From Cognatundibacterium aquatile (GTDB lineage: Bacteria > Pseudomonadota > Gammaproteobacteria > Burkholderiales > Burkholderiaceae_D), in the NCBI RefSeq assembly GCF_014699135.1, contig NZ_JACOFT010000001.1, positions 124,001-188,000 of the forward strand: a stretch of 64,000 nucleotides of DNA. The letters are read 5' to 3'. Within the stretch, counting starts at the first letter, position 1; every line of letters starts with the position of its first letter. Position numbers and translations under genes: made by a program. Of the stretch, positions 1 through 64,000 are shown one piece after another. Below the pieces are notes generated by a model. It did no database searches. It saw nothing but the letters and a program-made list of their open reading frames with translations, and was not told the DNA's origin.

Positions 1-1
1 G

Positions 2-817
<816 letters not shown>

Positions 818-893
818 TTGTCAGCATAGTGGTGCGGCAGAGTTGAATCAACTGAGTCGCACCCCAGCTTTTAGCGAATAAAAAGGGTCGAAC

Positions 894-1316
894 ATGGCAC
901 ACACTATTCACGTTGACGTTGTTTCTGCGGAAGAGTTGATCTTTTCTGGCGAGGCTGAATTCGTCGCGTTGCCGGGTGAGGCTGGTGAATTGGGTATTTA
1001 CCCAAAACATACGCCACTGATTACCCGTATCAAACCGGGCGCAGTGCGCATCAAGGTTCCGGGCAAGACCGAAGACGAATTTGTATTCGTTGCGGGCGGC
1101 CTGCTTGAAGTGCAACCAGATACAGTGACTGTTCTGGCAGATACTGCGATTCGCGGTCATGATCTGGACGAAGCCAAAGCCGTAGAAGCCAAAAAACTGG
1201 CAGAAGAAGCATTGGTTAATCGTGATTCCAAAATTGACTATGCGCAAGCACAGGCAGAGTTGGCATCAGCGATCGCACAGTTGGCAGCGATACAGAAATT
1301 GCGTCAAAAGCGTTAA
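894..1316 (+). CDS. atpC: ATP synthase F1 subunit epsilon
   Basis: The 140-residue epsilon subunit sits in the central stalk and couples rotation to catalysis and inhibits ATP hydrolysis. The N-terminal beta-sandwich starts with the typical [14 protein letters not shown] and contains [20 protein letters not shown] and the [15 protein letters not shown] strand. The C-terminal helical hairpin is rich in Ala, Glu and Lys. The length is normal for the family. It is the last gene of the atp operon and an intrinsic terminator follows 44 bases after the stop. Confidence 0.98.
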
Positions 1317-1360
1317 TTCGTTTGCGTTATTAACTATCGCGACGAAGGCAATACAACAAA

Positions 1361-1386
1361 AAGGCAGCTCTGGCTGCCTTTTTGTT
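1361..1386 (+). terminator. Intrinsic terminator of the atp operon
   Basis: AAGGCAGC and GCTGCCTT form a stem with a short loop, followed by TTTTGTTTT. It lies directly between atpC and the next gene, whose ATG comes only 15 bases after it. Confidence 0.85.
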
Positions 1387-1400
1387 TTACAGAAGCACGG

Positions 1401-1856
1401 ATGAATTCAGTCATGATCAACGACCCCGACGCAATTTCGGCATTACTTAAATCAAGCAAAAATATTGCTGTTGTTGGCCTGTCTCCTAAACAACATCGTG
1501 CCAGCTATATGGTCGCTGCTTATATGCAAGCGCATGGCTACCGGATTATTCCGGTTAACCCGGGTTATGCGGGGGACTTGATCCTTGGTGAATGTTGCTA
1601 TCCGGGTCTGATTGAGGCGAGTCGTGAACATGCTATCGATATCGTTGATTGTTTCAGGAATGCCGATGATATTCCGCCGATCGCCGAACAAGCGATCGCA
1701 ATATCTGCCCCATGCCTGTGGATGCAATCGGGTATAGTCAACGTCGCCGCAGCGGCAGCATTGCAATCGGCGGGCGTATTTGTGGTGATGGACCGGTGTT
1801 TGAAAATTGAACACCAAATTCGTCCCAACCTTTTCTCTGACACATCAAACAGGTAA
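1401..1856 (+). CDS. CoA-binding domain protein (YccU-like)
   Basis: This 151-residue protein consists of one Rossmann-type CoA-binding domain. Visible motifs are the nucleotide-binding strand-turn NIAVVGLSPKQHRASYMVAAYMQ (about residues 21-43, quoted only to place the fold), the GYRIIPVNPGYAGDLILGE segment, and the DIVDCFRNADDIPPIAEQAI helix with the later PCLWMQSGIVN loop and VVMDRCLKIEH strand. These are standard for the YccU/YneT family of stand-alone CoA-binding proteins, whose cellular role is not established. The ATG at 1413 is an alternative start. The next gene begins 3 bases after the stop, so the two are probably co-transcribed. Confidence 0.88.
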   Translation: MNSVMINDPDAISALLKSSKNIAVVGLSPKQHRASYMVAAYMQAHGYRIIPVNPGYAGDLILGECCYPGLIEASREHAIDIVDCFRNADDIPPIAEQAIAISAPCLWMQSGIVNVAAAAALQSAGVFVVMDRCLKIEHQIRPNLFSDTSNR

Positions 1857-1859
1857 TTT

Positions 1860-2684
1860 ATGGCGGTTGCAGATCAATTCCGGGTGAAATCAGATTTTGT
1901 TTTAAAAGAGACCGACGCTAATCGTAAGGTGTTGGGTGCGGCGGTAACCGCGCAACCTGATGCGAAATCTATCGATAAACTCCAGACCTTTAATCTTGCT
2001 GAAAAGATTGCAGATTTGCAAAATGTTTTTGTCGCTTCAAAAGCGCCGAAATTACTGATCATTTTGCAAGGAATGGATACCTCGGGCAAAGATGGCACAG
2101 TCAAAGGCGTATTTGGACAGATTAATCCCCTGGGTGCGAGAACGGTGGCTTTTAAGGCACCGAGCCAGGCCGAAAAAGACCATGATTATTTGTGGCGCAT
2201 TCACCAGGAGGTTCCGTCGAAAGGTGAAATTGTCATTTTTAACCGCAGTCATTACGAAGACGTGTTGATCAGCAAGGTGCACGACTGGATTGATGACGCA
2301 GAATGCGTCAGACGCTATGCGCATATCCGTGACTTTGAACGCATGCTTGCAGAGACGGGGACGATCATTCTGAAGTTTTTTTTGCACATATCTAAAGCGG
2401 AACAAAAGCGCAGATTGGAAGAGCGTTTAGCCGATCCTGACAAGCACTGGAAGTTTGATATGCAGGATCTGGCTGAACGCAAGTATTGGGATGCCTATCA
2501 ACGCGCTTACGAGGCAGCAATCAGTGCCACCGATAGCGAAACTGCACCCTGGTATGTCATTCCTTCTGATTCCAAGACGCAGCGTAATCTGGCTATCGCC
2601 AGTATTGTTCTGGAAAAACTGGAAAGTATGAAACTCAAATTTCCACCGGCTAATCCGGATTACGCAAAAATTAAGGTCGAATAA
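1860..2684 (+). CDS. ppk2: Polyphosphate kinase 2 family protein
   Basis: PPK2 enzymes move phosphate between inorganic polyphosphate and nucleoside mono- or diphosphates. The 274-residue protein has the Walker A loop GMDTSGKDG (71-79), the Walker B-type stretch IFNRSHYEDVL (126-136), and the lid region around RLEERLADPDKHWKF. The N-terminal extension and single-domain length match the short PPK2 subfamilies that act on AMP or ADP; which nucleotide is used cannot be read from sequence alone. The start is ATG with AGGT upstream, almost touching the CoA-binding gene. No terminator is obvious in the AT-rich gap that follows. Confidence 0.92.
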   Translation: MAVADQFRVKSDFVLKETDANRKVLGAAVTAQPDAKSIDKLQTFNLAEKIADLQNVFVASKAPKLLIILQGMDTSGKDGTVKGVFGQINPLGARTVAFKAPSQAEKDHDYLWRIHQEVPSKGEIVIFNRSHYEDVLISKVHDWIDDAECVRRYAHIRDFERMLAETGTIILKFFLHISKAEQKRRLEERLADPDKHWKFDMQDLAERKYWDAYQRAYEAAISATDSETAPWYVIPSDSKTQRNLAIASIVLEKLESMKLKFPPANPDYAKIKVE

Positions 2685-2805
2685 CCCAAGCCAGGGTAAT
2701 AACTTGCGTTTGCTCTGAACGTAGAGAAAATCAGCGTACCGGCGAGGTGGAATGCATGCGGTGTCCGGGGAAGTAATTATTTTAAAATCTCATTGACAGG
2801 CGGAC

Positions 2806-2973
2806 TTATGCACAAGCTATTACAAACATGTTTTCGAAGAAATTTTTCTTTATAGCAATCGATGAAAAATAAATTCAATGAAATCAATGAGTTGAAGGCT
2901 TATTTTGTTAACTGTATTTAACAATCAAAGCTAAATACTAAAATAGATAAAGCTATCCACAAAGTTATCCACA
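2806..2973 (+). promoter_or_regulatory. DnaA-box cluster upstream of hemE
   Basis: Inside a 438-base AT-rich gap there are three DnaA-box-like nonamers: TTATGCACA (2806-2814, fits TTATNCACA), CTATCCACA (2953-2961, one mismatch) and TTATCCACA (2965-2973, perfect). The last two are offset by exactly 12 bases. The 140 bases between the outer boxes are strongly AT-rich and hold an inverted repeat TTGTTAA/TTAACAA (2905-2924). A cluster of the same design lies upstream of priA. The motif matches are seen directly; the function (origin, DnaA titration or transcriptional control) is inferred. Confidence 0.7.
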
Positions 2974-3122
2974 ATTTATATTCATGGCATTACAGCCCTG
3001 TTGAGTCAATTGCGCAAGATCAGATGCCGTTCGATGCAGCTTAGGCGATAATGTCAGCTATTCCGAGATTTGCAATGTTTTCCGCATCTTCACAAAATTA
3101 AAACAGTGTTCTGAAAGTTAAC

Positions 3123-4214
3123 ATGTCCCACAATTTTGCTCCACTCAAAAACGATACCTTCATCAAAGCTCTGTTGCGCGAGGAGACTGAATATACGCCA
3201 TTGTGGCTGATGCGCCAGGCGGGCCGCTATTTGCCGGAATACCGCGCTACGCGCAAAGGCGCAGGTTCGTTTATGAGTCTGGCAAAGAATCCACAGTTCG
3301 CAACAGAAGTTACTTTGCAGCCGATAGACCGCTTTGCGTTGGATGCAGCTATCCTGTTTTCCGATATTCTGACCGTACCGGACGCGATGGGGCTGGGTCT
3401 TTACTTTGAAGAGGGCGAGGGACCGAAATTTGAACGGCCTTTAAAAGAAGAAAAAGACGTTCTGGCATTAAAAGTCCCTGAAGAAGGTAGCTTGCAATAC
3501 GTATTTGATGCCGTGACGCAGATTCGTACCGCGCTTGATGGCAGAGTACCGCTGATCGGCTTCTCGGGCAGCCCGTGGACACTGGCTTGCTACATGGTGG
3601 AAGGGCAGGGTTCACGTGAGTTCCACACAGTAAAAACCATGCTGTATAAGCGCCCAGACCTGATGCACCATATTTTGAGGGTCAACGCGGACGCTGTTGC
3701 CAGCTATTTAAATGCGCAAATCGATGCCGGGGCGCAGGCGGTGATGATTTTCGACAGCTGGGGTGGCGCGTTGGCGGATGCAGCTTATCAGGAGTTCTCA
3801 CTGAGCTACATGCAGGACATCGTCAATAAATTACAAAAAGAAAAAGACGGAAAACGTATCCCGGCGATTGTCTTTACCAAGGGTGGTGGTTTGTGGCTGG
3901 AAAAAATTGCAGCGATCGGTGCCGATGCAGTGGGTCTGGATTGGACCGTCAATCTTGGACAAGCGCGTGCCCGGGTCGGTGATAAGGTAGCGCTGCAGGG
4001 CAATCTTGACCCCGCGATTTTATTTGCAGAACCAGAGCAAATTCGTCAGCAGGTTATACAAACACTGGATAGTTACGGTACTCCTGCAGCGGGTCATGGG
4101 CATGTATTCAATCTTGGCCATGGAATTTCACAATTTACCTCACCGGATTCCGTGAGCGTCCTGGTCGAGACTGTGCACGAATACAGTCGCAGCCAGCGCC
4201 AAAAAGTAGCATAA
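3123..4214 (+). CDS. hemE: Uroporphyrinogen decarboxylase
   Basis: HemE removes four carboxyl groups from uroporphyrinogen III to give coproporphyrinogen III in haem synthesis, in the cytoplasm. The 363-residue protein carries both family signatures: [15 protein letters not shown] (27-41), which contains the substrate-binding arginines, and [17 protein letters not shown] (about 145-161). It also has the [17 protein letters not shown] segment with the catalytic Asp. Length is normal for the family. It stands alone between two AT-rich gaps rich in DnaA boxes, with a hairpin terminator downstream. Confidence 0.98.
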
Positions 4215-4277
4215 GTGCCGTATCTTGACGCTCAAATTTTGGCTTTGCACATTGGTTACGCATAACAAAATGAATAG

Positions 4278-4323
4278 AAAAGCAGGCATTTAAAACGTCA
4301 ATCAATTAACGATGCCTGCTTTT
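4278..4323 (+). terminator. Putative terminator after hemE
   Basis: AAAAGCAGGCAT (4278-4289) pairs with ATGCCTGCTTTT (4312-4323) across a 22-base AT-rich loop. The long loop makes it a less typical intrinsic terminator, but the arms are perfect and it is placed right after hemE. Confidence 0.6.
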
Positions 4324-4448
4324 GCTGATCAGCTCAGCATGTTGCTTTGCAAAACGTTGTATACACGCCCTTTTCAAGCCCAAAAACGATGGAAAACCAA
4401 GCTGTATAACGAGAGTTATTGTGTAAAACCAAGCTTGATTTATCTTAC

Positions 4449-4649
4449 TTATGCACAAATTCAGGGCAATTGAAAAAAACTTTAAAAAATATTTTTAAGT
4501 AAGCAAATGATTTTCCTAACTCATTGATTTTAAATGATAAATTAATTTGCCTTCAGAATAAGCATTTTGTTGAAACCCGCGTAAACCTTAGCAAAAAGCG
4601 ATGTCAATAGACCTTTACCCACAAAGTTATTCACAGAAATTGTGGATAA
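4449..4649 (+). promoter_or_regulatory. DnaA-box cluster upstream of priA
   Basis: Four DnaA-box-like nonamers occur: TTATGCACA (4449-4457), TTACCCACA (4615-4623, one mismatch), TTATTCACA (4627-4635, fits TTATNCACA) and TGTGGATAA (4641-4649, a perfect box on the other strand). The middle pair is offset by 12 bases, as in the hemE-upstream cluster, and shares the join ACAAAGTTAT. The DNA from 4458 to 4560 is very AT-rich. The cluster ends 60 bases before the priA start, so it could also act as a DnaA-controlled promoter. Confidence 0.7.
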
Positions 4650-4709
4650 CTGGCAAACTACTCATAAAATCAATGCTTAACGTTATTTTTTACGACAAAA
4701 ACTAGACAC

Positions 4710-6746
4710 GTGAACGCCATTTTCCTGCGTGTCGCGTTAGATACACCGCTTGACACTTTCTTTGATTACCGCTGGGTTTCCGCGACAGAAGAGGCGAATG
4801 CATCCAATCAGCCATCCATAGGGCAATTGGTGCTGGTACCGTTTGGTCGCCAGGAAATCACAGGTCTTATTGTTGATATAGTAGAAACAACAACGGTACC
4901 CGTAGATAAGTTGCGCGATGTGATCGCTGTGCGCCATGTGCTTCCTGCTTTGAACGCTGAATGGCTGGCGTTAATCAAGTTTGCGGCTGACTATTATCAG
5001 CGCCCTCTGGGAGAAGTCGCATTACCCGCCTTGCCTAAAAATTTAAAAGTAGCCAAAACCGTTTCTCTGGACAGGGCGCTGAAGAAATTAGGCAGATTAT
5101 CGTTCCCGCACGACGCTGCTCCACAAGACGAACCTGCGCTCAATGCTGAGCAGCAAGCGGCGGTCAACGCAATAACGCATACCCGCGAATTCAGTCCTTA
5201 TCTCTTGTTCGGCGTCACAGGGAGCGGAAAAACAGAAGTGTACTTGCAGTCTGCCGCCAGAATTCTTGCTGAGTCGGCAAGTGGGCAGATATTGATTCTG
5301 GTACCGGAAATTAATCTGACACCGCAATTTGAGGCGCGCATACGCGATCGCTTTCCCGGCCTACACTTGTCAACCTTGCATAGTGGTATGGCTGAGGGCG
5401 AACGCTTGTTGCACTGGCTGGCTGCGCATCAGGGGCAGGCTCGCATTGTCCTGGGGACGCGTTTGGCGATGCTGGCGTCGATGCCGGACTTAAGGCTGAT
5501 CATCGTTGATGAAGAGCACGACCCTTCTTATAAGCAACAGGAAGGTTTGCGTTATTCCGCGCGTGATCTGGCGATCTGGCGCGCACATCAATTGCGGATT
5601 CCTGTTGTGCTGGGATCGGCGACGCCATCGCTGGAGAGCTGGCATGGCGCGCAAAGTGGGCGCTATCGCTTGTTAGAGTTGCACGAACGCGCGGTCAAAG
5701 ACGCCGTGTTGCCCGTTGTTAAAATTATCAATCTGGAGCGTGAAAAACCCAGTGAAGGTTTAACCCCGCGATTAATTGCCGCGATACGTCAGCGTTTAGA
5801 GAAAGGTGAGCAGTCACTACTGTTTCTGAATCGGCGTGGCTACGCACCTGTACTAGCCTGTGATGCCTGCGGCTGGATCAGCAATTGCACTCGTTGTACT
5901 GCCAATCTGGTGTTGCACAAAGGCGACCATCGTCTGCGTTGCCATCACTGCGGGCTGGAGCAACGTATCCCCCGTTCTTGCCCGACGTGCGGCAATATTG
6001 ATTTACAACCGCTGGGTCGCGGCACGCAAAGGCTGGAAGAAACGCTGGCCAGTATTTTCCCGGAGGCGAGGGTATTTCGCATCGATGCTGATTCGACTCG
6101 TCTGAAAGGCAGTGCAGCCGCCGCCTTTGAGCGCGTGCACGATGGCGAGGTCGATATTCTGATTGGCACACAGATGGTTGCCAAGGGACACGACTTCAAG
6201 CGCCTGACTCTGGTTGCGGCTTTGAATCCGGATGCCGCTTTGTTTTCTCAGGATTATCGCGCCAGCGAGCGTTTGTTCGCACAACTGATGCAGGTATCGG
6301 GGCGTGCCGGCAGAACGGCGCAAAAGGAGGGTGGCAGCATCTCTGAAGTGCTGGTCCAGACGCGTTACCCTGATCATCCTTTGTATCACGCGTTGATGGC
6401 GCACAACTATCAGAGTTTCGCGACCGATTTATTGCAGGAACGCCAGCAGGCACAACTGCCGCCGTTTATGTATCAGGCTTTGTTGCGTGCCGAGGCGCGC
6501 GAGTTAGCAACGGCGATAGAATTTTTGCAGCAGGCAGCAAGCTGCACTCAACATACTGGCATCACGATCAATGATCCGATTCCCATGACCATGACCAGAG
6601 TTGCGAATGTTGACCGTGCCCAATTATTGGTTGAGTCGGTTTCTCGTCCGGCATTGCAGGCGTTTGTCAAAGAATGGATAGTGACTTTGCGGGCAATGAA
6701 AAGCCGGGTGAAGTGGTTGGTAGAAATTGATCCTGTGGATATCTGA
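4710..6746 (+). CDS. priA: Primosomal protein N' (replication restart helicase)
   Basis: PriA binds abandoned replication forks and reloads the replisome. The 678-residue protein has the N-terminal DNA-binding domain, the Walker A motif GVTGSGKT (168-175), the DEEH box (267-270), and the zinc-binding insertion with eight cysteines (384, 387, 393, 396, 411, 414, 424, 427). The helicase C-terminal motif QVSGRAGR is present. The start is GTG; no in-frame ATG fits the conserved N-terminus. The gene lies downstream of a DnaA-box cluster, which is notable for a replication-restart gene. Confidence 0.97.
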   Translation: MNAIFLRVALDTPLDTFFDYRWVSATEEANASNQPSIGQLVLVPFGRQEITGLIVDIVETTTVPVDKLRDVIAVRHVLPALNAEWLALIKFAADYYQRPLGEVALPALPKNLKVAKTVSLDRALKKLGRLSFPHDAAPQDEPALNAEQQAAVNAITHTREFSPYLLFGVTGSGKTEVYLQSAARILAESASGQILILVPEINLTPQFEARIRDRFPGLHLSTLHSGMAEGERLLHWLAAHQGQARIVLGTRLAMLASMPDLRLIIVDEEHDPSYKQQEGLRYSARDLAIWRAHQLRIPVVLGSATPSLESWHGAQSGRYRLLELHERAVKDAVLPVVKIINLEREKPSEGLTPRLIAAIRQRLEKGEQSLLFLNRRGYAPVLACDACGWISNCTRCTANLVLHKGDHRLRCHHCGLEQRIPRSCPTCGNIDLQPLGRGTQRLEETLASIFPEARVFRIDADSTRLKGSAAAAFERVHDGEVDILIGTQMVAKGHDFKRLTLVAALNPDAALFSQDYRASERLFAQLMQVSGRAGRTAQKEGGSISEVLVQTRYPDHPLYHALMAHNYQSFATDLLQERQQAQLPPFMYQALLRAEARELATAIEFLQQAASCTQHTGITINDPIPMTMTRVANVDRAQLLVESVSRPALQAFVKEWIVTLRAMKSRVKWLVEIDPVDI

Positions 6747-6842
6747 GGCGCGCTTTCCACGATGATGATGCGTTGAAAATCTATCGCCAGTTTTTTATCA
6801 GATAGCTGCTGAGCAGGCGTTCATGTTCAGCCGCCATAAAGA

Positions 6843-6874
6843 AAAAGCCCCCGTTATTGCTAACGGGGGCTTTT
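6843..6874. terminator. Bidirectional terminator between priA and the autotransporter gene
   Basis: AAAAGCCCCCGTTA (6843-6856) and TAACGGGGGCTTTT (6861-6874) are perfect arms around a TTGC loop. A-rich and U-rich flanks make it work for both convergent genes. Confidence 0.92.
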
Positions 6875-6900
6875 ATTTGAAATACGCTTAACTCAATGCA

Positions 6901-9900
6901 TCAGAAGCCGAAGCGTAAATCCAGTCGGAAGCTGTTGGCACGATAAGCATTGGCGCCCATCGATCCTAGCCACGCGAAGTTTGCTTGGAAACCACGACGG
7001 TTTTTGAAATTCAGCCCTAAACCTAAAGACTGAACATCTTCCGGAATACCTGTCACGATCGCGTTATACGTCGGACCATTCGCACCCATGTCAGAGTAAT
7101 ACACGGATTGATTGATATCGCCGCTGGTGCGGTGTGACAGTTGCAGCTTCAGTGAAGGTGTTACCTGACCGCTGGCAAAGAAATAGTCTTTAAAGATATC
7201 CACACCACCAGTGACGGTGGAATTGGTAAAGCTGCTATCTTTAAAGGTTAATGCCATCGGACTACCTTGTTCTGAGTAGCTATCCAGTTTGACGTTGATT
7301 ACGTCGACGCGACCAAATGGATGTACACGGAACTGTTGCAGAATCAATTCGCGTGTCAGGCTCAGTGAACCGTAAATGATCTTACCTTTGCGGTCACCAG
7401 ACAACAGGACATTATTGTTACTGTCCCAACGGCGATTGTCGTAGGTCACATGACCGGCACCAAGTACGCCATCAACAAACCAATGTTTTTCTGGTTTGTA
7501 AGTTGCATACAGCGAGCCAGACCATTGTTTTGCTTTACTTTCACTACCAAGATTATCAAAAGTAGCGTTGTCTTTAGCGTAGCCTAATGAGCCACCGGCA
7601 ATCAACTTAGAATTGACCATTACGTCCATACCCAGCGTCAGACCTGCACTGGAGAATTTAGTACGGGAACCATCCTGTGCATCCAGAGAGCCGACGTCGA
7701 TATTACCCGCAGTCCAGAAGCCTGCTGGCATACCGGCAATCCGTGGAACATCATCGCTGATGACCGGTTCTTGATCAGCTTCATCGTCTTTCGCAATGCG
7801 TTTCTCTTTCTGATGGGCCGTACCGTCCTGAGCAAATGGCGCTCTTGCGCGGCGTTGATTTTCCGCCGTTTTCACTGTTCCGAATTCTCCGGCAAGAACA
7901 TCTTTCTCTTGAGTGCCACTGAAATTATCCAGAATTTTTCCACCGACCAGGCGCAAAGTATCCAGATACGGCACATTCAGACCAGCCCCGAAACGGTTAC
8001 GGATATTAAAGTCATTATGCAGAATCTGTACGTGGTAATAGATGTTGCTCATCTGTGCCACAGTAAAGCGTTGTGTTGTCGTTGCTTGCGAAACGATATT
8101 TTGTTTCACCAGCGGATTGTTTACCGGATCAGGTCGGGCATTGACGTTCACAACAATGGCACCACTGGTGGAGCTGGCCAGATTGGCATCACCAGAATAC
8201 ACCACGGTCAGACTGTGGCTGCCGACGGCGAGAGTACTGGTCGTCAGACTTGCAACGCCCGCACTGAGATTCACTTTCGCGATCAGAGTCGTGCCATCCA
8301 TAAAACTGGCGCTTCCCGTTGCCGCGCCAGGATTAACAGTCGCGGTCAGATTGACACTTTGCCCCAGCATAGGATTTAGTGAAGAGCTCGCCAGAGTGAC
8401 GCTGGACGTTGCCATATTCAAGACTTGAATACTGACCGTTGCCGTTGCCGCACTGTAGTTAGCATCTGCTGCCTTAGTCACTGTGACGACGCAGGTTTCT
8501 GCAACACTGCCTGCAGTAACCACATTGCCAGCAACTGAGCAAGTACCCGTTGTGACTGCAGTACTGATGGCGCCGGTACCAGAGCCGCCAGTTGTGGTCA
8601 GTGTTGCTGTACCTGTCACCTTAAAGATGCTTGATTTATCGCTGACGACTCTGAGTGTCGCTTGCGCATTTTTACCAACCGTCAGCACGTAAGTCTGCGT
8701 TGCCTGAGCATTCACCCCGGCGACTGCTGCTTGCGTCGCCGTGATCGTACTCGTACCGGCGCTGACAGTAGTGATTGCGCCATTTGCACTCACGGTAGCG
8801 ACGGCAGTGTTTGAACTGCTGTAACTGATCGCTCCGTAACTACCACCCGTCAGGGTTGATGTTGCAGGATTAGTCAGCGTACCTCCCATCACGACCGTTG
8901 CTGCATTTGGTGTAGTGAAACTCAGGATACCAACCGGCAGAGGTGCAACTGTCAGTGTATAGGTTTGTGTCGCCTGGTCGTTCATACCAGGCACAGCAGC
9001 TTGCGTTGCCGTTATGGTGCTTGAGCCGGGGCTGACCGATGTCACGACACCGGCCGCATTCACCGTTGCCACGGCATTATTCGAACTGCTGTAACTGATG
9101 GCACCAAAGCCGCCACCGCTCAAAGTTGACGTTGCAACGTTTGTGAAGCTCGAACCCATCGTGACCAGTGCGGCGCCCGGTTTGGCAAACGTCAGCACGC
9201 CAACTGGCAAAGGACTGATGGTGAACGATTGCGTCGCCGTTGTCGCTGCTGCGAAGTTCGTGTTACCAGCTTGATTAACATTGATGGTACAGACACCCGC
9301 AGAGATAGAGGACACAACACCTCCCGGGGTTACTGAGCAAACACCGGGTGTTGATGATGTGAATGTGACCGTTAAACCGGAAGAGGCGCTGGCTGTCAAT
9401 GTCAATGCCGTTCCGAGAGTTTGTGTACCGGGATTGCCAAACGTAATGGTCTGAGGTGCTTTTGGCGTGACTGCGGTAGACGCCGTTGATGCGGCTCCAG
9501 TACCTGCCAGATTGGTTGCCGTGACTGTGAAAGTGTATGGCGTTCCGTTTGTCAGGCCAGTGACGACCAATGGGCTGGTCGCACCGCTGACAGACGCACC
9601 ACCGGGGCTTGCAGTGACCGTGTAACCTGTGATCGCGCTACCCCCATTAAATACCGGTGCAGTAAAGGCGACAGACACTTGGGCGGCTCCGGCAGTGCCT
9701 ACGGCACCGGTAGGCGCACCAGGTACAACAGGATTTACGGCAAATGTTCTGCTGATCGTCGTTGCTACCCCATACGTGCCGTCTCCGGCCTGATCCGCAT
9801 TAATTATACAAGTGCCAGTCGTGACGAACGTCAACGCACCACCGGAAGTAATAGTACAGACACCAGTTGTTGAGGAGGTGAATGTTGGTATCAGACCGGA

Positions 9901-12342
9901 AGAAGCCGTAGCGGACAAGGTTGGTGTTGTGCCAAAAGCCTGACCACCGGGAGGGTTAAAGGTAATGGTTTGCGCTGCCTTAGGCGTCACTGCCGTGGAT
10001 GCGGTAGACGCCGCGCCAGTACCTGCCAGATTGGTTGCCGTCACTGTGAAAGTGTATGGCGTTCCGTTTGTCAGGCCGGTGACGACCAATGGGCTGGTCG
10101 CCCCGCTGACATTCGCGCCACCGGGGCTCGCAGTCACCGTGTAGCCTGTGACGGCGCTGCCGCCGTTGTAAGCCGGTGCCGTAAAGGCCACGGATACTTG
10201 TCCACCTCCGGCTGTACCAACGGCACCGGTTGGGGCACCTGGAACAGTCGCATTAACCGCAAATGTTCTGCCGACGGTAGTCGCTGCCAGGTATGTGCCG
10301 TTACCAGCCTGATCGGCGTTAATCGTACAAGAGCCTGCCGTAACAAACGTCAACGCACCACCGGAAGTGACTGTACAGACCCCGGTTGTTGTGGAGGTGA
10401 AACTCACAGCTAAGGTGGAACTGGCGGTTGCCGTCAAGGTCGGTGTCGTGCCAAAAGTCTGTGCACCGGGAGGGTTAAAGGTAATGGTTTGTGCAGCTTT
10501 AGGCGTGACTGCAGAAGACGCCGTGGATGCCGAACCGGAGCCAGCCGAGTTTCTGGCGGTCACAGTAAAAGTATAAGCAGTTCCGTTTAACAGACCAGTG
10601 ACGTTCAGCGGACTGGCTGCACCGGTAGCCGTGGCTCCGCCGGGGCTGGCAGTCACCGTATAGTCAAGAATAGCACTGCCGCCATTGGAAGCTGGTGCGG
10701 TGAAGGCGACGGAGACCTGAGTGTCTCCTGGTGTACCGACCGCAGCCGTTGGTGCTCCCGGAACAATGGCGTTGACAGTAAAAGTTTGTGGAACCGTTGC
10801 TGCTGCTGAAAAGGCAGCATTACCAGCCTGATCGGCATTAATCGTACAAGAGCCTGCCGTAACAAACGTCAACGCACCACCGGAAGTGATCGTACAGACG
10901 CCGGTTGTCGTTGATGTGAATGTCGGCGTCAGACCAGAAGAAGCCGTAGCTGTCAAGGTCGGTGTCGTGCCAAAAGTCTGTGCCCCGGGAGGGTTAAAGG
11001 TAATGGTTTGCGGTGCCTTAGGCGTGACTGCAGAGGACGCCGTGGATGCCGAACCGGAGCCAGCCGAGTTTCTGGCGGTCACAGTAAAAGTATAAGCAGT
11101 TCCGTTTAACAGACCAGTGACGTTCAGCGGACTGGCTGCACCGGTAGCCGTGGCTCCGCCGGGGCTGGCCGTGACCGTATAGTCAAGAATAGCGCTGCCG
11201 CCATTGGAAGCTGGTGCGGTGAAGGCGACGGAGACCTGAGTGTCCCCAGCGGTGCCGGCTGCTGCCGTTGGTGCCCCCGGAGCAATGGCGTTGACAGTAA
11301 AGGTTTGCGGAACCGTTGCTGCTGCCGAGTATGTCGTATTACCAGCCTGATCGGCATTAATCGTACAAGACCCTGCCGTGACAAACGTCAAAGCACCACC
11401 GGAAGTGATCGTACAGACGCCGGTTGTCGTTGATGTGAATGTCGGCGTCAGACCAGAAGAAGCCGTAGCCGTCAAGGTCGGTGTCGTGCCAAAAGTCTGT
11501 GCACCGGGAGGGTTAAAGGTAATGGTTTGCGTTGCCTTAGGCGTGACCGCCGTGGACGCGGAAGACGCAGTACCAGAGCCATTGGCATTTCTTGCCGTGA
11601 CCGTGAAAGTATATGACGTTCCGTTTGTCAGCCCCGTCACTGCCAGCGGACTGCCCGCGCCGGTAGCAGTAAAGCCGCCGGGACTAGATGTGACGGTATA
11701 GTCAAGAATGGCACTACCGCCATCGGAGGCGGGAGCCGTAAAGGCAACCGACGCTTGCCCACTTCCTGGCGTAGCGGTAACACCTGTTGGTGCTCCGGGT
11801 ACGGGCGCAACTACTGTGACGTTGACCGTATAAGGAGAACCGTTGAAATCGTAGAAAACAAATGAATCTGGTCCAGAGTAGCCATTTGGCGGCGTGTAAT
11901 AGAACGCATCAATATTGGTCGGTCCTGTGGAACCACCGATCGACATGATGAAAACGTTGTTGGTTCCATGCGCACTCGACGACGGGAAAGTCTTGTTACC
12001 GGCGCTATTCTGGTTGCCTATGGCATCGACGTAAATACCCAGACTGGCACCAGTTCCATCCGTTTTTCCGCCCGGATCACAGTTCGCATAATCTGTCGTT
12101 GAAAACGTATATTTATATTCACTGCCACTTTGCGTGACCTGCCCACCTACAGTCGTCGAAAAACTGAGATTACAAGCAGCAGATGCTTGTCCATAGGCCA
12201 GCAAGGAAAAAATCAGCAGCATCAGTTGGACTAAGCCGCGCAGCATCTGTTTTTGTAAGGTGAATAAAAGCAGGCTGCACCATGTGGGATAGCGCATTCT
12301 TTCTGCCTGGCTGGCGGGATCATGGCTGGGATATATCGTCAT
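6901..12342 (-). CDS. Giant Fn3/Ig-repeat autotransporter adhesin
   Basis: This 1813-residue surface protein is predicted to be exported by Sec and to insert its C-terminus in the outer membrane. A long signal peptide (hydrophobic core about 35-50, cleavage near AYGQASA) is followed by an Ig-like domain ending in the YTPPNGYSGPDSFVF motif. Five units of one Fn3 domain (starting PGAPT) plus one Ig-like domain (starting QTITF) follow, with a period of about 173 residues. Next come two BIG2-like repeats (AISYSSSN.AVATV), one related domain, one Big_3-type domain (VTLASSSLNPMLGQSV), a charged linker, and a C-terminal autotransporter barrel of about 270 residues ending in LDLRFGF. The ATG at 12342 was chosen because GAGGAAAAA lies just upstream; a TTG start 123 bases further up has no such site. 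The ligand is unknown. Confidence 0.88.
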   Translation of the reverse strand: MTIYPSHDPASQAERMRYPTWCSLLLFTLQKQMLRGLVQLMLLIFSLLAYGQASAACNLSFSTTVGGQVTQSGSEYKYTFSTTDYANCDPGGKTDGTGASLGIYVDAIGNQNSAGNKTFPSSSAHGTNNVFIMSIGGSTGPTNIDAFYYTPPNGYSGPDSFVFYDFNGSPYTVNVTVVAPVPGAPTGVTATPGSGQASVAFTAPASDGGSAILDYTVTSSPGGFTATGAGSPLAVTGLTNGTSYTFTVTARNANGSGTASSASTAVTPKATQTITFNPPGAQTFGTTPTLTATASSGLTPTFTSTTTGVCTITSGGALTFVTAGSCTINADQAGNTTYSAAATVPQTFTVNAIAPGAPTAAAGTAGDTQVSVAFTAPASNGGSAILDYTVTASPGGATATGAASPLNVTGLLNGTAYTFTVTARNSAGSGSASTASSAVTPKAPQTITFNPPGAQTFGTTPTLTATASSGLTPTFTSTTTGVCTITSGGALTFVTAGSCTINADQAGNAAFSAAATVPQTFTVNAIVPGAPTAAVGTPGDTQVSVAFTAPASNGGSAILDYTVTASPGGATATGAASPLNVTGLLNGTAYTFTVTARNSAGSGSASTASSAVTPKAAQTITFNPPGAQTFGTTPTLTATASSTLAVSFTSTTTGVCTVTSGGALTFVTAGSCTINADQAGNGTYLAATTVGRTFAVNATVPGAPTGAVGTAGGGQVSVAFTAPAYNGGSAVTGYTVTASPGGANVSGATSPLVVTGLTNGTPYTFTVTATNLAGTGAASTASTAVTPKAAQTITFNPPGGQAFGTTPTLSATASSGLIPTFTSSTTGVCTITSGGALTFVTTGTCIINADQAGDGTYGVATTISRTFAVNPVVPGAPTGAVGTAGAAQVSVAFTAPVFNGGSAITGYTVTASPGGASVSGATSPLVVTGLTNGTPYTFTVTATNLAGTGAASTASTAVTPKAPQTITFGNPGTQTLGTALTLTASASSGLTVTFTSSTPGVCSVTPGGVVSSISAGVCTINVNQAGNTNFAAATTATQSFTISPLPVGVLTFAKPGAALVTMGSSFTNVATSTLSGGGFGAISYSSSNNAVATVNAAGVVTSVSPGSSTITATQAAVPGMNDQATQTYTLTVAPLPVGILSFTTPNAATVVMGGTLTNPATSTLTGGSYGAISYSSSNTAVATVSANGAITTVSAGTSTITATQAAVAGVNAQATQTYVLTVGKNAQATLRVVSDKSSIFKVTGTATLTTTGGSGTGAISTAVTTGTCSVAGNVVTAGSVAETCVVTVTKAADANYSAATATVSIQVLNMATSSVTLASSSLNPMLGQSVNLTATVNPGAATGSASFMDGTTLIAKVNLSAGVASLTTSTLAVGSHSLTVVYSGDANLASSTSGAIVVNVNARPDPVNNPLVKQNIVSQATTTQRFTVAQMSNIYYHVQILHNDFNIRNRFGAGLNVPYLDTLRLVGGKILDNFSGTQEKDVLAGEFGTVKTAENQRRARAPFAQDGTAHQKEKRIAKDDEADQEPVISDDVPRIAGMPAGFWTAGNIDVGSLDAQDGSRTKFSSAGLTLGMDVMVNSKLIAGGSLGYAKDNATFDNLGSESKAKQWSGSLYATYKPEKHWFVDGVLGAGHVTYDNRRWDSNNNVLLSGDRKGKIIYGSLSLTRELILQQFRVHPFGRVDVINVKLDSYSEQGSPMALTFKDSSFTNSTVTGGVDIFKDYFFASGQVTPSLKLQLSHRTSGDINQSVYYSDMGANGPTYNAIVTGIPEDVQSLGLGLNFKNRRGFQANFAWLGSMGANAYRANSFRLDLRFGF
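9440..11790 (-). repeat. Intragenic tandem repeats (about 519 bp period)
   Basis: The Fn3+Ig units of the autotransporter gene repeat at DNA level with a period near 519 bases. The stretches starting at 10511 and 11030 are nearly identical over more than 200 bases, with only a few mostly silent changes, while other units are more diverged. This points to recent duplication or gene conversion and makes the locus prone to changes in copy number. Confidence 0.85.
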
Positions 12343-12704
12343 TTTTTCCTCGGGGATGTTCCGTGTTGATTGACTGGTAATGGGTGATGCCGATTGGGAT
12401 TGAAATATTCTGAAGCAGAGAATCGGATTGCTGATAATTGCCTGAAATAAACTTTTCCTTGACAAAAAGTGATTTATTAGGCAATTGTTAGCGACGGTAA
12501 TATTTTAGCCACATTGCACAAAAAAAAGGCAAATTAAAAAATGAATTGCCTATAAGTGTGTTCTTTTCGCCTCTTTAGTCTGAATAGATGATTGACGAAA
12601 ATTTATTTTGAGCGAATTATGTTTGTTGCAAAAAAATAAAAATTGCCAATAGTGGTCAGTGTCAGCACTTTTTTAACCGTCAGCACCTCTTTAAGGAGAA
12701 AACT
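12343..12704. promoter_or_regulatory. Divergent intergenic region, autotransporter and collar genes
   Basis: This 362-base AT-rich gap must hold the promoters for both the autotransporter gene (leftward) and the collar-gene operon (rightward). It contains no credible ORF. Several A/T tracts are present between 12500 and 12650. I could not assign a firm -35/-10 pair or an operator. Confidence 0.4.
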
Positions 12705-13214
12705 GTGGAGCCGTTTTTAGGTGAGATTAAGATTTGCGCTTTTCCATTTGCGCCGAAAGGCTGGGCACTCTGTAATGGTGCCTTAATGAGCGTGCAACAG
12801 AACAATGCCTTGTTCGCATTGCTGGGTGTGCAATACGGTGGCGATGGAAAAAATACTTTTGCTCTGCCGGATTTACGCGGGCGCGTTGCCGTCCACAGAG
12901 ATGGCAATACCTTTATACAAGGTCAAACCGGTGGTCAGGAAACGGTTGCCCTGCAGGCCGCGAATTTACCGCCGCACAATCATAATGTCGTGGTAGCCAG
13001 TTCGTCTGCAACTGTCCCGCGTGTCGGTAGTGCGGCGCAGAATGTATTGGCGGCAACGGCGACCAACATCTACGGTGCTCCCACTAATCTGGTCGCAATG
13101 GAAGCTGGCATGACCTCGACAATAGGTGCTGGCGCCGCGCATGAAAACATGCAGCCGTCACTCGTCATCAATTACATCATTGCCACTACTGGCATTTTCC
13201 CATCCAGAAATTAA
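12705..13214 (+). CDS. Phage tail-collar domain protein 1 (MdpB-like)
   Basis: This 169-residue protein belongs to the tail-collar (microcystin-dependent protein, MdpB-like) family. The collar domain fills the N-terminal half: FLGEIKICAFPFAPKGWALC, then the LLGVQYGGDGKNTFALPDLRGR block. The C-terminus NYIIATTGIFPSRN is typical of the family. The start is GTG, chosen for AAGGAG seven bases upstream. It is the first of three tandem paralogues separated by 10 bases each. Such trios occur in many bacteria without any phage genes; their function is not established. Divergent from the giant autotransporter. Confidence 0.9.
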   Translation: MEPFLGEIKICAFPFAPKGWALCNGALMSVQQNNALFALLGVQYGGDGKNTFALPDLRGRVAVHRDGNTFIQGQTGGQETVALQAANLPPHNHNVVVASSSATVPRVGSAAQNVLAATATNIYGAPTNLVAMEAGMTSTIGAGAAHENMQPSLVINYIIATTGIFPSRN

Positions 13215-13224
13215 GGAGAACAGA

Positions 13225-13758
13225 ATGGCTGATCCTTTTGTTGGCGAAATTCGTTTGTTTGCAGGCACCTACGCGCCACAGGGCTGGCTAGCGTGTGATG
13301 GTAGTCAGGTTCAGATTTCAGAGAACGAGGTTTTATTTACATTACTGGGCACCACCTACGGCGGCGACGGCGTCCGCACATTTGCTTTGCCCGATCTGCG
13401 CAATCGCCTGCCCGTCGGGCAGGGTACCGGTCCGGCTCTGTCGCCACGCACCATGGGGCAGACATTTGGGGCGGCAAGTGTGCCACTGACGCAAGCACAA
13501 CTCCCTGCGCATAGCCATACGATACAGGGCAGTGCGGATAATGCCACTATTGGTGTTCCCGGACCGACGACGGTGTTGGCAACGCTGGCCAGCGGTACTT
13601 TGTACGACTCTGGCGTGCCAAATCCCACGCTGGAACGCAAGCTCAGTCCACAATCGATCCCTGTTGTTGGCGGCAGCCTCCCGCATAGCAATCTGATGCC
13701 CACAACAGCACTGAATTACATCATCGCAACGGTCGGCATTTACCCGCAGCAAGCTTAA
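13225..13758 (+). CDS. Phage tail-collar domain protein 2 (MdpB-like)
   Basis: Second paralogue, 177 residues. It has the collar signature VGEIRLFAGTYAPQGWLACD and TYGGDGVRTFALPDLRNRLP, and ends in NYIIATVGIYPQQA. The ATG at 13225 was chosen over an in-frame upstream ATG (13126) that would overlap the previous gene, because the stop of the preceding gene runs into the ribosome-binding site (TTAAGGAGAACAGA then ATG). The same leader precedes the third gene, so translation of the trio is probably coupled. Confidence 0.9.
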   Translation: MADPFVGEIRLFAGTYAPQGWLACDGSQVQISENEVLFTLLGTTYGGDGVRTFALPDLRNRLPVGQGTGPALSPRTMGQTFGAASVPLTQAQLPAHSHTIQGSADNATIGVPGPTTVLATLASGTLYDSGVPNPTLERKLSPQSIPVVGGSLPHSNLMPTTALNYIIATVGIYPQQA

Positions 13759-13768
13759 GGAGAACAGA

Positions 13769-14284
13769 ATGGCAGATCCATTTATCGGAGAAATCCGCGC
13801 GTTTGGTTTCAACTTTGCCCCTTATCAATGGGCATTCTGTGACGGCGCGCTGGTACCTATCCAGCAAAATACAACCTTGTTCTCGATTCTTGGCGTCAAT
13901 TATGGCGGGAATGGCACCTCGACTTTTGGCTTGCCAAATTTAATGGGGCAAGCCGTGATTGGCGCGGAAAATAATCTGGTAGGTGAACAGCAAGGTGAGA
14001 ACGCAGTGAGTTTGATCTTGAGCGAAATGACGGCGCATACGCATGATTTGCATGTCAATGCAAATCAGTTTGTGTCGGCAGGCCCTGGCGGACATTTACC
14101 TTCTAAGCTGACAAGCGGCAATCTGTATGCCGCCACGACCGATACGCCTGCGCCAACGCTGACAACCCTGTCACCACAGGGCATCAGTGTGATTGGTCAG
14201 GGGGGTGCGCATGAAAATCGTCAGCCTTTCAGCGTGCTGAATTTCTGCATTTCATTGTACGGCGTGTTTCCGCAGCGTCCTTAA
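13769..14284 (+). CDS. Phage tail-collar domain protein 3 (MdpB-like)
   Basis: Third paralogue, 171 residues. Key blocks are IGEIRAFGFNFAPYQWAFCD and LGVNYGGNGTSTFGLPNLMG; the C-terminus is FCISLYGVFPQRP. It differs from the first two in having GGNG for GGDG and a less conserved DLRG loop. An identical TTAAGGAGAACAGA leader overlaps the stop of the second gene. A strong intrinsic terminator follows 6 bases after its stop. Confidence 0.9.
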   Translation: MADPFIGEIRAFGFNFAPYQWAFCDGALVPIQQNTTLFSILGVNYGGNGTSTFGLPNLMGQAVIGAENNLVGEQQGENAVSLILSEMTAHTHDLHVNANQFVSAGPGGHLPSKLTSGNLYAATTDTPAPTLTTLSPQGISVIGQGGAHENRQPFSVLNFCISLYGVFPQRP

Positions 14285-14290
14285 ATTCTG

Positions 14291-14316
14291 GCCAGAGCTT
14301 GCTCTGGCATTTTTTT
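14291..14316 (+). terminator. Intrinsic terminator after the collar trio
   Basis: GCCAGAGC (14291-14298) and GCTCTGGC (14301-14308) form a tight stem, followed by ATTTTTTTG. It separates the three collar genes from the DUF6916-like and GNAT genes that follow on the same strand. Confidence 0.85.
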
Positions 14317-14334
14317 GTCTGAACATCTCACAAT

Positions 14335-14628
14335 ATGACTTTTACCGCTGCACAATTTTTACCGCATGTTGGTTCTCAGTTTTCTATTCCGTTTGGCGAT
14401 GGTCTGAGCCTGACCCTGACACTGGATGATGTCAAAGACAGCACGACCGCATCTTCCCCGCATCACTTTTTTTCTCTGAATTTTTCCAGCAATGCCAGCA
14501 CGGCTTTGCCACAGGGAATCTACGCCTTGCAGCATGCCAGCTTAGCGACGCAGGAAATTTTTCTGGTGCCGTTTTCGAAAACAGAACGTGGCGTTTCTTA
14601 TTCCGCGACGTTCAGTGTGGAGAAATAA
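14335..14628 (+). CDS. Small DUF6916-like protein
   Basis: This 97-residue protein begins MTFTAAQFLPHVGSQFSIPF and continues with a predicted all-beta region (GDGLSLTLTLDDVKD, HHFFSLNFSS, PQGIYALQHASL, IFLVPFSKTERGVSYSATFS). This pattern resembles the DUF6916 family, which is often encoded beside tail-collar trios; the family call is from memory and moderate. No Shine-Dalgarno site is visible before the ATG. It follows the trio terminator by about 20 bases and precedes the GNAT by 3 bases. Confidence 0.65.
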   Translation: MTFTAAQFLPHVGSQFSIPFGDGLSLTLTLDDVKDSTTASSPHHFFSLNFSSNASTALPQGIYALQHASLATQEIFLVPFSKTERGVSYSATFSVEK

Positions 14629-14631
14629 GCA

Positions 14632-15129
14632 GTGCCATCGGCGATGATTTTCCGGCATCCGCAACTAGCCTTGCGCGCTGTCAGCGACACCGATCTGGCA
14701 TTTTTGCAACGCTTGTATGCGTCTGTGCGCGAGGAAGAGTTGCGCCCCACAGGCTGGCCTGAAGAACAGAAAGCCGCTTTTCTGGCGATGCAGTTTCAGG
14801 CGCAACACCGTGCCTATGCTGCTTATGCCGATACCGACTATTTTATTGTTCAGCGCGGGCAGCAAGACATCGGTCGTTTGTATCTGCAACACCAGCCTGA
14901 GACGATATCGATAGTCGATATTTCGCTGATGGCCGACACGCGCGGCCAGGGCATCGGCACCGATCTGTTGCAAGCGGTTTTCGCCCAGGCGCGGGCAGCG
15001 CACAAAGCGGTGCAGATTCATGTCGAAAAATTTAATCCGGCGTTACGCCTGTATCAGCGGCTGGGCTTTGTGGAAGTGGAAGATAAAGGCGTGTATCTGC
15101 TGATGCGGCGTCCCGCCGAAACGGATTGA
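14632..15129 (+). CDS. GNAT-family N-acetyltransferase
   Basis: This 165-residue protein is a single GNAT domain that would transfer an acetyl group from acetyl-CoA to an unknown amine. The acetyl-CoA loop is seen as ADTRGQGIGTDLLQAVFAQA, followed by HVEKFNPALRLYQRLGFVEVEDKGVYLLMRR. The GTG at 14632 was chosen, with GGAGA about 12 bases upstream; an ATG at 14644 is possible. It is tightly linked to the DUF6916-like gene (3-base gap), so its substrate may be part of the collar or autotransporter system. Confidence 0.85.
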   Translation: MPSAMIFRHPQLALRAVSDTDLAFLQRLYASVREEELRPTGWPEEQKAAFLAMQFQAQHRAYAAYADTDYFIVQRGQQDIGRLYLQHQPETISIVDISLMADTRGQGIGTDLLQAVFAQARAAHKAVQIHVEKFNPALRLYQRLGFVEVEDKGVYLLMRRPAETD

Positions 15130-15229
15130 GCGGTGCTGAACGGTGCGGTGCCTGCGGCCTGAATTCGCAACGTGTTCTGCTGCTTGCACTGCACGGAAAT
15201 CATCGCTACAGGTGTTTTTCAGGCATTTT

Positions 15230-15313
15230 GGGCTGTAAATATACTCCCGGGAGTATATTTACAGCCCCTTTGTTTATGCGGACATAAAGGCCAAAACGCC
15301 AGATACTCCCCCT
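15230..15313. repeat. Dispersed ATACT..AGTAT element, copy A (38-bp perfect palindrome)
   Basis: Two exact 19-base half-sites (15230-15248 and 15249-15267) form a perfect palindrome centred on CTCCC|GGGAG; each half runs GGGCTGTAAATATACTCCC. It is followed by CCTTTGTTTATGCGGACAT and then GATACTCCCCCT (15302-15313), the reverse complement of a motif found in the other two copies. It lies between two convergent genes (GNAT and dbpA). Copies B (52531-52632) and C (43344-43442) share the core and the layout. Confidence 0.75.
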
Positions 15314-15420
15314 AAAACAGCAAATAACAGCAAATTTCAGGGTTCAATCTCGTTGGTATTGTGGTCTCATGGCGATCTGATGGAGTTGTTCAGTGGCAAG
15401 CTCAGGTTACCGGATTACGC

Positions 15421-15466
15421 CGCGCCGTATCACACCACATCACGTCGCACCACGCCGCATCACACG
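15421..15466. repeat. CAC/CGC-rich low-complexity tract
   Basis: Short degenerate units of the form CACRYCGCAYCAC are repeated up to and across the stop codon of dbpA. It looks like simple-sequence expansion in a convergent gap; no function is apparent. Confidence 0.5.
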
Positions 15467-16851
15467 CTGTTGATCAGCCGCATTTTGAACTGGCGACCTT
15501 TGATATTCGTGAAGCTGAGTTTCTCTACCGTTTTGGCGGCGATGTGGCGGTCGAGCGCAACATAGGTCACAAACTCGGACACATTGATTTTGCCTACCTG
15601 TTCTTTTTTCAGGCCGATATCCGCCGTCAGCGCACCGAGTAAATCACCGGGACGCAGTTTGTCTTTTTTGCCGCCCATGATGCAGACCGTCATCATCGGC
15701 GCAGCCAGGGTTTGTTCCGGCGCTGCTTCGAGTTCATTGATGTCGGCCCAGGTGACAGCTTCACCCTGATATTCCGCGATCAGCTTCACCCATTTTTTCT
15801 CATTCGGCGTCGCCAGACTCAGCGCCAGACCTTTTTCACCAGCGCGGCCGGTACGACCGATGCGATGGATATGCACTTCCGTGTCTTTCGAGACATCGAC
15901 ATTAATCACCGCGCCCAGCGTCTGGATATCGAGCCCGCGCGCGGCCACGTCGGTTGCCACCAGCACCGAGCAGCTTTGATTCGCAAAACGGATCAGCACT
16001 TCATCGCGCTCGCGTTGTTCCAGATCGCCGTGCAAGGCCAGCGCGCTGATGCCCTGCGCCTGCAATTCTTCGGTCAGTTCACGACAATGAATTTTGGTAT
16101 TGCAAAACGCGATCGTTGATACCGGCTGGTAATGATGCAGCAAACGCGCCACGGCTTCGTTGCGTTCTTCCGGTGTCACCAGATAAAACAATTGTTCGAT
16201 ATGGTTGGCCGCATGTTGTGATTCGACCTTGATTTCCACCGGGTCGCGCAGCAATTGTTCGCTGGCGTTGCGGATATTGTCCGGGTAGGTCGCGGAGAAT
16301 AACAAGGTCTGACGGCGCGGTGAGCAGGCTGCAACGATGGTGTAAATATCGTCGTAAAAGCCCATGTCCACCATGCGATCGGCTTCATCCAGCACCAGAG
16401 TCTGCACGGTATTGAGATTGATGGTGCCACGGCTGATATGATCGATCAGTCGCCCTGGTGTGCCGACGACGATATGCGCGCCGTGTTCGAGCGAAGCAAT
16501 CTGCGGGCGCATCGCGGTGCCGCCGCACAAGGTCAGGATTTTTACATTCTCAATCGCGCGCGCCAGACGGCGTAATTCATTCGCAACCTGATCCGCCAGT
16601 TCTCGCGTCGGGCAAATCACCAAGCCTTGTACTGCGAAATATGTGGGATTCAGTTTTGCCAGTATGCCCAGCCCAAAAGCGGCGGTTTTGCCGCTGCCGG
16701 TTTTTGCCTGCGCGATCAGGTCACGCTGCTGCAAAACCACGGGCAGACTCTCCGCCTGAATTGCCGTCATGGTGGTGTAACCGAGACTCTCCAGATTGGC
16801 GAGCATGGCGGCAGATAAAGGTAAGGAATTGAAAGCAGTAGCGTCAGACAT
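15460..16851 (-). CDS. dbpA: ATP-dependent RNA helicase DbpA
   Basis: DbpA is a DEAD-box helicase of large-subunit ribosome assembly that is directed to 23S rRNA helix 92. The 463-residue protein shows the Q motif GYTTMTAIQAESLP, Walker A AQAKTGSGKT, the DEAD box VLDEADRM, SAT in LLFSATYP, and HRIGRTGRAG. The C-terminal 70 residues (DIGLKKEQVGKINVSEFVTY onward) are the DbpA-type RNA-binding domain that sets it apart from RhlE. The ATG at 16851 begins MSDATAFNSLPLS, the conserved N-terminus; a longer frame upstream is not supported. Confidence 0.93.
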   Translation of the reverse strand: MSDATAFNSLPLSAAMLANLESLGYTTMTAIQAESLPVVLQQRDLIAQAKTGSGKTAAFGLGILAKLNPTYFAVQGLVICPTRELADQVANELRRLARAIENVKILTLCGGTAMRPQIASLEHGAHIVVGTPGRLIDHISRGTINLNTVQTLVLDEADRMVDMGFYDDIYTIVAACSPRRQTLLFSATYPDNIRNASEQLLRDPVEIKVESQHAANHIEQLFYLVTPEERNEAVARLLHHYQPVSTIAFCNTKIHCRELTEELQAQGISALALHGDLEQRERDEVLIRFANQSCSVLVATDVAARGLDIQTLGAVINVDVSKDTEVHIHRIGRTGRAGEKGLALSLATPNEKKWVKLIAEYQGEAVTWADINELEAAPEQTLAAPMMTVCIMGGKKDKLRPGDLLGALTADIGLKKEQVGKINVSEFVTYVALDRHIAAKTVEKLSFTNIKGRQFKMRLINSV

Positions 16852-17348
16852 GGGAATTTTTTCTTGGAACAGGTAAAAACAGGGGCGAAGCGATGACAAA
16901 AAACAGGCGCGATGCCAGCGTGGGTGCAGGTTCACGGCCTGATCGGGTTGACGCGTAATCGCCATCTACCGGCTGTATCACCCGTGTGCCAAGCTATCCG
17001 CCGGCCCATACACCGCAGGCGCGTGAAGGAATGTCGCTATTGTAGGCGATAAGCCGGGCGACCGCCTGTTTGTCGCATGCTTACAATTTTTGATCTGATG
17101 ACACAAATATAGACGATGGCGTTATGCTCAGTTGTTGCCGCACTCGTTTGTCTGTGCCACTGCTGCGTTGCGACTCCGGATTGGGGCTGGTTTCAGTGCT
17201 ACGTGGTTTCCACAAAATTTCCATAAAGCAACAAAATAATACTGAAAAATGTTGCGATAGGTTAAAATTTGTTTCATTTTTCATGATGAATTGATCACAG
17301 CCACAAGGAATTCATCTCCTGAACTTCTCCTCTTCGCTATGAGAATCT
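16852..17348. other. Intergenic region, dbpA / GGDEF-EAL gene
   Basis: About 500 bases between divergent genes. The short ORFs in it show no protein-like features. It must carry both promoters; the AT-rich stretch at 17215-17300 is the likelier site for the rightward one. I see no clear operator, RNA gene or repeat. Confidence 0.35.
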
Positions 17349-20171
17349 GTGCGCCCTTTTGAATCTCTTATCCAAGCGTGGTTAGCTCTCGGAGCTTACA
17401 CGCGATTATTTGTCCCCATTACATTGCTGATATTCGTGGTCAGCGGGCTGCGTTACGACCTGTTGATTCATGCGGAAGTTGCCGGGGCAAAACAGCAGAT
17501 TCTCACGCATGCCGAAAATATGGAGCACCTGTTGGGGCCGACGCTGCTGAAATTGAGCAAATCTCAGGATCAGACAGAGATCACCAACACCTTACGACGG
17601 CAACTGGCAAATGATCCTGATCTGACCCGTCTGACCTGGAGCTACCCTCAAAGCAACGTTGACATGACAGGTACGTTCACCGTGCCCATGCTTGCACCGC
17701 AATGGTTTCAGGCGATCTTGCAGATGCCGGCGACGCTGAGTAAGACCATCACGACCGCCGACAAAAATGCTGCCAGAGTCACCGTAGAAATCAGTACGAA
17801 CAGTGCCGTCAACCGCATCTGGCAGAAAGTAGTGGTGCAGTTGCAGATTTCTGCCATGGCGATCTTTTTTATCTATTTTTTGCTGGGGCTGATATTGCGC
17901 GTCAATGAGCGCAGCTGGAAGCGGCTCGCGCTGGCAACGAACCGGTTCAAGACCGGTGATCATGGCGTCAGAATGGACGTTCGCGGCAGTCATGAAGAGC
18001 GTTTGCTGGCCACTACCTTCAATGGCATGGCCGAAGAAATCGAAAGCATTTTGTTGACGCTGCAGAAAAGTCAGCGCGAACAAAGCGAGCAGATGCACTT
18101 CACATTACAACTGCTCAATGCGCTGCCGGTATCGACATTTTTTCAGGATAGCCAGGGCATCTGTCGGGGGGTAAACCCAGCCTGGTGCAAGATGTTTGGC
18201 ATACATCAGAAAGACGCGGTCGGTCAGCCCATGCACAAGTTACTGCCTTTCTTAGCGACACTCGATACGCGTCATATTTCTTCCGCCGGCTTAGCCATCT
18301 GTTCTCACAAAACCATTCCTGATATACCCCGCCAAGTTAATGGCGAACATATTTCTGCACTGTATTATCAGGCGACGTATACCAGTGTTGATGGCAAAGC
18401 CTCCGGCATCATAGGCGCGCTGGTCGATATCAGCGAGCGCAAAAAAATTCAGGCTGCGCTGGAAGAACAAAAAGAACGTGTGGAAACGACGCTGGATTCG
18501 ATTGATGATGCCGTCATCAGCGCCGACATCGATGGCCGCATCCTGACCCTGAATCGCTCCGCACAAAAGCTGACCGGCTGGCGGCTTGAGGAAGCCTTGT
18601 CGCAAGAGCTTGCCACCGTCTTTACCTTAGGCGACAGCAGACAACAAACTGCATTGCACACCTATCTGACGAATGTTGTCAGCACCGGTGCGACGTTTCA
18701 GGAACACAATCTGGCGCTGTTGTCCCGCGCCGGAAGGCAACTCGAAGTGGATCTCAGTGCGGCGCCAATCCGTCAGCCGGATGGCACCGTCACCGGCAGC
18801 GTACTGGTATTCCGCGATCTCAGTGAAACGCATTATCTGATGCGGCAAATCGCCTGGCAGGCCGGGCATGATTTACTGACAGGATTAGCAAATCGCCAGT
18901 CTTTATCAGCCCATTTTTCACAAGCCATAGCCTATGCGCGTGAACATCACAAACTGCTGGCGGTGTGCCTGCTCGATCTCGATCATTTTCAGGAAGTTAA
19001 CGACAAACACGGTAATGAAGTAGCCGACAAGTTATTACAGCAAGTGGCGCGCCGATTAGAAAGTTGCGTTGGTAAAAATAATCCGGTTGCCCGTCTTGGC
19101 GGCGATGAATTTGTGGTGCTGTTGCAAAATCAGAGCGATCTGAACGAAGTAGAGTTAAACATTGCTTTGCTGTTGGGGCAACTGGCCCAACCCTATGAAT
19201 TCGAGCATAAAAAAATGACCATGCGCGCCAGCATCGGCGTTGCGATGTATCCGAATGATGAGCTTAGCCCCGATGTGTTATTACGCTATGCCGATCAGGC
19301 GATGTATCAGGCCAAACTCAGCGGACGTAATCAGTATCATTTGTTTGACCTGCAAAAAGACGAAGAAGTCCGCACCCGCCATAATCAGCGTGCACGGATT
19401 CGCGAAGCCTTGCTGACGGACGAGTTTGAGCTGTACTTCCAACCCAAAGTCGATATGCGGCATGGCCGTATCACCGGCATGGAAGCGCTGATACGCTGGA
19501 ATCATCCGCAGCGCGGCATCGTCGGTCCCATGGAATTTTTACCGCTGGTGGAAAACACCAACATCATCATCGACATCGGCAACTGGGTGATACATCAGAC
19601 CTTGCAGCAGATGAGTAACTGGATCGCCAATGGCTATACCTGGGTCGTCAGTGTGAATATCGCCGCGCGCCATTTTCAACATGCCGATTTTTTAGAAAAT
19701 CTGCGCAGTTATCTTGCCCAGTTCCCCGATGTGCCGCCTGAATATCTGGAAATAGAAATTCTCGAATCAGCCGCCTTGCAAGACGTGCAGCAAGTGCGCG
19801 AAGTAATGAGTGCCTGTCAGCAGCTAGGCGTGCGTTTTGCCCTCGATGATTTCGGCACTGGCTACTCCTCTTTATCGTATCTGAAACGTCTGCCAGCCAA
19901 TATACTCAAAATCGATCAGAGTTTCGTGCGCGATATGCTGGAAGATTCAGATGATTTGGCGCTGATCAGCGCGATCGTCGGTCTGGCAAATGCGTTTAAA
20001 CGCGAAGTGATTGCCGAAGGCGTGGAAACGATAGAACACGGCGTTGCGCTGATGCGCCTCGGCTGCAATTTCGCACAGGGCTACGGCGTTTCCCGCCCCA
20101 TGCCTGCGTCCCGCGTAGAGAAGTGGGCAGAAAATTATGTCCAGCCTGAGCAGTGGTTGCAACAAGCCTGA
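17349..20171 (+). CDS. LapD-like membrane GGDEF/EAL protein with two PAS domains
   Basis: This 940-residue inner-membrane protein handles cyclic di-GMP. A first membrane helix (about 19-35) is followed by a periplasmic domain of the LapD/MoxY N-terminal type (APQWFQAILQMP near 116-127) and a second helix (167-185). HAMP, PAS (about 250-345) and PAS (about 380-490) come next, then GGDEF and EAL. The GGDEF motif is intact (RLGGDEFVVLL) and so is EAL (MEALIRWNHP, with DDFGTGYSSLSYL), so both activities are possible, unlike LapD itself, which is degenerate. The start is GTG with weak ribosome-binding support. The gene is alone, convergent with the S46 peptidase gene. Confidence 0.9.
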   Translation: MRPFESLIQAWLALGAYTRLFVPITLLIFVVSGLRYDLLIHAEVAGAKQQILTHAENMEHLLGPTLLKLSKSQDQTEITNTLRRQLANDPDLTRLTWSYPQSNVDMTGTFTVPMLAPQWFQAILQMPATLSKTITTADKNAARVTVEISTNSAVNRIWQKVVVQLQISAMAIFFIYFLLGLILRVNERSWKRLALATNRFKTGDHGVRMDVRGSHEERLLATTFNGMAEEIESILLTLQKSQREQSEQMHFTLQLLNALPVSTFFQDSQGICRGVNPAWCKMFGIHQKDAVGQPMHKLLPFLATLDTRHISSAGLAICSHKTIPDIPRQVNGEHISALYYQATYTSVDGKASGIIGALVDISERKKIQAALEEQKERVETTLDSIDDAVISADIDGRILTLNRSAQKLTGWRLEEALSQELATVFTLGDSRQQTALHTYLTNVVSTGATFQEHNLALLSRAGRQLEVDLSAAPIRQPDGTVTGSVLVFRDLSETHYLMRQIAWQAGHDLLTGLANRQSLSAHFSQAIAYAREHHKLLAVCLLDLDHFQEVNDKHGNEVADKLLQQVARRLESCVGKNNPVARLGGDEFVVLLQNQSDLNEVELNIALLLGQLAQPYEFEHKKMTMRASIGVAMYPNDELSPDVLLRYADQAMYQAKLSGRNQYHLFDLQKDEEVRTRHNQRARIREALLTDEFELYFQPKVDMRHGRITGMEALIRWNHPQRGIVGPMEFLPLVENTNIIIDIGNWVIHQTLQQMSNWIANGYTWVVSVNIAARHFQHADFLENLRSYLAQFPDVPPEYLEIEILESAALQDVQQVREVMSACQQLGVRFALDDFGTGYSSLSYLKRLPANILKIDQSFVRDMLEDSDDLALISAIVGLANAFKREVIAEGVETIEHGVALMRLGCNFAQGYGVSRPMPASRVEKWAENYVQPEQWLQQA

Positions 20172-20233
20172 CGTTACACATTCCACCAAATCGAATGCAT
20201 CCATTTGCATACAACCTGATGCAGATGACATAA

Positions 20234-20273
20234 AAAAAACGGCGCGCATCATTTCAGATGTGCGCCGTTTTTT
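20234..20273. terminator. Bidirectional terminator
   Basis: AAAAAACGGCGCGCATC (20234-20250) pairs with GATGTGCGCCGTTTTTT (20257-20273), with one G-T pair. It separates the convergent GGDEF/EAL and S46 peptidase genes and has A and T tracts on both sides. Confidence 0.9.
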
Positions 20274-20305
20274 ATTGCGTTAGCTGTCTATGCTGCCTAC
20301 GCTGC

Positions 20306-22453
20306 TTATTTTGCCGGGTAACGTATCGTCATTTCTTTCAGCAGATTATCTGCATGATCGACTTCTTTCATCACCCACAACATGTAGCGGATATCGACAT
20401 GAATCGCGCGTGTGATGGCGCTGTCGAAGTACCAGTCTTTGGTGATCGATTCATAAGTCGAATCAAAATTCAGCCCGACCAGTTCACTGTTTTTATTCAT
20501 TACTGCTGAACCCGAATTACCACCGGTGGTATCTGCACTCGACAAGAAATTCACCGGTACTGTGCCGAGCACATTGTCTTTGAATACGCCGTAACGTTTT
20601 TCTTTAACAGCGGCCAGCAAACTTTCCGGCGCATCGAATGGTGTTTTACCAGTGTGTTTCTCAACGATGCCTTCTACCGTTGTGAATGGGCCTTTGCTGA
20701 CGCCATCACGTGGGCTGTATGGTGCAACAGTGCCGTAAGTCACGCGGAGCGTGGAATTCGCATCCGGATACACAGGTTTGCCCTGCGATTTTTTCCATGC
20801 AATCACTGCCTGCATATATTGCGGAATCACCCGTTCCAGATTGCCATCGACTTCTTTACGGCGTTCTTCCAGTGACAGGCCGATATCATGCAGCTTCACT
20901 GCCAGACGGATAAATGCATCGTCCGATTGCTGGAATGCCGCCGCATCTTTTTTCAGCCACGCCAGACGCGTCGCGGTATTGCCGAGCTCAGACTGACGGT
21001 ACAGCGCCGCGACCGATTCCGGTGTCGGCAGCAAAATATCCAGACCTTGCGGACGGAATTTGCTATCGAGTTTGTTATACCGTTGCAGCGCCGCCGTATA
21101 ACGTGCCTGATCCACATTGCTCACATACGATTGTTCCAGACGTGCGAGGCGCGCCGAGATAAACGACACATCACGTTGCTGATAACCCGCTTTGCGCTCG
21201 GCATCTGGCTTGCTGCTTTCCAGCGCGAGGCGATACAAGGTGCGCGCATTTTTCAGCAAATCGCTGTTGGTCGCGACGCTCCAGGCAAACTCTTCTTCAT
21301 TCAATGCCATATCGCTGGCGATCACCGCATCCAGCTCTTTCAGCAAACTCTGGTCAGCGCTGTGCTGACTGAACCAGCTGCGGAATTCGGCATCCTGCGC
21401 GTCTTTAATCGCGGCGATATCTTTACGCGCAAACCCGGCCAGCAAACCCTCGGTTTTTTTCAAACGATTGTTGATGCTTTTCGCCACGCTCGCATAACGC
21501 ACTTCGGCATTCGCATTGCCTTGCGTTGCCGCTGCGATCACCGACAAATCAGATTTGTATTCCGCCACGCGCGCCGGATAGCTGGCGTCCCGCGCAAAGC
21601 GGATTTCTTCCGGCAATTTATAACGGCTGGTCGTGCCTGGATAACCCGCCAGCAAAATCGGGTCGCCATTTTTCAAACCCTGTGCCGACACCACCAGAAA
21701 ATCTTTAGAGTGATACGGCACGTTATCCGCCGAAGGATCAGCCGGGCGGCCATCTTTACCGACATACGCGCGCAGGAAAGAAAAATCGCCGGTATGACGC
21801 GGCCATTCAAAGTTATCCACATCGCCGCCATAATTACCGATCTTGTCCGATGGCGCATACACCAGCCGCACATCGCGGATCATCATCTGACGTATCCGGT
21901 AATATTCCAGCCCGCGATGAAAACTCGGCACCGAGCAACGATACGCTTTATCCTGCTCACAATCCGCGATCAGCGCTTTGATACGGTTCTGCACATGCTC
22001 GTGGCGCTGCTTGCCCGACATCGCTGGCGTGGTACCGCTCAACACCTGCTCGGTCACGTTTTCCACTTTATCGGTGATATACATACGCGAATCCGGGCCG
22101 GCAGGTAATTCCTCAGCGCGGGTTTTCGCCAGAAAGCCATTGCTGATGTAATTTTTTTCTGCTGTCGAATTCCGTTGTACTGCGCCGTAAGCACAGTGAT
22201 GATTCGTCACCACCAGCCCGCTGTCTGACACAAACGAGGCCGAGCAACCGCCCAGCGACACCATCGCACTCATCGGGTGCTTAGACAAATCCGCCAGCTT
22301 TTCTGCCGGAATCGTGATGCCTATGCGTTTCAGCTCCGCTTTTAATTGCGGCAACTGATGCGGCTGCCATTGGCCTTCATCGGCATAGCTCAGCGGGCTG
22401 CTGGCCAGACTCAGCCCGGCCAGTGCCAGACTCCATGCATACGATTGTTTCAA
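20306..22453 (-). CDS. S46 family dipeptidyl-peptidase (DPP7/DPP11-like)
   Basis: S46 enzymes cut dipeptides from peptide N-termini in the periplasm of asaccharolytic and proteolytic bacteria. The 715-residue protein has a signal peptide (cleavage near SPLSYA) and the three catalytic regions: VVTNHHCAYGAVQ (82-94, His), GNYGGDVDNFEWPRHTGDFSF (Asp; only its outline is needed) and TTGGNSGSAVMN (Ser). At the S1-specificity position, where DPP7 has Gly and DPP11 has Arg in the GLxFDxNWE motif, this protein reads GLNFDSTYE, so Ser. The TTG start was chosen for GGAG six bases upstream and because it gives a complete signal peptide. Confidence 0.92.
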   Translation of the reverse strand: MKQSYAWSLALAGLSLASSPLSYADEGQWQPHQLPQLKAELKRIGITIPAEKLADLSKHPMSAMVSLGGCSASFVSDSGLVVTNHHCAYGAVQRNSTAEKNYISNGFLAKTRAEELPAGPDSRMYITDKVENVTEQVLSGTTPAMSGKQRHEHVQNRIKALIADCEQDKAYRCSVPSFHRGLEYYRIRQMMIRDVRLVYAPSDKIGNYGGDVDNFEWPRHTGDFSFLRAYVGKDGRPADPSADNVPYHSKDFLVVSAQGLKNGDPILLAGYPGTTSRYKLPEEIRFARDASYPARVAEYKSDLSVIAAATQGNANAEVRYASVAKSINNRLKKTEGLLAGFARKDIAAIKDAQDAEFRSWFSQHSADQSLLKELDAVIASDMALNEEEFAWSVATNSDLLKNARTLYRLALESSKPDAERKAGYQQRDVSFISARLARLEQSYVSNVDQARYTAALQRYNKLDSKFRPQGLDILLPTPESVAALYRQSELGNTATRLAWLKKDAAAFQQSDDAFIRLAVKLHDIGLSLEERRKEVDGNLERVIPQYMQAVIAWKKSQGKPVYPDANSTLRVTYGTVAPYSPRDGVSKGPFTTVEGIVEKHTGKTPFDAPESLLAAVKEKRYGVFKDNVLGTVPVNFLSSADTTGGNSGSAVMNKNSELVGLNFDSTYESITKDWYFDSAITRAIHVDIRYMLWVMKEVDHADNLLKEMTIRYPAK

Positions 22454-23062
22454 CTTACTCTCCGTCTATGGTCAAAAGCGCCGGCACAGTGTGCAGCCAG
22501 CGCGTTGCAGGTGGGGGCGGGTGACCAGCGCTAAAAAAGTGTCAGATGCGATGCGAAAACAGTGTCTGGAAAACACCCAGATGCACACACGCAGCAACAC
22601 ACATCACATCAGAACAGCGCCGTACTCCGCTCATTATTATCGAATTGCGACTCCAGAACCAGACCCGCTGCAGCAGGAAAAGTTCCGGCAAAGAATGAAA
22701 TTTGACAGATATCTTTACGACCGTAAAGAAAAAAAGGAAAAATTATTTACATTTATAAGGTGTGGCGTTGGTCAGTCAGATGGATTGAGGGGATGGTGGT
22801 GGAAGCGTGCAGAAAGCAATGTGCCCTGTACCATGCAGTTTTCAGTAGCGAAGCAGTTGCTGATAACACAAACGTTCCTGCGCCTGATCGAATAAACGGG
22901 GTTTTGGTGATGTCGGTGAGTGATGTTTTTGTTCATTTGCTTAAACTGTATGCCTAGTTTGAGCAAAGACAATAAGGCTGCATGCGGCTTTCAAGGTATT
23001 TGAAGAAAATTGTCTTTTTTAACATTCCAAGTTAAGCTTCATTTCTGTCAAATTAAATAAAA
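22454..23062. other. Intergenic region before the FRG gene
   Basis: About 600 bases, AT-rich towards the right. Small ORFs here lack ribosome-binding sites and recognisable protein features. It ends at GTTAGGC (23063), the left edge of the cassette-like FRG+GNAT unit. No full attC or attI site can be recognised to its left. Confidence 0.4.
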
Positions 23063-23069
23063 GTTAGGC
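23063..23069 (+). other. Integron-type core site at the left edge of the FRG cassette
   Basis: GTTAGGC fits the integron core consensus GTTRRRY and lies 9 bases before the FRG start codon, the usual place for the first base of a cassette. No inverse core (RYYYAAC) is convincing upstream, so it may mark insertion at a secondary site. Confidence 0.45.
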
Positions 23070-23078
23070 CGCAGAACC

Positions 23079-23795
23079 ATGACACCGAAGCATCTAACAG
23101 TAGGCAGTGTTGATCACATACATCAAATCTTCCGAGCTTACCGTTCACACGGGCGCACCGGGTGGTGGTTTCGAGGACAAGCCGACTCCAGTTGGCCACT
23201 TCTGCCAAAAGCCGGAAGATCAGAGTTTCACCTCCCAGGCGACCGATCTATAAAGCGCTTCAATACTTGGTGTAAGCAGGCCATTGCATATGACCAGAAC
23301 TTACCGGACAACACCTGGGAACGTTTGGCAGTCGCACAACACTTCGGATTGGCAACATGTCTTCTCGATTGGACCGTCAACCCGTTAGTTGCAGTCTATT
23401 TCGCATGTTTCGAGCATCAAGACACTGAGGCGGCAGTTTACTGTTTTGATCCCAAAACGTTCGTCAATGAGAATGTACTGGACCTTGAGGAACTAAAATG
23501 CAACGGAATCGGATTCATTCCTCGCGCCATCTCTCAACGCGTAATTAACCAGCGCGCCGTATTCACGGTTCACCTCCCACCAACGGAGGAAATTAAAGTT
23601 CAAGCCAGTCCCGTGTTGACTGATCATCCCAATCTCGTTAAGTTGAGCATTCCGTCAACTCTAAAGGCGGACTTACTGAAGATGACAAGTGATTACGGCA
23701 TAGACAGCGTTACGCTTTTCCCGGACTTGGAAGGCTTGTCAAAACACTTCAATTGGGAAACTAAGCTAATGAGCGCCAGGAAAACTGCGGCCTAA
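23079..23795 (+). CDS. FRG domain protein
   Basis: This 238-residue soluble protein has the FRG domain, named for the motif seen here as WWFRGQADSSWPLLPKAGRS (residues 28-47). The second conserved block WERLAVAQHFGLATCLLDWT follows, with the family-typical pattern AQHxGxxTxLLDWT. FRG proteins have no established enzymatic role, but their genes are often found in mobile cassettes, phage-defence islands and toxin-like contexts. It starts just after a core-site GTTAGGC and is followed 20 bases later by a GNAT gene. The two appear to form one two-gene cassette. Codon use differs from the neighbouring core genes. Confidence 0.88.
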   Translation: MTPKHLTVGSVDHIHQIFRAYRSHGRTGWWFRGQADSSWPLLPKAGRSEFHLPGDRSIKRFNTWCKQAIAYDQNLPDNTWERLAVAQHFGLATCLLDWTVNPLVAVYFACFEHQDTEAAVYCFDPKTFVNENVLDLEELKCNGIGFIPRAISQRVINQRAVFTVHLPPTEEIKVQASPVLTDHPNLVKLSIPSTLKADLLKMTSDYGIDSVTLFPDLEGLSKHFNWETKLMSARKTAA

Positions 23796-23815
23796 TCACT
23801 CAACCGTCGGACACC

Positions 23816-24349
23816 ATGAACATTCGAATTGCGACTCCTGCAGATGCTGAGCAAATCAGCTCGCTGATTATCGATCTCAGCACCCCTTTCTACACATCGC
23901 CCACACGCGCCGGTGCAGAACCGTTTTTGGCATCTGTTAATGCAGAAGCGCAATGTCGCAATTTGTCTGCATCAAACTTCTTGTATTACGTCGTCGAGTC
24001 ACACGGTCAACTCGCTGGCGTTGTTGCGCTCCGGGATAATGCCCATCTCTTCCACCTTTTCGTCGCGTCATCGCTTCAGCGAACCGGCTTGGCCACGAGG
24101 CTCTGGAACATTGTCAAAGCCGAAGCCTTAGCTGCAGGTAACACAGGACAGTTCACGGTGAATTCCAGTCTTAACGCTGTCCCCGTCTATGAAAGATTTG
24201 GCTTCATCTGCACGGGCGAAGTCCAGCAGATGCATGGCATCTCATTTCAACCAATGCAGCTTCATGCAAACCCTCTTGGTGTCCAACCATCGCTTCTCGG
24301 TTATCCGTCGCCTGCGGCACCGGACGGTTCTCAATCTACTAAACGTTAG
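23816..24349 (+). CDS. GNAT-family N-acetyltransferase with attC-encoded tail
   Basis: This 177-residue GNAT has the pattern MNIRIATPADAEQISSLI, the acetyl-CoA loop FVASSLQRTGLATRLWNIVK, and TVNSSLNAVPVYERFGF. The fold ends around MHGISFQPMQL. The last 25 or so residues (from about VQPSLLGYPS) are encoded by an attC-like site, and the TAG stop lies inside its core sequence GTTAGCC. The tail is proline- and serine-rich and unlike a GNAT fold. The family is common among integron cassettes. The acetylated substrate is unknown. Confidence 0.85.
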   Translation: MNIRIATPADAEQISSLIIDLSTPFYTSPTRAGAEPFLASVNAEAQCRNLSASNFLYYVVESHGQLAGVVALRDNAHLFHLFVASSLQRTGLATRLWNIVKAEALAAGNTGQFTVNSSLNAVPVYERFGFICTGEVQQMHGISFQPMQLHANPLGVQPSLLGYPSPAAPDGSQSTKR

Positions 24350-24351
24350 CC
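24281..24351 (+). other. attC-like recombination site 1
   Basis: GTCCAAC (24281-24287) fits the inverse core RYYYAAC and GTTAGCC (24345-24351) is one base off the core GTTRRRY. Between them is an imperfect inverted repeat (CCGTCGCC and GGCACCGGACGG around TGC). The 71-base length is within the attC range. It overlaps the 3' end of the GNAT, and the next gene's ATG follows one base later, as in cassette arrays. Confidence 0.6.
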
Positions 24352-24352
24352 T

Positions 24353-24994
24353 ATGCCCCGCACCCAAACCCTCCTTGTCGCTCTCTTCGTTCTGCTCGGC
24401 CTGTTGGCCTGGTCTGGCTGGCATCCTTATGACCGCGCCACGTGGCTGATGGAGGTGCTGCCGATATTCATCGTCGTGCCTGTGTTGATCGCAAGCTACA
24501 CGCGTTTTCCGCTGACGCACTTGCTTTACATTTGTATTTTCGTGCATGCCGTTATTTTGCTGGTCGGCGGCGCGTATACCTATGCCAGAGTACCTTTTGG
24601 TTTCCAAATTGCTGAGGCACTTGGTCTGCATCGCAATCCATATGACAAGATCGGCCACTTCGCCCAGGGCTTTGTTCCGGCGCTGGCGGCGCGGGAAATT
24701 CTGCTGCGCGGCGGATATGTCCGTGCGGGAAAAATGCTGAGCTTTCTGGTGACCTGTGTTGTTCTCGCCATCAGCGCATCGTATGAACTCATCGAGTGGG
24801 CGGCCGCCATCTCGCTCGGGCAGGGCGCTGACGAATTTCTTGGTACTCAGGGCGATCCTTGGGATACACAATCCGACATGCTGTTCGCACTCATCGGGGC
24901 AGTTGTCGCACAAGCTGTACTGGCACGAACGCAAGACCGCCAGATAGTGCGCTTGCGAAACTCTGCATTTTCTTTTGAGGTGAACAATGGCTAA
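24353..24994 (+). CDS. DUF2238 membrane protein (YjdF-like)
   Basis: This 213-residue protein has about six membrane helices (near 7-20, 32-48, 54-77, 100-115, 123-147 and 180-195). Polar motifs typical of the DUF2238/YjdF family lie between them: NPYDKIGHFAQGFVPALAAREILL, SYELIEWAAAISLGQGADEF and LGTQGDPWDTQSDM. The conserved His, Glu and Asp residues suggest a metal or proton site within the membrane, but no function is known. It starts one base after the attC core and overlaps the next gene by 8 bases. Confidence 0.85.
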   Translation: MPRTQTLLVALFVLLGLLAWSGWHPYDRATWLMEVLPIFIVVPVLIASYTRFPLTHLLYICIFVHAVILLVGGAYTYARVPFGFQIAEALGLHRNPYDKIGHFAQGFVPALAAREILLRGGYVRAGKMLSFLVTCVVLAISASYELIEWAAAISLGQGADEFLGTQGDPWDTQSDMLFALIGAVVAQAVLARTQDRQIVRLRNSAFSFEVNNG

Positions 24995-25367
24995 GCACCT
25001 GGCATCTGAAAAAATATTATGGCTCCCTGATGTAGAGGAGCATGACTATCCCGCAGCCGATTCTTATCTGAGAATTATCTACAACGATAAGAAAGTTGCT
25101 GACATGGTCGCCAGCCTCAGAAAGGCGGCTATCGTCAAGTTTAAATCCAAAGATATTTTCAGAGCATCGCAATTATCCTTGCTCGGCATCAGTAATTCCC
25201 ACGTAGAGAAAGACAGAAAGAAAATCGCGAATGGCGTTGCCCTGTCGCCGCTGCTGCTGGTCAGAGATGAAAGCAACGGCAAAGTGATTATCGCCGATGG
25301 CTACCACAGGCTGTGCGCGATCTATGGATTTGATGAGGACGCGATCATCCGTTGTAAGATCATTTGA
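24987..25367 (+). CDS. ParB/sulfiredoxin-like hypothetical protein
   Basis: I do not recognise this 126-residue protein firmly. Its second half, LSPLLLVRDESNGKVIIADGYHRLCAIYGFDED (about residues 84-116), resembles the ParB/Srx-like fold, where an xxDGxHRL motif binds nucleotide. There is no signal peptide or membrane helix. It overlaps the DUF2238 gene by 8 bases and has GAGGTGAACA before its ATG, so translation is probably coupled. No attC site is found after it. Confidence 0.6.
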   Translation: MAKHLASEKILWLPDVEEHDYPAADSYLRIIYNDKKVADMVASLRKAAIVKFKSKDIFRASQLSLLGISNSHVEKDRKKIANGVALSPLLLVRDESNGKVIIADGYHRLCAIYGFDEDAIIRCKII

Positions 25368-25508
25368 TATGCGTCTAGCTAGCGTAGGGGGCGTTACACG
25401 CACCATTTCACCTGATCACTTATCCACATAGACATCACAATGACTTCCTACATTTCAAAATCAGTTCTTGGGCGACATGGGGTCGCCTGAATACATATCG
25501 GACCTATC

Positions 25509-25877
25509 ATGACTCCAGCACTTAGCGTCATCATTATCTATGCGAAAGAGATGCAAAAAACGGCTGAGTTTTATCAGAAGTATTTTGATTTCGTTTCAAC
25601 AGGAAAGGTTGTCGATGGCCTGATAGAGTTGACCGCACAGCACGGTGGCGCAAGTATCTTGATCCATCAGGCGGCAAAAAGTGTCAAGCTGGGACAAGCG
25701 GGCGTGAAGCTCATGTTCGATGTTGAGGACGTCGAAGCCTTCAAGAAAAAATCGCTGGAATTGGGTCTGCAGTTTGGAAGTACGCATATTGCGAATGGCT
25801 ATTCTTTCTCGAATGCGAAAGACCCGGATAACAATTCTGTGTGTATTTCCAGTCGCGCTTTTCGTCAGCATAAATAA
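25509..25877 (+). CDS. VOC-family (glyoxalase/dioxygenase-like) protein
   Basis: This 122-residue protein is one vicinal-oxygen-chelate unit of two beta-alpha-beta-beta-beta modules: MTPALSVIIIYAKEMQKTAEFY at the start, then VKLMFDVEDVEAFKKKSLELG and ANGYSFSNAKDPDNNSVCIS near the end. The usual metal ligands (His or Glu on strands) are partly absent, since the first module has ALSVIIIY with no His. It may therefore be a binding rather than a catalytic VOC protein. No operon partner is apparent. Confidence 0.78.
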   Translation: MTPALSVIIIYAKEMQKTAEFYQKYFDFVSTGKVVDGLIELTAQHGGASILIHQAAKSVKLGQAGVKLMFDVEDVEAFKKKSLELGLQFGSTHIANGYSFSNAKDPDNNSVCISSRAFRQHK

Positions 25878-26047
25878 GCCACCCGTGACGACGTTTCCAT
25901 CTCAAACGCGCAGCAAATGCCATGCATTACTCGTCTGCGCGTTATCTGCTATCTGCGCTGTATTTTGTAACGCAATATAAATACACGAACTAAATTTTCG
26001 CCTGATAGTCCATTCTTCTGTATTGAGTCTGAATGAAAGGCGTTGCA

Positions 26048-26362
26048 ATGCAAAGGAAATGGGACAGGCATGAAATTCTGCAATTACTCACTTTGTCTGC
26101 TACGCTGGCGGGTCTGAGCATCACGGCGTTAACCATCTTCAAAAAACAAGGCGCAGACAGAATTGCCGTGACGATTGCCGACGATATACTGGCTGCGGTG
26201 TCATTGTTTTTTTTGTTGGCGACCTATTTATTTTTCTTTTCTTTGCGCACCAGAAATCCCTCGTTGGCTACGAAATTAGAGTTAATCGGCGACGTCATAT
26301 TTTTGGTCGCATTAACCGGCATGGTCGCCACCGGTTTTATAATTTTGTACACCGTCTGGTAG
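26048..26362 (+). CDS. Small three-helix membrane protein
   Basis: I do not recognise a family. From the ATG at 26048 (AAAGG eight bases upstream; an in-frame ATG at 26033 is possible) it gives 104 residues. There are three likely membrane helices, around LQLLTLSATLAGLSITALTI, ILAAVSLFFLLATYLFFFSL and VIFLVALTGMVATGFIILYT, with charged loops. Such small proteins are often accessory-island genes. It is convergent with the acetyltransferase-like gene. Confidence 0.6.
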   Translation: MQRKWDRHEILQLLTLSATLAGLSITALTIFKKQGADRIAVTIADDILAAVSLFFLLATYLFFFSLRTRNPSLATKLELIGDVIFLVALTGMVATGFIILYTVW

Positions 26363-26454
26363 TGCTGTTGGTGCGGGTGCGCGTCGTGTCGCACTTCACT
26401 CGCAGCGCGAGGGTAATTCATGAATTATATTGTCTTACTTATGTAAGGTGCGGG

Positions 26455-26904
26455 TTAAGTTTGGTACAAACTTACTAGGTTAATGGACATACAGAAGGTG
26501 GTCGTACTGGAATTATCATTATCTAGCAATTGAAACCCCAATTTTTCAAATAGGGATTTCCTTCGTTGTCCTTCGCATACGATGTTGATCCTTGTACCTA
26601 ATGAAAATTGAGAAATTACACAACGCATTAATTCCGATCCAATTTTTCTTCCTTCAAATTCTTTTTGTACATACAGAAAATGAATGTGCGCTGGCAGTGG
26701 CAAGTCCGTCGCCGGGTGCTCGCTCTCCTTTTGCGCGACAACGAATCCTTCTTTCCTTTTATTGATGAAAACAACCTTTTGGTCTAAGGATTTCAACATT
26801 TGTGGTAATGAAAAATCTGAACGATTTTCGCTAAATAACTGAAAATTATCATTGATAAAATTCAGTATTTCAATGTCAGATTGCTTTGAAAAGTCGTAAC
26901 TCAT
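26455..26904 (-). CDS. GNAT-like acetyltransferase
   Basis: The likely product is 149 residues starting MSYDFSKQSDIEIL. It contains HIHFLYVQKEFEGRKIGSELMRCVIS, an acetyl-CoA loop of the [RQ]xxGxG/A type (EGRKIGS), and FEKLGFQLLDN near the end, so a GNAT fold is likely. The start was set at 26904 because upstream residues do not look like a GNAT N-terminus; ribosome-binding support is weak. It is markedly more AT-rich than the bactofilin-like gene upstream and could be acquired. Confidence 0.65.
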   Translation of the reverse strand: MSYDFSKQSDIEILNFINDNFQLFSENRSDFSLPQMLKSLDQKVVFINKRKEGFVVAQKESEHPATDLPLPAHIHFLYVQKEFEGRKIGSELMRCVISQFSLGTRINIVCEGQRRKSLFEKLGFQLLDNDNSSTTTFCMSINLVSLYQT

Positions 26905-26962
26905 ATTAGCGAGAGTAAGGTGTGCCGTGCGCACCATTTCAATGAGACCACAATATGCAAAA

Positions 26963-26985
26963 ACGGGTGCGTCAGCTGCACCCGT
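26963..26985 (-). terminator. Terminator of the bactofilin-like gene
   Basis: Read leftward, ACGGGTGC and GCACCCGT pair around a 7-base loop and are followed by TTTTTG. It lies just past the stop of the beta-helix gene on the minus strand. Confidence 0.75.
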
Positions 26986-26995
26986 TCTATTGTTT

Positions 26996-28072
26996 TTACT
27001 CTGCCAGCATTTCGCGTTTAACGCGGCGGGCGATTTCCCAGTCAAGTTCTTTATCGCGCTTTTTTTCCAGCGCGTCGATGTGGCGCAGTTTTTTGCCTTC
27101 GACAAATTCACCCGACAAAATCAGGCGCGGTTTGCTGTCGGCAGAGATCAGGCCTTGCGTTGCCCATGCCGAGCGTGGCAGGGTGGAGCCAGCGAAGATG
27201 CCGTAATCTTTGCCGCAGTGGATGCCTTTTTCGCCGATCACGGATTCACCGGCCTTGATGTATTTGGCGGCATACAGGGTGGCGCCGCTCGCGATCCAGC
27301 GGCCAGCGTGAATTTCGCCAAACAGGCTGCTGATTTCTCCTTTGGCGCGGATGCTGCCCCAGGCGCTGATGTCGCCCTGGCTGCCGATGCTGCCGGCGGC
27401 GAGATTGCCCTGACAGACGATTTCTCCGGCAAACAGGCTGCCGCCGGTCACGATGTCGGTTTCACTGAAAACTTCGCCCTGACAGTTGCAGTCACCGCTC
27501 ACATAGACGCTGCTGGCTGCCAGATGACCGCCGACAAACTGCACTTCTGCCGCATCCAGATCATCGTCAAGCTGCAGGTTGCCCTGGCAGTCGAGATCGG
27601 CGCAGGATAAATAGCCCAGCCCCTGAATATCGCCGGAGCCGCCGGGCAGTTCGCTCTGCGCATGGCGCGCCAGAATCGCCGGGTGCACCAGCAGATCGAT
27701 GAAGTTGTCTTCCGTCTTCAGTTTGCGCTGATCGAGTTCCAGCACGCGCGCCATCCATTCGGCGCTGCAGCCGGTTTTGACCAGAAACTCAACGTCGATA
27801 TTGCCACCCGCATCCAGCGTCTGGCCGATGTACAGCGATTGCACCTGGATATCGCCGGTGACGGTGAGTTTGCCGAGGCAAAACACTTCTTCGGCAATCA
27901 GGTCGCCGTCAATCAGCAGATCACCCCCGACGATCAGCTGGGTCGTGATGGTGACGTCACCCAGAATATGCACATCGCCGGTGCTGGAAAACTGCTTGCG
28001 TTTGAGCGTTTTTGCCTGAACCGGCTCAGGAGCGGCAGGCAGGCTGGCGGAAGGGGCGGCGCGTCGGGTCAT
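26996..28072 (-). CDS. Bactofilin-like beta-helix protein
   Basis: This 358-residue protein is made almost wholly of short beta-helix rungs with alternating hydrophobic residues and glycine turns, for example GDVHILGDVTITTQLIVGGD, DGDLIAEEVFCLGKLTVTGD and IVCQGNLAAGSIGSQGDIS. This is the pattern of polymer-forming (bactofilin, DUF583-like) proteins, but it is longer than usual and has a non-repetitive insert around residues 98-140 (TGCSAEWMARVLELDQRKL). The C-terminus is a charged helix. No signal peptide or membrane helix is seen, so it is predicted to be cytoplasmic. A structural role is inference only. Confidence 0.65.
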   Translation of the reverse strand: MTRRAAPSASLPAAPEPVQAKTLKRKQFSSTGDVHILGDVTITTQLIVGGDLLIDGDLIAEEVFCLGKLTVTGDIQVQSLYIGQTLDAGGNIDVEFLVKTGCSAEWMARVLELDQRKLKTEDNFIDLLVHPAILARHAQSELPGGSGDIQGLGYLSCADLDCQGNLQLDDDLDAAEVQFVGGHLAASSVYVSGDCNCQGEVFSETDIVTGGSLFAGEIVCQGNLAAGSIGSQGDISAWGSIRAKGEISSLFGEIHAGRWIASGATLYAAKYIKAGESVIGEKGIHCGKDYGIFAGSTLPRSAWATQGLISADSKPRLILSGEFVEGKKLRHIDALEKKRDKELDWEIARRVKREMLAE

Positions 28073-28343
28073 GGCAGGCTTTCATGAAAGAGGGGACGAG
28101 GGAATTTGCCCGCCATTATCCCAGACTCAGGGCGGAAATATGTGCCGATCGTGATTTTTCCGCGTTCATGGTGAACGGCTGCGCTGGCACAGGCGCCGCA
28201 GTTGGCGCTGCGCCCAGCCTGACAGCTTGCAAGAATGCGAAATCAGGGGCCATCAAATTGACGCAGAACAACAGATTTTGCTTTTTTGGGCTGAAAAGCA
28301 TCAGTCTCAGCAGAAATTTTGACGGAATTGGATTTTTATAAAA

Positions 28344-28362
28344 TATAATGACAATCATTCTC
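28344..28362 (+). promoter_or_regulatory. Fur box before the redox operon
   Basis: The 19-mer TATAATGACAATCATTCTC matches the Fur consensus GATAATGATAATCATTATC at 16 of 19 positions. It lies 77 bases before the di-haem peroxidase start in the 367-base gap 28073-28439, so the operon is predicted to be repressed by Fur when iron is plentiful. The rest of the gap has no recognisable feature. Confidence 0.75.
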
Positions 28363-28439
28363 ATTTGCTTTTATTGGTTTTAATCAGATTAACCCGGTTT
28401 CTGGCTGGTTACGGTTGATATCTTGCCTGCCATTTTTTC

Positions 28440-29693
28440 ATGATGACTATGCGCTTTCCATTTCGTTTCACACATCAATCGCAGGCAACTGCCTCTTGCT
28501 CTTATCCCCGGCCAGCCGGGCTGGTGTTGCAGATCGGCCTGATTGCCGTGCTGGCAGCCTGTGGCGGCGGCAGCAGTGCCGGGCCAGCCGCGCAGCCAGC
28601 AGGAACTGGCATCAGCCCGGCTGCGCAAGTCGGTGAGAAAATTTTTAAGGATGTGAATTTGTCGGCGTCCGGCAAGATGTCGTGCGCAAGCTGCCACGAT
28701 CCGGCAAATGCCCATGCGCAGAGCAATGATCTGAGCGTTCAGCTGGGTGGTCCGCAGCTGAATGTGCCGGGCTTTCGCGCTGTGCCGTCGTTGCGTTACC
28801 TGAATCTGACGCCTGCCTTTGGCTTTGACAGCGAAGGAAAAGCCAAAGGCGGCTTCACGCGGGATGGCCGCGCCGACACGCTGGCGGCCCAGGCTGCGAC
28901 GCCGTTTCTGGCCGCGCATGAAATGGCAAACAAAGATGCGGCTGACGTCGTCAGTAAAGTACAGCAAGGCAGTTATGCCAATGAATTTAAAGCCGCTTTC
29001 GGCAGCACGATTTTCAGTAATACGGACAATGCGTTCGACCGCATTCTGTATGCCCTGCAGCAGTACCAGAAAGAAGATCCGGATTTTCATCCGTATGATT
29101 CCAAATACGACCGGTTTTTAGCGGGTCAGGCGGTTCTCAGCGACGCCGAATTGCGTGGTCTGGCCTTGTTCAATAATCCGGTCAAGGGCAATTGTGCGGC
29201 CTGCCACACCAGCAAGAAGGGTGCAGACGGTTCGGCACCGCTGTTCACCGATTTTTCTTATGACAATCTTGGTGTGCCGCGCAATGAGCGCATTCCGGCG
29301 ACTGCCAATCCTGATTATTACGATCTGGGCTTATGCGGTCCTGACCGTACCGACCTCGCCAGCCGCACTGAACTGTGCGGCGCTTTCAAGGTGCCGACGC
29401 TGCGCAATGTGGCGACCCGCAAGGTATTTTTCCATAACGGGAAATTCAGCAATCTGCGCGATGTGGTGAATTTTTATGTCCGCCGCGATACCAATCCTGA
29501 AGAGTGGTTTCCGCAGATGGCAGACGGTACGGTCTGGAAATTCAATGATCTGCCGGCAGCCTACGTCGCCAACGTGAACACCAAGGAAGTGCCCTATAAC
29601 CGCCAGCGCGGCATGGCACCGGCTTTAAGCCCGGGCGAGGTGGAGGATGTCTTGAAATTCCTCGGCACCCTGAATGACGGCTACCGGCCCTGA
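28440..29693 (+). CDS. Di-haem cytochrome c peroxidase / MauG-like lipoprotein
   Basis: This 417-residue protein has a lipobox (AVLAAC, Cys41), so it is predicted to be a lipoprotein facing the periplasm. There are two c-type haem motifs, CASCH (about residue 81) and CAACH (about residue 256), with family blocks such as GFTRDGRADTLAAQA, PTLRNVATRKVFFHNGKFSNL and GEVEDVLKFLGTL. The N-terminal leader before the lipobox is long, and later ATGs at 28443 and 28449 are possible starts. Family members reduce peroxide or modify proteins oxidatively. It is first gene after a Fur box, followed by a porin, an FMN-binding protein, ApbE and a membrane protein. Confidence 0.88.
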   Translation: MMTMRFPFRFTHQSQATASCSYPRPAGLVLQIGLIAVLAACGGGSSAGPAAQPAGTGISPAAQVGEKIFKDVNLSASGKMSCASCHDPANAHAQSNDLSVQLGGPQLNVPGFRAVPSLRYLNLTPAFGFDSEGKAKGGFTRDGRADTLAAQAATPFLAAHEMANKDAADVVSKVQQGSYANEFKAAFGSTIFSNTDNAFDRILYALQQYQKEDPDFHPYDSKYDRFLAGQAVLSDAELRGLALFNNPVKGNCAACHTSKKGADGSAPLFTDFSYDNLGVPRNERIPATANPDYYDLGLCGPDRTDLASRTELCGAFKVPTLRNVATRKVFFHNGKFSNLRDVVNFYVRRDTNPEEWFPQMADGTVWKFNDLPAAYVANVNTKEVPYNRQRGMAPALSPGEVEDVLKFLGTLNDGYRP

Positions 29694-29763
29694 GCGGCTG
29701 CCTGACCTTGACGCATACCTTTACACAACATTACACAATACCGAAAACCATTACCGAAAGCCC

Positions 29764-31110
29764 ATGATGATGACCAAAAAATACCTTGCCCGCAGCCTTT
29801 GCGCTACCTTGATAAGCACCGCTTTCCTCGCGCCTGCACAGGCGGGAGAAGCCGAGTTGCTGCAAAAAATCGAAAAACTTGCAGCAGAGCTTGCCGCGAT
29901 CAAGGCTGAACTGGCGGCCACCCGGCAAAAAACAGAAGTCGTTGAGAAAAAGCAGGAAGCGATCAGCACGGAAGTCGCCCGGGTAGCGGCAGCGCCGGCA
30001 ACGCCTGCCGCCGTGCCGGTCACTGAAGCGCAACTGGACGCATTGCGCAAAACCATGCAGCAGACCGTCATCAGCAGCTATGGCGAGATTGGCTACAACC
30101 GTCCGCGTAATGCCGCCAGCCAGGCGCAGACCGACGTTGCCCGCGCCGTCATCGGCGTGACGCACCGCTTCAGCGAGAAAACCAAAATGGTCGCGGAATT
30201 TGAATGGGAACATGCGATTGCCTCCAAAGGCGACAATGGCGAAGCGGCAGTCGAGCAGTTGTATGTGGAGCATGAACTGAAGCCGGGCCTGCAGGCGAAA
30301 GCCGGTCTGTTCCTGATTCCTACCGGGCTCCTGAACACCAGCCATGAACCAACTTCTTACTACGGCGTGCAGCGTAATTTCGTCGAGACAGCGATTATCC
30401 CGACCACCTGGCGCGAAGCAGGTATCGGGCTGTCCGGCACGCATGAAAACGGCTTCAGCTGGGATGCCGGCCTGACCACCGGATTTGACCTGACCAAGTG
30501 GGACGCCACTTCCGGCGATGGCCGCTCCTCACCGCTGGGTGCGATTCATCAGGAAGGGCAGCTGGCAAAATCCAAAGACCTGAGTCTGCATGGCGCGATC
30601 AACTGGCGCGGCATTCCGGGCGTGCTGCTGGGCGGCTCGGCTTTCAGCGGCAAGACAGGCCACGGCACCAGCGGTTTTGCTGCGAACGATGCACGGGTGA
30701 CGCTGTGGGAAATGCATGGCCGCTATAACCCCGGCAAGCTCGACCTGACTGCATTGTATGCACGCGGCACTATCAGCAATACCGACGCTCTGAACCTGAC
30801 ATTCGTCGGCCAGCCGACGCCGGTGCCGTCAACGTTTGCCGGCTGGTATCTGCAGGGTGCGTATCAGGCATGGAAAAATGAAGATTACAGCCTGACGCCA
30901 TTCATCCGCTACGAGCAGTTCAACACCGCAAAATCTTATGCGCCGGTACCGCAAGGATTGGGTGTCGCTGCGGCAGAAGATGAAAAAGTCACGACGATCG
31001 GCGTCAGCTTCAAGGTCGGCGAAGGTGTGGTATTCAAAACCGATTATCAGAAATTCCGGCTCGACAGCAGCCGTGACCGCTACAATCTCGGCGTTGGCTA
31101 CTCCTTTTAA
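29764..31110 (+). CDS. Outer-membrane porin (OprO/OprP-like)
   Basis: This 448-residue protein has a signal peptide ending LAPAQA, then a coiled-coil segment (EAELLQKIEKLAAELAAIKA and beyond, about 26-62), then a 16-strand-type barrel that starts near SSYGEIGYNRPRN and ends NLGVGYSF with a terminal Phe. The LFLIPTGLLNTSHEPTSYYG loop is typical of the OprO/OprP-related porins. The ATG at 29764 was chosen to place the signal peptide at the N-terminus. It lies in the Fur-box operon, so an iron-related substrate is possible, but the sequence does not show which. Confidence 0.82.
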   Translation: MMMTKKYLARSLCATLISTAFLAPAQAGEAELLQKIEKLAAELAAIKAELAATRQKTEVVEKKQEAISTEVARVAAAPATPAAVPVTEAQLDALRKTMQQTVISSYGEIGYNRPRNAASQAQTDVARAVIGVTHRFSEKTKMVAEFEWEHAIASKGDNGEAAVEQLYVEHELKPGLQAKAGLFLIPTGLLNTSHEPTSYYGVQRNFVETAIIPTTWREAGIGLSGTHENGFSWDAGLTTGFDLTKWDATSGDGRSSPLGAIHQEGQLAKSKDLSLHGAINWRGIPGVLLGGSAFSGKTGHGTSGFAANDARVTLWEMHGRYNPGKLDLTALYARGTISNTDALNLTFVGQPTPVPSTFAGWYLQGAYQAWKNEDYSLTPFIRYEQFNTAKSYAPVPQGLGVAAAEDEKVTTIGVSFKVGEGVVFKTDYQKFRLDSSRDRYNLGVGYSF

Positions 31111-31119
31111 CATTCTTTG

Positions 31120-31656
31120 ATGCATCCTCTGACTCCTATCACACTGACGCTGCTGGCTGCTGCCAGCAGCAGCGCATTTGCGACCCAATATCTGACGGCA
31201 GAGCAGGCGCAGCAAACGATTTTTCCGGAAGCGAATCGTTTCAAACCCTTGCCGCTGCAGCTCAGCACTGAGCAGATGAAGCAGGTGGAAACGCTGGCAG
31301 GCTTGCCTGCGCGTTCGGTCTCGTGGCGCGTCACCGCTGCCTATCAGGATGAAAAACTGTTGGGCTACGTGGTGCTGGATGAGGTGATTGGCAAGTTTGA
31401 ACTGATTTCGTATGCAGTCGGCCTGCTGCCGGATGCCAGTGTGCGGCAGATCGAAATTCTGGCGTATCGTGAAAGCCATGGATTTGAAATCCGCAACGCC
31501 AGCTGGCGCCGTCAGTTCGCCGGGAAAACCGCCGCACAAGGGATCGCGGTGGGCGAGGGAATTGCGAATATCAGCGGTGCTACCCTGTCCTGCACCCATG
31601 TGACTGACGGCGTGCGGCGGATTGCCGCCATTGCCCGGATTGCGCTGAAAAAATGA
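31120..31656 (+). CDS. Periplasmic FMN-binding domain protein
   Basis: This 178-residue protein has a signal peptide (MHPLTPITLTLLAAASSSAFA) and an FMN-binding domain like that of RnfG/NqrC. The flavinylation motif is seen as ANISGATLS; the Thr would carry FMN by a phosphoester bond made by ApbE, although the motif's usual leading Asp is replaced by Ala. Other family blocks are GLLPDASVRQIEILAYRESH and FAGKTAAQGIAVGEGI. The start is ATG next to an in-frame TTG. It overlaps the apbE start by four bases, so the pair is translationally coupled. Confidence 0.87.
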   Translation: MHPLTPITLTLLAAASSSAFATQYLTAEQAQQTIFPEANRFKPLPLQLSTEQMKQVETLAGLPARSVSWRVTAAYQDEKLLGYVVLDEVIGKFELISYAVGLLPDASVRQIEILAYRESHGFEIRNASWRRQFAGKTAAQGIAVGEGIANISGATLSCTHVTDGVRRIAAIARIALKK

Positions 31657-32471
31657 TGCGCCGCGCCCAGCCCTGGTTGGGCACCCTGGTCGAAATCAGC
31701 CTGCCCGGCACCCTGCTGCAACCCAGTCTGCATGCGGGCTTTGAGGCGGCTTTTGAAGTCATGGCAGCGGTACACCATGCCATGAGTTTTCATGCGCCCG
31801 GCAGCGATATCAGCCGTTTCAACCGGGCGGCGACAGGCGCTGTGCTCCGGCTCAGTCCGCACACGGCGACGGTATTGCGCGCCGCGCTGGAAATGCAGCA
31901 GGCCAGCGGCGGTATTTTTGATATCCGCCTTGCAAGTCGTCTGGCAGCCTGCGCCATGCTGCCCTCGCCGGGGGTGCCGCCAGTGTTTGAGCCGGGTCAG
32001 CAGGCCTACCGGTTTCTGGATGCGCTGTGCGTGGAAAAATTGCGCAACGACTGGCTGGATGTCGGCGGCATCGCCAAGGGTTATGCTGTCGATGCAGCGC
32101 TGGCTGTTTTGCAGCAGCAGGGCATTTCGGATGCGGTGGTGAATGCCGGCGGGGATGTGCGCGTCATGGGGCAGCACCGGATTCAGTTGCGCGATCCGCA
32201 GCAGCCGTGGCAGGCAGCCGGAGACATCCTGGTATCAGATCAGGCGCTGGCGACTTCGGCCATGTATTTTTCACAGCAGACGGTGCAGGGGCAGGCTGGC
32301 AGCGCCTTATTTGACGGGCGTTCCGGCGTGTCGCTGTCGAGCCCGCACAGTTTCAGCGTGCTGGCAGATACCTGCATGGTGGCCGATGCGCTGACTAAAA
32401 TCCTGGCCGCCACCGGTGATGCCGCGCACTCCTGTCTCGCCCGGTTTCAGGCAAAGGCGCTGATCCTGTGA
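31653..32471 (+). CDS. apbE: ApbE-family FAD:protein FMN transferase
   Basis: ApbE moves FMN from FAD onto Thr or Ser of target proteins. The 272-residue protein has the family blocks QPWLGTLVEI, FHAPGSDISRFNRA, DVGGIAKGYAVDAAL, VNAGGDVRVMG, and near the end VLADTCMVADALTKILAATGD. No signal peptide is seen: it starts MMRRAQPWLG, yet most ApbE proteins are exported. Either the start is mis-set or it works in the cytoplasm before export of its partner. Its partner is almost surely the preceding FMN-binding protein (ATGA overlap). Confidence 0.92.
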   Translation: MMRRAQPWLGTLVEISLPGTLLQPSLHAGFEAAFEVMAAVHHAMSFHAPGSDISRFNRAATGAVLRLSPHTATVLRAALEMQQASGGIFDIRLASRLAACAMLPSPGVPPVFEPGQQAYRFLDALCVEKLRNDWLDVGGIAKGYAVDAALAVLQQQGISDAVVNAGGDVRVMGQHRIQLRDPQQPWQAAGDILVSDQALATSAMYFSQQTVQGQAGSALFDGRSGVSLSSPHSFSVLADTCMVADALTKILAATGDAAHSCLARFQAKALIL

Positions 32472-32534
32472 ACGGGCTTTGACCGGATGACCAGAGTACG
32501 GTCTGTTTTAAAATTTTTTACCTAGCTATCCGCC

Positions 32535-33023
32535 ATGCGTACCCATAAACACAGTCTGCATCATCCATCCCTGCCTGCCGCTGCCAGGCCGCATTTCCGG
32601 CTGGAGCGCTGGCACCGCCGGGGCCTGTATCTGCTGTTTGCCATGCTGTTTGCCAGTGGCATCAGCTGGCTGGTGGCGCATTACTGGCTGCGGATGCCGG
32701 GAGAATTCGGAGAAAGCATCCACCCGCTGGAACACTGGTCCATGCAATGGCATGGCGCACTGGTAGTGCCGGTCAGCTTCCTGACCGGCAGCATGCTGTT
32801 CCAGCATATGCGCCGCGCGCACCGCGCCGCATGCAACCGCGGCAGCGGCTGGAGTATGCTGCTGCTGCTGTTCTGGCTGGCGCTGACGGGTTACGGTCTG
32901 TACTATCTGGCGAGTGAAAGCTGGCGGCCTTACTGGTCGTCAGCGCACTGGCTGGCGGGCTGCGCTTTGCCGCTGCTGCTGGTATGGCATATCTGGCTGG
33001 GACGCCGGAAAACGGCGCACTGA
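32535..33023 (+). CDS. Four-helix membrane protein, possible b-type cytochrome
   Basis: This 162-residue protein has four likely membrane helices: GLYLLFAMLFASGISWLVAH, HGALVVPVSFLTGSMLFQHM, SMLLLLFWLALTGYGLYYLA and WLAGCALPLLLVWHIWLG. Histidines lie at helix ends (RWHRRG, LEHWSMQWHG, SAHWLAG, VWHIW), as in b-type haem-binding four-helix bundles. It ends the Fur-box operon, 63 bases after apbE. The likely role is to pass quinol or other membrane electrons to the FMN-binding protein; this is inference. Confidence 0.6.
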   Translation: MRTHKHSLHHPSLPAAARPHFRLERWHRRGLYLLFAMLFASGISWLVAHYWLRMPGEFGESIHPLEHWSMQWHGALVVPVSFLTGSMLFQHMRRAHRAACNRGSGWSMLLLLFWLALTGYGLYYLASESWRPYWSSAHWLAGCALPLLLVWHIWLGRRKTAH

Positions 33024-33066
33024 TCGGCGCTGAGGGGACTCTGACGCCAGCGCCCCGTGCGGCGCT

Positions 33067-33549
33067 TTAGCTGGGCAGGGCGTCGAGCCGGCCAGTTTCT
33101 GCCAGCTCCCGGATGACCCGGATGGTGTCGATATCCGCTTCCTCATAAGCCGATTTGCGGTAATCGTTATACATTTCATTGACTTCGTCTTCCGCTTCGC
33201 TGGCGCCGTCTTCGTACACAAAGCGCACGAACAGACAGTCTGGCTGCGGTTCCTCGATAAGCATGCGCAGCGAAGACTGCGGAATATCGCCCTGTGCCGC
33301 AACGTCATAATGCACATGCTCCAGATGCACAAAGCTCACCGTATCGGTGACGCGCAGTTCGCCGTAGCGCAGCGTGCGCTGCATGCTGGCTTCGGTGCGG
33401 CCGGTAATCAGCGCTTCATCCAGATACGGGATAAACAGCTTGGGTGATTCCGCCCGCAGCACCAGGCCGCGCCATAGCTGCTCGCGGGTGATGGTGTCGG
33501 ACAAGGGGTCGAGAATATCGTTGATTTCAACGAGATGTTCAAATTTCAT
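33067..33549 (-). CDS. SRPBCC / DUF1857 (AtaL-like) protein
   Basis: This 160-residue protein begins MKFEHLVEINDILDPLSDTI and continues TREQLWRGLVLRAESPKLFI, the typical opening of the DUF1857 (AtaL-like) group of the START/SRPBCC superfamily. The fold makes a deep hydrophobic pocket, and ligand and role are unknown for the bacterial members. It is a single gene, convergent with the redox operon and divergent from rep. Confidence 0.78.
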   Translation of the reverse strand: MKFEHLVEINDILDPLSDTITREQLWRGLVLRAESPKLFIPYLDEALITGRTEASMQRTLRYGELRVTDTVSFVHLEHVHYDVAAQGDIPQSSLRMLIEEPQPDCLFVRFVYEDGASEAEDEVNEMYNDYRKSAYEEADIDTIRVIRELAETGRLDALPS

Positions 33550-33667
33550 GGCAGTGCCTCAGTAAGATATTTGCCTAGTTTACTCCCGTTGTCGCGGCGC
33601 CGGTGAAAACGGCGCTGACCCGGCGACCGGATACAATAGGGGTTGCCCAGCCTTTTTGTCAGCTTCT

Positions 33668-35701
33668 ATGTCCCACGGTCTGAATACCCCGCAACGCAAT
33701 GCAGTTAACTACATGGACGGCCCTTGTCTGGTGCTGGCCGGGGCGGGCTCGGGCAAAACGCGGGTGATCACGCAAAAAATCGTCAATCTGATCGAGTTGC
33801 ATGGCTACGAGCCCAAGCATATCGCGGCGCTGACTTTTACCAATAAAGCTGCGCATGAAATGCAGGAAAGGATCGCCAAATTACTGGCCGAACCGCGTCA
33901 GGCCAAGCAACTGACGGTCTCGACGTTTCACTCGCTGGGCGTGAAAATTTTGCGCCAGGAAGCGCAGGCACTGGGGCTGAAAGACCGCTTTTCGATTATG
34001 GACAGCGACGATTGTTTTTCGCTGGTGCAGGATCTGGCGATCACCACCGACAAGCAATTAATCCGCCGCATACAGACCGCGATGTCGCTCTGGAAAAATG
34101 CGCTGATCACGCCCGAGCTGGCATTGAAACAGGCCAAAGATGACGACGAAGCCACGGCGGCGCGCATTTATGCGAGCTATGTCGCCACGCTGTCGGCGTA
34201 TCAGGCGGTGGATTTCGATGATCTGATCCGGCTGCCGGTTGAGCTGTTCCGCAGCAATGAGCAGGTGCGCGACAAATGGCAGCGCCGTCTGCGTTATCTG
34301 CTGGTCGATGAATATCAGGACACCAATACCTGCCAGTATGAATTGGTGAAATTGCTGGTCACCGGCATCGGCAAAAAGCCGATGTTTACCGCCGTGGGTG
34401 ACGACGATCAGGCGATTTACGCGTGGCGCGGTGCGACCATAGAAAATCTGAAAACGCTGCAAGTCGATTTTCCGGATCTGGAAATTATCAAGCTCGAACA
34501 AAATTACCGTTCCAGCACCCGCATATTGCAAGCGGCGAATGCTGTGATTGGCAATAATCCCAAGCTGTTTGAAAAATCGCTGTGGTCAGAACATGGCCTC
34601 GGTGATCCGGTCAAGGTGCTCGGCATGCAGGATGATGAGCAGGAGGCGGAGCAAGTCGCGATCATGATCTCGGCGCATCGCTTTGAGCGGCGCGCCAACT
34701 ATTCCGATTACGCGATACTGTATCGCGGTAATCACCAATCGCGTGTGATCGAGCAGGCGCTGCGGCGCGAACGGATTCCGTACACCATTTCCGGCGGCCA
34801 GAGTTTTTTTGACCGTGCTGAAATCAAAGACATCATTTCGTATCTGCGCCTGATTGCGAATGAAGACGACGATCCGTCCTTCATCCGCGCGATCACCACG
34901 CCGAAACGCGGCGTCGGTCAGGCAACGCTGGAGGTGCTGGGTGCGTTTGCCGGGCAGTGGCAATGCTCGCTGTTCGCGGCGGTGTTCAAAGGCGGCATCG
35001 AAGCGAAACTAACTGATCGCCAACTGCGCCCGCTGCGCGAATTCTGCACCTTCATCAATCAGGTTGAAGCGCATGCCCACCGCGAAGGTCATGCCAGCGA
35101 ATTGCTGGATGATCTGATGAAGGAAATTAATTACGAAGGCTATTTGTACGACAGCTTCGATGACCGCGCCGCGCAAAACAAATGGCAAAACGTGCTCGAT
35201 TTTACGCAGTGGCTGAAAACCAAAGGCAGCGGCGGTAAAGACGGCACTGACGATCACCGCAGCCTGCTCGATCTGACGCAGATGGTGGCGCTGATGTCGA
35301 TGATGGAAGGCAAGGACGAAGAGCCTGATGCGGTGCGCATGTCCACCTTGCACGCGTCGAAAGGGCTGGAATATCCGCACGTGTTTCTGGTCGGCGTCGA
35401 AGAAGGCATTTTGCCGCACAAAGGCGACCCCGATACGCCGATAGAAATTCTGGCGGCACGCATAGAAGAAGAGCGTCGTCTGATGTATGTCGGCATCACA
35501 CGCGCGCAACGCAGCCTGCACATCACTTGGTGCAAAAAGCGCAAACGCGCAGGTGTGCCCGTACATTGCGATCCATCACGCTTTATTAAAGAAATGAAAC
35601 TCGACGAAGGCGACGCCGTTCCCACCGAAGCGGAAGCCCTGACGCCGAAAGAACGGCTCGCCAATCTGAAAGCTTTATTGAGTCAACCTAAATCAGAGTA
35701 G
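33668..35701 (+). CDS. rep: ATP-dependent DNA helicase Rep
   Basis: Rep is a superfamily 1A 3'-5' helicase that clears proteins ahead of the replisome. The 677-residue protein has Walker A LAGAGSGKT (24-31), motif Ia LTFTNKAAHEM, motif II LLVDEYQDTN, motif III VGDDDQAIYAWRGA, motif IV EQNYRSS, motif V STLHASKGLEY and motif VI ERRLMYVGITRAQ. Length and motif spacing fit Rep better than UvrD, which is longer. ATG 33668 was used rather than the in-frame TTG at 33656. Confidence 0.94.
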   Translation: MSHGLNTPQRNAVNYMDGPCLVLAGAGSGKTRVITQKIVNLIELHGYEPKHIAALTFTNKAAHEMQERIAKLLAEPRQAKQLTVSTFHSLGVKILRQEAQALGLKDRFSIMDSDDCFSLVQDLAITTDKQLIRRIQTAMSLWKNALITPELALKQAKDDDEATAARIYASYVATLSAYQAVDFDDLIRLPVELFRSNEQVRDKWQRRLRYLLVDEYQDTNTCQYELVKLLVTGIGKKPMFTAVGDDDQAIYAWRGATIENLKTLQVDFPDLEIIKLEQNYRSSTRILQAANAVIGNNPKLFEKSLWSEHGLGDPVKVLGMQDDEQEAEQVAIMISAHRFERRANYSDYAILYRGNHQSRVIEQALRRERIPYTISGGQSFFDRAEIKDIISYLRLIANEDDDPSFIRAITTPKRGVGQATLEVLGAFAGQWQCSLFAAVFKGGIEAKLTDRQLRPLREFCTFINQVEAHAHREGHASELLDDLMKEINYEGYLYDSFDDRAAQNKWQNVLDFTQWLKTKGSGGKDGTDDHRSLLDLTQMVALMSMMEGKDEEPDAVRMSTLHASKGLEYPHVFLVGVEEGILPHKGDPDTPIEILAARIEEERRLMYVGITRAQRSLHITWCKKRKRAGVPVHCDPSRFIKEMKLDEGDAVPTEAEALTPKERLANLKALLSQPKSE

Positions 35702-35795
35702 TTGGTATTTCGGTGCGATATCGTGCGTTGCTGATGCAGAAAAATGCCGGACAAATGCCTTGAATTTTGTTGACTAAAATAAAACAAAAAAAGAG

Positions 35796-35830
35796 AATGC
35801 TTCAGCGCAATGATGTGCGCAGCATTTTTT
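35796..35830 (+). terminator. Putative terminator after rep
   Basis: AATGCT-TCA-GCGCA pairs with TGCGC-AGCATT, followed by TTTT. It lies about 95 bases after the rep stop and just ahead of the CPBP protease gene. Confidence 0.65.
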
Positions 35831-35840
35831 AAAGGGCGCT

Positions 35841-36698
35841 ATGTCGCAAGTGTTAACTGAAAATACAAGCCCCGCCGGTTCTGGCGATCATCAGGCTCCA
35901 GAAATGATTCTCGCCAGTAATGGCAGCGTTGGCCTACCTGGTCTGGCGGTGAAGCAAACAATAGCGCATACCAATGAGCAGGCAATAAGTTCTGCCGATT
36001 TTGACTGGCGTCGCGAACTGCGTGAACTGATCGCCTTTTTGCGTAAGCCCGTGCGCGGACATGCAAAGGTACTGACACTCAGACAAGGATGGCGGCGCAT
36101 CGCGTTGATGCTGGCGCTGAATTTCTGCTTTATCGTTATCGTGACTTTACCAATCGACGCAGCGCTATATCATTGGGCTGGTCTTGAGGAGTCCGTAAAG
36201 AGCGACGCAACAAAAATCTCCCAATGGGTGATCGCCGTCTTGATTGCACCTTTGGGCGAAGAGTTGGCTTTCAGAGCTGGTTTACGGCAGGTAAAGTACA
36301 GCTTGTTTGTTGCCCCTGTGCTGATAGCATTGCTGAATGCGGACAAAATGCTTGCCCTGATCATGGCTGGTATATTGCTGAGCATTGCCGCTGCGGATGT
36401 GATACGTTTGCGATATACCGCCTCTGCTGTCAGCATTCGTTTTGTGCGTAGCCGCGCATTTATCCGACGTTATCCCTATGTTTTCTGGATGTACGCCATC
36501 AGTTTTGGCCTGGTGCACATTTCCAATTTATATTCTACAAATGGTCGTGATTATTGGCTGGTCTTTGCCGTGAGCTCACAACTATTTGGTGGTGCATTGC
36601 TTGGCTATCTGCGATTGCGACAGGGTTTGCGCAGCGCAATCGCGTACCATGTATTGTTCAATGCAGTGTGTTTATGTGCTGAGTTATTGTTTCCTTAG
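35841..36698 (+). CDS. CPBP-family intramembrane metalloprotease
   Basis: This 285-residue membrane protein has an N-terminal cytoplasmic region of about 85 residues and then about six helices. The three active-site motifs of the CAAX/ABI family are intact: EELAFR (140-145), FGLVHISN (His) and YHVLFNAV (His and Asn). Bacterial members are membrane proteases of mostly unknown targets, some linked to bacteriocin self-immunity. No bacteriocin gene is seen nearby. Confidence 0.88.
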   Translation: MSQVLTENTSPAGSGDHQAPEMILASNGSVGLPGLAVKQTIAHTNEQAISSADFDWRRELRELIAFLRKPVRGHAKVLTLRQGWRRIALMLALNFCFIVIVTLPIDAALYHWAGLEESVKSDATKISQWVIAVLIAPLGEELAFRAGLRQVKYSLFVAPVLIALLNADKMLALIMAGILLSIAAADVIRLRYTASAVSIRFVRSRAFIRRYPYVFWMYAISFGLVHISNLYSTNGRDYWLVFAVSSQLFGGALLGYLRLRQGLRSAIAYHVLFNAVCLCAELLFP

Positions 36699-36780
36699 TG
36701 GCACATTCTGCCCGCGACAGGAAAAGAGATAGCAGGTGCGTCAGTTGAGGTGCACTTTACCGACATTTTTTAATGGGAAA

Positions 36781-37785
36781 ATGATGATGAATTTTTTGTT
36801 GTTGAATCAGGGATTGAAGCGGGTCGCATCGGTGGTCGTTACCGCGCTGATTGCCACCCACGGTCTCGCCCTGGCTGCAGATGACACGCCCGCTAATGGC
36901 ATTATGTGGGAAGTGAAATCGGCGATGAATACCGCGTATTTATTTGGTTCATTTCACCTCGCCAAAGCCAGCTTTTATCCTTTGCCTGCCGCAGTACAAA
37001 ACGCGTATCAACAAGCCGATACGCTGGCGGTGGAGGTGGACGCCAGCGACCCGCAATTCAGTCGTAAGTTGATTCCTTTGCTGTCTTATGCCGCGCCGGA
37101 CAAACTGGAAAATCATCTGCAGAAAGCGACCTGGGAAAGCATGCAGAAGTTGTTGGGGGCTTCCGCCGCGCAGTTTCAGAGCCTCAAACCGGCGATGGTG
37201 GCGACTGGCCTGATGATAGGCGTGGTGGCGCAGCAAGGCTATGATCCGGCGCAGGGCATCGACCTGCACTTCATCAAAAGGGCAAAGAAAGACGGCAAGC
37301 AACTGGTGGAATTAGAAAGTCTGGAATTTCAGGCGCGTATGCTGGGCGGCTTGAGTGATGAAGATGGCGATGCGATGCTGTCGCAGACTTTACACAGCCT
37401 CAGCAATGGCGATGCCGTGCGCGATACGGCTCTGATGGTGCAGGCATGGAAAGCCGGTGATGCCGAGGCGTTGGCGACGATACTGGAAGAAACGGCGAAT
37501 AAAGATGCCGGTTCGCGCAAGATCATGAAGCTCTTGCTTGATGACCGCAACCCCGCGATGGCAGATCAGATCGTGGCCTTGATGAGCGCGGGAAAAAAAG
37601 TGATGATCGTGGTCGGTGCCGGGCACATTACCGGTAAAAACAGTATTACGGATTTGCTCAGGCAACGTGGTTTGCAGGTACGTCAGATGAAGCCTGAAAT
37701 CGGTGCGCTGAACGTTTCATCCGCAACGACAGCCACAACCGTTACCGCGTCCACCGCAGTTTCAGCAACCGCACAAAAAAAGTAA
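36781..37785 (+). CDS. TraB/GumN family protein
   Basis: This 334-residue exported protein has a signal peptide (cleavage near LALAAD). It carries the TraB/GumN core: YLFGSFHLAK, the QGIDLHFIKRAKKDGKQLVELESLEFQ region with paired acidic residues (spaced along residues 170-200), and VVGAGHITG near the end. The paired GxxH/GxH motifs with acidic residues suggest a metal-dependent peptidase-like (Tiki-related) active site. A Thr/Ala-rich tail follows. The start is ATG 36781, before which GTG 36736 would add 15 residues and spoil the signal peptide. Confidence 0.87.
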   Translation: MMMNFLLLNQGLKRVASVVVTALIATHGLALAADDTPANGIMWEVKSAMNTAYLFGSFHLAKASFYPLPAAVQNAYQQADTLAVEVDASDPQFSRKLIPLLSYAAPDKLENHLQKATWESMQKLLGASAAQFQSLKPAMVATGLMIGVVAQQGYDPAQGIDLHFIKRAKKDGKQLVELESLEFQARMLGGLSDEDGDAMLSQTLHSLSNGDAVRDTALMVQAWKAGDAEALATILEETANKDAGSRKIMKLLLDDRNPAMADQIVALMSAGKKVMIVVGAGHITGKNSITDLLRQRGLQVRQMKPEIGALNVSSATTATTVTASTAVSATAQKK

Positions 37786-37788
37786 GGC

Positions 37789-38193
37789 ATGACATTGAAG
37801 GCTTTATCCACAGAAAAAAATTATCCTGATCTGCCATGGATTTCACTGGAATCGGTCAATGATGTCGAGGCCTGGCTGGATTTGTATGATCGCGAATTGC
37901 AGCAACTCGCGGGTAAAAATCCACAGGCCGGTTATGGCGTGTGTTTTACCTTATTGCACGGTGGCGAAGTGTATCTGCACACCAATAGTGACGGCGATAT
38001 TTTGCTCGATGTGACGCCGGATGCAGCGTGGGTGACACCGGTACTGACTGCCGTGACACAAGTGTCGCCCCCGCGTGGGCAGATCTGGCTGGTGCCGGGG
38101 CAGGTGCTGATGCAACTGATACTGGGCTTGAATAGTCTGATTGCCACCAGCCGTCTGGTGGTGCAACATGAATACCGGATTGTAAAGCGTTGA
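37789..38193 (+). CDS. Hypothetical protein downstream of TraB/GumN
   Basis: I do not recognise this 134-residue protein. It is soluble and acidic, with VYLHTNSDGDILLDVTPDAAW and IWLVPGQVLMQLILGLNSLI as its most regular segments. It starts 3 bases after the TraB/GumN stop and is followed by a strong terminator, so it is the second gene of a two-gene operon. Confidence 0.7.
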   Translation: MTLKALSTEKNYPDLPWISLESVNDVEAWLDLYDRELQQLAGKNPQAGYGVCFTLLHGGEVYLHTNSDGDILLDVTPDAAWVTPVLTAVTQVSPPRGQIWLVPGQVLMQLILGLNSLIATSRLVVQHEYRIVKR

Positions 38194-38224
38194 GCTTGTA
38201 CGTTGAGCTTGCAATGTGGCGTAA

Positions 38225-38256
38225 AAAAAGCCTGATCTGACACGATCAGGCTTTTT
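38225..38256. terminator. Bidirectional terminator
   Basis: AAAAAGCCTGATC and GATCAGGCTTTTT are perfect arms around a six-base loop, between convergent genes. Confidence 0.92.
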
Positions 38257-38287
38257 CATTTCTGCGTCAGTATCTTCGTTATAAAAA

Positions 38288-39496
38288 TCAGCTGACAACG
38301 CCGTTGCGATCTACCTTCACTACGCGTGAGCCGCCCGCTTTTTTGACATTCACCTGTGCTTCGCAATTGCCGGTAACTTTGACGCTGGCGGTATCGAGTA
38401 ATAAGTCCTGCGCGCGCAGATCACCTGTACCGCTGAGTCTGGCGGTCAGTTTTTTTGCCGTGCCATCAATAGTGACATCACCGCTGCGCGACATAATCAG
38501 CTCAGCGAGCGTCGCATTTTCCAGCGAGGTATGCAGATTGCCGGAGCCTGACAGGTCTGCCTTCAGACTTTGGCGTATGTTGTTAATGCGCAGGTCGCCG
38601 CTGCCATGGCTTTCGATGCGTACATCATCGGCGCTGAGCTGGCTGGCTTTGACTTCGCCGGAACCACGCAGATTGAGATTGAGCACTGCAATATGACCAT
38701 GCAAGGCCAGATCGCCGGAGCCATTGAGCTGGATATTTGCCAGCGCTAATTGCGAGCTGTCGATATCGAGATCACCGGAGCCGGACGCATCAACCTGCAA
38801 CTGTTGCATATCACCGTGCAGACTGATGTCGCCGGAACTGTTGCGGTGAATGTTGGCGGAGGCATTTTGCATCGCATCGACTTTCAGGCTGCCGTTGCCA
38901 TGCACTTCGGCAACGAGGGCACCGGTCAACTGATGCATTCTGACATCGCCGGAACTGCGCATATTGACGTTGGCGCTGCCTAACTGTAATTGCCGCAGAT
39001 CGATGTCGCCGCTGCCGCTGACGCTGAGATCGAGTTGTTTGATTTGCCCGCTGACTTTGATGTCGCCGGATGAAGTTTGCGTCAGTTCAAATTTCTCTGC
39101 CTGGATATTGTTCAGCTCGATATCGCCGCTGCCAGATTGCAGCAATTGTTGCAGCTGATTGGCACTGATGCGGATATTCCCTTGCGGGCTGCCGCCTATC
39201 GTGACCGTCACATTTTTTTTGCGGATGATCAGGCGCTGGTTTTCGACCACGGTTTCTATGTCCGGCAGCAATTTTTCATCGGCGGTGATTTCCAGTTCCG
39301 GTTGTCCGGATGTAATCACGAGATCGAGAAAACTGCGGTTTTCTATACTGGTAAAGGCGGTCAGCGTTCGTTTTTCGGTGATGGCTTTACCGCCGTTGAT
39401 GGTTTTGCCGTTGCTGATATGTTTGCCGTCAATCTGGATGTCGCATCCGGCGAGCATCAGGATGAACAGGCTGGTCCAGGTGATAGATTTGAGCAT
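38288..39496 (-). CDS. DUF2807 head-domain lipoprotein with SGSGD repeats
   Basis: This 402-residue lipoprotein (FILMLAGC lipobox) has the DUF2807 (GIN, autotransporter-adhesin-head-like) pattern. The first domain is KRTLTAFTSIENRSFLDLVI with QPELEITADEKLLPDIETVV. Thereafter SGSGD, SSGD, SGDV or NGSGD turns recur about every 20 residues up to the C-terminus, forming a long beta-helix. It is much longer than the usual single-domain protein of about 200-250 residues. The start at 39496 puts the lipobox near the N-terminus. The function is unknown. Confidence 0.82.
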   Translation of the reverse strand: MLKSITWTSLFILMLAGCDIQIDGKHISNGKTINGGKAITEKRTLTAFTSIENRSFLDLVITSGQPELEITADEKLLPDIETVVENQRLIIRKKNVTVTIGGSPQGNIRISANQLQQLLQSGSGDIELNNIQAEKFELTQTSSGDIKVSGQIKQLDLSVSGSGDIDLRQLQLGSANVNMRSSGDVRMHQLTGALVAEVHGNGSLKVDAMQNASANIHRNSSGDISLHGDMQQLQVDASGSGDLDIDSSQLALANIQLNGSGDLALHGHIAVLNLNLRGSGEVKASQLSADDVRIESHGSGDLRINNIRQSLKADLSGSGNLHTSLENATLAELIMSRSGDVTIDGTAKKLTARLSGTGDLRAQDLLLDTASVKVTGNCEAQVNVKKAGGSRVVKVDRNGVVS

Positions 39497-39790
39497 GATA
39501 TGAATGTGATCAGTAATAGGTCGTACACAGGACATACGCAAAACTACCCGCTGGCGTGACGGCTTGACGCTGCGCACCAGCGTTTCCGGTGCTGCTTTCG
39601 TCGCCTATTTAGTCGGATCAATTTTGCAACAGGATGAAGTGTAATCTGAAAACTCCGGAGCGCATCAGCTGTTTGCGACAGAATGCAGAATCAGGATTAT
39701 CAACGGTAAATTTTACAGATAGATTCACATCTGTCAGCCAGAGAAGTACACTATCTGTATAAGAACTTCACCAACGGATTTATCAGGCTC

Positions 39791-40432
39791 ATGACAACCC
39801 GCCGCCACATACTCAAAAGTAGTTTAGTTCTGACCACACTTGGTTTATTTCGTGAAACGGCCTTCGCAAACGGCAATGACAGCAACGCTGGAAAATCGAC
39901 GCAATTAGCACCGCCGCCGGATTTATTCGATTCACAGGCACTCGATCTGGATTTCTGGGTCAAGCCGCGCACCCTCGATCTGGTGCGGCCGCAATCCGGC
40001 GAACGCAGCAAATTACTGTACTGGAAAGACGGCGAGATGATTGATTCCGCGTATCAGGAATTGTGTCACTTACTGCGCGATGTGAATGGCAAAAAATCGG
40101 CACCGATGGACCCGAAATTACTTGAAACGCTTTGGGCAACACAAGCCTATATCGCGCGCTTCGGCATGACCAAGCCGCTGGAAATTTTATCTGGCTACCG
40201 CACACCGGAATCGAATAAGCGCCTGATAGAACAGGGTGTGCCGGCTGCGCGTAAATCCTTGCACATGGATGGCAAGGCGGCCGACATCCGCATTTCACAG
40301 TTGCATGAAGAAGTGCTGGGCGGTCTGATCAGCAGCTTCCGTCAGGGCGGCGTCGGCTTTTATTATCGTGCAACGGCAAACGGTGGCTGGATACATACCG
40401 ACACTGGTTTGCAGCGCAGCTGGAAAGGCTGA
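39791..40432 (+). CDS. DUF882 / YcbK-like peptidase M15-type protein
   Basis: This 213-residue protein has a Tat-like signal (TTRRHILKSSLVLTTLGLF). The peptidase_M15-related domain shows LEILSGYRTPESNKRLIEQG, the zinc motif HMDGKAAD (His and Asp) and WIHTDTG. YcbK-like proteins are periplasmic and act on peptidoglycan cross-links in characterised relatives. It is a single gene, divergent from the DUF2807 gene. Confidence 0.85.
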   Translation: MTTRRHILKSSLVLTTLGLFRETAFANGNDSNAGKSTQLAPPPDLFDSQALDLDFWVKPRTLDLVRPQSGERSKLLYWKDGEMIDSAYQELCHLLRDVNGKKSAPMDPKLLETLWATQAYIARFGMTKPLEILSGYRTPESNKRLIEQGVPAARKSLHMDGKAADIRISQLHEEVLGGLISSFRQGGVGFYYRATANGGWIHTDTGLQRSWKG

Positions 40433-40441
40433 AACAAGGCT

Positions 40442-40472
40442 GATAGCGACAAAGATAGCGACAACGATAGCG
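40442..40472 (+). repeat. Short 12-nt tandem repeat
   Basis: GATAGCGACAAA, GATAGCGACAAC and GATAGCG follow each other just after the DUF882 stop. It is a small simple-sequence expansion with no evident function. Confidence 0.6.
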
Positions 40473-40505
40473 TCTGGCTGCCTGAACGCCATCGTCACAG
40501 TTTAA

Positions 40506-40550
40506 AAAAAATCCCGGTACAGACAATGGTGGTCTGTACCGGGATTTTTT
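40506..40550. terminator. Bidirectional terminator
   Basis: AAAAAATCCCGGTACAGAC and GTCTGTACCGGGATTTTTT are perfect 19-base arms around a seven-base loop, between the convergent DUF882 and M16 genes. Confidence 0.93.
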
Positions 40551-40561
40551 ATTGTTGCAGC

Positions 40562-43312
40562 TTACTTCGCAGGTGCTTTTGCCTTGACCTCATCCAGCGC
40601 AATAAACGTGCTGATTTTTGACGGATCGATATAGCGACGGAATGCCGCGTTCACCTGTTCCAGCGTCAGCGCCTGGATTTTGTCATCCATCGCCTGCGAG
40701 TAAGACCAGTTACGCTGACGGTACAGATAGTGATTCCAGCCACCGGCGATACCAGCGTCGCTGGTGCGACTTTGCTGACGCTTTTGCAGTATGCCGGATT
40801 TTGCTTTAGCGAGTTCTTCCGCAGTGAAACCGTCTTTCAGTGCTTTGCTGAGTTCTTCCTGTATCGCCTTTTCCAGTTTTTCCATATTCTGCGGCGCTGC
40901 CGTGGCGCTGATGCCGAAACTGCCGACCGGGTCGATATCGCCCGCACTCAGGCTGGAACCGCCGCCATACGATAAACCATCTTTCTGGCGTATGCGCTCC
41001 ATCAGACGTGAATTCAGACCGGCGCCGCCGAAGATATAGTTGGCGATACTCAGCGCTGGATAATCAGCATCATCCTCGCGCAAAGCCAGCGTCATTTTGC
41101 TGCTGTAAACCGCATTTTCCTTGTCCGGTGTGTTGAACACTTTGCGTATCGCCGGTGGATCCAGACGTTTGCTGACCATGCGGGTGTACGGTGCTTTGCT
41201 GACCCAGCCATCAAACATCTGTGCGATCACGGCTTTGGTACTGCCGGCATCGAAATCACCGACCACCGACAACTCGCCTTTGGACGCACCGTAGAATTCT
41301 TTGTAATAGGCTTTCACATCATCGAGTTTCACTGCCTTGAAATCAGCGATGGCCTCATCGAGTGTTTTTGCTTCGCGATAATCGCCTTTCGGATACGGAT
41401 TGAAATACTGCGACATCTCACGCGAGAGTATGCTGCCAGGCTCTTTGCGCGAAGCTTCCAGACCCACCAGACCACGTTCTTTGGCCTGAGTAAATTCATT
41501 TTCCGGGAAACTTGCTTCACGCAGCACATGCGCTACCAGCGCCAGTGCCCCAGGCAGATTGGCTTTGGTGGTCTGGAATGAAAAGATGCCGCCGCTCATT
41601 TTGAGTTTGGACATTTCATCAGAGAGCTGGGCGCGGCTGTATTTGCTGGTGCCCGTGCCTAGCAAGCCAGCGGTGATGCCGCTGACGATGGCTTTGCCAC
41701 GCAGGCTGGTTTCATCGCCCCAATGCAGGTTCAGCGCGACATTCACGGTTTCGCCGCGTGTTTTCTTGGGCAGCAGAGCGATTTGCAGATTACCGGCTTT
41801 GCCAACTTGCGTGCGCTGATCAATATTCGCCGGAGAAGAATCAAACGCCTCACCACTCAGCGTGGATGGCTTGGGTTTGAAGTCTTTCATGACCTCGGCC
41901 ATGTCCGGCGCTACCGGAATCTCGGCGCGTTGTGGCTTGTCTTCGGGAATGAACATGCCGATGGTGCGGTTATCGCGCACCAGATAATGTTTTGCGGCAG
42001 CAGCGACGCGCTCGGCTGTGATCGCATCAACTGAATCACGCACTTTGAACAGATAGCGCCAGTCGCCTATGGCGACGAATTCCGACATACTGATACCGAT
42101 GGCTTCGTGGTTGTTCAGCATTTTTTCAAACGCATTGGCCGTATCGCGTTTGATCCTGTCGATTTCTTCTTTGGTCGGCGGATTATTTTTAAAATCCTCG
42201 ATTCCTGCCAGCAGAGCCTCTTTGGCGGCATCGACGGATTCGCCTTTTTTGACTATCGCACCTATCGTCATCAGGCCTGGCGCTACCGCCCCGGAACCGC
42301 CGGAAAATACCTGCACCACTTTGCCGGTTTCCACCAGTTGTTTATGCAGACGGCCATGCGGGGCGCTGGTCAGAATACTACCCGCAAAACTAAGGTCGTT
42401 GCGGTCGCTATGCAGACTGGCTGGGACTTTATAGCCGAGCAAGACGATCTGAATATCACCGCTGCGGCGCACGACGAAACTGCGTTCGCCATCCTGCGTT
42501 GGTTCGGTAGTCCAGAATTGCGGCAGTGTACGCGTTGGTTTAGCGATTTTGCCGAAAGCAGCGCTGATCCATTGCAACACTTTATCGGTATCGAATTTAC
42601 CGGCGACCAGCAGTACGGCATTATCCGGCTGGTAGTACATGCGATAAAACGCCTGCAGGTTTTCTATCTTGACGTTTTCGATATCGCTGCGATTGCCTAT
42701 CGTGGAATTGCCGTAGTTGTGCCAGTCATAGGCAACGCTTTGCATGCGTTTTTGCAAGACATTGCCGGGTGAATTTTCGCCGCGTTCATATTCGTTACGC
42801 ACGACGCTCATTTCGGTATCGAGATCTTTTTTCGCGATAAAGGAATTGACCATGCGGTCGGCTTCCATCGTCAGCGCCCATTTCAGATTGTCGTCATCGG
42901 CTTTGAACAGTTCAAAATAATTGGTGCGGTCGAGCGAGGTCGTGCCGTTCGAGCGCATGCCGCGCTTGTTGAATTCATCGTCGATTTTCGGATTCGTCGG
43001 CGTGCCTTTGAATAACAGATGTTCGAGCAAATGCGCCATCCCGGTTTCGCCATAATTTTCATGACGCGAGCCAACCAGATAAGTCATGTTGACGGTGACG
43101 GTCGGTTTGGTCGCATCCGGCATCAGCAAGACCCGCAAGCCATTCGGCAGGCGGTATTCGGTCAGACCTTCGACGCTGGTGATCTGGCTCACGCCTTTTG
43201 GCAGCGCATCGGCAAGTACCGCAGGCGTCGTGAACAGGATGGCACCGCCCAGAACCAGCGCGCGCAAAACCGGGGTAAGTGAGAAGGGGATTGCAGCAGA
43301 ACGAGATGACAT
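40562..43312 (-). CDS. M16 (pitrilysin-like) zinc metallopeptidase
   Basis: This 916-residue exported protein has a signal peptide (cleavage near PAVLADA). It is a double-length M16 protein: the N-terminal half holds the inverted zinc motif HLLEH (94-98) with the downstream Glu expected in NEYERGEN, and the C-terminal half (after about residue 470) is an inactive-type M16 unit with the characteristic GGAGLNSRLMERIRQKDGLSYG. It degrades peptides in the periplasm. The ATG at 43312 has AGGA six bases upstream; a longer frame lacks the signal peptide. Element C lies directly upstream. Confidence 0.92.
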   Translation of the reverse strand: MSSRSAAIPFSLTPVLRALVLGGAILFTTPAVLADALPKGVSQITSVEGLTEYRLPNGLRVLLMPDATKPTVTVNMTYLVGSRHENYGETGMAHLLEHLLFKGTPTNPKIDDEFNKRGMRSNGTTSLDRTNYFELFKADDDNLKWALTMEADRMVNSFIAKKDLDTEMSVVRNEYERGENSPGNVLQKRMQSVAYDWHNYGNSTIGNRSDIENVKIENLQAFYRMYYQPDNAVLLVAGKFDTDKVLQWISAAFGKIAKPTRTLPQFWTTEPTQDGERSFVVRRSGDIQIVLLGYKVPASLHSDRNDLSFAGSILTSAPHGRLHKQLVETGKVVQVFSGGSGAVAPGLMTIGAIVKKGESVDAAKEALLAGIEDFKNNPPTKEEIDRIKRDTANAFEKMLNNHEAIGISMSEFVAIGDWRYLFKVRDSVDAITAERVAAAAKHYLVRDNRTIGMFIPEDKPQRAEIPVAPDMAEVMKDFKPKPSTLSGEAFDSSPANIDQRTQVGKAGNLQIALLPKKTRGETVNVALNLHWGDETSLRGKAIVSGITAGLLGTGTSKYSRAQLSDEMSKLKMSGGIFSFQTTKANLPGALALVAHVLREASFPENEFTQAKERGLVGLEASRKEPGSILSREMSQYFNPYPKGDYREAKTLDEAIADFKAVKLDDVKAYYKEFYGASKGELSVVGDFDAGSTKAVIAQMFDGWVSKAPYTRMVSKRLDPPAIRKVFNTPDKENAVYSSKMTLALREDDADYPALSIANYIFGGAGLNSRLMERIRQKDGLSYGGGSSLSAGDIDPVGSFGISATAAPQNMEKLEKAIQEELSKALKDGFTAEELAKAKSGILQKRQQSRTSDAGIAGGWNHYLYRQRNWSYSQAMDDKIQALTLEQVNAAFRRYIDPSKISTFIALDEVKAKAPAK

Positions 43313-43343
43313 AGTGATCCTGATAGCAGAAACAACAAAATAG

Positions 43344-43442
43344 GTGTGAAATATACTGGGTGGAGTATGTTTCACACGTCCTTTAAATATACTGATAATA
43401 GAGCGATTTCATTTAATCAGAGGGGGAGTATCCTGATTAAAT
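43344..43442. repeat. Dispersed ATACT..AGTAT element, copy C
   Basis: GTGTGAAATATACT (43344-43357) and AGTATGTTTCACAC (43364-43377) form a near-perfect palindrome around GGGTGG. After CCTTTAAA comes a second hairpin, ATTTAATCAG (43411-43420) and CTGATTAAAT (43433-43442), with AGGGGGAGTATC as its whole loop. It lies 31 bases upstream of the M16 start codon, so in this copy it could affect M16 expression. Confidence 0.75.
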
Positions 43443-43601
43443 GATAATAATAGCAATAAATAGCAATAATAATCGGCGGAATGATGTCCGCAAGCAAAAT
43501 TATTTTGCGGCTGACTGTGTGTCGAAATTTAATTAACTCTGAATGTTGTTCATCTAATTCTGAACTTTTGGGCAGCTTAGATGACATCTCCCCGCAAGCA
43601 G

Positions 43602-43937
43602 CTATGCCATCCACAAGCGTCGCTTGTAGGCGGTCCCTCGACGGAATTGTTGGGAGGTCACTAGCCCCCGGAACCTGAAAAATTCTCTGTGTTGAGAACA
43701 TGGCTTCACGTGCGGCAAAGCAGAAACCACCGCCACATGAATTAACTTCGTGCCAGCCGACGCTCTTGAGCGTACTGGCACGCCTCTGAGCTGGTGCATG
43801 GCATCAGCGATGCTTTCGACATTACGAGCACCAAAAATTTGCCAATATGAGAAGCTGACACTGAGCGCACCATTTACTTGCACTGCAGCGGTGACCGGGG
43901 TCTTCTTCACCCAAGCTTCCGAAAGAGTGATGCTCAT
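43602..43937 (-). CDS. Cassette-type ORF after attC site 2
   Basis: This 111-residue frame starts MSITLSEAWVKKTPVTAAVQ, only 3 bases after the attC core GTTAGGC, the usual position for a cassette gene. I recognise no family. The first 70 residues look protein-like; the last 35 (from about CSQHREFF) are basic and irregular, so the cassette may be truncated. No complete attC is found after it, although CAACAATTCCGTCGAGGGAC near 43650 on this strand resembles the left half of one. Confidence 0.4.
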   Translation of the reverse strand: MSITLSEAWVKKTPVTAAVQVNGALSVSFSYWQIFGARNVESIADAMHQLRGVPVRSRASAGTKLIHVAVVSALPHVKPCSQHREFFRFRGLVTSQQFRRGTAYKRRLWMA

Positions 43938-43940
43938 GAC

Positions 43941-44004
43941 GCCTAACGTTCAAATTGAGGGGCAGCGCGCTTTTGCGCAGTCCCTCTCGAATGCAGTGTT
44001 AGGT
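43941..44004 (-). other. attC recombination site 2
   Basis: On the minus strand ACCTAAC (RYYYAAC) and GTTAGGC (GTTRRRY) bound a 64-base site. Inside are paired segments GAGAGGGACTGCGC and GCGCGCTGCCCCTC around AAAA, an imperfect hairpin with unpaired bases, as in attC sites. The stop codon of the DUF4124-like gene lies 4 bases before it and the next ORF begins 3 bases after it. No integrase gene is in the window. Confidence 0.78.
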
Positions 44005-44008
44005 TGCG

Positions 44009-45103
44009 TCATTTTGGCAACGCTATTGTGGATTGTGAGCAAGCATCTTTACCCGCCTCACGATACCCCATGGATAGTGTCGTCACACAGGCAAGTCTGA
44101 ACTCTGGTTTCCCAGAACTTCGATTAACGTCAACAATGGCATAAAAGCTTTTTGAGCCTGAGATAGAAAAATCATATCTACCCTTGTTTCTGTCATTGCT
44201 ATAGGTTGTAGATGCAGCAGGATATGTCTTCACTGCTCCCCCTGCTAATTTAATCACCTGTTCATTATGTGTTATGTAATCCAAAGCAAGTTGTTCTTCT
44301 GTTTTCTTTGTTTGATTATCGTAGGCGGGATCAGGTTGTCCTTTGCGACAACGCTGGCTAATCATTTGGGCATTCATTTGCTCAACTCCAGATGCAGCCT
44401 GTCGTGCCGCAGCTTCCAAAGAGTTTTTTTCATTAATAAGTTTGGATTTAAGTTCGTCCAGTCCAGCATAAACCTGGTCCATTTGTTTATCTAGCTTTTG
44501 TGTCCTAGCTTTTTCACGAAATGGATTCGGGGTGTCTTTGTCCCATTTCAATACCCTGTCCAAAATCTGATTGAGGTTTGAAGTGTTCTGGAAGGCATAG
44601 TTATTGATGGGGCCTCCCATGGTCATTTGCGTGATTGCTAAGAGTTGACCCCGATCGCCATTTTCTAAAATCATCTGCTGACGAACACGCAGCTGTGCCG
44701 CATAAAACCAAAACACCCCATCGTCTTTCTTTCCATTCTGGAAAAAGGCGAAAGCAGGGGGAAATAATTGCAAAGGTTCTTTCAGGTTAGAAGGATTGCT
44801 GACAATTTCTTCTGCTGCGGCAATCGCGATGCTTGGTTCACAGGACGTCATTCGATCTTCGGGAGGTAATCCGCTGAGTGCTATTCCATTCTTTGCCTTC
44901 AAGTGCTTCTGCTGTGTTGGGTGAGGGGATGCATTGCTTTCGATAGATGCAGAGGACGCATCTGATGGACATGGCTGATCAGTAAATTCAATCCGCCCGT
45001 CAGACAGCTTGCATCTATTCATGTTGACGCTAGCAGCGTCACTGGCGAGTGCCCATAGCGATGCGCTGGCAAGAAGGATTGCAATTGATCGACAATAATT
45101 CAC
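44009..45103 (-). CDS. Exported DUF4124-like protein in an integron cassette
   Basis: This 364-residue protein has a signal peptide (LLASASLWALASDAASV) and a short DUF4124-like domain, NRCKLSDGRIEFTDQPCPSD. A mainly helical region follows, with a coiled-coil stretch (KLDKQMDQVYAGLDELKSKL), and a C-terminal beta-rich part (GRYDFSISGSKSFYAIVDVN). The GTG at 45103 was chosen for GGGAG upstream. It lies between a core site (GTTAGGC, 45122-45128 on this strand) and attC site 2, so it is a cassette gene. Function unknown. Its G+C is below that of the flanking genes. Confidence 0.75.
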   Translation of the reverse strand: MNYCRSIAILLASASLWALASDAASVNMNRCKLSDGRIEFTDQPCPSDASSASIESNASPHPTQQKHLKAKNGIALSGLPPEDRMTSCEPSIAIAAAEEIVSNPSNLKEPLQLFPPAFAFFQNGKKDDGVFWFYAAQLRVRQQMILENGDRGQLLAITQMTMGGPINNYAFQNTSNLNQILDRVLKWDKDTPNPFREKARTQKLDKQMDQVYAGLDELKSKLINEKNSLEAAARQAASGVEQMNAQMISQRCRKGQPDPAYDNQTKKTEEQLALDYITHNEQVIKLAGGAVKTYPAASTTYSNDRNKGRYDFSISGSKSFYAIVDVNRSSGKPEFRLACVTTLSMGYREAGKDACSQSTIALPK

Positions 45104-45121
45104 AGCATCTCCCGAAAATAA

Positions 45122-45128
45122 GCCTAAC
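45122..45128 (-). other. Integron core site upstream of the cassette gene
   Basis: GTTAGGC on the minus strand fits GTTRRRY and sits 18 bases before the cassette gene start. Upstream of it a GGGAC/GTCCC hairpin is present but there is no RYYYAAC partner, so it is not a complete attC; it could be an attI-like or secondary site. Confidence 0.5.
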
Positions 45129-45242
45129 GAAAGAAAGGGACTTCCCCGTCCCAAGAAAATGGCATCACCTTTACGGTTTGCCGAAGTAGTGCAAAGACGG
45201 AAATTCCAGTCAACATCATGATCCAATCAAGAGGGAGAAGTC

Positions 45243-45389
45243 ATGCACAAGCATATCATTAATGCATCACCAGAACCCACCACGAATACCATCGTGACCA
45301 TTGGCATTGATTTTCATAGACATGCAATTCAGCTTTATTTGAATATCGCACTGCGCTGGCTAGTCAATCGTGCCGCATGCCTGTCGTAG
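45243..45389 (+). pseudogene. Short ORF, possible IS110-type transposase remnant
   Basis: A 48-codon frame with GGGAG before its ATG encodes MHKHIINASPEPTTNTIVTI and then GIDFHRHAIQLYLN. The TIGIDxxxxxxQL pattern is reminiscent of the N-terminal DEDD strand of IS110-family transposases, after which the frame diverges. No further transposase sequence or terminal repeats were found, so this is a weak call. The rest of the gap 45129-45513 holds nothing else I can support. Confidence 0.25.
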
Positions 45390-45513
45390 CGGGGCTGCGT
45401 AATTTGGCCGCTGTCGTGCCAGCGGGTTCCATCCAGCACGACAGGGAAGTGAGCGGGGCAGCGCAAACATGCTGGGTTACCGCTATGCGTTGTTAAGTGG
45501 TTTCTGGTGATGG

Positions 45514-47115
45514 TCAGGCGCGCAGTCCGTCCTTAATCATGTCGGCTGCTTTCTCACCTATCATCATGGTCGGTGCATTGGTGTTACCGCCCAGCAGGGT
45601 AGGCATGATCGATGCATCGACAATGCGTAGACCGTGCAGGCCGATGACTTTTAACTCCGGATCAACCACCGCCATGTTGTCGTTACCCATTTTGCAGGTG
45701 CCGATAGGGTGATAGACGGTGTCGGCGGTCTGGCGGATGACGGCGCGGATGTCATCATCGGTATGCACATTGGCGGTCTGATAATCGCTGCTGCGGGCAT
45801 TCGCCAGTGCGGGCACATCCATCAGTTTGCGGGTCAGCTTAAAGCCTTTCAGCATGACTTCCATGTCGTCGGGATGCTCCAGGAAACGCGGGTTGATCAG
45901 TGGCGTTGCCATAGGATCGGGGCTGGCTAACGTGACTTCGCCTATGCTTTTCGGGCGTAACAGGCAGACGTGGCACGAGTAGCCATGACCGAGATGCAAT
46001 TTGCGCGCGTGGTCGTCGAGCATCGCCATGACGAAATGCAATTGAATATCTGGCGCAGACAAAGACGGATCGGTTTTAAGAAAACCGCCGCCTTCGGCAC
46101 CGTTCGAGGTCAGCATGCCGCGTCGTTGCGAACGGTAACGCCCCAGTTCGCGCAGCAGACGCAGGCTGCCAGCGGCGGAAACGCCAAGTAGATCAAGGCT
46201 TTTCGCGCGATATTTAAACACGAAATCCGGATGATCCTGCAAATTCTGACCGACGCCGGGCAGGTCGTGCACTACAGGGATTCCCATGCTTTGCAGCGCA
46301 TTCGCATTGCCGACGCCGGACAGCATCAGTAATTGCGGCGTTTGCAGCGCACCGCCTGCTAGCAAGACTTCATGCCGTGCACGCAGGGTTTTTTTCTGAC
46401 CGTTTTGCAGCATTTCGACGCCGACGGCGCGCTTGCCTTCAAACAGAATTCTGGTGACATAGCAGCCGGTTTCCACGCGCAGATTTGGCCGCTTGCCCAT
46501 GTGCGGCCGCAGATACGCGCGCGATGCACTCCAGCGTTCGCCATTGTGCTGGGTCAGCTGATACAAGCCTATGCCTTCCTGCTCGGCACCGTTGAAATCG
46601 GTATTGATGCGAAAGCCCGCCTGTTTGCCCGCTTCGATCAGCAATTGCTGATACGGGTTATCGGTGCGTAACTCGCTGACATGCAGCGGCCCGGCGTTGC
46701 CGTGGTATGCGTCATGATGGGTTTCATTATTTTCTGAACGTTTGAAATACGGTAAAACCTCGTCATACGACCAGCCGGTGTTGCCCAGCGCTGCCCAGTG
46801 ATCGTAATCCTGCCGGTGTCCACGCACGTAAATCATTGCATTCAGACCGGAAGACCCACCCAGCATTTTGCCGCGCGGCTGATAGCCACGGCGTCCATTC
46901 AGGCCGGGTTGTGGCACGGTTTCAAACGCCCAGTTATTCAGTTTGCCTGGCAGCATGGCAACCACACCAGCGGGCGTATTCACCACCAGGCTGTCGCCAC
47001 CGCCACCGGCTTCCAGTAGGGTTACGCTGAGATCCGGGTCTTCAGTCAGGCGTCCGGTCACGGCACAACCGCCGGAACCACCGCCGACCACAATATAGTC
47101 GCTGATATTATTCAT
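45514..47115 (-). CDS. GMC-family oxidoreductase (choline dehydrogenase-like)
   Basis: This 533-residue FAD enzyme oxidises an alcohol. It has the N-terminal dinucleotide motif YIVVGGGSGGCAVTGRL (8-24) with the ribose-binding Glu in LLEAGG, the GMC signature GKMLGGSSGLNAMIYVRG, and the C-terminal active-site blocks YHPIGTCKMG (His) and LGGNTNAPTMMIGEKAADMI (Asn). It resembles the choline dehydrogenase/alcohol dehydrogenase AlkJ group, but the substrate cannot be told. It is divergent from an AraC regulator 149 bases away, which probably controls it. Confidence 0.9.
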   Translation of the reverse strand: MNNISDYIVVGGGSGGCAVTGRLTEDPDLSVTLLEAGGGGDSLVVNTPAGVVAMLPGKLNNWAFETVPQPGLNGRRGYQPRGKMLGGSSGLNAMIYVRGHRQDYDHWAALGNTGWSYDEVLPYFKRSENNETHHDAYHGNAGPLHVSELRTDNPYQQLLIEAGKQAGFRINTDFNGAEQEGIGLYQLTQHNGERWSASRAYLRPHMGKRPNLRVETGCYVTRILFEGKRAVGVEMLQNGQKKTLRARHEVLLAGGALQTPQLLMLSGVGNANALQSMGIPVVHDLPGVGQNLQDHPDFVFKYRAKSLDLLGVSAAGSLRLLRELGRYRSQRRGMLTSNGAEGGGFLKTDPSLSAPDIQLHFVMAMLDDHARKLHLGHGYSCHVCLLRPKSIGEVTLASPDPMATPLINPRFLEHPDDMEVMLKGFKLTRKLMDVPALANARSSDYQTANVHTDDDIRAVIRQTADTVYHPIGTCKMGNDNMAVVDPELKVIGLHGLRIVDASIMPTLLGGNTNAPTMMIGEKAADMIKDGLRA

Positions 47116-47264
47116 GTGTCTCTCTCTTTGGATGAGGCTGTACGCGATGGCCTCGCCAGTGTCAGGCCTGTTGTTTTATTTTTCCGGTGTACGGTACGGT
47201 GATATTAGTATGCCGTTTCGGTTAAAGTAAGGACATTTACTGCCACGTTGTCAGACCATCACAG

Positions 47265-48293
47265 ATGAACCAGCCTGCGCCCACCATATCCGCACTCTTG
47301 TCGGTACAAGATGCGGTATTTCCTGCTCATCCGTTCAGCGGAGTGCTGGCGATCGCGCGTGAGCAGGATTGGCGTTGGCAGGATATGTTTCCCGCCTTTG
47401 CCGAGCATCACGATAACCGCATCAGTTATACCCAGGCACGCGAAGGCCTGTTACAGGCGCGACACCGTGGCGGCGCTGATCTGGGGCTGCGATCCGGTAC
47501 GCGTAAAGCCTTGCCGCAACTGGGTCAGATGGCCACCGGTATGCGTGCGCAGGAAACGCTGGCGCAGGCTTTGCAATTCGGTCTCGACTATCAACTGATC
47601 GCCGGCTCTATGGTGCATCTGCAACTGGAAGCGGGGCCGCAACAATCGGCACTGCTTGCCTTGCCTTTATTCGACGATGCGGAATTGCAGGATTTTCTGG
47701 AAGTCGATCATCTGGTTACCGCCATCAATGCGGCGCGCCAATTGTGCGGCTGCCGCTTTCCGCTGGTAAGGGTGGAACTGCGTTCGCAGCCCGGCGCGAG
47801 TCTGACAGCGTACGAAAAATTCTTTGCCTGCACTGTGATCGCGGGTGCTGATGTCAGTCGTATCGTGATCGACAACCAGGTGTTGCAAATGGCGTTGCCG
47901 CAACCGGATGCGCTGCTGGCACATACTTCGCACGACGCTTGTCAGGCGGAACTGGCGGCGGTTGGTGTGCTTGGACGGCAAAGCCTGCTACGCACTCTGA
48001 CTGCGCTTCAGTGTGAATTGCACAGCGTGGCACAGACGGCATCTGTCCTGGGAACCAGCGAACGTTCTTTGCATCGTTTGCTGGCGCGCGAAGGAACTTC
48101 GTATTTCCAGATTACCGAAACTATCCGCATCGGACGGGCGCGGCAATTACTGCAAACCGGCCTGAGTCTGGAACGTATTGCGGAAGAACTCGGCTATTCC
48201 GACAGTCGCAGTTTCCGGCGCGCGTTCAGACGCTGGACGACGCAGACCCCGGCTGAATTCCGTCAGAGTCAGGCGCAGACACAGCTGCGTTGA
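47265..48293 (+). CDS. AraC-family transcriptional regulator
   Basis: This 342-residue regulator has an N-terminal ligand domain of the OruR/ArgR-like (Arabinose_bd) type and a C-terminal pair of helix-turn-helix motifs: [20 protein letters not shown] and [20 protein letters not shown], ending in [14 protein letters not shown]. It is divergent from the GMC oxidoreductase gene and probably activates it in response to that enzyme's substrate. Confidence 0.9.
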
Positions 48294-48303
48294 ATCCCAG
48301 ATT

Positions 48304-50664
48304 TCAGGTGATGGCAGACGCTGGCGGTACGCACGCCGGTAAGCTGAACCAGAATGTCGAGCCTTCACCGGGGCAACTCAGGAAAAAGATTTCGCCATGC
48401 ATTTTTTCGACCAGCGCTTTGGTGATGGCCAGCCCCAAACCGGTTCCTCCCTGGCGACGGGTATTGGTGCCGTCGGCCTGCGTAAACGGTTCAAATAATT
48501 GCGTCTGAAAATCGAGTGGAATGCCGGGGCCGCGATCACTGACGGCGATATGATAATGGCTCTGTTCCTGATAAATTCTGACGGTCACGCTTTCACCTTC
48601 GGGTGAGAATTTGGCCGCGTTGGAGATCAGATTCGCCATCACCTGCATCAGCCTGTCGTGGTCACCCAGACTCCAGGCCTGCATCACTTGTTGTTCCATG
48701 ATCAGCCCGACGCGCAGCGAGCTGGTGTAGGCTTCGTTGGCTTCCATCGCATTGTGCAGCATTTCGATCAGATCGACAGGCTCAGAACGGATATTCATTT
48801 TGCCGTTGTTCAGTTTATCGATGTCGAGAATATCGTTGACCAGATTCACCAGGCGCTTGCTGTTATTGTGCGCGATCCGTATCAATTGCCGGGCTGCGTC
48901 AGGTAAGGTGCCACCGACGCCGGATTCCAGCAAACCGAGTGAGCCGCGAATTGAGGTCAGCGGCGTGCGTAGTTCGTGGCTGACCATCGACACGAATTCT
49001 GTTTTGAGCTGATTGATACGCAGGCGCTCGCTGATGTCCATGACAAAGACGACCCACTCGCGCGGAGAATTTTCCAGATAACCCAGACCCACCAGCACCG
49101 GTATTGCCGAACCATCGGCACGTCGCAGCATGACTTCGAACGGTGCCGTGGTACCGGTGCTGAGCATTTCTGTATATGCCTGATGTACCAGATACTGATC
49201 CTGCTCTGACAACACGACTCGCCACAGAAACTGCTCTGCCAGTAGTTGTTCGCGAGAGTATCCGGACAACTGACAAAACATGCGGTTCACGTCCGTCAGA
49301 CGGGAGCCGTCACTGCCATACAAAATGCCGATCAGGCTGGAATTCATGATGCGCTGCAAGCGGCTTTCGCTTTCGCGCAGCGCATCCAGAGTTTTTCTTT
49401 GTCCGGTGATATCTTCTATCATCCAGACCGCCCCTTTTTCGTAGGTTTCAGCGGGCAGGGCGCGACCAGCGACGCGCGCCATGAACGACTCGCCATCGGC
49501 GCGCCGCAGATACCATTCAAGCTCTACCAGTTCATCGGCTTCCAGATTCGGTATCACTGCCTGACCGAAGGCGCGGTAGTCTTCATCGTTGTGGTACAGA
49601 AAAGTGGTTTTTACCCCTATCATTGATTTCGCATCAGGGAAGCGGCACAAATCGGCGAGAGCCTCATTGGCGCGGATGATGACGCCGTTGCTGACGAACA
49701 TAATGCCCACCGGCGCGTTGGCGATCAGAATTTCCAGTTCGCGTGCCAATTCTTTATAACGGACATTATTCGAGCGCAGCAATTCCTGATTCAGCTGCAA
49801 TTGTTCTTCTGTGCGTTTGCGTTCTGTAATGTCGATGTGGGTGCCGACGATACGCACGGCACGCTGATTTTCATCCCATTCGACAGCGGCCCCGAGTGAC
49901 ATAATCCAGCGCCATTCGCCTGCACGATTTTTCTGTCGGAACTCGGCGTGGTAATCGGTTTTGCCCTTCGAAGCAAAATGGATGCGATAGGCTTCTTTTA
50001 TTCCGGCAACATCGTCCGGATGCACGCTGTGCTTCCAGAAGTAATCCCAGAATGCAAACGGATTGGCAAATTCTTCGATCGAGTGTTCGATCATGTTGCT
50101 GTATTCGGGACTGAAGGTGGCGGCGCCGGTGTTCAGGTTGATGTCGTACAAACCCTGATTCGAGGCCTGCATGACCAGTCGCCGCTGTTGTTCCGCTGTG
50201 ATTAAGCTGCGCTCAGTCTGTTTGCTGCGGGTCTGATCCATAAAGCAGCCATGCCAGAGCAGACTGCCATCGGCCTGCAGTTCCGGGCTGGCCTCGCCCG
50301 CCATCCAGCGCTCTTCGCCATTCTTGAGAACGATGCGGAATTCATGCGTCCAGACGTGCAGATGTTCAGCCGCCGTGCGGACGCTGAGCATGAATGCAGA
50401 TAAATCTGCCGGATGCACTTTTCTGAACAGAATATTGACGTCTGCGCACAGCTCTGCGGCACTGAATTCAAACAAGCGTTCAACCGCCTCGCTTGCATAA
50501 TTGAAACAAAAGCGTTCGGCGGAAAAACGTTGATACTGAAAAAAAACTGCCGGCAGAAAGCGCGAGAAATTATTCAGCAAGGCTTGGCTGACTTTCAGCG
50601 CTTTCAGCTCTGCTGCCGTGATCTCTGCAGCAACCGGGTTGGGTGGCGTTGGTGTGACAGACAT
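48304..50664 (-). CDS. Soluble multi-PAS sensor histidine kinase
   Basis: This 786-residue cytoplasmic kinase has no membrane helix. Four or so PAS/PAC units fill about residues 20-545, followed by HisKA ([10 protein letters not shown], phosphorylated His near 562) and HATPase_c (N box [18 protein letters not shown] boxes DRGPGIPL and [13 protein letters not shown]). No receiver domain is attached and no response regulator gene is adjacent, so it is an orphan kinase. The start at 50664 was set to [10 protein letters not shown]; ribosome-binding support is weak. It is convergent with the AraC regulator, with only 10 bases between stops. Confidence 0.9.
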
Positions 50665-50802
50665 CAGCTTGCTTAAAAAAAACAGAAAAAATGTGCAGAA
50701 AATTGGGTGTTTAACGCACAACCGATATCATGCCCATGACCGGCAGCGAGCCGTTGTTGCTGCCGTTGCTGCGTATCTCAGATGACAGCAGGAAACCTGA
50801 TG

Positions 50803-51282
50803 TTACGGGTGCTGCGTGATGATCTGATTGAAGAAATCATACACGCCTTGTTCACTCATTTTGCGTGCATTCGACAATTCACCACCTTTCGATGCAAACA
50901 AGACACTGTTATCTGCTTTTAAAACGACAGCGGCCGGAATACCCTTTTTAATCGGGTTGCCGTAGCTGTTTGCCAGCGCCAGATTTTTATCAAACTGACC
51001 AACATCGACTTTGACCAGCACGAATTTGCTGGCGATCAGGGCGGCGCTTTGTCCTTGCATAGAACGGTCGAGCTCCAGACAATCCTTGCACCAGTTCGCG
51101 CCGAAAATCACCAGCACTTTTTTGTTGCTGGCCTGTGCCTGCGTCAGCGCTTTGGCGACTGCAGCGGGCGCATCAGCAGTTTCGTCATATGGTCTGGCAA
51201 CGTCGGCATGTGCAAGGTTTAACGCAAGACCAATCGTGCATGCGGAAATGAGTCTGGAGACAAAGGAGAAAGTTTTTTTCAT
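50803..51282 (-). CDS. Periplasmic thioredoxin-like protein
   Basis: This 159-residue protein has a signal peptide (LISACTIGLALNLAHA) and a thioredoxin fold with VLVIFGANWCKDCLELDRSM, where the active site is WCKDC. The cis-Pro region reads KKGIPAAVVL. The CKDC site occurs in several periplasmic thioredoxins of the DUF255/thioredoxin_7 type. It would act on exported disulfides; the partner is unknown. Confidence 0.85.
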   Translation of the reverse strand: MKKTFSFVSRLISACTIGLALNLAHADVARPYDETADAPAAVAKALTQAQASNKKVLVIFGANWCKDCLELDRSMQGQSAALIASKFVLVKVDVGQFDKNLALANSYGNPIKKGIPAAVVLKADNSVLFASKGGELSNARKMSEQGVYDFFNQIITQHP

Positions 51283-51440
51283 GTTGAAGCCGCAGGAAAG
51301 GAAAACTTTCAGATAGTGACGTAATTTTTGCGCTTTGTCATCGCTGATATGGCGCAAGCAAGATTGGAATAACTGTATATGCATACAGTTTTGTAGCGAA
51401 AAACAGATAAAATAAACCAGAATTCATCCCTATTGATGAA

Positions 51441-52526
51441 ATGAGTTTCAATCTCACCCCAACGATCTGCGTTTTGAAAAAAATTATTCATTGTGATTGC
51501 GACTGTTTTTACGCCTCGATAGAAATGCGGGACGATCCGTCATTGCGGGGCAGGCCACTGGCGATTGGCGGTCAACCGGATCAACGCGGCGTCGTGGCGA
51601 CTTGTAATTACGAGGCGCGGCGTTTCGGCATCCGTTCAGCCATGCCGATGTCGCAGGCAGTACGCCGTTGCCCGGAGCTGCTGATTTTGCCGCCGACGAT
51701 GGAAAAATACCGGATTGCATCGCGCCAGATTCTGGCGATTTACCGCGACTACACCGAGGCGATCGAGCCTTTATCGCTGGATGAAGCGTATCTCGATGTC
51801 AGTCAGGCGACCAGCCATCATGGCAGCGCGACCCTGATTGCGCGTGAAATCCGCGCCCGGATTGCCGACACCGTCGGTATCACCGCTTCGGCAGGCGTGG
51901 CGCCAAATAAGTTTCTCGCCAAGATTGCCAGCGACTGGAACAAGCCGGATGGCTTGTTCGTCATTTTGCCGGATCAGGTGGAAGAGTTCGTTGCGGCCTT
52001 GCCGGTGGCAAGATTGTTTGGCGTCGGCAAAGTCACTGCCGCCAAATTACACAGCATGGGCATTCAGGAATGCCGCGATTTGCGGGCGTGGTCGCTGGCA
52101 GATCTGATGCAACATTTCGGCAAGCTCGGCAATAGCTTGTATCAGTTGTGTCGCGGTATTGATCTGCGCGAGGTGCGCGCCAGCAGCGAGCGCAAATCGG
52201 TCAGTACCGAAGAAACCTATGTCCATGATTTGCCCGATCTGACCGCGTGTGTGGCCGAACTGCCTGCTTTATACGCGTCGCTGCAACAGCGGGTGCAGCG
52301 GGCAGATGCGATCAGCCATATTCATAAACTCTACGTCAAAATCCGCTTTTCTGATTTTCGTATCACCACCGTCGAATGCGTTTCAAAAACGCTGGATATC
52401 GGTTTGTTTCAGCAATTGTTGGAAACCGGATTTCAGCGCCGCCAGTTACCCGTGCGCCTGCTGGGTCTGGGCGTGCGACTTGCTGAAACGGAAGCCGCCA
52501 GCGGGCAGCAATTAGGTCTGTTTTGA
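51441..52526 (+). CDS. dinB: DNA polymerase IV
   Basis: DinB is a Y-family translesion polymerase. The 361-residue protein has the palm motif HCDCDCFYASIEMRDDPSLR in place of the more usual HIDMDAFFASVE, the catalytic SLDEAYLD block, the helix-hairpin-helix LFGVGKVTAAKLHSMGI, and a little-finger domain. It ends with QLGLF, the canonical beta-clamp binding peptide. The length is normal. No LexA box could be confirmed upstream. Confidence 0.94.
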   Translation: MSFNLTPTICVLKKIIHCDCDCFYASIEMRDDPSLRGRPLAIGGQPDQRGVVATCNYEARRFGIRSAMPMSQAVRRCPELLILPPTMEKYRIASRQILAIYRDYTEAIEPLSLDEAYLDVSQATSHHGSATLIAREIRARIADTVGITASAGVAPNKFLAKIASDWNKPDGLFVILPDQVEEFVAALPVARLFGVGKVTAAKLHSMGIQECRDLRAWSLADLMQHFGKLGNSLYQLCRGIDLREVRASSERKSVSTEETYVHDLPDLTACVAELPALYASLQQRVQRADAISHIHKLYVKIRFSDFRITTVECVSKTLDIGLFQQLLETGFQRRQLPVRLLGLGVRLAETEAASGQQLGLF

Positions 52527-52530
52527 GGAT

Positions 52531-52632
52531 AAATATACTGGGGGGAGTATATTTTAAAGCCCTTTAAACATAAGGACATTAAGTGTGTTTGATGAAAAAG
52601 CAGGGGGAGTATATGAAAATACCCGCTTTTTC
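52531..52632. repeat. Dispersed ATACT..AGTAT element, copy B
   Basis: AAATATACT (52531-52539), GGGGGG and AGTATATTT (52546-52554) form the palindrome. CCTTTAAACATAAGGACATT follows, then a second hairpin GAAAAAGC (52594-52601) and GCTTTTTC (52625-52632), with GGGGGAGTATAT inside it. It begins 4 bases after the dinB stop, between convergent genes, as copy A is. Confidence 0.75.
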
Positions 52633-52652
52633 AGTGTAGATTTCGGCTGAAT

Positions 52653-52705
52653 TATCAGCTTAGACATATCAGCTTAGACATCAGCTTAGATATCAGCGCA
52701 GATAT
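52653..52705. repeat. 14-nt tandem repeat overlapping the solute-binding gene stop
   Basis: TATCAGCTTAGACA occurs twice exactly (52653-52666, 52667-52680), followed by TCAGCTTAGA and a diverged TATCAGCGCAGATA. The last unit covers the stop and final codons of the solute-binding protein gene. Confidence 0.75.
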
Positions 52706-53451
52706 TTGAGCCGCAGCTTGTCGAATAAGCCGGATTGCTGCACCTTTTCAAAAGCTTTGCGTAGCTTTTTCACCAGCGCCGGGTCGCTGTTTTTGCTCAT
52801 CGCCAGATAATAATTGCTGCTGCCATCGAGTAGGAGCAATGGTTCGAGTTCATCCATCGTACGGTTCTGCGACTTCATTAAAAACGCGGCGCTCCAGTTC
52901 TGAAAAATGGCCAGATCAACGCGGCCCATCAGAAATTTTTTCATGTTGGATTCGTCAGTCGGTGCGTAGTCGACCACGTAGTCAGGAAACTGTCCTTTAC
53001 GCATGAAGTCCTTCGCTGATGCCATTTCCCGTACCAGCCCGGTTTTGTAAGCACCGGCATCGGTCAGCGTTTTTATCTGTATGTCGGTGCGGGACTTCAA
53101 TTTATACAGATAAATCTGGCGGTTGCTGAGCACGCCTATCCACTCAAACTGCGCATCACGCTCGGGCGTGCGGGTCATGGAATAAATCAGGGTATTCGGT
53201 TGTTGCAGCGCACGTTGATACGCGCGTGCCCAGGGTATCAGTTCTATCGGGGCTGCCAGCTTTGCTTCTTGCAAAACCGCCTGCACAATTTCGGTGGAAT
53301 AGCCGGTGACGCTGCCATGCTCTTCGAAATTCAGCGGTGGCAAACTCTCGGTGACCACCGATAACTGACTGGCGCAGACGGTTGCGGGTGCCAGACTGCA
53401 TGCGCAGAACAACAAACAATCAGATAACAAAGAAAAAGCAAAGCGAGGCAT
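52693..53451 (-). CDS. Family 3 extracellular solute-binding protein
   Basis: This 252-residue periplasmic protein has a signal peptide (ending near TVCASQ) and the SBP_bac_3 pattern: LSVVTESLPPLNFEEHGSVT, GYSTEIVQAVLQEA, and PWARAYQRALQQPNTLIYSM. The last block is the W.R....V...P...PYT.RTPER form shared with the PhoX/HisJ-type polyamine-like binding proteins of unknown ligand. No permease or ATPase gene is nearby. It follows the aminotransferase gene by about 125 bases. Confidence 0.85.
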   Translation of the reverse strand: MPRFAFSLLSDCLLFCACSLAPATVCASQLSVVTESLPPLNFEEHGSVTGYSTEIVQAVLQEAKLAAPIELIPWARAYQRALQQPNTLIYSMTRTPERDAQFEWIGVLSNRQIYLYKLKSRTDIQIKTLTDAGAYKTGLVREMASAKDFMRKGQFPDYVVDYAPTDESNMKKFLMGRVDLAIFQNWSAAFLMKSQNRTMDELEPLLLLDGSSNYYLAMSKNSDPALVKKLRKAFEKVQQSGLFDKLRLKYLR

Positions 53452-53577
53452 GCCGGGATTTTAACAGTTGGATATGTGCGAAGGTGAGTATCAGGCCATC
53501 GTTGGCGGCTTTTATTCACATATTCATATCACATTGCATCACATCGTATTTCGTCAGGCGAAATACGATGATGTGCA

Positions 53578-54909
53578 TTAAGCTGCGGCCACTTTTTGCA
53601 TCGCTGCGAGTAAGGCATCAATATGTGATTCGGGAGTAAAAATTCCGGGTGTGACTCTGATGCAGCTGCCAGATACCAGGCCGTTGCGGGGAACCGTAAA
53701 AATGCCATATTGCAAGGCGAGTTGTGTTGCTAATCCCGTGGTGTCTTCCGCCTTGGTTTTTCCTTTCAGACGGAATGCGCTGATGGCGCTGCTCAGCCGC
53801 GTATCGGACGAGGCCAGCACGTCGACGCCCTTGATCTGGCGCGCGCCTTCGACCCAGCGATTGCGCAAATACTGCAGCCGCGCCTGTTTGTTCGCCACGC
53901 CGACGGCGGCGTGCAGATCGAGCGCTTTCGGCAGGCTCAGGTAAGCCGCAAAATTCAGTGTACCGGTGTGCACGCGTGTGCTGATATCGTCGCCATCAGG
54001 CTCACCCAGATAAGGGGCAATATCGCGCACGCGCCCACGCTTGATATACACCGCGCCGACACCGACCGGCGCGCCTATCCATTTGTGCAGATTAATGCCG
54101 ACGAAATCCGCCTGCAGATCAGGAATGCGCATGTCGAGTTGTCCAAAGCCGTGGGCGGTATCGACGATCACATCAATACCGCGTTCGCGCGCCAGTCGGG
54201 CAATGTGGGCGACGGGTAAGACCATGCCGTTGCGGTGATTGACATGCGTGAGCAGAATTAATTTCAGGCGCGGATGCTGATCCATCGCTGCCACATAGGC
54301 GGCGACCACGGCATCGTAACTGAATGGTTCAGGCATACTGATCGCCACAACGTTGACGCCACGGCGTTGCTTTAACCAGCGCATGGTGGTGATCATATTG
54401 TCGTAATCGATATCGGCATACAGCACGCTGTCACCTGCTGTCAGGCGTTGGTAACCCGCGATCAGCACTTGCAAGGCTTCGGTTGCGCCGCGCGTAAATA
54501 CGATTTCATCTTGGTGAACGCCGAGCGCGTCGGCGGTACGTTTGCGGGCAGTCTCGAATTCGGCAGGAAAGCGCACCCGCCCGTACCAGGCATTACCACG
54601 GTTGACCATCGCCAGTTGCTGTTGATAATCGGCCAGCACAGACTTCGACATCGAACCCCAGTAAGCATTGTCGAGCAGGATGACATCATCCGTGATGTCG
54701 TATTGTGCTGCGACTGCATTCCAGTAAGCGTTATCACGCGCCAGCGTCGCCGGTGTTGCGCCAACAGGGGCGACCGGCATGGCTGGTGAAGCTGGTGATG
54801 GCTGGCCTGCCGCACCTGCGCTACCGGATGCCAGCGGCAGCGTTCCCAACAGTGCTCCTGAGCATAATAAATGACGACGCCTGGCATCGACTTTGTCGTT
54901 GTTTTTCAT
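53578..54909 (-). CDS. Tat-exported class V aminotransferase (isopenicillin N epimerase-like)
   Basis: This 443-residue PLP enzyme has a Tat signal (DARRRHLLCSGALLGTLPLA). The class V core shows ITDDVILLDNAYWGSM, FTRGATEALQVLIAGYQ, the PLP-phosphate region, IVDTAHGFGQLDM, and the PLP lysine in VGINLHKWIGAPVG. The family includes CefD and cysteine desulfurases, and export by Tat suggests that it folds with PLP before transport. The ATG at 54909 follows the TonB receptor stop by 11 bases, so the two share one transcript. Confidence 0.87.
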   Translation of the reverse strand: MKNNDKVDARRRHLLCSGALLGTLPLASGSAGAAGQPSPASPAMPVAPVGATPATLARDNAYWNAVAAQYDITDDVILLDNAYWGSMSKSVLADYQQQLAMVNRGNAWYGRVRFPAEFETARKRTADALGVHQDEIVFTRGATEALQVLIAGYQRLTAGDSVLYADIDYDNMITTMRWLKQRRGVNVVAISMPEPFSYDAVVAAYVAAMDQHPRLKLILLTHVNHRNGMVLPVAHIARLARERGIDVIVDTAHGFGQLDMRIPDLQADFVGINLHKWIGAPVGVGAVYIKRGRVRDIAPYLGEPDGDDISTRVHTGTLNFAAYLSLPKALDLHAAVGVANKQARLQYLRNRWVEGARQIKGVDVLASSDTRLSSAISAFRLKGKTKAEDTTGLATQLALQYGIFTVPRNGLVSGSCIRVTPGIFTPESHIDALLAAMQKVAAA

Positions 54910-54920
54910 ACTGTTACCAC

Positions 54921-57329
54921 TCAAAATTTCACCTTGTATTCAACGTAGAGGCTGCGGCCGTCCGTGTCATACGGTGCGTTACGTGAGTAAATCAGACCAC
55001 GGCTGGCCTGAAAGCTGGCTTCATCGGGGTATTTATTGAGCAGATTATCGATACCGGCGCGTATCGATTGCTTCTGACTAAGCTTGTAACTGAGGGCGAT
55101 ATCGAGAAACTGAATGCCGCCAAAGCGCTGGAAAATATCGCCGGTCGCATTGCCGGAATTGTCGGTCCAGGCGCCGTAATAGCGAACGCGTGCCAGTGCA
55201 TCCCAGTTGCCGCTTTCATAGTTACCGCTGATCGTCGCTTTCTGGCGTGGCAGACGTTCTTCGAACACCTTGCGCTGTGCCGCATTGGTGGCGACGCTGG
55301 ATTGGCCGCTGTCAACCGTGGTTGTATTGTAGTTATATGCCAGTGTCAGATTGAGTTTGCCGTTGCCCAGCTTGCTCAGATGACTACCGACGATATCAAT
55401 ACCGCGTGTCGTGGTGTCGAAGTCATTGGTGAAATAACTGACCGAGGTGTAACGCAGCGGATTCGCGATGCCTGCTGGTACTGCAAATGAAGCTGAGGTG
55501 CTGAAACGGTCTGTCACTTTAATGTTGTACACATCGACAGAACCGGAAAAGCCCAACGCATTTTTCCATGTCAGACCGAGCGACAGATTTTGTGATTTTT
55601 CGGGTTTCAATGGCTGTGCGCCGAGCAGAATCGCGAGCGGATCATTATTCGCCAGACGTCCGCTGGTGAACAGCAAGAGTGTTTTTGTATCCAGACCCTG
55701 ACCGGTGCTGTTGGTATTTGATTGTCCCGGCGTTGGAGCGCGGAAACCGGTCGAGTACGAACCGCGCAAGGCCGTATCCGGATTCAATGCATAGCGCGCC
55801 GACAGCTTGCCGTTGACGGTGTTACCGAATTCTGAAAAATGTTCATAACGCACGGCGGCACCGAGATTCAGCGCTTTGCTGACCGGCGCTTCGATGTCAA
55901 GGTAGGCGGCATAACTATCCTGTCCCCAGCTACCGGCCTGCCTGTCACTGAAGCCCGGTGCGCCGTTAGAATTAGCATCCAGCCCGATCGCAGCGCCGGG
56001 GCCGACCGTATATGAGGCGACCTCACCTGCTTTGACGCCGTAGGTTTCGTTCCGGACTTCAGTACCAAACGCAATATTGAGCGGTTGCGCCATTGATGCA
56101 ACTGGTAACTCGTAGTTGACGTTCGCATTCAGAATTTTTTCTTCCTGCGACAGACGTCCGAGGTAAAACGCCGTCGGGCTGGTTGGCCCCATCGACGCAT
56201 TAATAGAATTCGCCAGTTTATAGTCGATGCGGTTGCGGCCATAGGAGGCGCTGACATCCCAATTCATGCGCTCGCTCGCCTGCCCGCGTAGGCCAGCGAC
56301 GAACTGCACATCATCCTGCTCATTGGAATAGCTGGGGCTGAAACCGACAGGGTACAAACGACGCAAATCCCAGCCGGGGAATACGCTGCTGGTTTTGTAC
56401 GCACCGGTGCTTGTGTCTGGATTGCGCCAATTGAAATCAGAGGTGCCGTCGCCGCTGCTATATAAGCCATAGCTGTACAGCGCGATTGTGTCGCTGAGGT
56501 TCATGCTGGCGTTGAAACCGATGCGCTTGCTTTCTAATTCAGGCTGACCCCAGCGTTGTACTGGATTCGGCACGTTCAGTTCCGGATGCGCCGCCTGAAA
56601 CGCAATCGCATCGGCTCGCTGGCGCGTGCGTGAAGTAGGATCAGACTTGGCCAGCGCGCCGAAGATCGTCGCTTTTCCAGCGTCGCCGAATGTGAAGCCC
56701 GTCTTCAGATTCACTTCATTGCTCTTGCCATCGCCTTCAGAATATTGCGAATGGCGAACCGAGAATTCCGTACCCGGCGTATCGTCAAGAATGATGTTGA
56801 TCACACCGGCAATCGCATCCGAGCCATATTGTGCAGACGCGCCATCGCGCAGAACTTCTATGCGTTTGATCGCGCTGACAGGAATCTGCGCCAGATCTGC
56901 GGCCTGCGCACCGCGTGAACCAAGAAGCGCGCTGCGATGGAAACGTTTGCCATTGATCAGCACCAGCGTCTGGTCGGGTGATAAGCCGCGCAAGGTCGCG
57001 GGTCGCACGAAGACCTGACCATCTGCCATCGGCAGACGCTGTACCACATACGAAGGCACCAGTTGTGCCAGCACATTATTCAGATCAGATGAATCGACAG
57101 AGCGGATATCTTCCCGGTTAAACACATCAACCGGTGCCATGGTGTCAAATTGGGTACGATTGCTGCCGCGTGTGCCCGTGACGATCACCGCCTGAGCCCC
57201 AGCTTCTTCATTGCCGGTCACGGACGGCGTAGTCAGATTATTTTGTGCTTGCGCTTGTGGGGTCAACAATGCATTCAGGCTACACAGTAATGCCACGGCT
57301 TGTGCGATGCGGGTACGGGATAAAGTCAT
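54921..57329 (-). CDS. TonB-dependent receptor, linked to aminotransferase
   Basis: This 802-residue outer-membrane receptor has a signal peptide (ending PQAQAQ), a plug domain (VIVTGTRGSNRTQFDTMAPV, LRGLSPDQTLVLINGKRFHR, IKRIEVLRDGASAQYGSDAI) and a 22-strand barrel ending in LYVEYKVKF. It is of the iron-complex receptor type. A Tat-exported class V aminotransferase gene directly follows, which suggests uptake of a small molecule modified by that enzyme. The ligand is unknown. Confidence 0.92.
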   Translation of the reverse strand: MTLSRTRIAQAVALLCSLNALLTPQAQAQNNLTTPSVTGNEEAGAQAVIVTGTRGSNRTQFDTMAPVDVFNREDIRSVDSSDLNNVLAQLVPSYVVQRLPMADGQVFVRPATLRGLSPDQTLVLINGKRFHRSALLGSRGAQAADLAQIPVSAIKRIEVLRDGASAQYGSDAIAGVINIILDDTPGTEFSVRHSQYSEGDGKSNEVNLKTGFTFGDAGKATIFGALAKSDPTSRTRQRADAIAFQAAHPELNVPNPVQRWGQPELESKRIGFNASMNLSDTIALYSYGLYSSGDGTSDFNWRNPDTSTGAYKTSSVFPGWDLRRLYPVGFSPSYSNEQDDVQFVAGLRGQASERMNWDVSASYGRNRIDYKLANSINASMGPTSPTAFYLGRLSQEEKILNANVNYELPVASMAQPLNIAFGTEVRNETYGVKAGEVASYTVGPGAAIGLDANSNGAPGFSDRQAGSWGQDSYAAYLDIEAPVSKALNLGAAVRYEHFSEFGNTVNGKLSARYALNPDTALRGSYSTGFRAPTPGQSNTNSTGQGLDTKTLLLFTSGRLANNDPLAILLGAQPLKPEKSQNLSLGLTWKNALGFSGSVDVYNIKVTDRFSTSASFAVPAGIANPLRYTSVSYFTNDFDTTTRGIDIVGSHLSKLGNGKLNLTLAYNYNTTTVDSGQSSVATNAAQRKVFEERLPRQKATISGNYESGNWDALARVRYYGAWTDNSGNATGDIFQRFGGIQFLDIALSYKLSQKQSIRAGIDNLLNKYPDEASFQASRGLIYSRNAPYDTDGRSLYVEYKVKF

Positions 57330-57737
57330 TGGATACGTTCTCTGTGTTTGAGTCTGTCAGGCAACTCCGCGTTTGGCAAAAATGTTAACAAATTGCAGTA
57401 ATTATCACGAAGTTAATTTTACTCACATTAAAAGCATTTAAATCATGCGAATGATGCGAAGCAGTCAGATACTAAGAACGAAATGTTTCTCTGGCGTGAC
57501 ATCTGTTATCTATCTCTTTACGGATATCACGGATAGACAAATCAGATGTGAAATGTTGATGTTTGGCAACAACGAGGTAGGTGATTTGCGTTTGGAACAC
57601 ATGTTCCGACCAGCTATCGGTATCGCAGACAGCAGATGTGCTTAGTCGGGAAGATCAACGGCAATCAACACGTTTCAGTGTTTTTTTGACGAGACGCCTT
57701 CAACTAGCGAATGCCGGAGAATGAATGAAAGGAAGTG
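57330..57737. other. Intergenic region upstream of the TonB receptor
   Basis: About 400 bases. It must carry the leftward promoter of the receptor-aminotransferase operon. The one 66-codon frame on the plus strand has no ribosome-binding site or family likeness. No other structure seen. Confidence 0.35.
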
Positions 57738-57814
57738 TGGTGCGCCAGACACGAATCGAACGTGCGACCCCAGCCTTCGGAGGGCTGTACTCTATCCAAC
57801 TGAGCTACTGGCGC
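57738..57814 (-). tRNA. tRNA-Arg (anticodon CCG)
   Basis: On the minus strand the acceptor GCGCCAG pairs with TGGCGC and ACCA is encoded at the 3' end. The anticodon stem CAGCC/GGCTG holds the loop CTCCGAA, giving anticodon CCG (codon CGG, Arg). The T-loop GTTCGATTC is present. The length of 77 with CCA is normal. tRNA-Arg genes are common integration sites, but no integrase or repeat of its 3' end was found here. Confidence 0.95.
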
Positions 57815-58044
57815 GGTGAGGATGTTGCAAGGCCAGCATTTTAACCTAATTTCCATCGTTTCTTGTAAATCACTTCGCGCTTTTTGTCGCAGATGATCAG
57901 CAGATTCGCTGATACTGATCAGAGAAACTCCGCTTTTCGTTCCAAACCCTTATCTTTCGCTCTATAATCAAAAACTTTGATACCAGCCACTTCCAGTCGC
58001 TGGCGGGCAACCGGAACGACCATTTCATTTGCAACGAGGACACC

Positions 58045-58584
58045 ATGAGCGACGCGCACGACGAACACGAATCAGCGATTAAGACACCAAAGCAACTTAT
58101 CGTTGCGATTCTCGCCGGATTTCTGGTCCCCATTATCGCTATTGTTTTATTGGTTCAATATGTAGCCAATGATAAAAAAGTTGGCGCTGGTTCATCTGCG
58201 CAAACGCCGGAAGCGATTGCCGCGCGTATTCACCCGATCGCTGATCAGGGTTTTACATTCCAAGACAACACTGGCCCTAAACAATTACAGTCAGGCGAAG
58301 CCGTCTATAAAATGGTTTGCTCCGCATGTCATGACTCCGGTGCTGCTGGTGCGCCAAAATTTGCCGATGCTGCTGCCTGGGCGCCACGTATTGCTCAGGG
58401 CTACGATACAGTGTTAACGCACGCGCTTGGCGGTTTGCGCGCAATGCCAGCCAAAGGCGGCAATCCTGATCTGGACGATGTCGAAGTTGCTCGCGCTGTG
58501 GTGCATCTGGCAAATGCAGGTGGCGCCAAATTTAAAGAGCCGGAAGTCAAAGCGGCAGCAGAGGCGGATGCTTCAGCGAAATAA
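58045..58584 (+). CDS. Membrane-anchored cytochrome c5-type protein
   Basis: This 179-residue protein has an uncleaved N-terminal membrane helix (about 18-40) and one class I c-type domain: CSACH (92-96) with the methionine ligand in LRAMPAKGGNPDL. The spacing resembles cytochrome c5 of Betaproteobacteria. The tail is Ala/Lys/Glu-rich. It probably carries electrons on the periplasmic face towards a terminal oxidase or peroxidase. A strong terminator follows. Confidence 0.9.
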   Translation: MSDAHDEHESAIKTPKQLIVAILAGFLVPIIAIVLLVQYVANDKKVGAGSSAQTPEAIAARIHPIADQGFTFQDNTGPKQLQSGEAVYKMVCSACHDSGAAGAPKFADAAAWAPRIAQGYDTVLTHALGGLRAMPAKGGNPDLDDVEVARAVVHLANAGGAKFKEPEVKAAAEADASAK

Positions 58585-58634
58585 ACACATGCTGCGTCAC
58601 TTGCACGATAAGTGCTGTGACTGAGTGTAGTAAT

Positions 58635-58666
58635 AAAAAAGCCCTCGTTTTTACGAGGGCTTTTTT
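58635..58666 (+). terminator. Intrinsic terminator after the cytochrome gene
   Basis: AAAAAAGCCCTCG and CGAGGGCTTTTTT are perfect arms around TTTTTA. Confidence 0.93.
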
Positions 58667-58847
58667 GTTTGTTGCTTAGTGCGAAATAAGTCTCTCACGT
58701 CAACAGATACGTAAAACATTCATGCCGCGTAAGCGCTGGTCTTGAATAAGCAACTGCTTTTACCTCATTGCTTGCATGCTGATTTATACGAGGTTGGTGC
58801 TGCTACATTCCTAAAAATATGTCTACTCAGTTTGAATTGCAAAATTT

Positions 58848-58892
58848 CCACAAAATGGTGCAAAAATATTTTTTGCCACAAAATGGTGCAAA
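58848..58892 (+). promoter_or_regulatory. Paired 17-bp direct repeats, possible operators
   Basis: CCACAAAATGGTGCAAA occurs twice exactly (58848-58864 and 58876-58892), 28 bases apart. Each has an internal dyad, TTGcCAC and GTGcAA, as expected for a dimeric repressor site. They lie in the 868-base AT-rich gap between the cytochrome gene and the second TonB receptor gene, about 560 bases before its start. I could not identify the binding protein. Confidence 0.5.
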
Positions 58893-59222
58893 TAAGTCAA
58901 ATTTTCTCTTCCCGAGATCTTTTATCGTCATAAAAGCTGTCTTTCCCAGAAGTAAATATAAGTCAATCTATTTGCTATTTTTTAGCTCCCATCGGGCATT
59001 CTTCGGCCATTTGTGATGATTTGATAAATAAAATGCAGATTGAACAAAAAACGACAATCGATCAAATAATTTATATTGCTTTGCACAAAAAAAGCGCGAG
59101 TCTCTGAGGGACGTTTTTTTATTGAAAAATCGATGTTGTTTTTTTGCGAAGGCAAAAAAAAACCAGATTGACACTAAGAGTACCCAGATGTTTCTATGAC
59201 GAATAATATTTTTTTGACAGAA

Positions 59223-59265
59223 TTATTTACATAAATGGGTTCGTATGAATGGGCTTATTTACATA
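59223..59265 (+). promoter_or_regulatory. Paired TTATTTACATA repeats before the TonB receptor
   Basis: TTATTTACATA occurs at 59223-59233 and 59255-59265, 32 bases apart (three helical turns), with similar bases between them (AATGGGTTCG and GAATGGGC). A TTGACA-like -35 box precedes the first copy (59214-59219), but no -10 fits it. They are about 190 bases upstream of the receptor start codon and are probably activator or repressor sites. Confidence 0.45.
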
Positions 59266-59452
59266 GAACAAAAGCTATAACAACGTGTAAAAATCTGCAA
59301 AAAATATTTAACGGGGTGTTGGACATTGTGTATTGCAGCAGGATTGATTCATTTTTGATCGTAAAACATACACAAAAATAACAAGCAGCAGAGAACGGGG
59401 TTTTTCATCGTTTCTTGTTGCTTATTGTTTAATTGGATACTTAGGAACTCAC

Positions 59453-62218
59453 ATGTCAAAAAATATAGTTTTTAAAAAAACGCTGGTTGCCCATGCGTTG
59501 ACGATGGCGTTTGGTGTTGCAGCATTACCTGGTCTGGCAATGGCGCAAGAAGCACAGCGCGTAGAAATTACCGGCTCCTCCATTAAACGAGTTGACTCGG
59601 AAACAGCCTTACCTGTTCAAATTGTGACAAAGGCTGAGATCGCGCAAAGCGGTGTAACGAGTACACAAGATTTACTCGCTTCGATTTCTGCGGTTTCTGC
59701 GGGCGGAAGCATATCGAACGCAAGTGGAGCAGGTACATCGACTGGTGGTTTGTCAACTATTTCTCTGCGTGGCATAGGTGACTCACGTACGTTGGTTTTA
59801 GTGAACGGACGTCGTTTAGCGCCATTTGCAAGTGGCGGTGGTACTGTTGTCAACGTCAATTCTATTCCGCTGGCTGCTATTGAGCGTGTGGAAATCTTGA
59901 AAGATGGTGCCTCAGGTATTTACGGTAGTGATGCGATGGCCGGTGTTGTCAATTTCATCTTGAAGACGAAATATGATGGCATTGAGATCAGTAGCCAATT
60001 GGGCTCTCCAACTACTAGCGGCGGCGGTCAAAATGGACGTGCTTCCATCGTTGCGGGTTTCGGTACTGAAAGCGGAATTAGTGGTGTGGTCTCTGGATCA
60101 TATGAAAAAGAAAAGGCGCTCTTTGGTAAAGACCGCTCATATGCTAAATCTGCAAACAACTTCCCTTATTATGGCGCTGGTGCGACAGGCCAAGGTAACA
60201 TTCAGGGTACTTGGACTCCCGGAGGAGGTGATGATCAAGCAACAGGCGGTAGCGGTTATGGCAATCCAATGGCTGCATCAGGTCAATGTGGTGCCATTGG
60301 TATGGTGGCCTATCCAGGATTATCTTCGAAGAAGCAAAAATATTGTGCGTATGACAGTGGTCCCGATGTTGGCTTGACACCAGATCGTGAACTTATCAAC
60401 TTCACTGGTAATTTGAATTACAAAGTGAACGATAGCCTTCAGTTGTTTGCTGATGCTATGTATTCCCAAAGTAAGGTTACTCAAACTTTCCAAGCATCTC
60501 CTGCGCGTAGTGATTTCTTTGATACAGATGCCTTATTCGATACAAAAAAAGTTGAACGTGCGTTATTACTTTACCCAAATAACCCAGCCTACCAGACGAT
60601 CGCAGTTCCGTATTTGAACCAAATCGGTCAATCTAGCATGATTGGCAAACCGTTGGCTATTACTGCTCGTGTAAAAGATTTTGGCCAACGTTCTGGTGTT
60701 GATACTGCGGATCAATACAGAATGGTAATTGGCGCGAAAGGTACCATAGCGAATCAAGACTACGAAGTTGCTTATGCAACCAATAAGTCTAAATTGACGA
60801 GCAACGTCACTAGCGGCTATTTCTCTCAGGTTGCTTATGCTCAAGCAATTAATGATCCTAATAGCGGCTGGAATCCATGGGCTCCAGGAGGAGTTCAAAA
60901 TGCGGCTTTGACATCAAAAATTCAAGCTGCAGCGTTCGCTGGTGACTATTTGTCTGCAACATCAAAGCTGGATACATTTGATGCTAAGATTGCTGGCGAC
61001 TTATTTAATTTGGGTAATGCTCCTGTTCAGTACGCTGCGGGTGCTCAGTCAACTAAACAAAATTATGCATTGAATCCAAGTCAAGTTTATATTGACGGTG
61101 ACATCGCTGGTTTGGGAGGCACTATTGTTCCTTTGGATAAGAGCCGCACAATTAATTCTTTCTTCGCTGAAGTTAATGTTCCTGTATTGAAAAACCTGGA
61201 TGGTAACGTGTCGGTTCGCAATGACCGTTATAGCGATGTTGGTAACACGACGAACTACAAAGCAAATGTTCGTTACCAACCAGTGAAGTCGGTATTGTTG
61301 CGTACATCTTATGGTACTGGCTTCCGCGCACCTACTTTGGTTGATTTATGGTATCCGCAAACGTTAGGTACTTCTGCACAATTTGACGACCCTACGACTA
61401 ATCAATTTTCGATACAGGCAAATCAAAAATCTGGTGGTAATCCGGATTTGAAGCCAGAGAAATCGAAACAGTTCTCGATGGGTATCGTATTGCAACCTAC
61501 AAACAATCTGAGTCTGAGTTTAGACTGGTTCCGAATCAGAATTAGTGATTATATTTCTACTCCAACTGAGCAAGAAATTGTCGATGGCTTCCGTCGCGGA
61601 GATCCTACCTACGCAAAATCAGTAATTGTAGATGCAAGTAATAACATCACACGTCTCATTGCCGTTACAGCCAACGCAGGTACTGCTGATGTGCAAGGCT
61701 TGGACGTTGCTGCAAACTGGAAAGACAAATTTTCATTCGGTGGTTTGAATGTGAATTTGAACGGTACTTACATGAACAAATTTGACCAGACTTCACCTGG
61801 CGGTCAGTTATACGGTAAGGTCGGTACTTTGGTTAATGATGTTGCTGGAACTGCTACACCAGTTATTGGTTCGAACAGCGGTGGTGTGATTCTGCGTTGG
61901 AAACATCAATTGTCTGCTACTTGGACACGTGACGCATGGGCGACAACTTTTATCCAAAATTATTCGTCTAGTTATCGTACTAAAAACACGACTCAGGATC
62001 TGCCTAACTTTATTGGCGATTCGCAAATATATGATCTGAACGTGACTTATACTGGTATCAAAAATGCGACGCTGGCTGTAGGTGTTAAAAATCTGTTTGA
62101 TAAAAAACCAGATGTATTTATTCCTGCAACCAATCAGTTCCAAAGTGGCTATGATATTTACCAATATGATCCACGCGGTCGTTTCTTGTACGTGACTGCA
62201 TCTTATAAGTTTAAATAA
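59453..62218 (+). CDS. TonB-dependent receptor with high-expression codon use
   Basis: This 921-residue outer-membrane receptor has a signal peptide (ending LAMAQE), a plug with RVEITGSSIKRVDSETALPV, ISLRGIGDSRTLVLVNGRRL and IERVEILKDGASGIYGSDAM, and a large barrel ending in FLYVTASYKFK. It has inserted loops (for example GAGATGQGNIQGTWTPGG) as in receptors for larger organic substrates. Codon use is like atpD (GGT, GCT, CGT), while most neighbours use GGC and GCG, so high expression is likely. A terminator follows at 62255. Confidence 0.92.
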   Translation: MSKNIVFKKTLVAHALTMAFGVAALPGLAMAQEAQRVEITGSSIKRVDSETALPVQIVTKAEIAQSGVTSTQDLLASISAVSAGGSISNASGAGTSTGGLSTISLRGIGDSRTLVLVNGRRLAPFASGGGTVVNVNSIPLAAIERVEILKDGASGIYGSDAMAGVVNFILKTKYDGIEISSQLGSPTTSGGGQNGRASIVAGFGTESGISGVVSGSYEKEKALFGKDRSYAKSANNFPYYGAGATGQGNIQGTWTPGGGDDQATGGSGYGNPMAASGQCGAIGMVAYPGLSSKKQKYCAYDSGPDVGLTPDRELINFTGNLNYKVNDSLQLFADAMYSQSKVTQTFQASPARSDFFDTDALFDTKKVERALLLYPNNPAYQTIAVPYLNQIGQSSMIGKPLAITARVKDFGQRSGVDTADQYRMVIGAKGTIANQDYEVAYATNKSKLTSNVTSGYFSQVAYAQAINDPNSGWNPWAPGGVQNAALTSKIQAAAFAGDYLSATSKLDTFDAKIAGDLFNLGNAPVQYAAGAQSTKQNYALNPSQVYIDGDIAGLGGTIVPLDKSRTINSFFAEVNVPVLKNLDGNVSVRNDRYSDVGNTTNYKANVRYQPVKSVLLRTSYGTGFRAPTLVDLWYPQTLGTSAQFDDPTTNQFSIQANQKSGGNPDLKPEKSKQFSMGIVLQPTNNLSLSLDWFRIRISDYISTPTEQEIVDGFRRGDPTYAKSVIVDASNNITRLIAVTANAGTADVQGLDVAANWKDKFSFGGLNVNLNGTYMNKFDQTSPGGQLYGKVGTLVNDVAGTATPVIGSNSGGVILRWKHQLSATWTRDAWATTFIQNYSSSYRTKNTTQDLPNFIGDSQIYDLNVTYTGIKNATLAVGVKNLFDKKPDVFIPATNQFQSGYDIYQYDPRGRFLYVTASYKFK

Positions 62219-62254
62219 GAACACTTGGATTAAGTTCATTTAATCCAAAAATTT

Positions 62255-62288
62255 AAAGGATCTGGAATTGAAATATTCCAGATCCTTT
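62255..62288 (+). terminator. Intrinsic terminator after the TonB receptor
   Basis: AAAGGATCTGGAAT (62255-62268) pairs with ATTCCAGATCCTTT (62275-62288), followed by TTTTT. Confidence 0.9.
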
Positions 62289-62306
62289 TTTTTAAGGAGC
62301 GACAGT

Positions 62307-63599
62307 TTAAACGCAGACTCCCGCCGCATAAGTCGCTGCAATACTGCGGTCATCTCCCAATAACGCCAATGCAAACAGTAATTCTTCCAATGAATTACAA
62401 CTGGCGGTACGCCGTTTCAGCAGCGGTGTGGCTTGCGGGTCGAGTAGGATAAAGTCTGCTTCGGCACCGGTCACGAAATTACCGATATAGCCTTCCAGTT
62501 GCATACTGCGTGCGCCGCCTAAGGTGGCGAGATAAAACATCTTGGTTGCGGGCAGATAGGTACCGCCCATACGGGCCACTTTGTACGCGGCGTTCATCGT
62601 TTGCAGCATAGAAAACGAGGTGCCGCCGCCGACGTCGGTCGCCAGCGACAGCGGGACGTTTTGGGCTTCGGCTCGCTGAAAATTAAATAAGCCGCTGCCC
62701 AGAAACAGATTCGATGTCGGGCATAAGGCGACGGCGGATCGGGTGGCCGCCATGCGCGCACGGTCTTCATCGTTGAGCCAGATACAGTGGGCAAACATCG
62801 CACGTTCCCGCATCAGGCCATAGCGATCATAAATATCGAGATAACTGCGCGCTTCAGGAAACAGCGAGCGTGCCCAGGCGCATTCATCCCGATTTTCTGC
62901 CACATGTGTCTGAATAAAGGTATCGGGGTAGGCACGTGCTAACTCACCAGCGAGCTGCATTTGCGCCGGGCTGGAAGTCGGCGCAAAACGTGGTGTGATC
63001 GCATACAGCTGGCGGCCATGTTTATGCCATTTTTTGATCAGGGTTTCGCTGTCGCGGATGCCGCCTTCTGCGGTGTCGCGTAAAAATTCCGGGCAGTTTC
63101 TATCCATCAGTACTTTACCCGCGACCATGCGTAAGTTGCGTGCCGCGCTCGCTTCGAAAAAGGCATCGACCGATGCCGGATGCACGGTGCAATACACCAT
63201 CGCGGTGGTGGTGCCGCAACGCAGTAATTCATCCAGAAAAAAATTGGCGACTTCCTGCGCGTGCAGGGGATTTTCAAATTGTCTTTCCGCTGGAAACGTA
63301 TATTGTTCCAGCCAAGGCAGCAGCCCCGGTGCCGGTGACGCAATGATGTCGGTCTGCGGATAATGGATATGCGTATCGATGAACCCGGGAGTAATGATTT
63401 TGCCGGGGAAGTGCTCAACCACGACGTGATCAGGCAGCGTCGATTTTAACTGTTGATAATCGCCCGCTGCCTGAACGTGGCCATCATTGACGATCAGCAG
63501 GCCGTCTTCATGCCAATGTGTTCCATCCGGATTACGCAGTGGATCATCGGTAAAGTGCAGCAGGCTTGCACGGTAGGCTTGCATATTGTGGATAGTCAT
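62307..63599 (-). CDS. guaD: Guanine deaminase
   Basis: GuaD converts guanine to xanthine and ammonia in the cytoplasm. The 430-residue amidohydrolase has the metal motif GFIDTHIHYPQTD, the later ligands in TFIQTHVAENRDE and MFAHCIWL, and the catalytic Asp in SLATDVGGGTSFSM. Length and the FNFQRAEAQ segment fit the family. It lies 109 bases downstream of the 3' end of xdhB on the same strand, so guanine can be passed on to xanthine oxidation. No xdhC gene lies between them, unlike in many Burkholderiales. Confidence 0.94.
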   Translation of the reverse strand: MTIHNMQAYRASLLHFTDDPLRNPDGTHWHEDGLLIVNDGHVQAAGDYQQLKSTLPDHVVVEHFPGKIITPGFIDTHIHYPQTDIIASPAPGLLPWLEQYTFPAERQFENPLHAQEVANFFLDELLRCGTTTAMVYCTVHPASVDAFFEASAARNLRMVAGKVLMDRNCPEFLRDTAEGGIRDSETLIKKWHKHGRQLYAITPRFAPTSSPAQMQLAGELARAYPDTFIQTHVAENRDECAWARSLFPEARSYLDIYDRYGLMRERAMFAHCIWLNDEDRARMAATRSAVALCPTSNLFLGSGLFNFQRAEAQNVPLSLATDVGGGTSFSMLQTMNAAYKVARMGGTYLPATKMFYLATLGGARSMQLEGYIGNFVTGAEADFILLDPQATPLLKRRTASCNSLEELLFALALLGDDRSIAATYAAGVCV

Positions 63600-63708
63600 C
63601 TGGTTCTGTCGGACAGAGATTTGATGCGGCTCGCAGGGCTAATTTGCCCGAAAAGCCGCATCAATATTGGGTGATTGTTTGAAAAAATGTATTCTTGATC
63701 CGCGTATC

Positions 63709-64000
63709 TTAATCGCGAATCGCATTCACTGCGCGCAGTATGGCTTCACTGGTTGCTGGCGCAGGTAAAGGCGGATGTCGTTGGTGATCCGCGACGCTGG
63801 CAATTGCATCGCGTATCGCAAAGAATACGGAAAAAGGCAATAACAGTGGTGGTTCGCCTACGGCTTTTGATCTGTGTATGCTGTCAGCGACGTTTGTATT
63901 TTTAAACAGGCTGACGCGGAAATCTTCCGGGCAATCTGAGATTGCCGGTATCTTATACGTCGATGGTGCATGCGTGGTCAATTTACCGTTGGCATTCCAT
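63709..64000 (-). CDS. xdhB: Xanthine dehydrogenase large subunit, 3' end
   Basis: The frame is open to the window edge and gives about 97 C-terminal residues, reading WNANGKLTTHAPSTYKIPAI then SDCPEDFRVSLFKNTNVADS, and SKAVGEPPLLLPFSVFFAIR. This last block is the conserved Moco-domain region with the active-site Glu (GEPP). XdhB binds the molybdenum cofactor and oxidises hypoxanthine and xanthine to urate. The apparent TTG start inside the window is not real, because homology continues beyond it. Confidence 0.93.
   Translation of the reverse strand, partial: WNANGKLTTHAPSTYKIPAISDCPEDFRVSLFKNTNVADSIHRSKAVGEPPLLLPFSVFFAIRDAIASVADHQRHPPLPAPATSEAILRAVNAIRD

Follow-up and report, generated by a model that had tools for sequence, protein, structure and literature searches.

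Both intergenic gaps beside the hemE gene of Cognatundibacterium aquatile carry a distal DnaA box, an AT-rich spacer and a pair of further DnaA boxes. The question raised by this locus is what such a repeated arrangement does: whether it is an origin of replication, a place where DnaA is taken up, a switch for the adjacent genes, or a site that resets the nucleotide bound to DnaA. The window analysed is a 64,000-nucleotide stretch (C1:124001-188000) of a 3.9-Mb genome in 17 contigs, and positions given without a contig label are those of the window. Its HemE protein shows 99% identity to the HemE of Undibacterium rivi.

DnaA boxes and predicted IHF sites around hemE

The module upstream of hemE (module B, 2806-2973) has its boxes on the plus strand: the distal box TTATGCACA (2806..2814), box III CTATCCACA (2953..2961, one mismatch) and box II TTATCCACA (2965..2973), with the distal box 159 bp before box II. 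The hemE gene follows (3123..4214, plus strand, 363 aa; Pfam URO-D, uroporphyrinogen decarboxylase), and downstream of it is module A (4449-4649), with a plus-strand distal box TTATGCACA (4449..4457, 178 bp before box II), box III TTACCCACA (4615..4623, one mismatch) and box II TTATTCACA (4627..4635), and a minus-strand box I, TTATCCACA (4641..4649), which is paired head-to-head with box II at a spacing of 14, as in DARS. The priA gene (4710..6746, plus strand, 678 aa, listed start GTG; Pfam PriA_3primeBD, DEAD and PriA_C) starts 60 bp from box I. Each spacer contains a predicted IHF site that matches the consensus without mismatches. That of module B, AATCAATGAGTTG (WATCAANNNNTTR) at 2882..2894, lies 83 bp before box II on the plus strand, whereas A-type modules use the opposite strand; that of module A, AATCAATGAGTTA at 4517..4529, lies 110 bp before box II on the minus strand. 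The gene for IHF-alpha is present in this genome. Further along the window, the minus strand of 6901-12465 holds a repetitive 1854-aa open reading frame with fibronectin-like repeats and, by eye, an autotransporter-like C-terminal end.

All seven boxes listed in the first-pass annotation were confirmed in the sequence, and the 12-base offset within each pair and the shared join ACAAAGTTAT are exact. The spacers had been described as AT-rich and about 150-165 bases long; they are indeed AT-rich (24% and 28% G+C, compared with 51.8% for the window), but their lengths are 138 and 157 bases. The boxes of the modules had thus been recognised correctly, while the IHF consensus sites and the meaning of the reverse-box spacing had been missed.

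Strict TTATNCACA boxes are concentrated at hemE, with five in 1.85 kb compared with 146 in the whole 3.9-Mb genome (about one per 27 kb). When they were counted per 2 kb over the first 0.8 Mb of C1, the hemE locus (five) was exceeded only by the probable oriC (six). If one mismatch is permitted, 65 boxes are counted in the whole window against 49 expected, a number reached by none of 100 shuffles. The genome has two copies of the paired-box string CCACAAAGTTWTNCACA, and both are at the hemE locus; within the order, 112 of 399 genomes contain the string, and no match was noticed among the rows of the backwards control.

Likeness of module A to the DARS elements of E. coli

The core of a DARS consists of three DnaA boxes, with box I opposite to boxes II and III, in a spacing common to DARS1 and DARS2 (PMC5742627), and the head-to-head arrangement of boxes I and II is described as characteristic of these elements (PMC10380432). 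Boxes I and II are thought to make ADP-DnaA lose its ADP, box III helps, and IHF together with Fis activates DARS2 (PMC10380432, PMC5742627, PMC4245941). Read on the minus strand, module A has the sequence TTATCCACA-5 bases-TGTGAATAA-3 bases-TGTGGGTAA, that is, box I followed by boxes II and III in the opposite orientation, with steps of 14 and 12 as in both E. coli DARS. Module A differs from a consensus of this geometric core at one position, DARS1 at two and DARS2 at three. It is the best core match of its genome, and elsewhere in the first 0.8 Mb of C1 there is none with four or fewer mismatches.

A profile (R1) was built from 42 sequences, 26 of them from genomes of a 377-genome sample of the class; module A was included and none came from E. 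coli. Its match to module A, from box I to the IHF site (4517..4649, minus strand), scores 74.5 bits, the sequence itself being one of the 42, and module B scores 21.1 bits. In E. coli the profile found DARS1 (31.2 bits, E 2e-8) and DARS2 (23.0 bits, E 7e-6), the E-values being rough. DARS1, located between bioD and uvrB, has the same I/II/III steps and the same orientation as module A, with a spacer ATTCC against ATTTC. The two differ in that the scanned DARS1 gap has no IHF consensus with one mismatch or fewer, whereas module A has one, and in that DARS1 lies about 0.33 of the genome from oriC (core position from a sequence scan; oriC at 3.92 Mb according to PMC5742627), whereas module A is 34 kb from the probable oriC.

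The DARS2 core was found in the rppH-mutH gap of E. coli, in agreement with the deletion primers given in PMC4585315, and was not found in the mutH-ygdR gap. It shares the core geometry of module A and likewise has its IHF sites beyond box III. By our own placing, IBS1 is at 83 on the plus strand and IBS2 at 99 on the minus strand, with one mismatch each, which agrees with the reported separation of 3 bp (PMC4245941). The single IHF consensus of module A, at 110, is 11 bp beyond the position of IBS2, or about one helical turn. When the IHF sites of DARS2 were shifted outward, 10 bp was tolerated better than 5 bp, and both inward shifts were harmful (PMC4245941). Module B has its IHF consensus at 83, like IBS1, but lacks box I. 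DARS2 has no same-direction distal box at the position usual for the modules.

The gaps around hemE were compared in related genomes. From 555 HemE loci of named genomes the best 80 were kept, and a module, defined here by a distal box, an AT-rich spacer and paired boxes, was present at least once in 72 of these 80; the boxes are therefore conserved in relatives. None was found in the other eight (L081, L110, L116, L120, L122, L123, L124 and L125), of which L081 has a sequence that stops 23 bases past the match. With the two of the window, the 107 modules from these loci give a set of 109. In 88 of the 109, the A type, the minus strand carries an IHF consensus (from PMC4245941, one mismatch or fewer) at an offset of 107-111 bp ahead of box II; other offsets have a mean of 0.14 modules each. 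Box I, with up to two mismatches, is present in 71 of the 88 A-type modules. The distal box, with up to one mismatch, was seen in all 109 at 155-199 bp, most commonly at 159-160, 165, 177 and 187-188.

A strict pattern of boxes II and III followed by the IHF consensus in the set range was found in at least 100 of 377 genomes of the class, and no match was noticed among the rows of the backwards control. Thirty class-wide pattern loci were fetched, one of them too short for the distal scan; of the 29 counted, 23 have box I and 24 have, at 185-192 bp, a distal box that formed no part of the query. The profile reached E 1e-4 or better in 342 of the 377 genomes, where the E-values are rough and weak matches are uncertain and may be other box clusters. 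At the same threshold it matched 215 of 299 genomes in a sample of the phylum, some outside the class, mostly with lower scores and with origin-like box clusters not separated from modules. In many modules of the class a weakly conserved AAATTG...AAATTTTAA lies between box III and the IHF site (alignment A1, columns ~85-105), and may be bound by another protein. According to a review, many proteobacteria have conserved sequences like DARS1 and DARS2 (PMC10380432). The range reported in other papers differs, the DARS2 core being placed in E. coli-related gamma-proteobacteria by PMC4245941, while PMC5742627 names beta- or gamma-proteobacteria.

Species of Undibacterium mostly have one module on each side of hemE. 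Two modules lie downstream of hemE in Noviherbaspirillum, Paucimonas, Herbaspirillum and several Duganella and Rugamonas, among other Oxalobacteraceae. Nineteen of the 109 modules, all from Undibacterium or close relatives, form a B type with the IHF consensus on the plus strand at 82-84 bp, and box I with up to two mismatches is found in none of the 19. No module belongs to both types, and two belong to neither. Module B of the window is of the B type: at the position expected for a DARS box I (2979..2987, minus strand) there are four mismatches to TTATNCACA, and the box was scored absent. Module B is a derived type, seen only in Undibacterium and close relatives. In U. curvum, U. crateris and U. 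rugosum module B is kept and the core of A is missing, which indicates that some species can do without A. Several Duganella, Massilia and Pseudoduganella have a second downstream copy without box I in which the IHF site is unchanged, so the loss of box I is not always tied to the IHF flip.

The steps of the core, the distance of the IHF consensus, the distal box, the R1 match to DARS1 and DARS2 and the class-wide relatives together suggest that module A is probably a DARS-type element, and that module B is a diverged copy without box I that resembles datA and more likely holds or inactivates DnaA. At the level of sequence, module A has the core geometry of a DARS, similarity to the known DARS, and an IHF consensus at a set distance, 11 bp off that of IBS2. 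The B-type modules, which lack the head-to-head box I in all 19 cases, are not classed as DARS. In the DARS-type reading, ADP-DnaA would bind boxes I-III of module A, IHF would bend the DNA, and the head-to-head pair of boxes I and II would make DnaA release its ADP; the released DnaA could then reload with ATP and enlarge the initiation-competent pool. Module B keeps the distal box and boxes III and II, and with box I gone and the IHF consensus on the other strand at another distance, it should not act as a DARS; that it opposes module A is a guess. The probable origin is about 34 kb away, so that the copy number of both modules would double early after initiation.

Several observations weigh against the DARS-type reading. 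DARS2 also needs Fis sites, and the likeness of module A to it is one of boxes and IHF consensus. DARS1 and DARS2 are far from oriC, while module A would lie beside it, where datA-like elements are expected. Eight of the 80 HemE loci have no module, and three Undibacterium species have no A core. The linkage to priA and the orientation there would also fit a role in cis.

Neighbouring genes, titration and the position of the origin

The alternative that survives best is that DnaA and IHF bound at the module control priA, and in Undibacterium also hemE, coupling replication restart to DnaA activity, with any DARS activity being secondary; this is possible, although we think it somewhat unlikely. 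PriA adjoins the module in 12 of the 30 class-wide pattern loci, and in all 12 box I faces priA, 11-186 bp upstream, a constant orientation that makes a role in cis possible. PriA is also the neighbour in 18 of the 30 best profile loci, 11 of which repeat pattern loci, and pooling both sets gives 49 distinct places with PriA at 23. Such an orientation could, however, persist by shared ancestry alone, and the distance is variable: in the HemE loci, where a PriA start was located in 76 of 80 and a module within 1.5 kb of that start in 68, box II is 22-170 bp from the start in 58 of the 68 and 250-479 bp in the other 10.

Modules are also found beside other genes. In one locus (L300, from genome G634) the module is upstream of uvrB, identified by tblastn, with its IHF side towards uvrB as is the box III side in DARS1. 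Other neighbours are xseA, shikimate dehydrogenase, HemN/HemW-type radical-SAM and aspartokinase-type genes, one example of each being named from a Pfam scan, and a MutY-like gene. A second UvrB neighbour (L366) was not counted, as only the 3' end of the gene is present, about 0.6 kb from the module, nor was a second MutY neighbour (L371), a weak match of 28% at E 2e-9. The priA-rpmE gap of E. coli has no module and a single box-like site, GTATACACA. This variety of gene contexts argues for an element acting in trans.

For hemE the case in cis is weaker still. A scan of the 4 kb upstream of hemE found no module B in U. flavidum, U. fentianense or isolate nzgw559, and in U. seohonense it lies about 3.3 kb upstream of hemE; both results count against hemE being the gene it serves. 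The DnaA-controlled switch for hemE put forward in the first-pass annotation is therefore weakly supported, hemE not being a constant neighbour.

Sorting of 30 fetched loci, out of 52 places in the genus, put 13 at hemE-priA and 17 at xseA. The xseA locus of the present genome carries six DARS-like cores in tandem (C11:513455-514394; L310:5456-6395) with repeated IHF-like sites, flanked by xseA and a MotA/TolQ/ExbB-type gene (XseA and ExbB by Pfam). The second-best core of the genome is in this array (C11:513551-513585) and is followed by five more with four or fewer mismatches, at steps of 139-182 bases. All 17 xseA loci fetched from the genus have DARS-like cores, 2 to 8 of them within about 3 kb when both strands are counted. 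Where a single contig spans both the xseA module and the origin-like site, as in five genomes, 0.30-0.345 of the genome separates them; in four of these the module and hemE are on opposite sides of the origin-like site, and in the fifth they share a side. For E. coli DARS1 the distance to oriC is about 0.33.

It is unlikely that both modules instead take up ATP-DnaA once replicated and so lower initiation, either by inactivation as at datA or by plain titration, although their position would suit this. The hemE module is 0.007-0.020 of the genome from the origin-like site in seven genomes of the genus (two measured by the hemE gene), and datA too is near oriC, with its essential boxes all in one direction (PMC5742627). 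The boxes of module B also share one direction, and its layout of box, IHF site and box resembles datA, with 159 bp compared with 162 bp between boxes 2 and 3 of datA. Against this, module A contains the head-to-head pair of boxes I and II, the hallmark of DARS (PMC10380432), and module B and datA have their IHF sites on opposite strands, at 83 and 97 bp respectively. The profile also scores datA weakly and in part, with 15.4 bits (E 0.0016) over box 2 and 7.2 bits (E 0.59), in the right register, from the IBS to box 3. Given these weak or partial matches, the modules are perhaps kin to datA. The earlier suggestion of a DnaA-titrating locus thus appears sound in kind, as a locus controlling DnaA, but not as plain titration, the anatomy being that of DARS-type nucleotide exchange.

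That the flanks of hemE are an origin, or one half of a split origin as first proposed, is highly improbable, because the cumulative skew minimum of a complete congener (G037) lies at a separate box cluster, the third-position skew of the present contig turns near 90-100 kb and not at 127 kb, and the conserved origin-like cluster is 33-46 kb from hemE in six genomes and 91 kb in a seventh (G005); this holds despite the AT-rich spacers in both modules, a box density nearly that of the probable oriC, and the precedent of Caulobacter and Rickettsia, in which the chromosome origin is linked to hemE.

The probable oriC, about 34 kb from hemE (127 kb) and away from both mnmG and dnaA (C1:249.4-250.8 kb), is an AT-rich gap at C1:92.6-93.5 kb (L015:12600-13500) in which five strict boxes fall within 0.7 kb. 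It contains two stretches about 520 bases apart which, by eye, we take to resemble a bacterial unwinding layout of DnaA box, GC-richer bases and TAG-type trinucleotides. A 901-base query from this site matched 42 of the 43 genus genomes, several of these matches being short, and in 33 of the 43 the match is in two or three pieces about 0.5-1.1 kb apart. Between this site and mnmG, two strict TTATCCACA boxes lie in tandem on the minus strand at C1:100778-100796, with starts 10 bases apart.

The first-pass annotation had expected the origin near dnaA in this betaproteobacterium, and had posed hemE or dnaA as the place of the skew minimum; it is at neither in G037. Over 1.185-1.585 Mb of that genome the cumulative skew has its minimum at about 1.389 Mb and stays flat to 1.397 Mb, close to the box-rich oriC homologue at 1.385 Mb, which is 33 kb from hemE (1.353 Mb) and 152 kb from dnaA (1.233 Mb). 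Skew was also sampled in 20-kb pieces around the chromosome. Of 40 samples, five show a sign opposite to that predicted by an origin at 1.385 Mb: those at 1.245, 1.265, 1.425 and 1.525 Mb, which belong to the set of 20 contiguous samples, and one at 1.12 Mb. Near dnaA there is a shallow local dip at 1.245 Mb (-1093, compared with -3011 at 1.395 Mb), and an origin at dnaA was rejected, the skew minimum and the box-rich site being elsewhere. In seven genomes of the genus, dnaA is 83 to 442 kb from the origin-like site. The skew of the present contig is flatter, with a minimum within 0.8 Mb near 69-77 kb, and its third-position turn has exceptions at 70 and 140 kb. KOPS-like motifs on this contig show no sharp switch.

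Proposed DnaA control modules in Undibacterium and the wider class

The locus would represent a betaproteobacterial DARS-type element that is proximal to the origin, linked to priA, and accompanied by a diverged partner across hemE. The literature searched, which did not include the founding DARS study (Fujimitsu 2009), gave no description of such elements in Burkholderiales or at priA; the presence of the family in this group may already be in print. In E. coli, the relative distances of the DARS and of datA to oriC are conserved among strains, and DARS2 works at an equal distance on the other arm (PMC5010248).

A wider proposal, which is speculative and may well not hold, is that the module of boxes I, II and III, IHF site and distal box is an ancestral element for DnaA control in the class, placed by preference just upstream of priA, and that DARS1, DARS2 and perhaps datA are its relocated and pruned relatives. 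Undibacterium would then have, next to each other near the origin, module A as a recharger set against module B, an opponent without box I and with the IHF site flipped, together with the xseA array about one third of the genome away, on the opposite arm in four of five genomes.

DARS and datA, known chiefly from work on E. coli, contribute to the timing of replication. With the R1 profile, DARS-like modules can be picked out from sequence across much of the class, and the age of this form of control can now be asked. A further question is why such modules are so often seated by genes of replication and repair (priA, xseA, uvrB and mutY-like genes here; uvrB and mutH in E. coli). Another is whether the loss of a single box turns a recharging site into its opposite, and for this Undibacterium would offer a natural pair, with both layouts on either side of hemE.
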